Shown here: piece after piece, positions 1-64,000 of the stretch
Layout of the letters: each line of letters opens with the position of its first letter
Position numbering within the stretch: position 1 is the stretch's first letter
Assembly: GCA_963855995.1 (NCBI GenBank)
Contig: OY979717.1
Span: forward strand, 12,775,001 to 12,839,000
Reading direction: 5' to 3'
From: Muricea muricata
Taxonomy: Eukaryota; Cnidaria; Anthozoa; Malacalcyonacea; Plexauridae
Length of the DNA: 64,000 nt
Translations under genes and position numbers: made by a program
Notes under the pieces: model-generated
What the model saw: only the letters and a program-made list of their open reading frames with translations
Databases searched by the model: none
What the model was told of the DNA's origin: nothing

Positions 1-211
1 CGCAATCCGAGTCCGCAGTCCGTAGTCCGCATTTTCTACCATGCCTCTTGCTCGTTATATCCATAATTGGTTCGAATAGTAATGTTTCATAATTATTACC
101 TTACATTATTATGTTTCTCAGTGTATCTTAATCTGAAACGATAAAATCAGAATTCGACGTCTAAAAAAATGGCTCTGCTTCGGAACATGAAATTCTTTTT
201 TGATCGTTTCA

Positions 212-300
212 GATGGTGAAAGGACCAGAAAGAACCCATATCCTCCTGTACTTTTGGCTGCGATAAACGCTGGCAACGTCAGTTCGACAAGTCTGTTACT
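212..300 (+). other. Possible relic exon inside the duplicated block
   Basis: A pyrimidine-rich stretch ending in CAG (about 197-210) is followed by an open segment reading DGERTRKNPYPPVLLAAINA. The matching segment in copy B (about 5534-5620) keeps the frame, and most of the base differences are at third positions. That would fit a once-coding exon, but no donor site, partner exon or known domain was recognised. It could equally be chance in a short segment. Confidence 0.2.
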
Positions 301-1409
301 GTGTGTATATCTCGGTTGTTGCTTATCTGTATTATTTGACTGTATATGGTTGTTGGGAAAGAAGAGTTTTAGGATTCTAATTAAAGTAACGCGTACACAA
401 ATAGTGATTAAATCTTTTTTGATGTTATAAAGATTTTAATGCTTAGCCTTTCTCCACCTCTGCAACTCGACAAACGAAGTATGTAAAAATGAGTTTAAAT
501 ATATCACACATTACACTTACCATCTGTGAGGAGTGTTAAAAAAACAAACATCGGCCATTTTAGCAGCATCGTGATAGTGTAGTCCAAATAGGATGATGAT
601 TTATGAAACTGTAGCTTTACCGGTTTACAACAAACAAAAAATGAAAGCATAAATTAGTAAACATGGTATATCTATACTTATCTTTAACCACAAGGAATGC
701 ACCGTACTTAAGTTTGAAGTGCAGAGCGTCATTAAAAGACGTGCATTTTTGGGCACACCTATAATTGTGACAGTATACTTTCGAAAGAAGCAAGTTACAG
801 TTACTGGTAAATAAGACATTTGTTCGTGTATTATAAAATAACTTCTAATATCAACACCGAAAATACTTTATTTTCTCAAATGTATCATAAGTTAATGTCG
901 TTCATCCGTACTGTTAGTTGTATCTATCATTCGATATTTAATGCTTTGAACGATATTGAGCAATAAAGGTTCTTATAAAAAAAATTTATATCCACTTAGC
1001 AGAGCGGAGTTTGTTTTGACATTTACCATCTACAGCTGTTCCGCTTCTCGCATATACACAAAGCCTGAAATAGTTTTAAGATGTGTCTAGAACACATTTC
1101 CAATCGAAATCAAATTTGATCAGAAAATTTTAAATTTGATTGGATATATTTTGCTTCAGTTTTATCCCCCGTCAGGTAATCTTATGAAAGATCAAGGATG
1201 ATTTTACTGCTATATTTCTAATGGACTTGCCTGCGGGTGACAATTAAACACTTTAGAAACACTTTGGATATTTGCATTTCAGATAATAGAAAATTGATCA
1301 ATTGCCGATCAATTTGGCGTTTTGACGGATAACATGGATTTTGGTTGGAAAACCACCGACCACCGGCCGTTATTACAAGCTCAGCGTACACGGCGAAGAA
1401 TGATCAACC

Positions 1410-1502
1410 TATTCAGACTTGATGAAAACAGGATTGCACAATATTCTGCTGCCCACAATGTTCAACGTTGTCAACCATATTGTTCAGCATTGTTACTGAT
1501 AT
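1410..1502. repeat. Relic of the palindromic ACAATGTTCAAC element (copy A)
   Basis: The stretch with GATGAAAACAGG, GCTGCCCACAATGTTCAACG and TTGTTCAGCATTGTTACTG matches half of the palindromic element at 43957-44202 and a second relic at 8139-8222. Only one arm is kept here, so it is a fragment of the same inverted-repeat family. Confidence 0.6.
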
Positions 1503-2071
1503 TTTTTAAAAAACATATTAATTAATTAATTTTTATTTTTACTGTAATAGTTACGTTTATTAGATGAACTTCATTAACTTGTAAATAGTTTTAATTGTAA
1601 ATATGAATTTCAACGACAACGACCTGTAATTCAGTTCTTACTGCAGAAGGTTACTTAATAGTTATTATTGTTCAGAGATGTGACCAAATTTGACGCTTTT
1701 TTATGGACTTTTGTGGCTAAATGTCTTAAAAGTTCATCAGTAATGTCCTAAAATTGTTCGAATCCACATTGAAATCTTGTAAGTAAATGTAAAATTGTAA
1801 ATTTCAGATCACACTAATATTCACACCGATATCAGAATAAAGATAACAGCTGGCTTAAAATAACCATATTACTATTTTTATACGCATGCACATACTTGAG
1901 ATGTTTATTACTCTTTACATTTATCTGCATAGGATCTCTAAGTTTCTAGATTGTTTCATTATCTGAGATCTGGAAAATCATTACCATATCATGATGGAGG
2001 AATCACATACTAAAAACGTTGTTGTATGGGAGATGCTGTTGGCGCAGTTATCACTTGTCCGTTGATGTTTT

Positions 2072-3484
2072 TTAAGATATTGCAATCACATATGGACCAC
2101 TTGATTTGTCATCGGGATTATTATAAAGGTTCAAAGATATATAAGTGTTTTCTGGTTCACGATTATGGTGTAGTTCGGTGTATCCATCATTTTCTGTTGA
2201 TACTTGGTTATGATTCTGCTGCCTTGTCTCTTCATTTTCTGCCGTTTCTTTCTCGTTGTCTTGACTTGAAGATTCTTTCTCACTAGGTGTTCTTCTCTTG
2301 CGGACAAGCAGGATTATGACAATTATTAATGCCAGGAAGATCATGGGTAGGAAGATGTAAAGCACCAGAGTTAGTGTCATAATGCTGGAGGCTAATTTGT
2401 TATCTATAGCAGTATAGAAGAGAGTTATTGACCTAGATGATGTACACTTAGGCCCATGCAGACAACTTTGATTTAAGGCCATCTATATATTTGCCTGGTT
2501 TGCCAGAAGCTCATGGTTAAGTGAAATAAATTCGCCGATCAATAGATGAATTACATGAATCATGTGTTTATTCTGCTCTATATTAAAGTAACCACAATAA
2601 GTGTTATTTTCAATTTGAAAATATCAAGAGTTGTTCATACCATCTGTTCTTTTGGTAGTAGCTTCAGTAGTAGTGCTGGTAGTAGTGGTACTAATGGTGG
2701 TTTTCGCTTGCAGTTCAAACTCTAGAAATACGAGTGTAATTGATTAAAGATGCATGGTGCTTGCATATTAACCTGTATGCATCAGCTACCTCCCTACTTA
2801 GCTACTATTGAATCTGAATGTTGTGTAATCCGATAAAGAGCAATAACATTTATTACTTGAATCAAAGATTTCTCCATAAAAAAAAATAATGAAATGTATA
2901 GCATTTAAAAAGGTTGGAATCAGAAACAATGAAAAAATTCAGTACACACCAGGCAGTCCTGTAGCTTTGACAGTAGTTTTAATCATTTTTGGTTTTTCAC
3001 AAATCCAAGCATTTTTACCGACGCATCTTTGATTATTCCAGTATTTTCTCCTCTTTAGAATGTGAGCGCAGTGCTCTTTGTTCAGTTTATTTGGTTCACC
3101 TTTGTTCCACTGCGTTATATTAAGCATATCCCCATTACTCCATGTCCAAGATGTATTTTCTTTAACCTGTGTTTCATATGTCAACCCAGTCCAAAAATGG
3201 TACGCCATATCTTTTGTATGACTATAAACAAAGTCCACTTCTTCTTGTGTTGTCAAAGAAACCAAATCTGCCCCTCTTCCTAAGCAATATGCGCGAGCTG
3301 TTTCCCAATTCGACTTCACTCGTCCATAGTTCGGAGCTTCTGGTGTGACAAATAAATAACAGGAATTACCAAAGCTTTTCCATCTGCTACCACATGCTTC
3401 AATGAGAAGCGCTTTGAATGAAAAAAATAATATTACTTCTATACCTGTAGTTACTGTCAAATCATAAATTAAACGGCTTTTCAT
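2072..3484 (-). CDS. C-type lectin domain transmembrane receptor with ITAM-like tail
   Basis: Three exons by my reading: 3484-2950, 2721-2641 and 2403-2072, giving 948 nt (315 residues). A hydrophobic leader (about 1-30) precedes a long-form C-type lectin domain (31-165) with six cysteines (31, 42, 67, 139, 154, 162), a WTGL core, the calcium/sugar motif EPN (130-132, the mannose-type triplet in this family) and WNN (149-151) in place of the usual WND. Exon 2 encodes a Thr-rich stalk. Exon 3 gives a membrane helix (about 213-239), a basic stop-transfer RKRR and an acidic tail with YTEL and YISL separated by nine residues. In animals this YxxL pair is an ITAM or double-ITIM-like signalling motif. 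Predicted role: type I cell-surface lectin that signals by tyrosine phosphorylation. The leader may instead lie on an unseen 5' exon. Ligand unknown. Confidence 0.8.
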
Positions 3485-3912
3485 AAGTTATATAGCCTTG
3501 ATTTATTTCTAATATCTATATAAATCAATAAGCTATTTTTTCATAAGACTGACAGTATGGTGCAATTCGTTGTTTGGGGGAATGGCAATGTAGAACGATT
3601 TTGTCGTCGGACGTATAGAAGCGCCTTAAGCTTTGGGCATATTTTTGGACCACTAACATTTACCAAATGCAATATTATAGTAACAAGCTAAGCATATGTA
3701 AGTGCAGTAATTGCAGTAATTGCATTTAAACCCTCCCCCCCTGGAAATGCTCTAAAAAAGTACTGTATGTGATGATCACTGAGCTTTATTTGTGACAATG
3801 TGTAAGATTTAAACAATCATTCTACGTGTGAGCTCTTAATTACGGTTGACAGTGGAACGTACGCAGGATATGTTAAATTACCATAATGATATATAATTAC
3901 CATGTACGTTAC
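3485..3912. other. Upstream region of the lectin gene
   Basis: No coding segment is seen. It holds short tandem TGCAGTAAT motifs (about 3702-3722) and a C-run. It may contain the lectin promoter, but no element could be assigned. Confidence 0.3.
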
Positions 3913-4943
3913 GGGTGTTACCCACAGAAATAATAGATATAGAATGCGTACTCCTATCTTTTCTCAGTAAAAATTTTGTCTCCACAAAATGGCAGATTTA
4001 TAAGGGCATTCTGGCTAGTCCCAGACTCTTACGCAAAGAATTTCGCGCGGTTGCGAGGAGTGCGATTGTTTTTTTTTTGTCAAGCAAAGTTTACAGAAAG
4101 ATGAAAATTCGTGATTTTACATGGAAAAATGGTTCATAAAAACTTTTAAACTAAGTAAAACGAATTCTATGAGTTTTTACGAGAAAGGATTAGTCCTGAG
4201 CACATAATACAAAGAAATTGGAGTTACAAAATACAAGTTTTCAAGATTGCTGCAAAAGCCGAAAAAGATAAAACTCAAAAACAGAGTCATAGGATGAAAA
4301 ACAATCTCAACAGGTGCGTTTTAAAATACATATATATGAAAACAGTTACGATGATTGATAGTTACAAAGAACGAAATGGTTACCTTTGTTTGGTTTTTGT
4401 TTATATTTAAAAGGCATGCAATTTGGTAATGACAATTTCAAGTAATCGATATTTGCTCATACAATTACATTGTAGCTACACTCAACATAATAGTTTACTA
4501 TAGTTTACATAGCTGCTGTTTTTTGAAACGGAAACTGAAAGATATATGATTAAGCTTCAAAAGTCAATGAAAAAACGATTATTTAGCCACTTTGGCTTTG
4601 TTTATAGCGAAATTTTCAGTCATGCTTCGCCTTCGAGAATACAAAATGTTTCAAAATTATATCATGTTTAGGCAAAACTACAACAGTTTTTTGTGTTAAA
4701 TACACGACTACATGAAAAACTATCTTTATTTCATTTTTTTTCTTCAAGAGCACTATATTCTAAACTGCAAATGTGATACTATTTAAGTGATTTATTTATG
4801 ATGAACTTTGTATGTATACTCTGCAGTTCAACTCCTGGTCAAATTCAATATGGCGGATTTAAAAGCGCACTTGCGAAAAAAAGTGGAGACATGATTCGTG
4901 ACCGAGTACACATTCTATATCTATTATTTCTATGGTGTTACCC
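3913..4943. mobile_element. Inverted-repeat element (~1 kb), GATATAGAATG family
   Basis: The left end at 3914-3955 (CAGAAATAATAGATATAGAA, ATGCG) is the reverse complement of the right end at about 4900-4936. Inside each end lies a related strip about a non-sense-coding GATTTATAAGGGC/GATTTAAAAGCGC motif next to GTCTCCAC or GTGGAGAC. No transposase frame is present, so it is a non-autonomous element. It abuts a second copy at 4934. Confidence 0.75.
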
Positions 4944-5187
4944 ATAGAAATAAAAGATATAGAATGCGCGCTCCTATCTATTTTCAGGTAAACAAATGAC
5001 GCCACATTAAAATTCAAAATGGCCGATTTATAAGGGCAAATTAAACTCGCCCCACTGTAATTCGCATAGACCGCTGCTCGGACAAATCCAACATGGCGGA
5101 TTTATAAGGGCAATTTTTTTTTCAATTTGGGTACCGGCTAGGTTACCAAGCACGCATTCTATATCTATTATTTCTATGGTGTTACCC
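4934..5187. mobile_element. Short copy of the GATATAGAATG inverted-repeat family
   Basis: This 254-bp copy has the same terminal repeats as the neighbouring 1-kb element (left about 4944-4970, right about 5149-5177) and two internal GATTTATAAGGGC motifs (5025 and 5098). It shares the boundary string GGTGTTACCC with its neighbour, so the two sit end to end. Confidence 0.75.
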
Positions 5188-6186
5188 TGATCATTTTTAT
5201 CAATAACTTTGACGTAGACTTCTTGGCAAAAGCAAAGCATGCAGTTTTCTTTCATTATTGTTTCCTTTTAGGTTAAGTAGTTTTCATAAGGATGTCAATT
5301 CGATTTTGTTAAACAAATATGCATCGTTCCTTTATTTATATGTTGAATTTTGCTACATTATGACTCGTTCTCATCTTGCTCGTTATTTCCATTATTGGTT
5401 CGAATGGTAGTATTTCACAGTCAAAGCCTTAATTGTCAGTGTGTCTTAATCTGAAACGATAAAATCAGAATTCGACGTCTCAAAAAAAGGCTTTCTGCTT
5501 CGGAACATGAAATTCTGTTTTGATCGTTTCAGACGGTGAAAGGACAAGAAAGAACCCATATCCTCGTGTACTTTTGGCTGCGATAAACGCGGACAACGTT
5601 AGTTCGACAAGTCTGTAACCGTGTATTATAGATCTCGGTTGTTGCTTATCTGTATATGGTTATATATATATATACATATGGCTGTTGGGAAAGAAGATTT
5701 TAAGATTCTAATTAAAATAACGCGTACATAAATAGTGATTAGCTAAATCTACTTTGATGTTTTAAATCTACCTTTGATGTTTAGCCCTACTCCACCTCTT
5801 TAACCCGATAAACGAAGTATGTAAAAATGAGTTAAAATATAGCATAACTCACCATCTTTGATGAGTGTTAAAAAAACAAACATTGGCCATTTTAGTGATT
5901 TCATCGTGATAGTGTAGTCCAAATAGGATGATGGTTTATGAAACTGTAGCTTTACCCGTTTACAGCAAACAAAAAATGAAAGCGTAAATTATTATACATG
6001 GTATATCTTTACTTATCTTTAACCACAAAGAATGCACTTAAGTTTGAAGTGCAGAACCTCATTAAAATGCCTTTTTGGGCACACCTATAAGTACAACAGT
6101 ACTTTCGAAAGAACTAGTTTACTACCATCTACCGAGAATCGTAACCAATCAAAGGCTTTGTTTTACGTTTATTTCCGTTGACGTTT

Positions 6187-6380
6187 TATGAGTCAACTTT
6201 CTCTGAAGTGACATCTTTTAAAGTGCTGGGCTCCCGCTTTGGTTGTCTTTGTCGATTTAAACTAAAGATAAAATAAACGAATTATAAGCACAGAGTCACC
6301 TCGTAAGTGATGTAATTTTGTGTCGTCATCAATATGACAACTATGTAATTTCATCGTTATCGTGTTTGGAGACTAAAACT
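6187..6380 (-). pseudogene. Dead fragment of the HIBCH last exon
   Basis: The segment is strongly similar to 9190-9395, that is, to most of the last coding exon of HIBCH (9264-9149), its acceptor and the intron upstream. Relative to the gene it has lost a few bases near the start of the exon and has several substitutions, and it reaches a stop just after the codons for SEKVDS. It is therefore a non-functional partial copy, left by a duplication or conversion between this block and the HIBCH gene ~3 kb away. There are no other HIBCH exons nearby. Confidence 0.8.
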
Positions 6381-6390
6381 TTAGATATTG

Positions 6391-6544
6391 TAATGAATGT
6401 TTATAAGTGCAATGGTAAGAATATTTTCATGAAGTCAAAGATGGAACGTTCCATTCAATGAGGCGATAGTGAGTTGATTGGAACATTCCATCTTTCACCG
6501 AATGAAAATATTCTTACCAGTGCACGGATATAAACATTCATTTA
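6391..6544. mobile_element. Hairpin MITE, 154 bp
   Basis: Terminal inverted repeats of about 43 bp, starting TGAATGTTTATA and running to AAGAATATTTTCAT (6393-6432), pair with 6502-6542. The centre carries GGAACGTTCCAT and GGAACATTCCAT. No coding capacity. Confidence 0.8.
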
Positions 6545-6570
6545 TATTTGTTTTATATAATACCCCATTA

Positions 6571-7003
6571 CATTCTGGTCATTTAATTGGCTGCTTATGT
6601 TTTCATGCAAAGGAATTCATGCGATTTACAGCGTATTTCGCTTGTTTCTAAGTATTTTCGGCATCAGAATTGTCAATAAGTTCACAAATATCATCTTCAG
6701 TGATCAAAACAAAATGGTTTTTACTGCAAGCTTCCGCCATTTTGATTTTAGACGAGCAGTATTTGAATTAAGCCCCATTTACGTCATGTCTGTTTTGGCC
6801 AGATCATTGTTTAAGGGTACACTGCGATCATCGTACGAGGAGGATTTTGACCGATGGGATTTATTAAAACCATCAAGAGTACAATGGGAAAAACTATTGC
6901 ACTCCTGGGAGTGCAATGGAACGTATTCCATTGCACTCTTGCGAAATAGGACGTTTTATTCAATACTATGTGACCATAAGCAGCCAATTAAACGACCAGA
7001 ATG
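6571..7003. mobile_element. MITE with CATTCTGGTC termini, 433 bp
   Basis: The ends CATTCTGGTC followed by TTTAATTGGCTGCTTATG (6571-6600) pair with 6972-7003 as inverted repeats. Inside is a small hairpin around GCACTCCTGGGAGTGC (about 6898-6950). The 135-codon open frame across it spans the inverted repeats and matches no known family, so it is not annotated as a gene. Confidence 0.8.
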
Positions 7004-7015
7004 AAGTATTATCAA

Positions 7016-7180
7016 CTTATCTTTAACCACAAGGAATGTATTAATTGTACTTGCGTTTGAAGTGCAAAACATCATTAAGATGCTTTTTTAAGCACACCTA
7101 AGTACAAGTACAGTACTTTCGAAGGAACCAGTTTACTACCATTTGCAATCTACCGGGAACCGTATTTATTTTCGTTGACG
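7016..7180. repeat. Internal partial re-duplication in copy B
   Basis: This strip (CTTTAACCACAAGGAATG onwards, through CAGTACTTTCGAA and the ACCGTATTTATTTTCGTTGA part) repeats 6013-6190 and also 686-790 of copy A. It shows that the region was rearranged more than once. Confidence 0.6.
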
Positions 7181-8345
7181 TTTTGGTGCGTAAACGTCGG
7201 GTTTTTTAATAACAATTGTTGACGTTTGCTCGCCCAAATAGTTGAAGTTTCCACTAGGATATTGTGGTTTACAATAATTCAAGTTAGTAAGACAGGTGTA
7301 AGATAAAAACTCATAGCAATGAAGAATTATTGAAAATTTTGTTCAATTCATATAAAATAAAATAGATTTGAAACACGCAGGGAAACGTAAATTAGCTGCA
7401 AAAATTACGTTTTTGCACCCCAACGTCATGCAAATAAACATAAAACAAAACGTTGGATTGGTAACGATTCACGAGTTTGCAAATGGTAGTACAGGGTTAC
7501 TGGTAAATAGGACATTGGTTCGTGTGTTATAACATAATTTATAACATAGCATTTCAAATTCTGAACGCTCAATGGCTGAGACCCGTGTTGATATATAACT
7601 GTATATCGACACCGAAAATGTTTTATTTTTCTTAAATGTATCATAAGCTAAAGTCGTTCAGCCGTACTGTTAGTTGTATCTATCGATCGATATTCAATAC
7701 TTCCGACTATATTGAGCAATAAAGGTTCTTATAAAAAACTTTATCCACTTAACAAAGCGGAATTGGTTTTAACATTTACCATCTACGGCAGATTTGCGCC
7801 TCGCATAGACAAAACCTTAAGTAATTTTAAGATTTGTCCAGAACATATTTCTGATCGAAACCAAACTTTATTGGAAAATGCCAAACTTGATTGGATTTAT
7901 TTATAACATTTACCCGGTTAGGTAAATCTTATGAAGGGTGATCTTAGTGCTATATTTATTATGGAGTCGCCAGGTGACAATGAAACACGTTAGAAACATC
8001 TTGGATATTTGCATCTTGGGTAACAGAAAATTGACCGTACAAATTGACGGATAAAATGGATTTTGATTGGAAAACCACCGACCGCCGGCCGTTATTACAG
8101 GCTCTGCATACACGGCGAAGAATGATCAACCTATTCAGACTTGATGAAAACAGGACTGTGCAATATTGTGCTGCCCACATTCTTCAACGTTGTCAACCAT
8201 ATCGTTCAGAATTGTTACTGATATTTTTAAAAAACATATTAGTTAATTAATTTTTATTTTTACTGTAATAGCTAGTTACGTTTATTAGATGAACTTCATT
8301 ATCTTGTAAATAATTATAATTGTAAACATGAATCTCACAACGACC

Positions 8346-9148
8346 TGTGATACTTCAATTTATAAATTATTATTATCATTATTATTCACGTTCAATATTG
8401 CATGTTGACAACATTGTCATCTGTTTTCTGTTTTCATCACGCTGTAAATGTAGACATATGACAGAGACCTGACAAATATCCAAATACATACAAAACGCGA
8501 TGGTAGCCGTGTGCTCAGGGCTTCCACAATTTATGGGCCGCCCAGTAATTAGCAAAAGCTGCATGTGCAATCCATCCATCAACCTCCGCATTGACGCAGC
8601 ACGTTAATTTACATCGCGTGGTGGCATTGGTGGTGATGGGCAACTAGGATAGAGCATTAACCTCAGCTGATTTAAAGCTTTACATGAGTATAGGATAAAC
8701 CTCGTCCCTAGGCAGAATGTATTGCTAATCTCACGTCTATTTCAAGTCCTGCCCTTAATCGCCCAGAATTACCATTTCTAATTCATGTTCTGAACAAAAA
8801 ATTGTTAAAAATATATATATCGTTATCATATATTTTAAATGTTTATTTGAGATTTAGTCCTGCCATGTCGTATTGTACATATTAACTCTCCTATTTCCCA
8901 ATCTCCTGCATGCAGATCAGTCTTTTGATGGTGCAAAATGTATGAATCAATTTCACTGAGTACTTCCACACATTTCTAAATTAAATTCATGAATCATCTT
9001 CTGTTAACTATAATTTTCCAAATGATTAAAATAAATTTGAACTAATGAAATAAAAATAATCTAAATTTTCCAATGAGAATAATTTATGCACAATGTTATA
9101 ATGCATGAAATATATGCCTCTTTCTTTCACCACAATCACTCTCTGGTT
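8346..9148. other. Intergenic, downstream of HIBCH
   Basis: No coding segment was found. It lies between duplicated block B and the HIBCH stop codon and should hold the HIBCH 3' UTR on the minus strand. The AT-rich stretch 8990-9110 has no clear repeat structure. Confidence 0.4.
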
Positions 9149-12100
9149 TCAAAACTCCAGTTCATTTTCTCCTAAACTGGCAAAGTATGAATCAACTTTC
9201 TCTGAAGTGACATCTTCTAAAGTGCTGGGCTTCCACTTTGGTTGATTGTCTTTGTCGATTAAAACTAAAGATAAAGTAATCGAATTATAGGCACAGTGTC
9301 ACCTCGTGAGTGATGTGATTTTGTGTCGTCAACAATACGACAACCATGCAATTTCATCGTTATTTATCGTGTTTGGAGACTAAAATTTAGAAAATTTTAA
9401 AAAATTTATCAAAATTGTAGATTAAAATCATGCATTATTTGAGATTTAAAATATAAGATATTTTGAGTCGCATTAAAACACCATTTCATTCGTCGAAATG
9501 TGACAAACCTGAAACAACTTAACAAACTTTTTCAAGTTTTATTTCAACTGAACCCAGCAACTGACACTGTTACTGTTGTATGCATACACAGATTGTGTAT
9601 GAAAGCGACAAGAAAACTGAAAAAATAATATTTTGGTAGATTTTGATGACGGGATACACGATGTTTTCAGCGTGTTATGGAGGTGGTCGTTTCTCTTACT
9701 ACCAGACTTTGCGAGTGGTTTATTAGAACAATAAGACAATATACTGTAGAAATTGCTTTTTTAAAAATCCGGTTGCAAAACATAATCATTTTTGACTGGC
9801 ATTTCCCCTCTTATTGTGTCTCAAACTTGATTGTCAGGCAATCATACTGATCAACAATTATTAAAAAGTCTTAAATTATTATCCCCGATATTAGCCAAGC
9901 AAGCTTATTTTTCAACACGTCTTTCACTCAATTAGCAGAGTTTCAGCAGTTCCGGCTGCTTCTTAACTTTCAACAGCATACGCAGGTTTTAATACACACA
10001 TATATACTGCATATATGCAGTAAAAATCTACTCACCGGCACGTATACCTTCATAGAAATCGTTATCGCTCTAGAAAAGAGAAAGTCAAAATATTAGTCTG
10101 CATTAGACGTTGATAAGATAATCCCATGGAAAAATATGCTTTCGGGGGGGGGGGAGAAAATTTGAACGAGTGAATTTGTTAAGGATCTTCAAACTAGCAA
10201 TTTGTCATCAAGGAGAATCACATCTACTCTACTACTTCGAATCCATCCAAGGCCTTTAGATGCTAAAATTATATTTACCATAAATCGTTGACAGAGTCGA
10301 TATTCCATTGTTAAACATTCAAATAGAGTTCGTAATTTGGCTCCTTCTCGAACTTGTCTAAGAGTTACTTTTAGCGACGTTGGCGACTATTTGAAAAAAG
10401 AAGGACACATTATAGGATGCAGCTGAAAGATCGAAAGTTTATTTTGTAACACATGTAAAAATTGCAAGCATTCACTTGCACCAATAGTGTTTTCACAACT
10501 CGTGATTATATGTTTTGACTGTGTTTTTCACGCTTCCTGGCAAGTTGTTTGTTACTTGACAGATTGCTACAAGGTGAATGAGCAAACAGCCTGGAACAAA
10601 TTGTTATCCACAAATCAAACGCTCGCACATTTTTGCGAAGATGTGCATGAGAATGCAATAAACGTCATTAATGCCCCGTTAAATTCTGTTCGTTTGACTG
10701 GTTGATTAATGATTGTCATGCGATATTAGATAGAAAGTCCCATTTGCCAAGAGTGCATTGTAATAGTATATGTACTGTTAGTTTATGTTTTTAATAAATC
10801 CCATACTTTCATTCGGTCAAAGATAGAATGTTTCATTCAATTCGAGTACCGCCTCGTGGAATGGAACTTTCAGACTTTCACCTCATAAACCATTGTGTTC
10901 ATAAACAGTGATTATTTGCACAGTGTTTTGAGAAACCAGTTAGTACCCTTAAAAATTTAGGCCTTGGACAGTATAGGTTTGTGTTGGGCACTTGGGTATC
11001 AATGTTGCACTTTAAACTAAGCATGTATCAATTCAATTTGTTTCCCAAAGGTTATTATCTGAATTGCTTTGATGCGAAAAATTAAGGAAACTAGTGCTCG
11101 ACGCGTCTTGCACACACTCCTACTATATATAATCAAGAATTGGATCACATTCCACCAAAACACTTACCATTTCGTTTATCGTCTAAAAAGAAAAACAAAT
11201 CAATCAGTTAGGAGGAAATGAAATACCATGTCACATAAAAGTTAATATATAATACATAGTTCGAGTCAAGGATTTTACCCATGGTTGGAAAATTAACTTT
11301 TTACACAAAACGTCCACCAACCACCCCTCCCTATAGCGTCTCGATTTTCGGTGACTGTGGCTGTAGCCAGCAAAAGTTGGACAAAAGTCGAGAAGTTAGA
11401 TAGAGTTTATTGCAACTCAACAATGTTGTTGAACTCAGGATCTTAATTACGACTGAGCCATACCACTAACATTTATTTTAGACACTGCCCACTCAGTTCC
11501 CTCTTGCTTCAATTCTTGTATTATATCCTCCATAGATTCTTTAGCAAAACATCTAAAGTAAGACATGCCATTGTGTAACAGCAACTTTCAGATATATGCA
11601 CACAATTCCCATCGGACGGCTTGCAAAAGAAAATTGATCATACAAACCTGTTAATACTGTCCAAATGTGGAGATAACGAGAAATCTGTTGTTATCTTTGC
11701 TGAACTCTACAAATACGATGAGTAATAATTTTTTACACAGTCCCGGTATGCAAATACACCAATTTAGGGTCGGTCTCAAAGGAAACCCCTCTTCAACGGT
11801 GCGCCTGACCGTAGATTGTCCGGAATTTTTACTAAAGTACTCACACCAAAAGAATTGCATATTAATTTTAAGTATTATTAATTTGAAGTTGTTGAAGCAA
11901 TTGCTTTAAAGATTACGTAATTCTGAAAGTAATCCTTACTTCTTTATGATATTTTTCAATCATCTCAAGTATTGTTTTTAATGTTGGCTTTTCCATCGAG
12001 AGCATTTTCTCCTCTAGTTCTGAAATCTGTGAAAAAATCAACAGAGAGTTTCTAATTACTCAGTTAAAAATCTAATCGTCATTATTATAATTAACCAGGT

Positions 12101-15100
12101 GACTATTGATTTTCCTGCATTCTGATTGGTCCAAGATTCACTGTCTCTGGGGTGATAGTAACTAGCCAGTGCCTATAGCTTTTTAATACAATAAATTTAA
12201 AGTGAATTTTTATAAAGTTGTGTGTGATATTATTTGTAAATACCTGTAAATTTATACTAAAATTTCGCCTTCGGCTCAGTGAATATAGGCTTGCAATCAC
12301 CTCGCCTTCGGCAACTAATTGTTAATTATGATTCGCTCATAGGCATAAATCTTCAAAACTGGCACTTTTTGAGATACTTTTACCTTGGTTAGCATGCAAT
12401 ATCATGTATGCAGTATTGTACAGATAACACAACACATAATACAGCACAGCACAACACACTTTAATGCATCACATCACAAGACAGTGCAACACAACACAAC
12501 GCAACGAAACGCAACGCAACACAACACATCACTTCACGACACAACAGGAAACTTATCACTTCCACACGTATCCGGATTTGTTGCATTTTCGACCAAGCAC
12601 GTGTATCCGAATCCGATACTTAAAGTAAAACACTCGAGCATGCAGCGTTGATGAATAAATTGGCAAAAATACCATGGTGGGCGATTTCTGCATTTTTACG
12701 CCATCGTTTTCAAATGTTTGCGGGCACAAGCGTCCACATTCTGGGATCGTCGCATTTTCAAACACTGTTTGAACGCTGCTTGAACCAGAACACTGTTTTC
12801 AAAAGTTTGCTGTAACGTTACAGAGTGCGTTTTTGTCGGATATGTGTGGACGCAAGTCCTAACCACAATAAAATGTTTATCTCTCATCCTAATAACCACC
12901 TTGTCAGAAGAGACATAATGCGTTGCTACACCAGCATGATGGACATCATAACCTTTCAATCGTTCTCCTATCAATCATACAGAACTTATGTCAATTAGCG
13001 CTTTCGACAGAACAGGCTCTAACTCGGATAATCAGAGCAAATCTTAAAACTTTACATACAAATTAAATTGAAAAGAAAATCATCGAGCCATGATTATTAG
13101 CGACAGTACTTTTTTGAATACAATTTAGTGTGTTATTTCGTGCAATGAACATGGTATAATACAACGGCTTCTGTGCTTATTTTTTAGACCATAATAAACC
13201 TTGCTAGACTATAGTTTAAGATTATACCTTACCAGTTAATGCTAGGAAGGTTCCAAGCTGTCCTTGCAATTTTGGCAAGAAAAAACTGCCACCAACGTCA
13301 GGGAATAAACCTGGCATAAAAATTAAAGGAAACTTAACATTGCGGTGGACTGTACCTTCCATGTAAACTGGTCCGAGATATACATGCAGGCTTTCAATTG
13401 TTACCCAAGCCTCAACAATCCAGCCAATATTTTCTAATCTCCATTTTCATCTACCATGATGATAAACGCATATTTTGAGGTTCTAGGTTCTACTTTATTT
13501 CTAATCAGATTAAAACTCTTATGAAACGGGCATATCTTGCTTGCAACACCAACCTATAGCTGTTTCAGGCATTGCAAACAGCGTTCTTTCCGTACCAACT
13601 CGAAAATGACCATGAACTGAAAGACCCACACCCTAAAACACAATGTTTTAAGAGTCATATTTATAAGATTTTACAACACGTTTTTGGCCTATTCTCAAAG
13701 ACTTTTGAAAACCATCACCTCTTGAAATAAATACGGAAACACATTCTAGAATGCGTCTTCTCTTCAATGTATGTCAATTCAACTTATGTCATATCCCTAT
13801 ACTATATACCTCAATGTATATATTTCACCTAACTTAACTATTTAAATTCAAATTAAATTTGAATGGTACACAAAGAATATTCGTTGAAGAAAATGGAATC
13901 TATTTAGTATCTTGTTCACGATGATGTATTTGACACTTTAGTTTGCCAGTTGTTTAAATGCTTACAAGTTTCACTTTTTGTTTGTCTGGCTGTATCACAT
14001 CATACACGCATCAGTAGAGCTTGTATGATCGTGATATTCATGTTAAAAATGTCATTTAAAAAAAATTAGGAAGAACGACCGGCATATGATCTGTCCTTAC
14101 GTACCCCACCCATGGTAATGCCATCAATAAGAGCAATATATGGAGTTTTTAAAGTACCTAAAAGATTAAAAACAGTTAATTGAAGAAAACATAAATGAGT
14201 TCACTTATTATTATCATTACCGTACTTTAAACACAAATTACATGCCAATGAACTAATGCTAAACTCATACCTGGGATTTTTTCTCTTTACTGGCCCTCAA
14301 AATATCCTTGACACGAGGTGAATTGCATATGCTAATCTCGTACCCAGAGCCTGCGTTCTTTTTGGCAAGGACAAACGCAGGCTCTGGCTCTGCACAGATA
14401 CAAGATTGAGTTGCATGCATCATACGTGTGATAAACTGGTCATTCACGTGACTATTTTGGTAAATGCAGGTGGCAGCTGCCATTATCATTTGCACATACT
14501 GTGCACATAAACAGACAATGAAGACATTCATTTCATTTATCTTACCAATGGCATTGTTGAGTTTGTACTCTTCTTTGAAAAAATCCTTTCGTAATGTGCC
14601 GCCCGTACCTAATATCCCCTCGTCAGCAACAGCTGTGTAAACCAAAATTTACACCAATTGTTAAGAACAGAGATCACATTTAGATGCCAAAAACGTTTAA
14701 TGTAAAATATGTTTATCAATAGTAACGATCTCAGGATTTTCTAATTTTCACTTATTATTTATTAAGTGTAATTCAAATCATTGAATGTACTTGTCAAAAG
14801 TCTGAGGCTGTGAATTCACTGCGCACGTAGAATGTCACAACCTGTAACAAATGTGCAGGCAAGCTGTCAATATGTTGTGCAAACATAACTTATTGAAAGC
14901 TCATTTGTGAACAAGGGAAATGCACTAACTGGTCCATATACTACTACACTATGGTCCTTGCTGCACTTGCGAAAATTTTCCCATTGTACTTGGGACTATG
15001 ATCCGAGCACTATGAAGCTGACATTTGTATTCAGCTGGAACCAGCCCAACTACAATGAATGCACTAGGGTCAGTTGTATGAAAGGTGAATGGCGGTATCC

Positions 15101-16190
15101 ACCAGACAGTGATTTTTTTATCTCTTGTAAGTTCAATACCCTTAAAGCGATATCACTCGCATCTTCATGAAACTCGATATGCAACTCTATAATAAAGATT
15201 AGACTTAACTCAGATCTGGAATCTTCAACCGCTCTCAACTGATGATCGGCAAAATCTGGTGTTTCGCGAGTGGTCCACAAAGGTGGTTCACAAGAGTGAT
15301 CCACGATTGTAGACCATACACTATGTCCACAAAAGTTGACCACAGACCCGGGGTTTCCCCCATGAAAAGGTGTGTAACAGTTTGTGTGCTTTTGTACCAT
15401 GTTACAACTAGAGCGCATGACAAATTGCAAAACTCATGCTCCTGGCAGCTTCCAAGAATACAATCATATTGTTTCATTGTATCAGAAATTAGATGAAAAC
15501 AAATGTTTAACACTTATTATACATAATAATTAATATATAGTACCTACCTCTCACATCGCCACCGGCACAAAATGCCTTTTCACCAGCACCTTTTATTAGA
15601 ATGGCTCCAATGTTCTCATCTCTTTCCCATTCCTAATTTGATAAACATATATTAGAGAAGCCAACACAATCCTTTGCAAAATGAAAATCACTACTGGTTC
15701 TCACTATTTAAAAAAAACACTATAACCAGCATCTGACAGTATGTGATGCCATAATTTTGGTATTAACAAAAGAATCAGTGCCCAAAGAATAAAGAACTGA
15801 AAAAAATTCAACAGTAATAACTGATGCCAAAAAACTGGTTTAATTATTTATTTTATACTTTTACATATTGATCAGTGGTATCAATTCACTGAGTGACGAC
15901 TTATTGAAATGTATAAAGAATACTTATTTTACTTAATCGACAGTGTATAAAACCACACTGCATGTGATTAGATCATAGCCAACATATGATTGGCCAATAA
16001 TAAGTTCATGAATTTTTATGAAACAACAAAAATCTAGTAGGCATAGTTTTACAAAATGTGCCAAATGCTGAAGACATACCATCAATGCTGGGTGTATCTT
16101 GCGAATCATTCCCAAATCTAATGCATTCAATGCATTTGGACGATTGAGAGTGATTATGCCCAAGCTTCCATTCACTTCTAACAGCACATC
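9149..16190 (-). CDS. HIBCH: 3-hydroxyisobutyryl-CoA hydrolase, mitochondrial (5' exon missing)
   Basis: Fourteen exons (minus): 16190-16080, 15632-15548, 14632-14546, 14157-14105, 13632-13554, 13310-13233, 12967-12900, 12026-11940, 11694-11648, 11552-11471, 11182-11168, 10386-10279, 10069-10036, 9264-9149; together 1050 nt, 349 residues, all phases compatible. The translation follows HIBCH end to end: [68 protein letters not shown] (oxyanion-hole and acidic catalytic region of this crotonase-fold family), [20 protein letters not shown] and [14 protein letters not shown]. The enzyme releases CoA from 3-hydroxyisobutyryl-CoA in valine breakdown in the mitochondrial matrix. The first exon, with start codon and targeting peptide, was not located upstream of 16190. 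One exon is only 15 nt (TINEM). A dead copy of the last exon lies at 6187. Confidence 0.93.
12425..12545. repeat. CACAA/GCAAC-rich simple repeat
   Basis: A run of degenerate 5-mers (ACAAC, GCAAC, ACATC) in the HIBCH intron between exons 7 and 8 (minus). It makes a low-complexity open frame that is not a gene. Confidence 0.7.
12560..12862. mobile_element. Possible MITE in HIBCH intron
   Basis: CCACACGTATCCGG near 12561 and the reverse-oriented CGGATATGTGTGG near 12837 suggest short inverted ends around a GC-richer strip with TTTTCAAA motifs. The ends are short and imperfect, so this is tentative. Confidence 0.35.
14344..14388. repeat. Short palindrome in HIBCH intron
   Basis: CAGAGCCTGCGTT (14345) and AACGCAGGCTCTG (14375) form a 13-bp perfect stem with a ~17-nt loop, about 155 bases downstream of the donor of exon 3. 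It is probably a small foldback insertion. Confidence 0.6.
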
Positions 16191-18513
16191 CTAATGACAT
16201 GCAAAAGAAATTAAGAAATATTATTGTAAAATATAAAAATGCAGACTTATTTCTTCCAACAAATAACTTACTTCAGTGGAACTACTTGAGATCATCCTCT
16301 AAATTAACAATAAGAGCAGAAATACAAATAAATTACTCCCACTTAAATATACCTGTTTATTATCTAATGTGGAATAAACGTGTGTTACGCATACGTGGGT
16401 AAAATAAAAATATCCCTGCCATCAAAGTTTAAGGTCCAGTTTTTGCTTTCATAAGTCTCTTGAAAATGACTTAAATTGTCAAAACATGACTAATTAAAAT
16501 GTTTACCTTATGGTAACCACAACTTTTAACCAATATAGCTAGGTGGTAAACAATTAGGAAATGTAACATTCACATGCTATAATTAGAGCATTAATTGGGG
16601 ATGTACTTAGAGCAATTAATTGTTATTCATCAATTGGATTTTAAATAAAAATTTGTCAAGCAAATACCCATCAATTATTGCTCTAATTAAGCCTGTGCCT
16701 GCTATAATTTTATCTTTTAATCAGAGCACTAGGACAAGACATAATTGGGCCATATTAGGATTTAATATGCACATTGTGAATGACCTCTGAAAATTTTTAA
16801 CCTTTCAGAAAACACTCAAGAAAAGAAGATCAAAGGGCCAAAACAAAAATTCGGAATTTTTCACCTAATCCCTAAGACAAATTGCAAAGATCAAGGGGAG
16901 CCAAAAATCATAACCCCTCAGAAGTTGTTTTAGTGCAACCCCAAGAAAACATTTTTCACATTGGTCCTTTTTGGTACCATTTCTAAATTATCACCTGTTT
17001 TTTGCTTTGTCAGCCTGCTATTTCAGTATTATTATTATAGGCATGAGACCTTTGCTTATTGGTTTTTAAGTTTCATGCTCCAAACTGGGCTACAAAGTCA
17101 AGTTGGTTCAAGTGTGATATTTTGGTATACATGTGTTGTAAATTCTGGATGCAAAACAATGCAACTTGCATGTACAGTACCAATACTGGTACACTTACAA
17201 TATGGTTCCTAATCAAGCTTATCCTTCGACCAGCAGCAATGCTACTTGTTGAAAGAACTTTTTTCAACCTAGAAAACACAATTTGACATGTCAATCCGCT
17301 CACTTGCCAATTTTTAAAGCACCCATACTTGAATATTGATCGCATCAAATAATGATCAAACTAATGTTGCTAGAATGCTAGTGTCAACATTATACTATAA
17401 AACACACAAAACCATAGAATCTTTCACTAATCACATAAAATGATACAAATTTCTGCCTGTCCATATCATTTCAGCAATGAAAGGTCCCAGTAATAGGTTT
17501 ATGTACAATGTACACCATATAATGGTGCATAATGATCAAAACTTAAGAACTACAGGTTTTAAATTAATATCTTTTATTAGTAGAATCATACTAGTATACT
17601 ATTGTAAATGCTGTAATTTTATTGGTTACTCTACTTGCTATCTATTCCTCGATAGATAGCGTGTAGCGAAACAATCACCTTCCTATAGAGATTTCTTTTA
17701 AAAAAATTGCTTAAAAATCACATTTTTTGTTGAATATTCCATGCTTGACCTCTGATTCTACTAAAACAATTAGATTATTCGCTCTCGAAATCTCGAGCTC
17801 GTAATCTGCACATGGCATATATACGAATCATCATTTACGAAATAACCCCTACGTTCTTCGAATCAACTAACAAGACACAATACAGGTACATGAACTTCGT
17901 GATTAACTTTAATTCAGTTTTATTTTTATAAAATCACGGCCTACATTTTCTAAAGACCCCAAGATATCATCACACAAGACATCTTCATTCATCATTTGAG
18001 GAGTATTCGGTTTGTCTCCACTGATTAATAAATCATGTACTCAAAAGACATACGTATTTCCAAGTACTACTCACATTATTAGGGCCAGGACAGGACTTCC
18101 CAAAGTCTACAATATTCGATCACAATACGTGCACGCAGAGCGGTTATTGCACGCTACAAAGGAAATCGAAACAATGGTTCAAAGTGCTACAGTAATAAGT
18201 AGCTGTACAATTAAAATTGCTCCCCATTCGAATTGAATTATTCGACTCGAAACTCTCCCCCCCCCCCCGGTCACGGTTAACCAAGGTGCGTGGTGAGTAT
18301 CTCTCTCTATATAGTTCAGCATAAACTCCTCATTTGAATTTACTATATCAGTAAATTCTTAAACGCCTCTGAATTTACTAATATAATAAATTCGCGACAA
18401 GCCTAGCCCTAATCCTAACCCTGAACCTAATCCTGAATGTTGATTTAGTTCTGTACAAGAAGGGCACTGTCACGGGACATTTGCCCCCCCCCCCCCCACA
18501 GCTAACTAAACAG
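16191..18513. other. Intergenic region upstream of HIBCH
   Basis: AT-rich sequence where the missing HIBCH first exon and promoter should lie. No segment could be joined in phase to the first recognised exon. A minus-strand open stretch near 17240-17348 (with the residues RLKKVLSTSSIAA) has a transit-peptide-like look, but no donor in the needed phase was found. Poly-C tracts lie at 18258-18269 and 18484-18497, and a TCCTAACCCTGAACC telomere-like trace at 18408-18435. Confidence 0.4.
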
Positions 18514-19079
18514 GGTGTATAAAAAAAAGGTAATCGAACTTTGATGTGCTCTACGGCGTTCAATATTTAACATACAGAAATAATTCTTACGTAGTTGGAA
18601 AGACCAGGCTTTTAGCTTTTAATTGTCATCGTTTTTATAAAATTTGAACAAAAATCAAGCAAATACAAATGCGATAAAAATTGCAGGTCTCCGTTGGGAT
18701 CGAGTTTATTGAAAATCTGTTGAAATTTAATCCCATTAGGGAATTAAATTACAAAATTAATTGACCAATTTTAGCTTAGATAGTAAACTTCTGGCATTTT
18801 ATTAGTGATGTTAATTGTTTTTCGTGACAGATAAATGATTAATGAAATTTTCTTTTCTTATTCGCTGCTCTAATATAATGCTCACAGGTGGAAATACGCG
18901 ATTTCGACCGGCTATTTTCATTTGATTTGTATTTGCCCAGCTTTCTTCAAATTTCACAAAAATGACGACAATCGAAAGCTAAAAGCCTGGTCTTTCCGCC
19001 TGCGAAAGAACGATTTCTGTAGATTGTATAATGAATGCGCTAGAGCACTGCAAAGTTCGATTACCTTTTTTTATACACC
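18514..19079. mobile_element. MITE with long inverted repeats, 566 bp
   Basis: The left arm (18514-18690: GGTGTATAAAAAAAAGGTAA, then TCGAACTTTG and TAGCTTTTAATTGTCATCG) pairs with the right arm (about 18895-19079) over some 150 bp. There is no transposase. A shortened relative is found at 42990-43315. Confidence 0.8.
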
Positions 19080-19375
19080 ATGTATAGTGCTCCAAAGATA
19101 TGTATCCCTATCCGATCAGTCTACATAAATAACCTTACAATATTACAGTCAAAACTAGTACTACTACATTACTATACCTTCCCGCTTTTTGTTCTGCTCA
19201 AAAAATCTTTATGTTTTATTTTCTTTTTAGATTCGCTGCATAAAAAGTGGGAGTAACTACAGAATACCCCGACACTGAAATCAATTTCTACTAAAGCACT
19301 CGCCTACTATACGCAGTCAGATTTATATGCCTACTTAAACCGCGTAGCAACAAAACCTACTTAGCCTACTTTACT

Positions 19376-19702
19376 GTGCAGCCTACACAACCTACACGGC
19401 CTACACAACAAAAAATGCCTACACAAAACCTACACGGCCTACAAACCTACACGGCCTACAGACCTACACGGCCTACAGACCTACATGGCCTACAGACGTA
19501 CACGGCCTACAACCCTACATGGCCTACATACCCACATGGCCTACAGACCTACACGGCCTACATATCCACATGGCCTACAGACCTACACGGCCTACAGACC
19601 TACACGGCCTACAGACCTACACGGCCTACACACCCACATGGCCTACACGGCCTATAGTACATACCTACACGGCCTACACGGCCTACAGACCTACGGTCAT
19701 GG
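19376..19702. repeat. 17-bp minisatellite, CCTACACGGCCTACAGA unit
   Basis: About 19 tandem copies of a 17-bp unit with variants (CATGG for CACGG, CATACC or CACACC for CAGACC). Because 17 is not a multiple of three, all three forward frames stay open and give Thr/Tyr/Pro-rich shadow peptides. These are not genes. Confidence 0.9.
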
Positions 19703-19744
19703 CTTTATAGGATACCCTAAAGGTCGAAATGTCGAGAGAGCACT

Positions 19745-20447
19745 GGGACCGAGTTGCCCCTGTGTTTTGTGTATCCCCATACATATAATAACTATCAATA
19801 TCGAGTCATTCTTGGGTTGTCACATTTCTCACTCACTGGGACTGTATCTACCTCACCAAATTTAGCTAAAGACGGAGCGCGTAGCGCGACAATCATTAGG
19901 GAGCTTAAGATCGACAACGCGGCAAGTTCGAAGACGCGGTGTCAATATATAAGTACAGAAAGAAGCTTTCTGGAATTTCATTGTTTTGACAACCATTTGA
20001 AGCTTGTTTTAGTAACAAAACGATATGCTTTCTGCTATAAGTTGGACTTCCAAAACACTTCTTACGTCGTAGCATGCTTTCGCGTTGCCCAAGGGACGTG
20101 ATAATTCTCAGTTTGATGTTCTATTAGGCATGGCTACGCACTTGAGAATACCCCTGGGACCACAAATTATTCATGGCTGTTGTCTTGTATGAAAAGTTCC
20201 TTTGTTATGAAGCCGCGTCGTTGAGCTGCCGCGTCGTAAATCTTAAGGTCCCTATTACTCGACCTTCGGGCTCGCGCTTTCGCTAAATTTGGTGAAGTAG
20301 ATACAGTCCCAGTGAGTGAAAATAGTTTTAATACACCAAAACAGTACGCTTATTGTCGCGCTACGCACTCCCTCTTTAGCTAAATTTGGTGAAGTAGATA
20401 CAGTCCCAGTGAGTGAGAAATACACAAAACACAGGGGCAACTCCAAT
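19745..20447. repeat. Inverted duplication around a ~450-bp spacer
   Basis: The strip 19749-19900 (CAACTC-like GTTGCCCCTGTGTTTTGTG, CACTCACTGGGACTGTATC, TCACCAAATTTAGCTAAAG, GCGCGTAGCGCGACAAT) returns in reverse orientation at 20346-20447, and a shorter third piece lies at 20280-20323. The spacer holds no gene. This may be a foldback element or a local inverted duplication. Confidence 0.75.
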
Positions 20448-20604
20448 GATAAATATTTTCAAATCGAGTACCGTCAAGAATAAAATGCCCCTCGCTTAGC
20501 TCGCAGCAATTATAAAACTTCTCCAAACCAACTATCTGCATCTAACTATATGCATCACAAACGTCAAAATTTAACATAACGTGCGAATTCGTAACACAAT
20601 ACTG

Positions 20605-20873
20605 CACCCTGACCCTAATCCCAACCCTAATCCTAATCCCAACCCCAACCCCAAAAACCTAACATGCATGAAATTCCCCTAACCCTAACCGTAACCGTAA
20701 CCCTAACCCTAACCCTAACCCTAACCCTAACCCTAACCCTAACCCTAACCCTAACCCTAACCCTAACCCTAACCCTAACCCTAACCCTAACCCTAACCCT
20801 AACCCTAACCCTAACCCAAACCCTAACCCTAACCCTAACCCTAACCCTAACCCTAACCCTAACCCTAACCCTT
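20605..20873. repeat. Interstitial telomeric repeat (CCCTAA)n
   Basis: From 20676 to 20872 there are about 33 near-perfect CCCTAA units (TTAGGG on the other strand), with degenerate ACCCTAATCCCAACC copies before it from 20605. TTAGGG is the telomere repeat of most animals outside arthropods and nematodes. With genes on both sides, this is an internal array, not a chromosome end. The long Arg-Val and Leu-Thr open frames through it are artefacts. Confidence 0.95.
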
Positions 20874-21405
20874 ACCAGTCGTAGGAGCCCAATAACCATG
20901 ATGTACATGTTGCAAGGAAATGATCGACTGCCATTTGAAATGTAAGAATTCAATCCGAGTACAAATGATGTTGCACTTAATAAGCAAGGTACAAAATAAC
21001 CTGTGCAAGAGCTCATGGACACAGCCTTCCTCTGAATGAAATTGTGCACATGTTTTGGGAAAAGCTCTTCATAATCAGAGGGTTCAAAAGGGAACAAACA
21101 TGACACGTCGATGTAAGTCTGCCCATGTATTCTCGTGCTGCCGGGCCAGCTTTGCTTGTTTCGACACCGACATTTTTGAAGCAATAAACAAACAAATTTT
21201 GAGCGAAATTGTTTTAAAACGTTCTTAATTAATGGTCCAACCACGTTTGTATTAAAATAAAATAATTACTATTGTGCGTGAGGATGTAATTATACCCTGG
21301 CTATTGCTTGCATACTGAAAAGGCTTATTACACGCCAACAAAAACATAGAAGTACATGGTAAAATTATCCCGAAAACAATCTACAGAATGTTTTAAAAAA
21401 AGACC

Positions 21406-21755
21406 CCTTTGAAATTGGAGTAGCCAAAATCATTGTAGTAACCTAAGCTCTATTAATTGCTCTGAAAGACCATCAATTCGTAAAAACACAATGTGGAAAA
21501 CACTTGCATGAGGGATGTATATCTAGCTTCTTAAAGGTATGAAGCATTTGAAATTAATTCAAAGCAAACAGAGCTGTTAGATTTATACAATACGTTGTAG
21601 AAAATTGTAGAATTTCAATTGCTTCGTACGTTTAAAAAGTTTGCTGAATTCCTCAAGTGTGTACCACATTGTGTTTGTACGAATTAATTGTATTTCAAAG
21701 CAGTTAGAACTGTCAGGTTATTACAATAGTTTTGACTCATTTCAATTTCAAAGGC
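21406..21755. mobile_element. MITE with ~100-bp inverted repeats
   Basis: The left arm (CCTTTGAAATTGGAGTAGCC, then AATTGCTCTGAAAGACCATC and AACACAATGTGGAAAACACT) pairs with the right arm ending at 21755 (TTTCAATTTCAAAGG). The arms are diverged but clear. No coding capacity. Confidence 0.75.
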
Positions 21756-21813
21756 GGCTCCTTGTTTTGATACACCCTTTATAGTACTTATACAGTACTG
21801 TAGACTATGCGTA

Positions 21814-21902
21814 TGCCCACGGCGTCGTTTTCACAAGCGTTTTGTATTGTTCCTGGATCCATATTGTTTTAAACAATAGAAAACGCTTGCGTCATCGTGG
21901 GC
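21814..21902. mobile_element. Small hairpin element, ~89 bp
   Basis: GCCCACGGCGTCG followed by AAGCGTTTTGTATTGTT (21814-21852) pairs with AACAATAGAAAACGCTTGCG and CATCGTGGGC (21872-21902). Confidence 0.65.
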
Positions 21903-22039
21903 ACTTAAAAGCGCCGTCAACGCAGATCGTAACAGCGTCTTAAAGAGTAACACCAACCTTCGACTCTCCAATTCCGTATTCATTAAGTGACAACCATGTA
22001 CAGAGTAAAAGTATTGGAATACAAGCTGGACCTGCAACA

Positions 22040-22682
22040 ATGGGAAGGCAAAATATGGCAACTCAGTGTGAATTGTTGCAGAACAGCAACGAAAAAGGTA
22101 GCTACCAACGTGAAGTGTCAACCAGTGGTAAGCACCTTACATATGACGAACTTGTTCAAAATTTTCTGCAAAGCAACACTGCGACAATCGAACGGTTGAA
22201 ACATATCGGATTATTGGCCAGTGAAACGCTGTGCCCAACATGTTTTACTCCAATGAGATGGACAACGTGCATGGACAGATCAGATGGTTTTAAGTACGAA
22301 TGGCCCCGCAAGTGTTTTATCGCGGCCGTTGAGGACAGAACTGAAAAGACATTGGTTTCTTTAATTCGCAAGTGGATCAAACCTCAAAGCATTATCGTGT
22401 CCGACTGCTGGAAGGGTGACATTAATCTAAGTAAATACGGCTACGTTCACGAAACCGTGAATCATTCTCAAGAATTTGTGAATCACACAGGAGGTCACAC
22501 AAATAAAATCGAGGGTCATTGGAGACAGTTAAAACTAGTTTGCCAACTCATGGTCGTAGAAAACATCATTATCCGTCATATTTTGCAGAATTTATGTGGC
22601 GATACATTCACAAAGATGAAGATTTATTTAGTGTTTTTTTAGAAGACATTAAACATACTTATAACTTTCAGGCGCACAAATG
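22040..22682 (+). pseudogene. Merlin (IS1016/ISXO2-like) transposase, decayed
   Basis: The open frame 22040-22642 has an N-terminal zinc-ribbon half (CPTCFTPM, then DRSDGFKYEW) followed by the C-terminal part of the ISXO2-like transposase domain: VEDRTEKTLVSLIRKWIKP, a second catalytic Asp in SDCWKG, YGYVHETVNHSQEFVNH and the catalytic Glu in HTNKIEGHWRQLK. The part between the zinc ribbon and this block, which in Merlin transposases carries the first catalytic Asp, is missing. Near 22538 the family-like reading moves to another frame (SYFAEFMWRY onwards) and ends at a stop at 22680-22682. The internal deletion plus one frameshift make it inactive. No terminal repeats were recognised. Confidence 0.85.
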
Positions 22683-22689
22683 AGTGTTT

Positions 22690-23770
22690 CAAATGTTGAT
22701 ATGTTATACTATAATGTAAAGTAAAACACTTCCCATTGCATTGTATGAAATACAGCCTGCTGCTTTTCCAAAATATATTTTGCACCGACACAGCATTGCT
22801 ATATAACAATGTCTTTCAGACGAGCTGAGTCATTTAAAGGATTATCTCGCTATATCTCGCTATAAGTATATCTCGCTGTAGGCTTGTAGGCTGTCAACAT
22901 GACCACTTTTACTCGCGGGGTATTCTGTACTTGTACCTAAAAAGTGTCCGTTGGACGAGACAGAACAAGATGCAGTCGTTACCTCTGAGAAGTCGGATGC
23001 CGGAAGAGAGAAGGTTCGTGTATTTTGACTGTAACTCTATGAAAAATCTGTTATAGTCAAATACTCAAATGTTAAGTGCAATTACAGAGAGATTAGAATA
23101 AGAAATGAACAAAAAAGCCACTAAAGCTGGACCAGTAGCCCGCGGTAATTGGCTATCGCGATTGCAGAAACATGGCCATACTTATGTACTGTATTCATTA
23201 TGTATGTCTTGTTCTTGTCTTTTTATGTAATGTAATGTAATGCTTCATCAGCATCGTTTATAAATTAAAATCAGATTGTCAGAATGTGTGTAAATGATTA
23301 GATTTCACGAGCCTTGATTGGCTGGAATTGGCATGATATATTTTTTCGAACTGAATAGATTTTTTAAATTTTTTTTCAAAAGTTTTGATTTTACATATAA
23401 TTTCCAAGACCATAATGACACCGATAAAAAACAACCAATTAACCCCCCTCTCTAATTTACCACTTAATGTATCCCTTATTTAGCGCACTAGCTAATATCT
23501 CGAACCAATGATCACATTGCAGCCAAAAGTACATTAAATGTATAGGTTTTTTATCTACTAACTTCGCTCGAAATTTCAATTTTTTCTCTAATTCGAAATT
23601 TTGTAGTTAAACCAGTTAAACCAGGGTTAAACCCGGTGCACCACGTGTATGGTGTGCTACAGGCACTACAGGTATTATGAGATCAGTGAGAACGACACGT
23701 TGCCGAAGAACGAGCGGTTTCTTCCGATGTCCGAGTTCTGATTCAGTCATTGAAAAAAATAATTGACAAA
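22690..23770. promoter_or_regulatory. Upstream region of ArfGAP1
   Basis: About 1.1 kb with no coding segment, ending at the ArfGAP1 start codon. It contains TATCTCGCTATA tandem words near 22850-22880 and a GAACGACACGTTGCCGAAGA-type GC-richer strip just before the gene. It presumably holds the promoter and 5' UTR, but no TATA box or initiator could be assigned with confidence. Confidence 0.35.
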
Positions 23771-26700
23771 ATGGCAAGTCCTAGGACACGTCGAGTGTTA
23801 AAAGAAATAAAACCAAAAGAAGATAATAACGTAAGATTAGCCTTTTCTTGAAAAACCCTTTCAATAGCTATACAGATAAGCTAAGTCTTTCTTTGTATTT
23901 TTTTCAGACATGTTTCGAATGCGGTGGCCACAATCCACAATGGGTCAGTGTCACCTATGGTATTTGGATATGTCTTGAATGTTCAGGAAAACATCGTGGC
24001 CTGGGGGTTCATATAAGGTTTGTCTTGATGGCTTCACAAGATAGCTAGGTTACTTAAGAATTACATTTTATATTATACCTTTTATATTATGGACTTTTAT
24101 ATACAACAAATTTCAAATATAACTGTTTGATTGGCTAAGAACTACAACTTATTTATTAAATATAGTAGAATTATACTAGCGTGTTACTAAACAATTATTG
24201 AATGAGGTCGAGTAGGCTATGATGTATTATTAAGGCAGAGGTTTGAACTGAGCTGGAGTTGAGATGTCATTTTCCAGCTCCGGCTGAAGTAAAATAATGA
24301 TAGTAAGAATGTTAGATTGTGTTTTGGTGTTATATAAACCATACAAATATAAAGAATGCATTGCAAAAACTGGTGCTCTTTAGGAAATCCGTAATTGTAA
24401 TTATTGTAGCTTACTTTTTTAACTTCTTTTCTTTCACTGCAGTATTGAGTTGCTTGCAAGCTATAACTCATAAACATTGCACAGTTTGAACTCTGAAACG
24501 GTACAAACAACAAAATAGATCCAACAAAATAAATTGAGTATGCTATAAGTATTATTACCCTAGTCGATTTTAATGTGTTTTCAGTTTTCGTATTGATTGT
24601 TTAAGTGGTGAACAAAATGAGCAGATGTATAAAGCCATTTGAACCAGAATTTTTTAGCCATAACCAGCCAGAGTAGAAGCTAAAAAACCAGAGTTTACAC
24701 AGCCCTGTGCCCTGCGAGAACCAAATTCAATAGTTGTTTTATTACATATATTTTTGTTTATATATGTCCATCCATTTCATGCAAACAATGTTATGTATTT
24801 AATGTTATGTATCTAAGATATACAATGTTCACAATAGCGAATGATGGAAAAGATGGGGTCATGCAGTTCAGTGGCACCTGACATCCCTATACATACAGTT
24901 ATGCTCTAATATCAGATTCAAAATAAATTCTTGCCTTGTAAACAAGATACAAGCTACTGAAGAAGCCATTTGTGTTCTAGGCGTTTGTCTTTTCCCACAT
25001 TCAAAACTTTTGAAACTCTTTCAATAAATAATAAAAGGATTATTTATTGAAATTAATTCATACATTTGATTGATTAAAAGCTGTTGATGAAATCGTCATA
25101 TCAATTTGGTAGTTGCCCAAATTATGACATCACCATAGAATATTGAAAACACATATTCAACATTATGATGTACCGGTAATTTGTTTGGATGTTGAAAACA
25201 AAATTATATTTGACATTGTGACATCACACTAATTTATGCTGCTTATGCTAGATGCAGGAAAATACCATGGCTTCTTCAGTAGCTTGCACCTTGTTTACAA
25301 GGCAAGTTTTTGTCTGAGTCTGATATAAATACAAATGAATAATAAAACAATTATTGAAATCAATTCCTACAGCAACTAAGGCAGAATTGGCTGGGAACAT
25401 ACTCCCTTTTTACTCACATTTTAGTTTTTAAAAAAATTGGCATTAATTTTAACATAAAAATATATAGACTGTTCATTACCTAATAAAAAACATAACAACC
25501 CTAAAAATTCACCTTGACACTCAGCAATTGCCGAAGCAAATGCTGAGGCAAGTTACAATTTTTATAGTTTGTTTTGGCGCAAGTCCACACATGTTGTACT
25601 TTAAATTTTATAAACTGCAGTATCTGTTCCTTTTTTTCATGATTTAAACCACTTTAATTATATACTTGTAATTCAATCTGTAGCACAACCTATAGCTATA
25701 GTACAGAGCACTGTCATTTGCTTACCCTCAAGGATATATCCTTTTATACCATTTGTGATTAATTACCACTTGAAATCAGAAATTTGTTATATTAAGTAAT
25801 TAGACAACAAAAGTTATGTTAAGCTTAAGAATGTCAAAAGTTATGTTAAGCTCAGGAATGTACAATCATAAAATTTGAATTTAAACACAAATTTAAATTC
25901 TCTTTTTCTGAGAACAAAATTGTCTATTTTGTATGGTTGATTTTTACAATCTCTTTCATATTTGTTTTGTACAGTATAAAATATGGATGTTTTGCAAAAT
26001 TCTATTATACTTCTGTATGAAAAGGATGTGAAGTGAAGAATATAACTATGAATTTCATTAAAATTATTTTTAACTAATTATGGAATAGACATAATTTTAC
26101 CTTTGCAACTTGTCAAAACTGAAAATCTCTTTAAATTTTAAAAAATTTGTGAATATTAGGTTATTCCACTTTGATTCGAAACCCTGTTAAGTGCACTAAT
26201 AAATTAAGAAGTTTTTATCACATATTCTCTACATTTACAAAACTTTCTAACTACCCGAGTGTATATTATCTGTTTCTAACATAGTTTTGTACGTTCTGTG
26301 ACAATGGACAAATGGAAAGATGTGGAATTAGAAAAGATGAAGGTACATATATTATATGGCTATATATTATATGGAAAATAACTTCTAGAATTATAAAAAT
26401 AATACAATGCTTCATTCAATTCAATTTTACTTCCAATAGTTGGGTCTCATCAATTGTTTTTATGAGCAGAAAATATGTTCAGAACAGGTTATACATGGTC
26501 GTTGAGACTGTTTAGTGCATGATGATTGTCATTGATAAATGTGCTAGAGATGTAAAACTTTTTCCTGAAAGATACTCGAAGCATTCAGCAGATTTACAGT
26601 ATTAAATCATTGTAGTCATTGTTTTAACTCTTTTGTCAACTTGTTACTAGTTTGCAGAGAACAACGAGAGAACAACAAAAAAATCCTTGTCTCCAGCGGG

Positions 26701-29700
26701 ATTTGAACTGGTGTTCTATACTGCCTCTCTACCAATTGAGCTTTTGAGCCAACTGGGATTGGTAGCGAGTCTTATCCAATTTTACAGCCGTGGCAATTGA
26801 AGTGTTCCTAAAATATTGCATCAATTCATCTGCTCACTAGAACAAATTGATTTGACAGTTGGTGGAACTGTTTACAAACTTCACAAATCTGACCATCTCT
26901 GGTCACTTCCTGCTTCGTTGTGATTGGCCGCTTGTGCCAAAACCAATGGTGATTGGAGCATTCAACAGGAAGTTGATCAATTATTTAGGAAATTGTAAAA
27001 TTTTCAAATGTTTTATCAAATGAATTCGTTCATGTTGGCAAATGAATTGATACAGTATTTTAGGAACACTTCAATTGCCACGGCTTTTAGTGCAAATAAT
27101 TTTTCATGACGATTTAACACTTGTCTTTGAGGATGCACAATGTTCATGCGAAATGATTCATATTAATACTAATTCCAGTCAGTAGTGTACCCAGCCCAAC
27201 GATTTAGTCTCAAAGTGCAAATATTTTTGCGTTCATTGACTGTAAAAACAACAATTTTTAAAGAAATGAGTGTATAATGCTTTGAAATTTACATAGCGTG
27301 ACTAAATTGTCAGGCTGGTATGCCACTGGTCCCAGTTGGCTTGATAGTTCAATTGGTAGAGCGGCGGTCCAGCAACCTGAACATGCGAGTTCAAATACCG
27401 CTCGAGACAACAGATTTTTCGTTGTTCTCTGCAGTGTCAGATTAACATGAATCTAGTTTGATTGTAAAGTAGCTAATAATACATTCATTTGGTGGAAATT
27501 TTAGGTTGGGGGAAATAGGAAAGCTAAACAATTTTTCAAATCACAAAAAGACTACAAAGCAGAATGGTCCATACAAGAGAAATATAACTCAAGAGCAGCT
27601 GCTTTATACAGAGACAAGGTGGAAGAATTAAATTTATACTTATTGTTGTCAAATTAGATCCATTAGGGAAAACATGTGTTGAAGTTGCTAATTATACATA
27701 CTAAATATTAGTTACCTTTACTTTGTAGTAAATAGTGTTACTTATCTGAAAGATTGCATGGCATACAGTTGTTCAGTTGGTCAACAATCAAAATGCACTA
27801 TTTCTATGCTTACATAGCCCCTTCTCCATTGCTTCGTTGCGTTCACAGTCTTTAACAAACCAGCTTGTGAATTTCAAAAGAACAAATTGGCAAAGTTTTA
27901 AATGTTATGTTAAAGTGTTAACTGAAGTCAACTGCGAACCAGTGAAGTAGTGTTTTTTGGTAATCAGTTGATAGAGTTATTGATAATTCTGTTGTTTTTA
28001 AGATAACTGCTCTCTCAGAAGGAAGATCATGGTCAGAAGAGACGTCTTCTGCACGTGACTGGACACCAGCTGTAGCCAGCAATTTATCAAGTAATTCTGA
28101 GAAATCCAAAGTTTCAAGTGTTTCCTACAAAGCAGGTGGATCAGATTTGGAATCAGTCTATGGCTTGTCAAAGTAAGAAACAAAGTTGTTTCTAGTTTTT
28201 AATTCATTCCTGTCCTTTTCTCTGGTAGAACAGACAGTACTCTAAATTTGTCTATTCTTCTTGTCATTGACATCAATATACTAGAACAATGATGTCAAAC
28301 TACATTAGGGACTGGTTATAAAGTATCTACAACCCCAGAGCAAAGGATAAACATTAATTTTTGAAATTAAGGTTTTGATACCTCTCACATACTTTACCAA
28401 AAATATTTCATATGAAATTGTAAAATCAAATAGCAACCAGATTATTAAAACTATTGGCAATTGAAGGGTGTTCACCTTGATACAAAGCCAGGTAACAAGC
28501 AAAGATTTATAGCTACCATAAAAATCTAAATTTCTAAAGTACATACAGTAAATCGCTGTGCACCTCGAATGTTCAAAAGTGAGTGTGCAGAAACAAAGAA
28601 CACGATACGGTTCACACATCAAATTGCACGTACATTAATGGACCGTTCCCCGTTTAGCTATATTCATTAACACAGCTGGGAAGAGCGTCCTTAATTTAGT
28701 AAATCTTAATACTGTATGTTACTGAATTATTTCATGCCCGCTAAAATTTGTTGCCAAATTTTCATAGCGCCTCAAAATATCCTCGTCGGGGTTGTAGGTA
28801 CTTCATGACCAGTCCCTTAACAGATTATTTGAATGTAGATAAAACTAGCACTCTCACGAAGGTTTTTTGTTGGAAATGGTGCAGCTAATGCTTCCAGATA
28901 AATATTCTATGGGCACTTTCCACTATTGAATTACCTATCTGCTCGTATCATTGGTTTTTTACCTTAAGTTTACTGTTTTTCAGAGCTGAAATAGATTCAC
29001 AAAAGAATATGTTTTTCGATAGAAAAAGGCAGGAAAATGCTGCACGACCTGAGTAAGTTAAATCAGACAATAAATTACATGAAACAGTAGAACTAGTTAT
29101 GTTAATTACGTTTATTATTTTATGATTAGTTTGCCACATCTCATTAGCATAAATGATCACTGTTCTCCTCACACATGTAAATTATTGGTTCAGTTTTGTC
29201 CATGTCTGAGTATGCCTGACTACACTTACCGAATACTCTATGTATACCTCGCATATATACGAAACAAACTTTTAATACAATAGTAAACGTGAATATGAAC
29301 AAGCATTTTCCCTCGTCGTGTGCATTGTAAGTTATTGTTTCCTTTTTTAGTGATCTGCCACCAAGTCAAGGAGGACGCTATGCAGGTTTTGGTTCTGCAC
29401 CAATCAATCCAAGCAACAAGGAAGAATCTTCTGGTAAAGGCTTACGGAGACCGGACGCGTTTTCGCAACGCGATGTAATTTTTCAATTTTCAAAAGCAAA
29501 TAAAACCACCATATTGTATGCTAGAAATGCACACTATTCGTTCAAGTCCTGCCGAAGATTGGAAAAAATAGAACAGAATTAACAAAGCTAAGAGATGTTG
29601 AAAATCGAAATTAGAGAACGATTTCGTAATTGAACATTCGCAGCAGCAACGTTCTCTTTCAGAAATCAGGCTGAAGGTCTGCCTTGTAATTGACCAACTG

Positions 29701-32700
29701 TATGTCATGAGTATTTATGATTACAATAACGAAAACATTATTTCACTGCAGGATGGGAATCCGCATTTTCGTCGTTGTCAATGGTAAGGTTCTTCTTCGC
29801 TTCTAAGTACAGTAATTACTTACATCTACAATTCTACACGAGTAGCTATATATGTATGTATATGTATATATGTCCACTTATTCCAGTTAATTGATAACGG
29901 TGCGACAGTCTTCCTCATTGTGTTCACTCCACTTGAGAGTTAACTCCACTTGCAAGTTTACTCCCTGGGGATTTCATTATCTGCACTATTGTATTTGCAC
30001 CGGTTGACAAGATGGCGTCGCGAACCCCAGAAAGACGTTTTACATGTACAAGTAATCCTGTTAGACATAGCATGTTTTTAGCTACAGAAAAGTTACGACC
30101 CGGGGTCGGTTGTATCTGAGGCGTTTACGATATGTTGGAAAATAATTTTACGATATTTCGGAAAAGTTCGAAATAATTGTCAAAGCTTTTTTAATTTACA
30201 TTGTTTAGGGCTGGAATAGTTTTGCTGTTACTGCTTCTCAAATCGCGAAACAAGCTACGGAAGAGGTTTGATTTTTTTTATTCTAGCCTATCCATATAAA
30301 GCTTATTCAATGAAGGTTGTCCTTCCAAAAGCGTAAACTGTAAACTGTAAGCGTGCAAGGGTTGATGGGTTATTGCGTATTTTACTTCTGTAAACACAGA
30401 ATTATTTCTTTCAAGCAGCATTGAAGGCACATTGGAAACCTACGACGACAAATTTACTTGCCGCTACGAATGTAGTTCTCTGAGTGTCAGGGCTTAAATA
30501 AACAATAATCCATGATCCCTTGCGCGCTCATATACATGTCGTTCACAGTTTACGCTTTTGAAAAGACATCCTTAAAAGAAGTAACTGTATATGTCTTCGC
30601 ATATAAACAACACCGTATGCATGTCACTTTGAATGTGGATGGAGATTGTTTTACGATCATTACAAGACGCATCTTGTAATGGCCGTATTGGGTAATTTTG
30701 AAATGCCACAGTAACCTGGGCCATGAAATATCCTTCATTGTAGTGAATATGCGCTTGTGAGTACAATTTATCTACCCGTAGAAGGCAGTGTTTTGAATAC
30801 CGTGCAATAAAATCAGTTATTTTAGGTTGCAAAATCATTGTTTTTGACCATTATTCTGTAAAAACAAGAAAACAAAATTTCGCGTAAACAATCGTTTGAC
30901 AACAATTCCTTCGTAGATGCATTTTTGATAACAAAAATTTGCCGCTCAAACTTTACACAGAGTTTGTGACAGTCACTGGGTCGCTGAAATACGGTATATT
31001 TGGCTCAAATTTTGTTTTTAGTAAAAAAATGGCAAATTTAAGGCCTGGGCTGGCCTAGCGTGAGAAAGGCTAATTGTTGCATGGGCGGCCCAATCCACTG
31101 TGTAGTTTCAGTAATATATAGAGATCAGTGCGCACATAAACATACTTCGTAAAATATGAATATGTTTTTCTATGATTGTTTTTCTTCGCACACCCTACGG
31201 TCAGAGATTGTGCACGTTATTTAACTGTTGCAATCATGTAGTTACAATAAATTTTCATAAGGATACTAATTTTAATAGTCTGAACACAGATCTGCGTTTC
31301 GTTACTTGACTGTTTTTGGGTTGTTTAAAAACTGTCAAGCAACGAAACGTGGTGAATGTAAGAAAGGTGGGTGAAATTTTCGTTGTAATAATTGGGGGGG
31401 GGGGAGGGTTGGAAAGAGCTGGGCTGATTTGGAAGGGGGATTAGCCAGATTATTTTCTTGATAGAGAGATAGTTAATGATAGATACATGTAGTTTAAAAG
31501 TAGGAAAGCCTCTTTTTTGATAAAGGTTTTTAGGTTACTACCAGCGACTATCTTTAGTACACATAACTGATAACCGTAAATTTAACAAAAATTTGGTGGC
31601 TGCACGGTTCTTCAGCGTTTGCGAGCATTTTACACAGAGTGTATGTACATGTTGTGGATATGAGTTGTTAATGACTGTTCAAGCATAAACAAGTGTTCTT
31701 AAGTATTTGCTTGTAGAACCCGTATAACCTTTGATGACTCTCGTTTGCTTGAAGGCTGTAAAAATTGGTGGCGTCGTCAACGAATCCGTATTAAAACCGA
31801 CTGCAAATAAGGTGAATATCAAATTGTGTCGTGTATTCTTCACGTGTATAGATGGTACTGATTTATAATAATCGTCGTTTTAGGCCACTGAACTAGGGAG
31901 TTCTATGAATGAAAATTTGAAGAAAGTTTCTACCAAGGTGCGTTTATTTTTTGCCAAGTTTTCTGGTGTCGATAAATGACGACATACAGGTAACACAGTA
32001 CTAGACTGCAATGTTTTCAGTACACCCTTGATAGTCTCGCGAATAACAATCTCTGTTGCTAGTCTTGGATTGAGAATATTGGATTTCGTTATGCATTTTG
32101 TGTGCTAATATAAGCGATCAGCAATTACTGTAAACAACAAGGAATAACTGGCGCCAATATTGCTGATCCTATGTTTAATTATATTTTGTTCTGGTACACC
32201 AACTTGGTGGCCGTGACGTTACGTGATAACGAACTGTTTGAATAATTGATTATCATCAAAATCCTGCGTACGCTCTTACCTTCATACAGGTGCATGATGG
32301 GACGCTGGTTGACGATTTCTCGACATCAATGTCTGGTTTCGCAAGCAAGGTTTGTCTTTGTCATAGGTTTGTCAGATACATGTCAAAATACTTAGGATTG
32401 CAGTTAGTGAGTGTGATTTCAGATCATGCTCACAAGTGGGCTATTTTAAACGACGGCTGCCATAAATATACCATGAATAAACAGGTTTCTTTGTATTCAC
32501 TGATGTGAAGAAGAAAAAAAACAGGATCACGCGTCCACAGAGGTGGGAATTTTGAGCAATAAGACAAAGGACGATAAGCGTTACTTCCGTTAGGTTGTTA
32601 GGCTAACAAGAATCCCAGCTCATGTAAAATATACTATTGAAAGAGTGATTTGCATTGGCTGTTCACTTGACCAATCAACATTGCGTGAAAATACGTTGTC

Positions 32701-33442
32701 TTAGTAAAACCTTTGTGCAGTTGAGAGCTTCCCAGAGGTGCTCCTCTAAAACACCACTGGTATGCACCATTTTTGGTGTGTATAGACATTAGGTTTATTA
32801 ACTAGGCATTCTTGATTAAAAAGGCAGGTTCGATGTAAACTATTTTTCTATAGCATTAGAATAATTAAAACTTGTATCAACAACACAGTATGGGATGTTG
32901 TTGAACTATGGCCTTAGACCTGAATCAAGTCCGTCTCTATAGGGGCAAAGGAAAGTGGGAAAGTTTGAGGGCCTGCGTTATTTCGATTTCTCGGACCGTA
33001 CAGAAAGACGGACTTGATCCAAGTCTACTATGGCGTATATTCTAAGTTCTACTAATCCTTCATCTTTCATGTTAATTCTCAGGTAAAAACTGCTGGTACT
33101 CAGGGATGGTTTAATGTCCAGTCATACTTTGCTCCTACTGAGACTACGAACAATGCGCTAGAACAAAGTAGTTCATCTTATGGTAGTCTAGATAATTCTA
33201 CCACAGTGAGAGATGACCCACAAAAGGAGGATGATGAATGGAACTGGGATCATGAACAGATGTTGGATGAACCAGAAAATGAAACGAAATCAAAGGACAG
33301 TCAAGCGGAATTAAATGATGATGATAATGATGGTTGGGATGATGCGGAGTGGGGAGAAGCCTCAAGTTGGAGCAATGAAAGCTGGTCGAATTCAACAAAC
33401 ACCGATAAAAAATCTAAAAGGACTAGCAAGAAAGGTGATTAG
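23771..33442 (+). CDS. ARFGAP1: ADP-ribosylation factor GTPase-activating protein 1
   Basis: Thirteen exons: 23771-23830, 23908-24017, 26285-26342, 27505-27618, 28003-28172, 28984-29052, 29351-29433, 29752-29783, 30209-30265, 31755-31811, 31884-31937, 32290-32349, 33083-33442; 1284 nt, 427 residues, phases all compatible. The start MASPRTRRVLKEIKP and the ArfGAP domain are classic: zinc cysteines 22, 25, 42, 45 in CFECGGHNPQW and CLECSGKHRGLGVH, with the arginine finger at 50, then SFVRSVTMDKWKD and QEKYNSRAAALYRDK. Exons 8-9 (GWESAFSSLSM, GWNSFAVTASQIAKQ) match the ALPS region that senses curved membrane. The last exon is acidic and Trp-rich (WNWDHEQM, GWDDAEWGEASSW) and ends in a basic KKSKRTSKKGD. 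The protein stimulates GTP hydrolysis by Arf1 on Golgi/COPI membranes. Introns carry many MITEs but splice signals are intact. Confidence 0.96.
24911..25324. mobile_element. MITE in ArfGAP1 intron 2
   Basis: Left end ATCAGATTCA, then TTGCCTTGTAAACAAG and GCTACTGAAGAAGCCAT (24911-24969) is the reverse complement of 25267-25324. About 414 bp, no coding capacity. Confidence 0.85.
26689..26751 (-). repeat. tRNA-derived sequence, left arm
   Basis: On the minus strand it reads GGCTCAAAAGCTCAATTGG (A-box-like) and then CCAGTTCAAATCCCGCTGG (B-box-like GTTCAAATCCC). It matches the right arm at 27345-27411. The anticodon arm is not convincing, so this is a tRNA-like (SINE-like) segment, not a tRNA gene. 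Confidence 0.6.
27180..27328. mobile_element. hAT-type MITE (CCAGCCC family), copy 1
   Basis: Ends CAGTAGTGTACCCAGCCC and GGCTGGTATGCCACTG are inverted repeats, with GATTTAGTC and GACTAAATTGTC just inside. The flanking octamers ATTCCAGT and GTCCCAGT agree at six of eight bases, which suggests a decayed 8-bp target duplication. Sister copies: 40149-40318 and 52462-52601. Confidence 0.7.
27345..27411 (+). repeat. tRNA-derived sequence, right arm
   Basis: GATAGTTCAATTGGTAGAGC fits the A box (TRGYNNARNNGG) and GCGAGTTCAAATACCGC fits a B box. GTTGGCTTGA at the start can pair with TCGAGACAAC at the end like an acceptor stem. The anticodon stem is poor. Read as a tRNA-derived promoter relic. Confidence 0.6.
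28306..28818. mobile_element. MITE with AGGGACTGGT ends, ArfGAP1 intron 5
   Basis: TAGGGACTGGTTATAAAG then TATCTACAACCCC (28306-28336) pairs with GGGGTTGTAGGTACTTCATG and ACCAGTCCCTTA (28789-28818). 513 bp with no transposase. Confidence 0.85.
30312..30577. mobile_element. MITE in ArfGAP1 intron 9
   Basis: GTCCTTCCAAAAGCGTAAAC (30319) pairs with GTTTACGCTTTTGAAAAGAC (30549) as terminal inverted repeats. The inner part has no open frame of note. Confidence 0.7.
32916..33028. mobile_element. Small inverted-repeat element, ArfGAP1 intron 12
   Basis: GACCTGAATCAAGTCCGTCT (32917) pairs with AGACGGACTTGATCCAAGTC (33008). About 110 bp, just upstream of the last ArfGAP1 exon. Confidence 0.7.
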
Positions 33443-34169
33443 AATTTTGCCTTCACGCTACGTATCAAAATCGTAGAAAAAATACAACAAGCGCAACATT
33501 TTGGTTAGAATATATTGGTTGTAATACTGTTCTGGAGACAATGGTTTCATTAATTCTTGAACTATTTTATTTAATATTTCAAGTCTCCCATTTTCCATTG
33601 ACATCAAACATTGGATAACCGTATTCCTGCATAAATTATCGGACATAAATTAGTGAGCAATATGCAAGTAAACAGGACAGAATTCCATAAGATAAAGGAT
33701 GATGTACTAATCATGGTGGCTTAAACTATGTGTATGACTGAATTGTTGAAATATTTGCTGCAGGCACGGCTGAAAGTGATGAAATTTTATCAGGAAATGC
33801 TATTTATCCTTGTCATTTATATGGGACTGGTGTATTGTGTATTCACTGATTTATATTTACAGATCAGTAATTTTATTTATTTGATATATAGAATATTAAT
33901 ATACAGATTTGAATTAATGTTAATTGTCTTACTATTGAGTTCAATATAACACCTTCAGAAATAATTGAATTAGCTTATTTGTAAATGTAACAACACAACC
34001 GCGGTTGTATTGACATCAGGTTAAACTTTCGCAATTATACTATATTCTTTTACAGTGCATCAATGTCACCTTAAAATTTACACAATTTCAACTGAGCTCA
34101 AACGTTTATCTTCACTTTAATCTCTTATTAATATTATTCCCTGTGTATATTTATTAAAAATTTAACTAT
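33443..34169. other. Convergent intergenic region
   Basis: Space between the 3' ends of ArfGAP1 (plus) and the first DUF229 gene (minus). AT-rich, presumably both 3' UTRs, with no coding segment or recognisable repeat. Confidence 0.45.
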
Positions 34170-37100
34170 TTATTTACAATAACAGTATTTTTTTAAATGT
34201 GGCAATAAACTAGCTATACATTTTGGTTGGTCACCATATTTGTTAATTCTACTAATACTACCCTTGACAAGGAACCGACCGTACAAATAATGCACGCTGG
34301 CTTCAAATACTCCATTATTTGGAAGTGTAATGAAAGTGATCTGGTAACTACAGCGATCTTTAGCTTGAATACTGCCCGAGAACTCTGGTTGATAACCGTC
34401 TTTTCCCGACCTGCGAAACCTAAGTACTTGTGTAATTGGTGTCTCTACCTCTGCTCTGTACAAATTTAAAAGACTAAGTTCAGAGCATCTTTTAGCCCCC
34501 AGTGGTTCTTTAAAATTCAAATTATTAATATGATTTATAGCTGTCAGCGCAGCCTGTTGTAAATGGTTGTGTTGGTGGTCCACCGCTGACCACTGCACAC
34601 AGGGACACCAATGTTGTGGAACACTTGCATCTTTGCAAGAACGCTCCGCTGGTACTTCGGTCAGTAAGCTCAAACCATGCTTGGTGTTTGGCTTATTTGG
34701 ATACTCCAGAAGGTGATTGAACGTGGCATAAACGTCGAACCAACTTGTCAGTCGCTCTGTATTAGTCTTGAGATTCTTTGCTAATGTTGGGTATCTCTTT
34801 TTGAACCATCTAGGAAATGTCATGGTAAAAAGTGGAAGTCTTTCCTCTAATTTTCCTTGTACTGTCTGCCTGAACTCGCCATATCTCCAACCATGATCAC
34901 CCAAGAGTATAAGTAAAGTGTTATTTAAATATCCCTTCCTATTAAACTCCATCAGGAAGTGCAGTAAATCTTCGTCGATAAGTTGAACTGCATGAAAACT
35001 GTCGTGTGATATTTCGCCTATAAATAAAAATACAGACAAATTTAACCAAAAATAACTACGTGACTGCATTCTTCTTTCTCGTAACCTTTCCTCAGTTACC
35101 CTTGTCATGTGTCATTTCAGATCATGGACTTCTATGCACCGGTTTATCATGAATCTCGTTTGTTTTTTTTTATGTTTTGCTCGTCTTTAGTGCGTTTTCT
35201 TTAATTAAACTATTTAACTAGATAACTCTATTATTCAAACTAAATGCCATGTACCCAGAATATAGCCTAAGTTCTAAAAAGTTAAAAACTTGCAAAAAAA
35301 TAATTTGGTTCAAATGTTCTTTAAAGCCATTAAAATTTAGGTCTACGTGCATTACATAATATGTATGTCCTAGTACAAAAATTAAAACACAAAGTAATTC
35401 AGAATAAGAGAGATTCAGATTAATTTTGACTTCCTTTGCCACTATCCTTGTTTTTCGCGAAATTTTTGGTCTCACAGCAAAATATCAAAATATTTCAGGG
35501 GAAATCGTTTCCAGTCAATTTCTTGACTGATATATTTTACCTGGAAAGTGAAAGATAAATTTCTTCTGTTCGGGATATTTTTCGTAGATTTTCCTCGCTA
35601 AGTCCAGATGATAATTATATATTTTCTCACTGCCATAACAATGTGGATGCCACCTGGAGTAAGCTGTTTCATGTGCTGCTAAGAAAAATGCTCGTGGGTA
35701 ATAATCAGTTGGCGGATCTTGAAAACCTAGCAGTCTGTATTGAAAAGCTGCTGTACCGGGCGAGTCTTCACAAAATGACGTCACGTAACCACGTGCTAAA
35801 ACAAAGTAAAAGTAAAGTGATTGAGTAGGCGATGCTTTGTTATGTCTCCAGAAATTTTTAAAACGCGGTCACTGGCGGGGCCCACTTATTCCGGCCAAAG
35901 GTATGATTTTAGGAAAATTCAAGTTCGAGTCCAAACAGCACTGTTTTATTGAAAAAGAAGTCAAGATATATTTTTGGACGAGCATTGCAAAGGACTATAC
36001 GTATATTGAAAACGTTCCCGACTTTTAAGTGGTGTGATAGATGACTTTGCATCATAGATTCATTGTACTTCCTGGTATAAATACAGTCACTGACTCGCTA
36101 TAAATTTCTATTGCTCATGTTGCTCACCTTTGGCTTTCTTAAATATCCAATTCCATTTATCGACAGGTTTTGCATGAGGTTCTCCACGTCTTGATTCAGC
36201 GTATTCTTGTTCACCTTTGCCAGTTAAAAATGCTGCCAATTGTTCCGTGGTACCATCTCCTACCACACTATGTCCCATAAATATATATCCTTCAAGAACA
36301 TTGCGTATGTAACTATAGGATTTCGGAAGTTTTCGTTGGGCATGACCATTGAATATAGAATCAATTCCGATAATCAGGATATTAAAATCAATTTCTGATG
36401 CAGTTGATGGTCTTGATATGATGTCCTGTCTTGGTATTACTTGCATGAGATATTCCTTTAATTCATTTCCATTTGTTAGTGTTAACGCCAGCTCGATATA
36501 TTCGTGAGGTACTGGAAACCGCTCCAAAGTGGACACTGATATGGGTTCGCTCATTATAAAGTTGAAGTCATCCTTTGTAGGTCGAGTGATGTATCGGTAG
36601 GCCGCATGTGCTATGTCTGTCCCTAGAATTAATGGTGATGAATGGTGGCGTCAATTTTTTTTTGAAGTGAGTTTAGATAAAATGTGTCCCCCTAAGTTCC
36701 TAAATGTTCCAGAAAAGTACGCTTGTATTTTTCGTTTGGGAACAACAGGAGATGTAAAAAGATCTAAATATTTTCTCAAACGATCCAGTACCCTATTTTT
36801 TTTCTATGTATACGCAAACGTGACGAGATCAACCAATTAGCATCTGATATCAATTTTAGGGAAAGAAAGAGTAATTTGTTGCTTTGTTTAATTGTTTTTA
36901 TAATTGTACAATTTTCAATTACTATTGGACAATCATCTCATTATCAAGAAAAACAATGTGTTCACTTACTGCGAAGGTGCACAAATTCCATAAACTGACA
37001 AAAACAGAACAATGACCATATATTTTCTATTAACTGTGGTTTAAGACGGATCCTTACATTGTACACAGACACAGGAACTTGATTCAGTATTTTCATATAA

Positions 37101-39278
37101 AGTTCTCGCAAAAACCTTTGTTAGCGTATTTATTCATTAAGCACTTTTGTAAAGTTGTATTATAAAATTAATGGTTTGCATATTACGTCATATAGAAGAA
37201 TTTGTTATTAGTTCATTGTTGGATCCAGCCGCCGTTGGTGAGTGACATTATCTGCCAGACCCGAGAGACTGAATGCAAACCATGTATATGGACATCAGTG
37301 AAACTAACTACAAGGTGTCCCAAAAAAGCGGAGTTCTGCATTCAAGTTTGAATTTTTAATATAATATTAAGCAGTGAAACTGGTGTTCATTCTCGTTTAA
37401 AAGTGTATTCATTCAGCTTTCTTTGGATAGGTGGTCTATGAAATTCGAGCGAATGAGACACAGTTATGGTACATTAATCGATCGCGATTGGAAGTTTTTA
37501 AAATTGAGACTGTATTCAAAGTGGCTATCTGGATTTCATATCTGGAAGCTGAACATTCATCTCATTTTTATTATTTTTCGTGTAATAAAAGCTTGGGGCA
37601 GCTAGCAGTAAATTTTGTCTTAAGACAGCTCAAAAGAAAGTACTAATCACTGTCACATAGAATGTGGTGAATGCATTTAATTTCAATCAGATCCGTTTAA
37701 TTTCGATCAAGGGAATTTCAATCAGAAAAAAATTCATGTTCTTTATCGATATTTTGTGTTGTTCTGTTAATGAAATAATTTTCAACAAGAAGAATTTCTT
37801 TTCCTGTGGAACATTAAGTGAACATTAGTCCGTCTCAAACTACCCATGTAGTAATCTTAGAACTTGGGCTCAATTTTTTTTGGACACCCTGTACAATTAA
37901 CTCCACCCCCTTTTATTTTTCCTGCGGATTGTATAACACGATTGAAATTCTGTCAAGTTTAACAAGTCTCTCTTTCCTTTATTTCCCCTTTGCGAGAAGG
38001 AGAGAGACTTGGAGCAAGTCTAGTTTGTCCTGGGCTTAGTGTTACGACTTACCATTAATATGTAAATTCCCGCCGGATAATGTGGCACTTTTTTTAGTTT
38101 TACAAAGTAATGGATCACGCAGATCTTTCACCAGTTTCATGGCGTGAGGATGAAATGGGTCCAGTTGTGGTATCCGACACGCTGCAGCTCCAGATTTAAC
38201 ATTCATGACATGCTCTTCAGCGATTGGTTGAGCACAGTAGTTCTGATTAAATAAATCATAATACAACAAAATTAATCTAACAGATCTTAGGTTATAGTTA
38301 AGTATTTTTAATAAATTAATACACGAGAAGGAGCGTTTTATCTTATTTAAAACGCGAGGCGCAGTCAAACGTTTTAGATGTGATAAAATGCGAGTCCGAG
38401 TGCATTAAATGACTTCAATACGCCACATTGTAATGCTAGATTATCGCGATTTAATTGGCTATTTACGATCACGTGACATAGAATACAAATTCTATTTCCA
38501 TGATCGTTCAATAAAACCGTGCAATAGTTCTTTCCATGGAACGTTCCATTGAACGGTGGTAAAATAGTTTTAAGAGTAGTATATATAGCTTTTAAATTTA
38601 AAAACAATAATCCCGGATTAAGTGGCATAGGAGTCTAATGAGTGTTTTAGTTCTCAACAAAATACCACTAAAACATTATTTGTATGATATACACCAGCGA
38701 TCATTGATCGTATATATGTTTTTCAATCGCATCCACGTACACGCAACTCTGTATTTGCGAAGTCTTTGGCTAAGGAGCACTGAAATTATACGATGTTGTT
38801 TTTAATAAACCTTGCATTATGTATTAGCAGGCTTTCTCATGTTTCAGCAGCGATATTGTATAAAGCTACTTACGAGATAAAATGTATAGATGTTTTATAA
38901 TTATACTGTCTATATTTAAATAATATTTAGCAAAATTAGTTACTGTTGCGAATTGCAACAGTTTTAATATGTATCATATAATTGCTGATGCGGCAAAGCG
39001 GCAACATTTGGTTGGCACGCCAAGGGTGCAGACTATACCACTGAAATTTCATGAATATTCAAGATGTTTTGCAAAGTTAATTGCGAATAATGGCAATACC
39101 ACAGCCCAGCCGAACTTCTCAGCGAGGAGCAACTATTAGTACTTTTAATACTTACGTGATAAATTGCGTTTTCGGCGTAATCCCGCATTGCATGATGGGC
39201 ACAATAAATTATTAGAAGAGCGAGAGCCAACCTCAACAGAACAAAGCGTCGACACAACAACTTTCTGATATTCCGCAT
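34170..39278 (-). CDS. DUF229 sulfatase-fold type II membrane protein, copy 1
   Basis: Five exons (minus): 39278-39156, 38242-38053, 36622-36128, 35795-35541, 35017-34170; 1911 nt, 636 residues, in phase. Residues 1-41 are a basic N-terminus plus a hydrophobic helix (LLRLALALLIIYCAH), the pattern of a signal anchor facing the Golgi/ER lumen or cell surface. The rest follows the DUF229 family, which has an alkaline-phosphatase/sulfatase fold: metal-site Asp in LIIGIDS (about 192), the VGDGTTEQ segment with the likely nucleophile Thr (about 229), and the metal-binding LLGDHGWRYGEF (about 394-400). A Cys-rich PQHWCPCVQW and the C-terminal KYCYCK follow. The substrate of the family is not known to me. 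Exon plan and ends match copy 2. An AATAAA overlaps the stop codon. Confidence 0.88.
37310..37893. mobile_element. mariner-like MITE in DUF229 copy 1 intron 2
   Basis: Ends CAAGGTGTCCCAAAAAAG (37311) and TTTTTTTTGGACACCCTGTA (37873) are inverted repeats with the GGTGTCC(C)AAAAA look of mariner termini. The inner 550 bp contains no intact transposase. Confidence 0.6.
38390..38630. other. Intron sequence with CGTTCCAT motifs
   Basis: Contains GATTTAATTGGCTATTTACG and CATGGAACGTTCCATTGAAC, words also found in the elements at 6391-7003. Probably a decayed relative, but no ends could be matched. Confidence 0.35.
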
Positions 39279-40148
39279 TCTAAAATAACCAAATGTGGCT
39301 GTAAATTATACTAGTGAAGGTCTACTTGTCGACATATATTCCTGTACAACTAGTTCGGACGCCAAGGTCAAAAATTTCATCTCTTCGTTCTTGTACCTCA
39401 AGTATAAATAAGTATCAAAATTTATTCCATTTGTCAGAGCTTACCCGCGACCTATATAACATATGCGCTACAGTCAATTGTGAAAATAAATGATATGATC
39501 AACTGAGGCACTTAGGAAACTAAGAAACATTGTTATACGGAAACATTATGTTTCTATCTCGCGGGAAATATTGCTGCGGAAACATCCTGTTTTTCCACCT
39601 CAGAAAACTTTGCTGAAACAAAATTTGACGCACTATATTTAGACTTGCAATAATTTGCATGAGCTAAATGTTTCTCATAAAAATGTTTCCTAGTTTGTCC
39701 ACACTAGGAAACATTGCAAAACACGGATAGGAAACAATGTTTCCTCAACAATGTTTGCCCCCCCCCCCAACGCTCAAGCCTCGCCGTTTTCCTGCATGAC
39801 ATGAAGCAAATGTGGTTGAACTGTTCATTATCATTAATAAATTTTATTACATTTTTATAACATTTAATTTCTTTAAAACATGAAATATAATTACATGTAC
39901 TGACAGCGTCGTTCAAGTCAAATGCTTGAGATCGTACCTGAAGCTGTTTCCGAGTTTGCTCCGACTGAACCAGACGTTTTATCCGGGTCTTAAATGCTAA
40001 TTCATTCAATTTATTTCAACAAGTCTAAAAATTTTGTGATAAATTAATTTGTTCCTTTTAGACTTGAACGTTAACGGCATGTTGATATTATATTGTCTTG
40101 AAGACCTGTCTTTTCTTTATCTGACGTTTACTGATATCAATATAGCAC

Positions 40149-40318
40149 CAGTTTTAAACTGCGCAGCCAGACCGACGATTTCGTCCCGCTATGCAAGTAT
40201 TTTCGCGTTCATTGACTGCTAAATTGCCTAAAACAACAACTTCGAAAGAAATGAATAATTATAACGATTTGAAATTTGTATTGTGGGACTAAATTGTCGG
40301 GCTGGCTATACTAAACTG
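40149..40318. mobile_element. hAT-type MITE (CCAGCCC family), copy 2
   Basis: CAGTTTTAAACTGCGCAGCC and GGCTGGCTATACTAAACTG are imperfect inverted ends, with CGACGATTTCGTCCCGC and GTGGGACTAAATTGTCG inside. No clean target duplication remains, so it is older than copy 3 at 52462. Confidence 0.65.
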
Positions 40319-41100
40319 CCTGTATAAATCTTAAAATATACATGCTAATAGATGCAAAAACTGCTTTTACGATTTTATTTTAGATTTCGACCTTGTACTA
40401 CAAAATTGCAATCACGGTTGCAATATATTTGCGTTGAATATTTGCTAAAGCCCAAAAGTTTGGATTGTTCAGTTTTTTGTCCCGTAAATAATGTTTCATT
40501 GTTATGTTTGGCTTAATATAATGACAAAATGTTAATAAAGCCCATATGAAACAAAAACTTTTTATAGTCCTCTATAGAGGCAAATAAATCTTTTTTAAAC
40601 TTTACATTAACTTTAAACGCAATCAAAAACCCTGATCGAGCCTGTCCGCATTCAACTTAATTAGAATTGGAGCCTTGCGTAATAATTGTGGGTACGTAGG
40701 AGTTGTATTCGACAATACGCGCGTCCTTCTCCAGGCCCAGTCCGGCAAAAACAGTGATGGAAATCTCTCTTTATATAATGTTTTGTTTTGATGTTCTTGT
40801 AATATGACGTTGATGATGTGTCTTAATTTGTATACGTCCTAATTCTTCCCAAGTCTCAGTTGTAAGTTGGATGTTTTTAATCAGAGCGGAAAATTTGTCT
40901 TGAACAATTTAAATAATTTACCCTGAATAGAGGGATGTTATATGACTGCTAGAAAAGTTAGAAAACAGAAAGTGGCAGGGATAGCAGAAGCCTTACTCCC
41001 GTCAGAATTTTATATATAGTGTTTCTGTCTACACGGCCGCCTCCAATTAAAATAAAGGTCAAAATATCAAAACATTTGCTCTCCACTTCAACTGCCCAGG

Positions 41101-41237
41101 CAAAGGCTGAAGTTGTCACATGACCAAATTTTCTTATATTCTTGGAAAATTTCGTACATAAATTAAGTATTCAATAACTTGGCAGGAAAATCTTCCAACT
41201 ATATTGGAAAATTTGGTCATGTGATAACCAGCCTTTG
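41101..41237. mobile_element. MITE, ~137 bp, TCACATGACCAAATTTTC family
   Basis: CAAAGGCTGAAGTTGTCACA followed by TGACCAAATTTTC pairs with GGAAAATTTGGTCATGTGAT and AACCAGCCTTTG at the right. Confidence 0.75.
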
Positions 41238-41608
41238 TAAGGGCCTTCTATCTCATGTTCCACCACTGAGGCCCTGGGAACAAAGCTGGCAGTTGTCTTG
41301 TTGTCTGGATTGTTTAAAAGAATCGTGAAAATGAAATAATCTTCGTCATTCGTGAAATATGAAATGGACCTTGAGTTCGTGACACTAACACCCCCCTCCT
41401 AGCTCCCCCCGTTCATCGACAATGACAACCATTGATAGAGAAGGTATTAGCCATACCTTTCTGAACCAAGGCACCTAGCCATTATTGTTAAATATTTTAC
41501 TCCAGTTGCATGTGTAAGTTACTAATCGGTCACTAGACCACACAATTCCTCGTTCATAATGGCTAATTGCAAAATAATTCATATACATAATCGATGTATG
41601 ACCGCAAT

Positions 41609-44600
41609 TTATTTACAATAACAGTATTTTCTTAAGTGAGGCAATAAATTAGCTATACATTTTGGCTGTTTACCGTATTTGTTAATTCTATTAATACTAC
41701 CCTTGACAAGCAAGCGTCCGTACACATAATCTACACTGGCTTCAAATACGCCATTATTAGGAAGTGTAGTGAAAGTGATCTGGTAACTACAACGATCTTT
41801 TGGCTGTATTTTACGTGAAGAATATATCGGTTTATAACCGTCTTTTCCGGACTCAGAAAACTTTAGTACGTGCGTAGTTGGTGTTTCCACCTCTGCACGA
41901 ATAAAGTTTAAAAGTTTAAGTTCTGAACAGTGCTCTGCACCCAATGATTCATGAAAAACCAAATCATTAATGTGATTAATTGTTGTAATTGCGGCCTTTT
42001 GTAAGTGTTCGTGTTGATAGTCAACCGTTAACCACTGCACACACGGACACCAATGCTGTGGAATCTTTGCATCTTTGCACGAACGTTCCGTTGGTATTTT
42101 TGTCAGTAGGCTTGTACCGTGTCTCGGCTTATTTGGGTACTCTAGAAGGTGATTGAACGTGGCATAAACGTCGAACCAACTTGTCAGTCGTTCAGTATTA
42201 GTCTTGAGATTCTTTGCTAATGTTTGGTATCTCTTTTTGAACCATCTTGGAAATGTCATTGTAAAAAGTGGAAGTCTTTCCTCTAATTTTCCTTGTACTG
42301 TCTGCCTGAATTCGCCAAATCTCCAACCATGATCACCCAAGAGAATGAGTAAAGTGTTATTTAAATATCCCTTCCTATTAAACTCCGTCAGGAAGTGCAG
42401 TAAATCTTCGTCGATAAGTTGAACTGCATTAAAATTGTTGTGTGATATTTCGCCTAAAAATTGCAAAAACTGTGCTTATATTTTAAACTGTTTATGAAAC
42501 AAAACTTTTCCCACAGTGATAAGAATTGTTGTAACTGCCTTACTTAAGATATTCAAGTTCATTTGACCAGAAAATAACACAACCAGTGACGTCATTGTGC
42601 ATTATTACTTTTCAAAAAAGCTTCATTAATTTAAAAAGTACTCAAGATATATCACTTAAATACCCAGGCCTGGATGTTAAACATAGCCTACACACATGCA
42701 TGTGTACTTTTAGTTACTTTTCATTATAATATGCTACAAAATAAGCAATTTAATAGACATCCATTATACAATATGACGTCAGTGGTGAGGTATTTGCACA
42801 TCCTATAAAGTTAAATATCCCGTAACTCGACAAGAAACGGAGTGACAAAAACTCTACCAAAGGACTTATTTATATATCGTTATTTTATCTTGTCTTCCCC
42901 ATTTCGTGTTCGTATAAAATTTCGTTTTATAAGCATTTAAAGTATATGGTCTTTTTATCTTTGGTTACTGTTTTGCTCTATACATGGCGTGCAAATGGTA
43001 ATTTGGAGTGCTCTAACTTGCTCAATACTTACAGAAATAATTCTTTCGCCCTCAAAAAGACAAAAGTTTTAACTTAATCCTGAATCTTATTAGCTGAATT
43101 AATGTTTCTCATGACATAATTTGAGATATTATTGCAATTTTCTCTGTCTTATTTGCCGCCTTCAAAATCTTCACGGGTGGAAACATGCGATTTCGACTGG
43201 CAATTTTTATTTAATTTGTATTTTTTATTCAACTTTTAAAATAACGGTGGTACTATCGGTTGTCGACTATGAAAGAATTATTTCTGTAGATTTAAATATT
43301 TAGCGCACTTTAGGACCCTAAAGTTCTCTTGTACTAACATACTTAATATCCTTATATGCTTCCCAAGAAACACGCGGTCGACACGGCTTCTCAGTTTAAT
43401 ATCATTGACTTATATTTATCGCATTTCATTTCGTTGTTCTCATTGTTATTTTCCTTATTTATCAATTTTACTTTATCTTCTTTTCTTACCTGTAAAATGA
43501 AAGAGAAATTTCTTCCGTTCGGGATATTGTTCGTAGATTTTCCACACTAAGTCCAGATGATAATTATATATTTTCTCGCTGCCATAACAGTACGGATTGT
43601 GGTCAGAGTACGATTTGTGTGCTGCTAAGAAAAATGCTCGTGAGTAGTAATCAGTTGGCGGATCTTGAAAACCTAGCAGTCTGTAATGAAAAGCTGCTGT
43701 ATCGGGAGAGTCTTCACAAAATGACGTCACATAACCACGAGCTGTAAAAAGCAGGAATCAGAAAAAAGTGGTACGATGAGAGTGGAAATAAACTTGATAT
43801 AAGAAGTTTGAATTACAGGAATTACACAAGGAGATCGGATGAGACGTGCTGAACAAAGAAGGGTTTCAATGCACATTGTAAAATCTATAAGTAGAATATA
43901 AACTAAATAAAATTTCCGATATTATATCAGTTCCTCTATTCTCTAACGTTAAAAGCCTACACGCGTAAAAACGCACAACCTGTTCAGGGTTGATGAAAAC
44001 AGCCTTGAACAATGTTGTGCTGCCAACATTGTTCAATGTTGTCAACAATATTGTTCAGCATTGTTACACCTGATCGCAGGCTAGTTCAGGCTCAACAATG
44101 CTGAACAATATTGTTGACAACCTTGAACAATGTAGGCAGCACAACATTGTTCAAGGCTGTAGTCATCAGCCCTGAACAGGTTGTGCGTTTTTTGCCGTGT
44201 AGGTAAGTCGAAATCAGCGGTAAGAGGTAATATGACCTACAGTGGTAAGGGATGTCAGTACAAACGGAACTGCTCAGCACTGTTTCTTTGCATTCGAATG
44301 AATATGTTCGTTGGTGATATGTATTCAATCAATCAAAGTAGATCTAATACACTAAGAAAGTCGTATTTTAGCTGCATAGTTTTAAGATTAGAGACCTTTA
44401 GCATTGCGTTTTTGCGGGGTACCGCAAACGTCAAACTGCAGTTTCGCGTTTGACGTTTTCCGTCAAAGTTGCGACATTTTAGCAAAGCGTCTTTTTTTCA
44501 AAACGTGTAGCGGAATTTTGGGCAATAAACATGGCGGCAGCAAGAAGGTATTGTTTATATTGTTTTACTTTTTTATTTGCAACGCTTATTGTAGTGTTGA

Positions 44601-47600
44601 ATTTTGAGAACAGCCACCATATTGAATTTCATTCATGGTAAGTGATGCTCGATGTTTGTGATAGTTTTAAACTAAACAGCAATATTTACAACACCAAATT
44701 ATATTGCAAGTGAAAGAACACACTTTCTTCTGTATACCAACAACAGATATACGCGAGAAAAAACAATATTCAGGCAAACAAAAGCTGAGGTAATCGACTT
44801 ACCTGAAATCCTATACTTTGCCGTCGAAAACGCCAGAAATTTACGTGACGCCAAGGACTGGTCACGTGATTTCTTGAGGTTCGCGGTTCAAAAAAACCGC
44901 AATGCTAAAGGTCTCTAATCATAATTAAAGCCTAAGACTTACCAGCCCCGTATATATGTTTTTATAGAATATTTTTACCCAGTTCTTAAAGTTGGTGGAG
45001 TATTGGTGTACTTTACAAAAGAATATTACGTCATATCAAAACGCTTTACAGGTTTCTTGAAAGTTAATTAAACAACCACTTTTTAAGTAGCCCTACGAGT
45101 ATCTACGAAGATCATGAAACCAGTTGTTGCGCTTTTGCGCCGGGCCGGGATTTCATTGATCATTTATTTGGACAGCATTCTCCTGACGAATGTGTCCCAG
45201 TCCGGCCTCCAACAACACAAGGTTGTCAGGGCGTCAGAACTGGGGGCTTTTGGTCTCAGAAGCTTCATATCAATTGTCTGAAGCTTCTAGCGGGATCGTT
45301 TGCGACGAAAAGCTTTACGAAAAATTGTTTGTGTGTTCATGCATGTGCGCCTGCGTATGAACAACACTTATGTGGTGGCTCATCTCAACCGACTTGGTAG
45401 GACTCGCTCGTTAGTCCGCTCCAACCTGGCTCTTGCTGCAAGGGAGTTGGGCCGTGAAAGGGAACATCTTTTTCAGTGCATTCTGCAGTAAAGTCAAGAT
45501 TATATGAAAACACATGCAGAAGTGAGATATAACAATCGCACTCGCCCTTCCCCTTACTACGACGTATCGTTCTATTTTGTCTTTAGATTTATCAGTGCAT
45601 CTTTTCCAGAAGTTGGGAAATTGATTGACCCACTGTTTAACTTGTTCTAATTAAATATAGAGTTCTTGGTGGTTTCCGCTGATTCCGAACCGAAGAGTGT
45701 TGACTTTACTAAAGTGTGTATTCTGTGGTCTAAAGGTTACAAAGCGGCATGTCGCATGCAATTCTTATTCTGGCGTATGTAATTGAGTAAGTATGTGTAA
45801 AGATGTATCTGACAAGCAAAAAATAATGGCGGTACAGTTGTTTTCACATGCCAGAATGACAATCGCATGCGACTTGTTGCATCGTGTCAAACGCCAGTTT
45901 ACACGGGGAATGTATTCTGCGATGTGAAGGTGGAGATTCACTGCAGATTTTCGACTGCTAATTCACTGCTAATCGGGGGCTCAGTTACATCCATGCATTC
46001 ATCAAGAAATATCGTATTCGTCAATTGGCCTTAATTAGTGCTAGATGCTTGAATATCAACAACGCATTTTATTTTAATTTATTTAGAGATTATATACAGC
46101 TAATTACATTAAGGTTGTCCTATGATAAAGCTGAAATGTGTAAGTCAAGCGCAAAAAGTACGATGGGAGTATACGGTAAGTAGTCATCTCACATATTCAA
46201 CATATGGAAAACCATGACCAGGTTGGCTAATTCTGTTAATGTAAGTGATTTGTATGGGAATACAGTGAAATTAATTTAAGCGACTCCCTCTGTTGGCCAT
46301 TCCATCGTACTTTTCGCTCGTATGCGTGGCTTTTACCGTTATGGCTTTATCACTGGACAACTTTAATGCAATCGGCTGCATATGTATACATACATAAACC
46401 CTATCTTATATATAAATACACTGTCTGGCTGCTGGTGGTTACCTTACCTTTGGCTTTTTTAAATATCCAATTCCATTTATCGACAGGTTTTGCATGAGGT
46501 TCTCCACGTCTTGATTCAGCGTATTCTTGTTCGCCTTTGCCAGTTAAAAATGCTGCCAATTGTTCCGTAGTACCATCTCCTACCACACTATGTCCCATAA
46601 ATATATATCCTTCAAGAACATTGCGTATGTAACTATAGGATTTCGGAAGTTTTCGTTGGGCATGACCATTGGATATAGAATCAATTCCGATAATCAGGAT
46701 ATTTAAATCCATTTCTGACGCAGTTGATGGTCTTGATATGATGTCCTGTCTTGGTATTACTTGCATGAGATATTCCTTAAGCACGTTTTGGTCAGTAAGA
46801 ATTAATGTCAGTTCTATGTATTCGTGAGGCACTTGGAAAATACGAGAAGACACTGCAATAGGGTCACTCAAAACGAACGCAAAATCATCACTTTCTGGTC
46901 TGCTTATGAACCTGTAGGCAGCGTACGCTACGTCTGTACCTGAAATAATTGTTAAATAATGGTATCTGGTTGAAGGTTTCTGGTTGTTTGCCTGTTTAAT
47001 TGTCAATGGTAATACAATAAAACCTGATTATGAAATAAGAAAAACCCTTACAAGAAGTATAGTAGAAAATGTTTACATGAAATTGAAATATAGACAGATC
47101 CAGGAAATCATTGCCAATCAAGATCTAATCTGAAAGCTTTGCAAAGCTCGTAATTTTTATAATAAGCTGGGATGTACTTTTTATTATCCTGTTCAGTAAG
47201 CATAAAATTGTTCAAAAGTTTCTCACTAATATCTGCTTAATACTAAACAGTTAAAGACGTCAAGAATTCGTATTATTGCAAATATATGTCACCACTTTCC
47301 CAACGTTGCTAGATCCTTCCCTCTACGCTCCTATAGGAAAGATCCTGGAAACGAGCTCCAGATTCCTTTAGTTTCCATGCCACGTCACTACTCTAGGTTG
47401 GGAACGAGATGGATCAACGTCATCGAGTGTTGCATGTACTGATAAAGTACACATAAAGCAAATGTTGCTTACCAGTAATATTCAACACTCCACCACTTAA
47501 TACTGCCCTTTTTTCAGTTTTACAACGCAACGGACCGGCTAGCTCTTCAACAAGATCCATGGCGTTAGCATGAAATGGATCGAGTTTTGGTATCCGACAT

Positions 47601-48617
47601 GTTCTACGAGTTGACTTCTTGTTCACGACATAACCTCCAATTGGTGTGGCACAATAATTCTAGAAGCGTATGACAATTGATGTTAAATTAAATGACGGTA
47701 AACGGGGTCTCTGGTACAATTTGATGCCAAAGGATTGTATATCCTTGACTTGGTGAGCCCAGCTGTTTACAGATTTGCACCAAATATCCACAAAACACTT
47801 TTTAAAAAGTGAGCGAGGAGATTTGTTGACTAACATATGGAAATATGGAATCTTTTTCCACATGAAAAGATCAGTTAACAAACAACGGCGTTTCGAGTAG
47901 TAGCGAATTCTTTGTGTATTTTCCGTTTCAGCTGGTGACAGTTCCTATATTTATTCAAGATCCTACGTTTCTGTTTACAGTTTTTCTTTTCTTCACTAAC
48001 CTTTCTATCTTTGATGAGTTTCTTTTTATGTCTGCCAGTCTTACGAGTCTTTTTTTTCTTGGGTACAAAGAATTGTAATATTTTGCTTTCACCCGTCGCA
48101 AAATCTCGACCAGTGTCAGGAGTGTGAGCATTCCGTTTGAAATTCTGGAACAAGCTTCTAGTATCACTGACTGAATGGACCTGTTATGTATCACGATATG
48201 GAAAAAGTTCAAGTACAGTTGTATTAAAGTGCTGCCTAGCAAAAGGTTAACAAATCTAGCTTAGTTTTAGTGAGAGGGAATTTTAAACTTGGAAATATTC
48301 AAGATTAGGTCTGGGATAAATGTTAGGATTTTTATTAGGATTAAGATGGTAAAATTCTAAAATAGAAACTATCAGTCGTTTATAAAACCTGTTTCCCATA
48401 TAATAAGTTATCTACGGCATATATGGAGCAAAAGTCACACGGTATAATTAAAAAGTCATGTGACTGATAAATACTGAGTAAAAATGTAATGACTCACTTG
48501 AAAAATTCCAATGGCATAATGACGTATTATTTGGTAGATACAAAAACAAACTAGAACTGCAACGATATATTTCAAGAAAACAGGGCGGCCAGAAAGTAGT
48601 CTCTTTAAATTCCGCAT
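41609..48617 (-). CDS. DUF229 sulfatase-fold type II membrane protein, copy 2
   Basis: Five exons (minus): 48617-48498, 47659-47473, 46939-46448, 43741-43490, 42453-41609; 1896 nt, 631 residues, in phase. The N-terminus MRNLKRLLSGRP and a hydrophobic helix (FLKYIVAVLVCFCIY) mirror the signal anchor of copy 1. The same catalytic landmarks are kept: LIIGIDSISNGHAQ, VGDGTTEQL, FHFTGEISHNNF and LLGDHGWRFGEF. Exons 1-2 and the C-terminal third differ clearly from copy 1, while the end of exon 3 and the start of exon 5 are nearly identical at the DNA level. That suggests local gene conversion after an older tandem duplication. Introns are long and loaded with MITEs and a DIRS-like fragment. Predicted membrane-anchored hydrolase of unknown substrate. 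Confidence 0.88.
42481..42950. mobile_element. MITE, GTGCTTATGAAACGAAATTT family, copy 1
   Basis: TTATGAAACAAAACTTTTCC (42493) and AAATTTCGTTTTATAAGCAT (42918) are diverged inverted ends. Inner words CAACCAGTGACGTCATTG (42580) and ATATGACGTCAGTGGTG (42771) match the copy at 55704-56207. It lies in intron 4 of DUF229 copy 2. Confidence 0.65.
42990..43315. mobile_element. Shortened relative of the 18514 MITE
   Basis: GAGTGCTCTAACTTGC and CTTACAGAAATAATTCTTT (43009-43044) pair with GAAAGAATTATTTCTGTAG (43271), and the strip GGTGGAAACATGCGATTTCG (43177) matches 18891-18910. Same family as the element at 18514-19079. Confidence 0.65.
43957..44202. mobile_element. Near-perfect palindromic element, 246 bp
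   Basis: The two arms (43957-44070 and about 44090-44202) are inverted copies of each other with few mismatches: CTACACGCGTAAAAACGCAC ... GAACAATGTTGTGCTG ... CAATATTGTTCAGC. Only ~20 bp separates them. Relics of one arm lie at 1410-1502 and 8139-8222. It should form a long hairpin and is probably a foldback MITE. Confidence 0.85.
44386..44920. mobile_element. MITE with GAGACCTTTAGCATTGCG ends
   Basis: GATTAGAGACCTTTAGCATT (44386) and AATGCTAAAGGTCTCTAATC (44901) are perfect inverted ends, extended by GCGTTTTTGCGG versus CAAAAAAACCGC. 535 bp, no transposase, in intron 3 of DUF229 copy 2. Confidence 0.85.
45108..45491 (+). pseudogene. DIRS/Ngaro-type retroelement fragment (RT and RNase H)
   Basis: Reading from about 45108 gives TKIMKPVVALLRRAGISLII followed by YLDSILLTNVSQ, the conserved block around the reverse-transcriptase active site (usually YLDD; here the second Asp is Ser). 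Downstream, 45300-45491 gives HVRLRMNNTYVVAHLNRLGR and TRSLVRSNLALAAREL, matching the RNase H-type segment of DIRS-like and related elements (usually a TDNTTAV motif). The middle is deleted and the frame is not continuous, so it is a dead remnant. No recombinase or ends were found. Confidence 0.65.
45735..45895. mobile_element. Small inverted-repeat element with TCGCATGC arms
   Basis: GTCGCATGCAATTCTTATTC and TGGCG (45753) pair with GCCAGAATGACAATCGCATG and CGAC (45849). Intron of DUF229 copy 2. Confidence 0.65.
46148..46325. mobile_element. Small inverted-repeat element with AAAAGTACGATGG arms
   Basis: AGCGCAAAAAGTACGATGGG (46149) pairs with CCATCGTACTTTTCGCTC (46302). About 180 bp, close to exon 3 of DUF229 copy 2. 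Confidence 0.65.
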
Positions 48618-49663
48618 TCTGAAATAGGTAAAAAAATCATATCTATGTACTTACGGAAACCATAGTATTAATTGACAATCGGATTAAAGACATTTTTCTT
48701 GTGCTAGAATAAATGTTTTCAGTATACAACTGTGCTTTTACCAACTAGCTCAAAACTTTTTTCCAAGACTTAATTCGGCCAGAACAGAAACATTCTTCAA
48801 CATCAATATAACGTAGATACATACATTGTTAAATTATTTGTACTTTACTGACTGAGTTGCCAGTGAGCTCTTCTTTCCCAACCCGTTCTTCTTACCCTCC
48901 ACATTTGCTTGTGCATGAACTCCACTTTAAGTAGATTTCAGAGGCAATGCGGCTTGCAAAATCTTGAAAATCATACGACAGTTCAAGTCAAGAATATCAA
49001 TTTTATTGCGTTAAACGTTTAATTTTATTTGTCATACAACCTGTTCACTTCTTCCAGTACTTCCAACTAATTACCAATTTAGTTTGAATGAAACACCAGC
49101 CCATAACACATGTACGATAATAGGACCTGTAGCTTAATAAAATAAAACAATTTAGATAGCAACGAAAAATGATACGATTTTGCATATTATTTAAATTTTC
49201 AAAATCTCATTCGTCAATCCCCCGCTAACTCCAAATAAAATTTGACTCTTAATTTGCTCTCAGAGATTTCACAGTCATGGGAGGGCGGTGTTGGAGGTAT
49301 ATTTTTCCACGTTTCTGTCGTCATAGTTACATTTTGATAATTTATTTGTTTACACTTTTATTTTCACATCAGTCTTTTTATGTACACTTGAAATGTCTTC
49401 AAAAGTACTCAAATTTTTTAAGTCTCTAACCATCTCTGCACCAAACATGCAATTTGGTGAAATTTTATACCGAAATTTTATGAGTACTTCTTCTGCCCTT
49501 TACTCTGATATACATGCTGATATGAAGTATCTCGTACTTGTGACCCAGCCAGAATTTCGCGGGCTCAATAATGGCGTTTAAAAATGCGGGGCATCGCGGG
49601 AAAATTCAAACTCTTGTTCAAATTTTACAGACGTGTATCGCAGTTTTAAATTTACTACAAAAT
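48618..49663. promoter_or_regulatory. Divergent promoter region
   Basis: The 1.05 kb between the start codons of DUF229 copy 2 (minus) and the CCCH/LRR gene (plus) has no gene. The last 100 bases before the plus-strand gene are richer in GC (GCGGGGCATCGCGGGAAAAT near 49586), as expected for a promoter-proximal strip. No TATA box was recognised. Confidence 0.4.
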
Positions 49664-52600
49664 ATGGCGGAATCAAAGCAACTTCAACAAGAAAACAGAA
49701 ATCCCGAGTAAGTATATATGATTTCACGCCTTCTAAGGATTAAAAGGATTATAATTATCTGCACTTTCCTCCGTAATATGTCCTCTAATTTCGGTCAGTA
49801 TTACTTTAATTAATATTTTAAACAGTTCACGCTTGATTCTTGTACATTTTTAATTTTATAGTATTACCTTGTTTAATCATGTAATTTAAAAGTGCTTTCT
49901 TTTATTACCTGTAGAAAAAGAAGGATATCTTGCCGGTAAGATGCGTGCATATTAAATAGTCAACAAATTAAAAAGTGGTAAAAAACAAAATTATGTTCGT
50001 TGTACTTCGTTACTCAGATATCATGTCTACTAAATTTGTAGGTATTTCGTCCGTGGATTGTGTCGTGAAGGAAACAAATGTGCTTACTCCCATGACCGCT
50101 CTGATGTTCCAGTATGTGTAAAATTGATAAAAATTGATTATGGATGTTAACTAGTTTTTTTAAATGTGTTGATAACTTGGGTTCATTATTTCCCTGCTTA
50201 TCTCAGAAGAGAGATGGGGGGGGGGAAGGGGGGGGGGGGGGGGCAGTGGAGTAGCAAGGAAACAACTTAAAATTTTGCAGAATTTGTGCACTATGTAATA
50301 CTATATACAAAATGTACATTAAAAGGTCCACACTTAGGAGGGGGGTATTAATCTACTGTGAGTCTTTACACATTACGACAGACCTTTATCCTTGCTCCGT
50401 TGTACATTGGCTAGGCATACATACAGATATTTTTTAGCTTTTACTATTGTTCTCAGTTAACAGCTGCACTATTTTTTTAATTAAGTGACCAACCTTGCTA
50501 TACAAGCAGTCTTATATAAAAGGACTTTTGTGCATTGCCTTTGGCCCAATGTATGGCCCAGAGTGTATAGTATCATAAGCTCTCACACTGAGTTATTAAA
50601 CAATTTCAGAAAAACAGGACATCATCGGTGATCTAGTTAAATTTGAATATTTCACAAAAGAAATCAACAAGCAATTCTAGTTGTATTTTTTCAAGATAAT
50701 TCTGTTGTACGCTCTAATTAATAACAATATGTTTGGTACTATATTAGTACCGGTAGTGAGATTTGCTGGAATATGCCCTTGCTATTTTCAAGTTGCACAT
50801 ATCTCTGAATACTAAGTGTTGCTCATTTTCAAAAAATGCAGGTGTGCAGATATTTCCAAGAGGGAACATGTTACTATGGTGATAAATGTTGGTTCCAACA
50901 TCCAGAAGAAGAATTCAACATATCCAGGTAAAGTGTATGTCAATAAAATAGGATACTCCACATCAGATTGACAATGGTCTGTTAATCAAGCCCTAGTTCA
51001 ATATTATGTTGAAAATGCTTACTTGCATAAAAGCCTCGCTTCCATGAGTCATAATGAAGGAAAGGTGATTATCTCATGAATTGCGACCTATGAGCATGCT
51101 GGATATCATCGCTGGAGTCATGAAGGGGGCCCAGGGATGAAGATTATGGCTGTAATATTCTGTAGTCTTATATAAGGACCTGATTCTACATACGATCTTA
51201 CTAATACCTCAAATTTTTGTAAAATACCAAAATTGATAAATGGCCTACCAAACCTTTATGGTTTGAGAATTCTTACCAGGTAATTTTTTGAAGCACATTG
51301 CATTGCATTTCCCCAGATTGCTTTGCAATTAATTGTTTGACATTGCCATATAAGTTCTTTAAAGCATGGGTGTATGTAGTTACCCTCCTCCATCCGAGAG
51401 TGGAAAAAAAATGTCAGCACGAACAAAATAATCTCAGAGAGAAAGGCAAAGAATAGAGGGAAAGCAAAAAAAGGGGAAATATTGGTAAAGGAGAAAGAAT
51501 GGGGAAATTAAGAGAAAGAAGGGGAAAGGCAAGTAGGGAGGGAGAATGGAATTTGGAAAAGTTCTAAAGAATCAAAAGAAGCAAGAGTTCCAAAGAAGAA
51601 AGAAAAAAGAAAGAAGAGAAAAGAAGAATAAGGAAGTAGAAAGGAAAGGAGGGAATATAGGGAAAAGGAAATGTGAAACTGTGAAAACAGTTCTAAAGAA
51701 TGGGAAAAGATGTAAAAGTGGGAAAAAGCAATTAAAAAAAAGAGAGAAATGTCAAATTAAAGATGGAGATAAGTGTTAAGGACAAATATTTTCCATCATC
51801 AAGTTTTTTTTTGAACCACTCAGCCCTAGATTGGGAAAAAACTTTCCAAATGAAAGTAACCCTCTGGTAATATATATACACCCCTGCTTTGATGGTCTAC
51901 AGAAAAGCAATTTTAACTCAAATTGCACATCCTTTTCTTGTAGCTGTTTTGAGGAATATCTTGTGCCATCAGAAAACTTCTTCTCACTTGGAAGTGTTTT
52001 CAGTAACTGTATGTGTAGTTGTTACTAATTTTAAATGAATGCACTCTATCAGTAGATATAACTGATTGCATATTATCATGCATGGATATATTACAGAAGA
52101 ATTATGTGAAAATTTAGAGGTTGTATTTCAGCATTCCCATCACTGAGATCCATTCTGGGTTTGATCTTGTGTCTACCGAGGCCACTGGGGTTTAAGTCTT
52201 TCCTGTACTGAAAATCTTAAGTTTTAAATTCCCTAAAGCACAGTGGCGGATCTAGGGTAAGTCAAAATAAATTACCACAGCTCATTCTAGGATATATTTA
52301 CATTTTAAAATACCTTCAAAGCAACTTCATTGGTTAGATTTTATTCTTTTGAAATTCCTAACCTATGACATTGTTTTAAAGTTATTTTGAATTTCAAATT
52401 GAGCTTCTATAATTTATTTTGACTTACCCTGGATCCGCCACTGCTAAAGCATTCCGATTTCCAGTAGCGAAACCAGCCCGACAATTTGGTCATGCTATGC
52501 AAATTTAATACATCATTCATTTCTTTAGAAATTGATTCCTTATACGGTCTAAAAATACTGAAAAATTTGCATGACCAAATTTCGGGCTGGCTTCACCACT

Positions 52601-55600
52601 GCCGATTTCCTCCACAAGGAATCTTGATATGATCTGATGTGGCTCATTCAACGTAAATGAGCTTTTAGCCCAAAGCATTATAGATTATATGACTTGCACG
52701 TTTCTCATTGTAGTTGACATTTCCTGTAAGATTAATGAATGAAATAATTAGTTGTGCAACTATCAGTGAGTCGGACATTGTGTTCAGTTACAAATAAACG
52801 ATGTTAATCTTACGTCTACCAAAAATATTTTTATAAAAAAAGGTTGTATAAAGCTATAGTAAATGCTACCTTACTGTGAATGTGGGAAAATCGTTTTACT
52901 GTATATTTAGGCGCAGAACCACCACCATTGAGTAATATCAACTTACTGATGGCGGCTGCAATTTCATCTGCTTGGTCAGAGGTAAACAGCAATGAAGCTG
53001 AATGTGAAACACCTAAGGCCCCGATTTCGGTAGAAAAAGCCATGGAAATGTGGAGAAGTATTACTGACGAAGGTAACTGTGTCTATATAAACTAAGTGTC
53101 TATCAATTCTTAGAATGTCATAGTGATGCATTCATCACTTCGCTTCAGACACTAGGAATTGCGAAGAAGACGGTTATTAGTGCTTACCACGGCTATTGGT
53201 GCACTTTCTAACGTAACTTGCTAGTCCTATTTACGCAAGTCCTATTTACGGCGAACGACTGCAGGCTAAGCAAACCAAACGGGACGTGACGTGCTAGCGT
53301 TTCTCCTCGCTCTTTTCCTGTGGGTTTAGTATTCAGTTGAGTCTTCCCCTTCAAAGCACACGCACACACCCATTTCTACTTGCTACGGTTCTGGAAGTTA
53401 TTCCCACTTGTTGCGCGCTGGTATTTAACCCGCAGACAGATCTCTTTTTGCAAGCTTGCAAGCTACTTACTTACAAAAGTATAGAGAATAAACGGTAGGA
53501 CCACTCAGCATAATTAAATTAAATGTTTAAATCTATCTGGATTTGTATGTATATACTGCTTACGTAAATGGCGAAGTTTTTAGCAACATTTCATTGGGAT
53601 TTACCTTACTACAGCCTTTGTGCAGTCTGCCTTGCTTGTGACGTCATTGAAGTATTATAAACAAGGTAGCGGACGATTAGTGTTATATTTACTAATTTAC
53701 TTGTACGTCAGTATTTAGAAACAAAGCAAGTTACCAAAAAATTAACCTATTATAATTACTTAATCGGTCTTTAGATTGGCCAGAAAAAGAAAGTACAGTA
53801 TATGGCCATATTCCTTTAATTTTTTTTTAAAAAATCTTTTAAAAAAGACATGGACTTTACTGTATGAAGTGTTCACAAACTGGCAAACCTCGATAACTTC
53901 GCGATTTGGTCATAATCCTGGTAACGATAAATATATTGAAACCGTTCCGATTTCAAGACCCATATATATTTCTTATTATTGTTATATAGGAGACCAAGAA
54001 AAATGTCAAAATTTAAATACGTCGGTCGACGATAGCAGTGAATCTGTGTCTGCACTCGATGATTTGAGCGTGTATTTCAGTAAGCTCAGTAAATTCGACA
54101 TCAAAAATTGGCCATGTTCTGATGTTATAGACCTACTGTGTTTACTAGCTGAATTTGATGATGTTGGCTTCCCAAAGCACGACTTGAGCAACGACCTGTT
54201 TGTGGGCAACGTTCTTATCGAACTCATGCGCAGATGGAAACCTTCGAGCAGTACTACCTCAGAATTTTTCAGCACCTTATGTGAATCTAAACAAATAGAC
54301 ATGACACAGCTGATTATATGCCTGGTTAGCTGCCCTTGCAGACTGAACGACTTTGACACTTTCTTGGGAGAGGTTTTGTATCACTTGCAGCAGAAGAACC
54401 CTGATAAATGGAATAGTGAATGGGTAGCAGATCTTCTTGACAAGTTCGAAGACAATCTAGAATGTTGTGATGTAGACGCTGTTGATGTTTTGTCCAGTTT
54501 GGGCAATCTTTTAAAGAATCCTGGCAAACTGGGAAAGATGGCACATGTGTACCTTGAGAAGACGGGTCTTCAGAATAGCTTTGAATGTCGTTGCAAAACA
54601 GCCGAGTGTCTCTGTCCCATCGAAGTAGACGAAGGGGTGGCGTTCATTTTGTTCGATGGCTTGACCAGAAGGTTGAAATGGTCATATAGTGAAAAGAAAG
54701 AATTCTTTTGCAAGGCTGTGGACAAGCTGTTTTTGCCCGGTGTGCTGTTTCAACTAGGTAAGTACAAGATTGATTACATTTTTGTTCTATTTAATATTGT
54801 CGGCCGGCCGGTAACATCACAAAGTAAAACGTATGAGAATGATCGCACAAGGAAAACACAGGCATGCAAACCAACCAGACGGTTGTGTACATGAAGTGGC
54901 TCTTTACTTCTTCACTGTAGTTTAACATGAACTGAAAGTTAATTTATAAACAATTTGTGAAAAATTAATATAAAATTTACCATGCAAAGTCTAAAATTAC
55001 ATATAACTGAAAGTTAGTTACATAGGTGGAAGTCTCTTCGTTGAAGCTAGGAACGAGTTCGATAAATTTGTACTTTTTGAAGAGTAATTTGTACATAAAG
55101 AGCAATCCAGACGTTCAAAAGTTCACTCGAAAGTTAGGTAATACATGTTATAATATCATGTTTCTTTGTTTACTCGATTCTGATTGGCTAAGAACTGTGC
55201 CGATTAATCATTAATCAGCGTAGTATGCCGATTAAAAATTAATCAGCACGGATGGCGAGCCGCGGTACGCGGGCTTTTTCAGAAATAAAAACAAACAAAT
55301 CGGTGAAATATTTTTTTAAAAAAATGATATTAATAGGAAATTACACTTGTCCTCGAAGTATTAATGAAAAATCACACTTGTGTTTGCGAAATATTTATAT
55401 ATAATATTATAAACGTTTCGCCAAACACGCGTATGATTTTTCATTAATACTTCTCGGACCGTGTAATTTCCTATACTAATTATATACGGTTAAATAGCTT
55501 TTAACTCCCTAGGGCCCTTCTTAAAATATTTCAGCAGTTTCTTACACCAACCGGTATTGAATTGAATAGATGCAATGTCTATAGCTGATCTATAGTTTGG

Positions 55601-58600
55601 CTTCTAGTTGTAATATTAGTAATCTCGGTATTTGTATTTTAATACAAATTAAAATACAATCTCTTATACATCTCCTAAAAGAGATAAACTTTCCCAGTTT
55701 TCGTTAAAGTGCTTATGAAACGAAATTTGGTCTAACATTTTCTTCATTGCATTTCAAAGATCACTTAAATTGACAATATAACTTCTTTGGTAAAATTTTT
55801 GTAACTCTCCTCCTTGTCAAGATATTCAAATCTTTATATGTACAAATACACAACCACTGACGTCATCCTGTATAATGAGTGTCTATTAGATTGCTTATTT
55901 TGCAACATACAATAATGTGAAAAAACTAAAACTACACTTGCATATGAGTATGCGAGGATTAACATTCAGTCTTGGGAATGTATGTGCGATATTTTGACTA
56001 CTTTTCAAATCAATGAAGATTTTCAAAAAGTCATTATACATAATGACGTCACTCGTTAAGTTATTATCATATCAAATAAAATGGAATATCTCGACAAGTA
56101 AAACCGTTGAAAAAATTCTAGCCAAGAAGTTATATTGTCATTTTAAGTGATCTTCCCAACGTAATCTTAAAATAGGTAGGGAAAATTTCGTTTCATAGGC
56201 ACTTTAAATATTACCTAATACCTATAAACACGAGGTACAATCCTGGAAAAAAATTCGTGGACTTTTTAAATTTTGATAATATTCCCCCCTCCCCCCCCCC
56301 CCCCCCTTTACAATGTTGATGATCAGGTTAAAACCTATGCAAATAGGCATTACCTGTAACAACATTTTTTGGGGGGGAGGGAGAGGGGGGGTGTCAAGAA
56401 CAATTAGCAAGTTTTGTTGAAGTAAACTGGCATATTTTCAATAAGTCTTACGAAATTTTGTTGGACTTTCTCAAAAGTCCACGAATATTTTTTCCAAGAT
56501 TGTAGACCTGAAAAAGCTGCTTTTGAACCTCCAAACTGTGTTAACTATGTTTTGTAAATAACTTGAGGGTGAGTTATGAAATGGCATTTTGTTGATCCTT
56601 TTCTCCACTTTTCGCAGGTGAAAGTATGGGCTTGAGGAACATCGCTAAGGAATGTAACTGCCGTGACGAGCCAGATGTAAACAAAGTAAACAATGTGCCA
56701 CAGTCGAAATGTCCAAGTTCGGATTGCAGCAATAACGCGAAGCGGGACTGTGTGAACGGATTATGCGGTCGTTGCTGCAAACGAAGTGGCTTATGGTGTG
56801 ATGTTCACGTAAATCTCTTTCCAACTCGGTACCAGACTGTTCGCGCACATGACTTGGTGAAACCTCGCGTGAATCTGGCTGCAAAGCAAGACCTTCATTC
56901 TTTCCTGGAGACGAGTGGTTATGCTCGGGCTGTGTGCTTTGGTCGTGATTTCTCAGTCACAGATGATGACGTCATTAAAGTACTTGACCTGTGCGAGGAT
57001 ATTCAGTTGCTCGAGTTAGGTATGTGTTGTATACTGCTATACTACTTATTGTAATGCAGGACTTTTTTAAAAAGATTGGCTTGAGAGGGCTAATGATATT
57101 TTTGCCAGACTTTGTGAACAAGGAATAGGAGGTATTCTCCCCAGTGATGCACTGGGGCATCAAAAAGACCCCTATTCCTTGTTCTCAAAGTGTGGTTAAA
57201 ACACTATTGACGTATAAAACATGCTTATATATTTTCGGTGGGAATGCTTGTATATTTAACAGACGGGTTGAAAACTCTCAAATCAATCTCTTAAATGCCC
57301 TGATGCAATCTGTTTATATCACTGGCCTCGTTTTCATGTACACGTCAAGTTGTTCCCATTTTCGTACAATGGTGTGTTTTTCTTTCATGCGCTCTGCGTC
57401 TAAAATTGACTTGTCGCTACATTAGGAACACCGCATCAGGGCAAAGGGGAAAATTTAACTTGGCCTGTGGCCATAGAGGTATTCGATTCTCAGACTTGTG
57501 TCTTCCTAGTTAAGTGCTCTGCAAGATGATGATACGTGATTTTGCGGTATCCTAATAACTTAATATTATTAAGGTTGGCAACATTTCAACTTTAATTCAT
57601 TTCCACTTTAAATCCTAAGTATATTCATCATTTCCTTCAGTGTATCCTTAAGGGGGTCCAATAGTAAATAATTTCAAAATTCATCGATTTTCAAAATTTT
57701 TTCAAAATATTGTTAACGGCGTTCTCTAAACATATCCAAAATTTCAAACAACAAAATGAATTATAAACGGAGAAATTCAGCAAATTCTACACCGTGTTAG
57801 GGTAAAACCATAATTTTACCCAGAGCAAATAATGGTATGCAATTGGTTTACTCTATTGTGTCTTTTTCCATAGCATTGTTCGATTAATGTTATTCTAATG
57901 CATGCAAAAACTTTAAAGCAGTTTTTCTCAAATTGCCGAGAACCACCAATCGCCATTATTGCATGCGCAATATCTCAAGAAGTATGTAAGCTATTGACTT
58001 CAAACTTTCAGTGTGTGTTGTGTGTTACATTTTCTTGGAGATGAACCAGAATCATAAAAATATTTGCAATAGCATGCAAGTTATGATAGTCAGTATCATC
58101 TCGATAATATCTAGTTTCAATATTTTGTCCGCAAAAAATTTATTTTTGCCTCAATCACCATAGTTCTGGTTCATCTCCAAGAGCATGTGATATACTATTA
58201 AAATAAAGTTATTTTAGATTTTTATCATTCATAGTTGTTGAGATATCATGTTTACAAATATATGGATTTTTCACCATCAGGGAGTAATTAACATGGTAAC
58301 CATGGCAATGGTAACTTTGAAAAACTTATTTTTATGTTTGTGGTACCATGTCCTAACACTTGACCAAAGATGACCTGCATAGCATTAAAACACACAAAAA
58401 ATTTTTTTTAGTATTGGACCCCCTAAACACTATTGTGCACGAAACATGAGCATATTGCCATATGAAAGCGAGGCCACTGGTCGGTATTTCTTACAGACAA
58501 AGATAAACGGATCATTAATCGTTTCAAAGTTTCACATCGATCTACATTGTGAAATTTTGCGTGGAAATGCCGGAGCATGTATTAGATACGATATCGCAAC

Positions 58601-59452
58601 ATTTTTTCACATACGAAAAAGATGTTTTTCAAAGGTGAAAAAACATGTGAAATTTTCATTAGTGCTGCACAGGTAAAACAAAGAAAAACTTTTTGTTTTG
58701 TTACACCTGCCTTAATACGCAGAACAAATTTTTCACTTTCAGTTGGAATATGAGTGACTTATCTTATTTTAGAATCTCGTATAATTTCAAGCCCATCCCC
58801 CAACCATTCTATGGTATTAGAGTTTTGAGTTTTGAAGTGCTTATTATCCTTCAATCAAATTGCTGTACGGCTCTACAGTAAAAAAAATAGTAAAGGAAAC
58901 AAATCTATTGTCAAGCTGCTTTAACGCAACCACAGTAAACCATTGATAGAGCCGGATGAAAAAAACATCGCCAGCCTGCCGGCCATGCATTGCAAAGCCC
59001 ACTCGACATTTGCCGCATATGTTGACCTAGGTTCAGCTGATACTGGACGGGGTGGGCTTGTAACGGACGCGGTCCTTCATTACATCTCTCGTAAACGTCC
59101 CACGCTTCGCAAACTTCGATTGGAATCAGCTACTTCTGTCACTGATGATGGCGTAATGGAACTACTGAAGCAATGCCACGATTTAGAGTTCTTAGAAGTA
59201 TCTGGCAATGACAAGGTCAATGGTGCATTGACAGATCGCGTCCTAAAGGAATTCTTTGACGTTGATGTTGCACCAAAGCTCAAAACGCTAATCGTTACTG
59301 ATCAACGAGGAATAAGTTACGATGTTGTCATGCGACTACGGCGTTGCAGACCGACTCTTGAGATAACCGCTGGTGATACAGACAGTGACAGCATGGCGTG
59401 GTCCTTAATTCTTGGCATGACTGGTGGGTGGTATGGAGAAGGGTTGTATTGA
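49664..59452 (+). CDS. CCCH zinc-finger, SHI-like cysteine cluster and LRR protein (unrecognised combination)
   Basis: Nine exons by splice signals and phase: 49664-49707, 49915-49935, 50042-50111, 50842-50927, 51944-52008, 52911-53072, 53990-54757, 56618-57019, 58950-59452; 2121 nt, 706 residues. Two CCCH fingers come first (C21-C29-C35-H39 and C47-C55-C61-H65, both C-x7-C-x5-C-x3-H) with a makorin-like look (CRYFVRGLCREGNKCAYSHD), but no RING follows. Residues 150-405 are acidic and helical with no domain I recognise. At 437-469, C-x4-C-x7-C-x4-C-x2-CC-x6-C-x2-H resembles the zinc-binding cluster of plant SHI/LRP1 factors. Leucine-rich repeats follow (DDDVIKVLDLCEDIQLLELG, LRKLRLESATSVTDDGVMEL, LEFLEVSG) to the C-terminus. 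Likely an RNA-binding or adaptor protein. A split into two genes after exon 6 is possible. AATAAA at 59651-59656. Confidence 0.75.
50218..50243 (+). repeat. Poly-G tract in CCCH/LRR intron 3
   Basis: A nearly unbroken G run of about 25 bases. Similar G or C runs of ten or more lie at 10145, 18259, 18485, 31394, 39762, 56284 and 63282. Confidence 0.9.
51405..51778 (+). repeat. Polypurine tract in CCCH/LRR intron 4
   Basis: About 370 bases almost wholly A and G on the plus strand (GAGAAAGGCAAAGAATAGAG and similar). It gives a Lys/Arg/Glu-rich open frame that is not a gene. Confidence 0.85.
52241..52443. mobile_element. hAT MITE, 203 bp, with perfect 8-bp target duplication
   Basis: Ends CAGTGGCGGATCTAGGGTAA and TTACCCTGGATCCGCCACTG are inverted repeats that extend to AGTCAAAATAAATTA. 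The flanking octamer CTAAAGCA is repeated exactly at 52233-52240 and 52444-52451, the hallmark of hAT insertion. Intron 5 of the CCCH/LRR gene. Confidence 0.92.
52462..52601. mobile_element. hAT-type MITE (CCAGCCC family), copy 3, with 8-bp target duplication
   Basis: Ends CAGTAGCGAAACCAGCCCGA and GGGCTGGCTTCACCACTG are inverted repeats. The octamer CCGATTTC occurs at 52454-52461 and again at 52602-52609. 140 bp. Two older relatives are at 27180 and 40149. It sits 18 bases from another hAT MITE. Confidence 0.9.
55325..55490. mobile_element. Foldback MITE around GTATTAATGAAAAATCA
   Basis: AGGAAATTACACTTGTCCTC then GAAGTATTAATGAAAAATCA (55336-55376) pairs with TGATTTTTCATTAATACTTC and GTGTAATTTCCTAT (55433-55474), joined by an AT-rich loop. 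Flanking strips (TGATTGGCTAAGAAC at 55181) recur near 24132. Confidence 0.75.
55704..56207. mobile_element. MITE, GTGCTTATGAAACGAAATTT family, copy 2
   Basis: TTAAAGTGCTTATGAAACGA (55704) pairs with CGTTTCATAGGCACTTTAA (56189), and GATCACTTAAATTGACAATA then TAACTTCTT (55760-55790) pairs with the mirror at 56125-56153. Related to 42481-42950. Intron 7 of the CCCH/LRR gene. Confidence 0.88.
56236..56504. mobile_element. MITE with ATTCGTGGACTTT arms
   Basis: TACAATCCTGGAAAAAAATT then CGTGGACTTT (56236) pairs with AAAGTCCACGAATATTTTTT and CCAAGATTGTA (56475-56504). The centre has a poly-C and a poly-G run. Confidence 0.8.
57109..57191. mobile_element. Short hairpin element in the last intron of the CCCH/LRR gene
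   Basis: ACTTTGTGAACAAGGAATAG (57109) pairs with CTATTCCTTGTTCTCAAAGT (57172), with a smaller CCCCAGTGATGCACTGGGG stem between them. Confidence 0.8.
57651..58424. mobile_element. MITE with AGGGGGTCCAATA ends, ~774 bp
   Basis: AGGGGGTCCAATAGTAAA (57651) and TTTAGTATTGGACCCCCT (58408) are inverted ends. The flanks TTA and AAAC leave a short TAA/TA-type duplication possible. No transposase frame inside. Confidence 0.85.
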
Positions 59453-60944
59453 GTGCGCATGTGTTAGGTTGTGTCATATTACTTGTGAATAATACGCTTG
59501 AAGCTTGTGTTATATTTTGTTGTAATTACTGTATGACTATATTTTGCGTATAATAACTGAATTCCAACAGTGTTTAAAGAAAATCGAGAAAGAAAATTTT
59601 GCGTGCATATAAATGATCGACATTCTGTGTAGTACTGCAAAAGCGCCAAAAATAAAATATATTACAGCTTAACATTTAAATAAGAATTTGAATACAAATG
59701 ATTTACAAATACAAATTGGTTGAAATGCGATAAATTTAACCTTCTTACTTTTCTTGTAATATATTTTCTACTCAAAGATAAAATCAATTAAAATTAAGCA
59801 TTTTGAGTTCTGTACTTGAGTGTGTACATGTCATGTGACGGGATGTTTAGTAACCGTAACCTGGGATTTTGTACTTTTACCTCTAATCGGTGAGCGAGCC
59901 TATACGTACCTGGAAACGAGATTTCTGGAGTTTTATGGTATGACTAGTCGCTCATTCTTTTTTATTTTGACGTTATCAGCGCCTACACACCTCTGGGCAC
60001 AGAGGAAGGGCCAATGATACCAGGTCTATTTATACGCATAAAATAAATAATTATGTAACTCTAGTTCAATGCCCCATTCATCATGCAAGGTCCTGTTTTA
60101 ATCGTTTGTTCAAGGAGCAAGGTCGTTATTTGTCATCTCACAACAGGTCTTTAAAAAAATATGGAATGTCAGGGTGTTAATAAGATTACTCTATTGTTGT
60201 TTGTAGTGAACATACCGTCATACATCATCACTTCTTCTATATAGATTTTTAAATACTTTGTTATAAATGTCAAAATTGACGTCAGGCATGTGCCTTTCTA
60301 CATGGCTTGCATTCCACCACACCTTGTTGACAAATTCCCAACATGAAAAGATAATTCTCTGCTTGGCACCGTTTTCTACGTGTTACACTATTTTAAGGTT
60401 GTCACAATTGATGCGTGACCTGCTAGGTGCTATGATATCTTTGTTTATTAGCATAAGTTGTGAAATACTATTTCACTTATGCTTTTGAGGGTTTGGTTCA
60501 TAACATGGCATAACATATATGTTAAATGAGCATAATTTATGCTCCAAATAATGGTCTTTTGTAAAGTCGTGATTCACTGCTGATGTAGTAAGTGCATAAT
60601 GATTTATTTTAAGTTTTAACTTGCTCATGGAGTGCCAACAGCCTAGCTCTGTATTTGGATCTTTCTTCGAAGACATTGAGGATAGAAAGCATTTAACCAA
60701 CTGGTGTAAAACGTTTGCTTTTCCTTACAATCATCGCAGCTACAACATTTGTACATTCGTGGGCAACAGTAGGGGGCGAGAAGGGTCTTTGGGAGTGGGG
60801 CATATACGAATTTTGCATACATGTTTATTTTCAGTCCATTCAGCCCATTTTAGGCTGACTTGGAAGTGGCATAACTGGCTTTCTCTAAAACATTTGAGGC
60901 TTAAACAAAACCTTGCTCTTAGTCTGAATTTTTAACTTTCAAGC

Positions 60945-61080
60945 CCGTTTTCCACTTCAGCCGTATCGTAGTGAAACGTGGCATATTTTATTGTGTACAT
61001 ATTACTTCTGGCTGAGTTTTCACGAAACAATGTAATTCCGCTACGTTTCGCTACGATAGACGGCTGAAGTCAAAAACGGT
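60945..61080. mobile_element. MITE, ACTTCAGCCGT arms
   Basis: CCCGTTTTCCACTTCAGCCG then TATCGTAGTGAAACGT (60945-60978) pairs with ACGTTTCGCTACGATAGACG and GCTGAAGTCAAAAACGG (61043-61079). Confidence 0.85.
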
Positions 61081-61142
61081 CTTTGCCCCTATCAGGCTCA
61101 TCACACTGCCCATTCCATACTTATTTTTCCTATCACAATCAT

Positions 61143-61478
61143 TGATATGTATTAAGGCTGGATATGGTGCCTCGTAATACAAAACTCATGCTGATAAAAT
61201 TGAAGCCGGAAACTTTTTTGAGGTCCGCGGCTACGTTGAATGACCCCACTCAAGGAGTGAATCGATGTAGTTTTTGTTAGAAAACTGATTTCTTTGAAAG
61301 CTTTTTGCCTTAAAACGTTTTTTTTATTTCAAAATGAAAACTTTACATTCTGTAACATAAATCTGTCGCATTGCTGCTCATGTGGGACATCCAACATGGT
61401 CGCAAGTCATAAAATATGACGTACTTCCGGCTTTAAGACCCAGCCATAGATGTGCTATCCAGCTTTAATACATACCAA
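61143..61478. mobile_element. MITE, GTATTAARGCTGGATA arms
   Basis: TGATATGTATTAAGGCTGGA (61143) pairs with TCCAGCTTTAATACATACCA (61458), and AAGCCGGAA (61202) with TTCCGGCTT (61426) inside. Confidence 0.8.
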
Positions 61479-62536
61479 TGATCACAATAGTCTTAATTGT
61501 CTAAAAAAATGATGCAATGATTTTTATTGAAATTGTTATATTTCTACTGTGCAGTGAATCAGCGATATTCTAATAATAATCATGTCTCCTTCTGTCTATT
61601 TGCAAATCTTTTCTATATCAACATCGCAATAGCTAGACCAATTTCTATCTACCTAAAAGTGGCGTCCTGCAAAAGATATTTATCCAGGTTTTTGGGGGGT
61701 TTTTGGCAGCCGATCGTACGTGCTAATATATTGAGTATGATGTTTCCAAATATGGTAACCTTGCTTACTCATAATGTATGAATTATGAAAGTCACGTATC
61801 TGCCCTCCTCCATTCATTCATAAACATATACCCCCATTCAAATCAATCAGTTGCGCAGGATGGTGGCTCGGATTTTAAGTCATAAATATTTTTATCGCAT
61901 TGTTGTAGGCTTGCAGCCAAGTCCGTGTTAGGTTAATTGGGAAATATATAGTATTGTAAAATAAATTGTCTTGGGAGGGCGTTACCAGATAAAGCCATGG
62001 AACAAGATTTGGACATGACTATTTTTACACCACTTTCTCGTACAATTTGTACATAGGAGAGTGGAAAAAATGAATGACTGTTGACAGTTTATACTATAAT
62101 ATTATTTTTATGTTCTTTATAATATTGATGACAATAAAAGCAAACAAAAATGTACGCAAATTTATCTGCAAAATAAAATGTAAATATCTTAAAAAATCTA
62201 ATTAATTTAATTAGGAAATTTCCTTATCTCAAATGGGAGTCGGTCCCACGGACTTTATATGGCGTAGCTAACACTCGGAATTGTTTAATGTGAGTACATA
62301 ACCCTTCATTAACGATGTCAAGGTGAAGTACATTTTAAATTCTTGAAATTAACTTATTGGGTCCTGTGATTGTAATGTTGAATGAAGGCCGGTTCAGGAA
62401 AGGATAGGGGTTGATGAGAGCTGGTCGATGTTTCCCAACACAATCGGGTATTTTATTGGAGTGAAAACATGGTCAAAATACTCATTCTTTTATTATTTGT
62501 GTATGTAGCTTAAAATCTGTCCTGTGACAATTTGTG

Positions 62537-62581
62537 ACTGTCAACTCTTATCAACTGTCAACTCTTATCAACTGTCAACTT
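62537..62581. repeat. 18-bp tandem repeat
   Basis: CTGTCAACTCTTATCAA is present twice in full, followed by a partial third copy. Confidence 0.8.
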
Positions 62582-63300
62582 CGTTTGACTCTACTTACAA
62601 GAATTTCTAATAATATTTTTTGTTGCAAAGTCGTCGCCATGCAGGCAAACTAGTTCGATAGGAACTAATCAAGATCTGACATTTTACTATCATTATCGCA
62701 ATAAAAAAGGGCCTAATCAATACAATCCGATAGAAAATATGTGATCGAAGTCGCGTTTGTTTCACCTTTGGAAATTCTTCAAACTAGTTTTGAAAAGTTG
62801 TCCAAATTCTGATTTCCATTTTGAGCTTATAAGGAGTGCCGTAAGTAATAAGCTTGGTGCGATGTTACGATATAAATTTCTCTTCGAATATCGCTATTCC
62901 AAATTAGGAAAATTTCAATACTCCTGATTTCAGCAACTTAACGCCCGATTTTTTAAACTTAAGAATATAAACAAATAGGATCTATATGCAATATGGAACA
63001 TAGCTCCATAATATTACATAGTTGTATGATAATACTTGATATCACGTCTTTAAATTGGCTCTAAATGCTGTGAATATCTTTAAAAATATTTTGAAAATTT
63101 ATTTTCCCTAGCTTTTATTTCGCTTCCCCTTTAATAGAGACCCGCGCAGAGAAACTGGATTTATCGCACTGGATGTGTATGGCCTGAAAGTTCGTTCAAG
63201 GGTTTGATGTAAAATATTTACGACGTATTCAGACCTTGACCTTCAGAGTTGGACACTTTGATCAACTGCTACCAAATTTTGCGGGGGGGGGGGGGGGAAG

Positions 63301-64000
63301 TTTCCAAAAAATGCGCGATTATCAATTGACACTCCACAAGACATGAACAAGTATTCAATTTAATTAAAATTGCTGCAGCTGATACTTTTAGTTACATGAT
63401 AAAATGACTTTGGCAGAACTTTTTTTGAAATAAACTAGTGATTCTTTATACGACTACACCAGTGTGATTTTTATACGATAATTTTCTAGAAACATATTAT
63501 ATCTAAAGAATACTAATGAGAGATGATACGTTACGATACGTACGGTATAGTTTTGTCGTCAAGATTCGTGACAACCATTAATTGCTACATTATTTATATT
63601 TAATCAATGAAGCTCTAATTAATAACAGTAAGGGACATGGCAGTATTGCCTTTTAACAATATTCTAAAACTTTTAATTAAGATTTTTATCAGCTTTTAAT
63701 CGTAGATATACATATGGTCATTTATGCTAAATGCTTGTGAGTGCAAGACATTGCTATTAGCCTTTTAACACGGAGTTCAAGCTATATTGACATAATTTGT
63801 CATGCCGGTCAATTTTCCTTGTGAGACAAAGTAATGTTACACCCATATAAAACACACATGCGGATTTGGTTATCTTAATAAAATGAAAATAATTAACCAA
63901 CAATTTTCCAAAAAATGCGCGATTATTAATTGACACTTCACATGACTGACAAGAACAAGTATCCGATTTAACTAAAATTGCTGCAGCTGATACTTTTAGT
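63301..64000 (+). repeat. Direct repeats, ~604-bp period, running off the end
   Basis: TTTCCAAAAAATGCGCGATT and about 75 following bases (63301-63392) recur at 63905-64000, ending in GCTGCAGCTGATACTTTTAG in both. The second copy is cut by the window edge. It may be the start of a larger tandem array or two ends of one insertion in direct orientation. Confidence 0.8.

Follow-up and report, generated by a model that had tools for sequence, protein, structure and literature searches.

A SHI-like zinc knot with CCCH fingers and FBXL-like repeats in a candidate gene of the coral Muricea muricata

In this study, a stretch of 64,000 nucleotides from Muricea muricata (referred to as the window; its contig measures 71.7 Mb and the genome 453 Mb) was found to contain exons for two CCCH fingers, a cysteine cluster resembling that of the plant SHI family, and a region like the leucine-rich repeats (LRRs) of FBXL proteins. 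These separate parts look real, and, as judged from the sequence, all of the exons likely yield a single protein. Of the parts, the SHI-like knot, occurring as it does in an animal, is of greatest interest. We propose, with confidence and doubt about evenly balanced, that a single animal gene encodes an intracellular, non-catalytic RNA-binding scaffold of about 660-740 aa. The order of CCCH, SHI-like and LRR domains was absent from the literature among the matches listed.

Gene model and paired CCCH fingers

An earlier note on this DNA had joined nine exons into one frame of 706 aa. This model was rebuilt exactly in phase with the cysteine cluster at residues 437-469, the exon coordinates having been recovered to fit that length and that cluster position (Table 1). 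All exons lie on one strand and in order. An in-frame ATG at 49571 would serve as an alternative start and give 737 aa; exon 9 taken from its alternative acceptor at 59031 would give 679 aa. A seven-exon model lacking the microexon was dropped owing to a phase clash, and a candidate exon in the last intron (57145-57237) was rejected, its codon score being matched or exceeded by 82% of intron segments.

Table 1. Exons of the 706-residue model, in positions of the window
Feature	Position	Strand	Content
Exon 1	49664-49707	+	Start codon; donor CGA/gtaagt
Exon 2, 21-nt microexon	49915-49935	+	First Cys of CCCH finger 1
Exon 3	50042-50111	+	Remainder of CCCH finger 1
Exon 4	50842-50927	+	CCCH finger 2; zf-CCCH_4
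Exon 5, putative bridging exon	51944-52008	+	At chance level; donor -0.4
Exon 6, linker	52911-53072	+	Clear codon-use support; weak alternative acceptor 52990
Exon 7	53990-54757	+	About 256 aa, mostly helical by prediction, without known family
Exon 8	56618-57019	+	SHI-like Cys cluster and first LRR-like stretch
Exon 9	58950-59452	+	FBXL-like LRRs and stop codon; alternative acceptor 59031

Codon use was scored with 1,267 training codons against overlapping intron segments, the long exons being compared with segments of 120 nt. Exon 6 received clear support (0 of 203 stop-free intron segments scored as high). Support was moderate for the core of exon 9 (1% of intron segments as high), exon 4 (2% of 1,089), exon 8 (4%) and exon 7 (6%), and the stretch 58950-59030 was moderately coding-like (5% of 1,163). 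Little support was obtained for exon 3 (11%), exon 1 (15%) and the putative bridging exon (16% of 1,736). The test separates poorly, because a low-complexity intronic frame at 51537 reaches 8%, compared with the 6% of exon 7.

The two fingers are exact CX7CX5CX3H motifs at residues 21-39 and 47-65 of the 706-aa model. In the Pfam scan of this model, zf-CCCH_4 was matched twice (E 6.1e-13), PF18345 and zf-CCCH were above their cut-offs, and Torus was barely so (30.5 versus 29). Short single-stranded RNA is the usual target of paired CCCH fingers. Without the microexon, finger 1 loses its first Cys; the putative microexon, with an acceptor of 2.9 and a donor of 6.1 (all splice scores come from rough matrices), restores the full motif in phase. 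Among solved structures, the fingers are closest to CPSF4 chains (E 1.6e-11, obtained with a query lacking the microexon). CPSF4/CPSF30 and other CCCH proteins are the best solved relatives of both fingers, whereas the coral model has only two fingers and its remaining parts are unlike theirs. Elsewhere in the genome, 24 zf-CCCH matches were found among the matches listed.

The fingers had been described as makorin-like and lacking a RING, and the second point was borne out, no RING being matched in the 706-aa model at E <= 1 in Pfam; their sequence likeness to makorin is one that we presume. N-terminal CCCH fingers are common to the makorins (MKRN1/2) and the coral model. However, the available text of one paper defines makorins by a RING and a third or C-terminal CCCH (PMC3022923), and the coral model has neither, with two CCCH stretches in its 706 aa. 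MKRN1 is termed an RNA-binding ligase in the available part of another (PMC6805484).

Linking the CCCH exons to the downstream exons

For the case of two genes, the earlier note had named a break after 53072; the weakest join lies instead between 50927 and 52911. Exon 4 leaves phase 2 and exon 6 needs phase 1, and therefore a bridge is needed between them. The best candidate, 51944-52008, appeared only in one loosened exon search, strict thresholds having given no candidates. Among 300 dinucleotide shuffles, 105 gave a candidate as good, and so did 30 of the 66 stretches obtained by tiling the window on both strands, the bridge's own region included; because equally good candidates are so common by chance, the bridge has no support of its own. 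The weak acceptor at 52990 (-3.1) is phase-compatible without any bridge and, from the coordinates, would give 658 aa.

The phase clash and the chance-level bridge both favor two genes, namely one for a very small CCCH protein made from the exons up to 50927, and an independent SHI-LRR gene that begins near 52880, where an ATG in frame with exon 6 opens the frame 52880-53095. Read-through from exon 4 meets a stop at 50929-50931. We consider two genes unlikely, however: the CCCH protein from the 49664 start would have only 74 aa, and the acceptor before 52911 (2.7) and the donor after finger 2 (4.2) are within the range of the model's other sites. Within the exon 7 part, no Met occurs until residue 229 of the 706-aa model, and exons 7-9 therefore depend on exons further upstream, failing which about 79 residues would be lost. 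A single protein from all of the exons is retained as the likely product.

The middle region carried by exon 7, when joined to the linker, matched no Pfam family at E <= 1. An AF2 model of exon 7 made without an alignment was mostly helical and of low confidence (pLDDT 49.5); none of its 271 Foldseek matches reached E <= 0.001, and so no fold was assigned. A match to a FolD model (E 0.2) was rejected as not significant. The same applied to 1wff, which we take to be an AN1 finger (E 0.48), matched by the stretch 54526-54612 with its Cys pairs ECRCKTAECLC.

Several repeats and neighboring genes were recorded in the window. The intron after the doubtful bridge holds MITE-like sequences at 52241-52443 and 52462-52601 with terminal inverted repeats (44 nt, 89%, and 25 nt, 80%), and the intron before the SHI-like exon holds 124-nt inverted arms (55704-55827 and 56084-56207) that are 77% complementary. 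Neighboring frames match Lectin_C and DUF229. On the minus strand, DUF229 (sulfatase-like) was matched in 5 of 5 frames scanned at 34173-47027; this region probably represents two adjoining DUF229 gene copies, because the C-terminal part and the 100-210 part of the profile are each present twice. A frame at 21944-22639 carries an ISXO2-like (IS1595) transposase domain (47.4 bits).

The SHI-like cysteine cluster

The Pfam family DUF702 was matched by exon 8 alone with 27.7 bits (E 4.4e-6) and by the 706-aa model with 25.4 bits, both above the cut-off of 20.6. The match is located at 56719-56814 in exon 8, the site of the cluster at residues 437-469, and spans profile positions 6-37 of 151, with 32 residues over 32 positions. 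When the cluster region was shuffled (five full shuffles, four with Cys/His fixed), none of the nine resulting sequences matched DUF702 at E <= 1, indicating that the match goes beyond cysteine content alone. The NCBIfam LRP1 finger, TIGR01623, gave 27.8 bits, below its cut-off of 42. The earlier claim of a SHI-like cluster is thus upheld by the Pfam cut-off but not by that of NCBIfam.

The spacing of the coral cluster is CX4CX7CX4CX2C2X6CX2H. Plant SHI/STY/SRS proteins (DUF702, TIGR01623) have the CX7CX4CX2C2X6C core in common with it, and also possess an IXGH domain, which is missing from group III. The plant definition, CX2CX7CX4CX2C2X6C in the available text of PMC10576376, differs from the coral cluster in the first spacer, CX4C in the coral and CX2C in plants (two residues apart), the other spacers being identical. 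Further differences from the plant proteins are that profile positions 38-151 have no match in the coral protein, and that the coral knot is joined to LRR-like repeats and probably also to CCCH fingers.

A profile search of the genome, in which two candidates were scored, gave one DUF702 match, the present locus. Among 14 control genomes, a DUF702 signal was seen in one, below the cut-off. Exon 8 gave 11 and 67 pattern matches in viral and prokaryote contigs, respectively, of which none was confirmed. A PDB search with the cluster returned a single chance match (E 2.6), and an AF2 model of exon 8 alone, built without an alignment, was poor (pLDDT 40). Among the papers searched, those that name DUF702 are, judged by their titles, all on plants, and none pairing DUF702 with metazoa was found. 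The SHI/SRS family is termed plant-specific or similar in the available text of PMC10576376 and in several of the abstracts of these papers.

The DUF702 match, together with the in vitro DNA binding of AtSTY1 given in the same source (PMC10576376, in part), could suggest a nuclear DNA-binding regulator in which the knot would contact DNA, like that of plant SHI/STY proteins, and the LRR would recruit partners. Such a role is improbable, since the match is limited to profile positions 6-37 of 151 and the paired CCCH fingers point to RNA.

FBXL-like repeats and proposed function

When exon 8 was joined to exon 9 from the 59031 acceptor, whole-chain matches were obtained to FBXL2 (E 7.7e-13; best single stretch, E 0.058) and FBXL17 (E 7e-8). 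In Pfam, LRR_6 on exon 9 scored 17.5, below its cut-off of 23.4, and no LRR family was matched by the 706-aa model at E <= 1. The LRR-like character claimed for the C-terminal third is thus backed by the FBXL matches but weak by the Pfam LRR families, which stay below their cut-offs. By eye, the coral model resembles FBXL2 and FBXL17 in its LRR-like repeats, which are about 26 residues long and carry VTDDGV-type motifs; unlike FBXL2 and FBXL17, it gave no F-box match (none in the Pfam scan of the 706-aa model, at E <= 1), and only about six repeats were counted by eye, some of them irregular. Protein binding is the known role of FBXL-type LRRs.

A genome search with residues 150-706 (59031 acceptor) recovered the locus itself as three pieces; a further five matches were weak (E 0.006 to 1), and four of these fell in LRR frames. 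The fifth, L018 (E 0.995), which we take to be a retroelement, was set aside after inspection of its reading frame. Within the same genome, an F-box was above cut-off in all three of the LRR relatives that were scanned (L014, L016 and L017).

In the scaffold that we propose, the two CCCH fingers would bind single-stranded RNA, as is usual for their family, and the helical middle region, the SHI-like knot and the short FBXL-like LRR arc would bind protein partners, so that the protein may bring these partners to RNA. A non-catalytic adaptor between RNA and protein partners is suggested because neither a RING nor an F-box was matched. Of the RNA-guided adaptor put forward earlier, one half persists: RNA binding may fairly be expected from the CCCH pair, but nothing points to a guide RNA. 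A ubiquitin ligase or ligase part, with the knot as a RING-like element or the LRR as substrate receptor, is very improbable, since the makorin-like CCCH pair (a presumed likeness) and the F-boxes of the three LRR relatives are outweighed by the 706-aa model matching neither a RING nor an F-box at E <= 1 and by a knot that is presumably shorter than a RING. The ubiquitin-type factor of the earlier note is not supported.

The locus may represent an unnamed, single-copy animal family that combines a SHI-type knot with RNA-binding CCCH fingers and FBXL-like LRRs, in which case the knot would be ancient or twice invented rather than a plant invention; we hold this tentatively, with slightly more doubt than confidence. 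Considering that the SHI-type knot is described in print as plant-specific, an animal copy would make its origin and general chemistry testable outside plants, and the domain order would single out an animal protein as a candidate for an RNA-linked scaffold.
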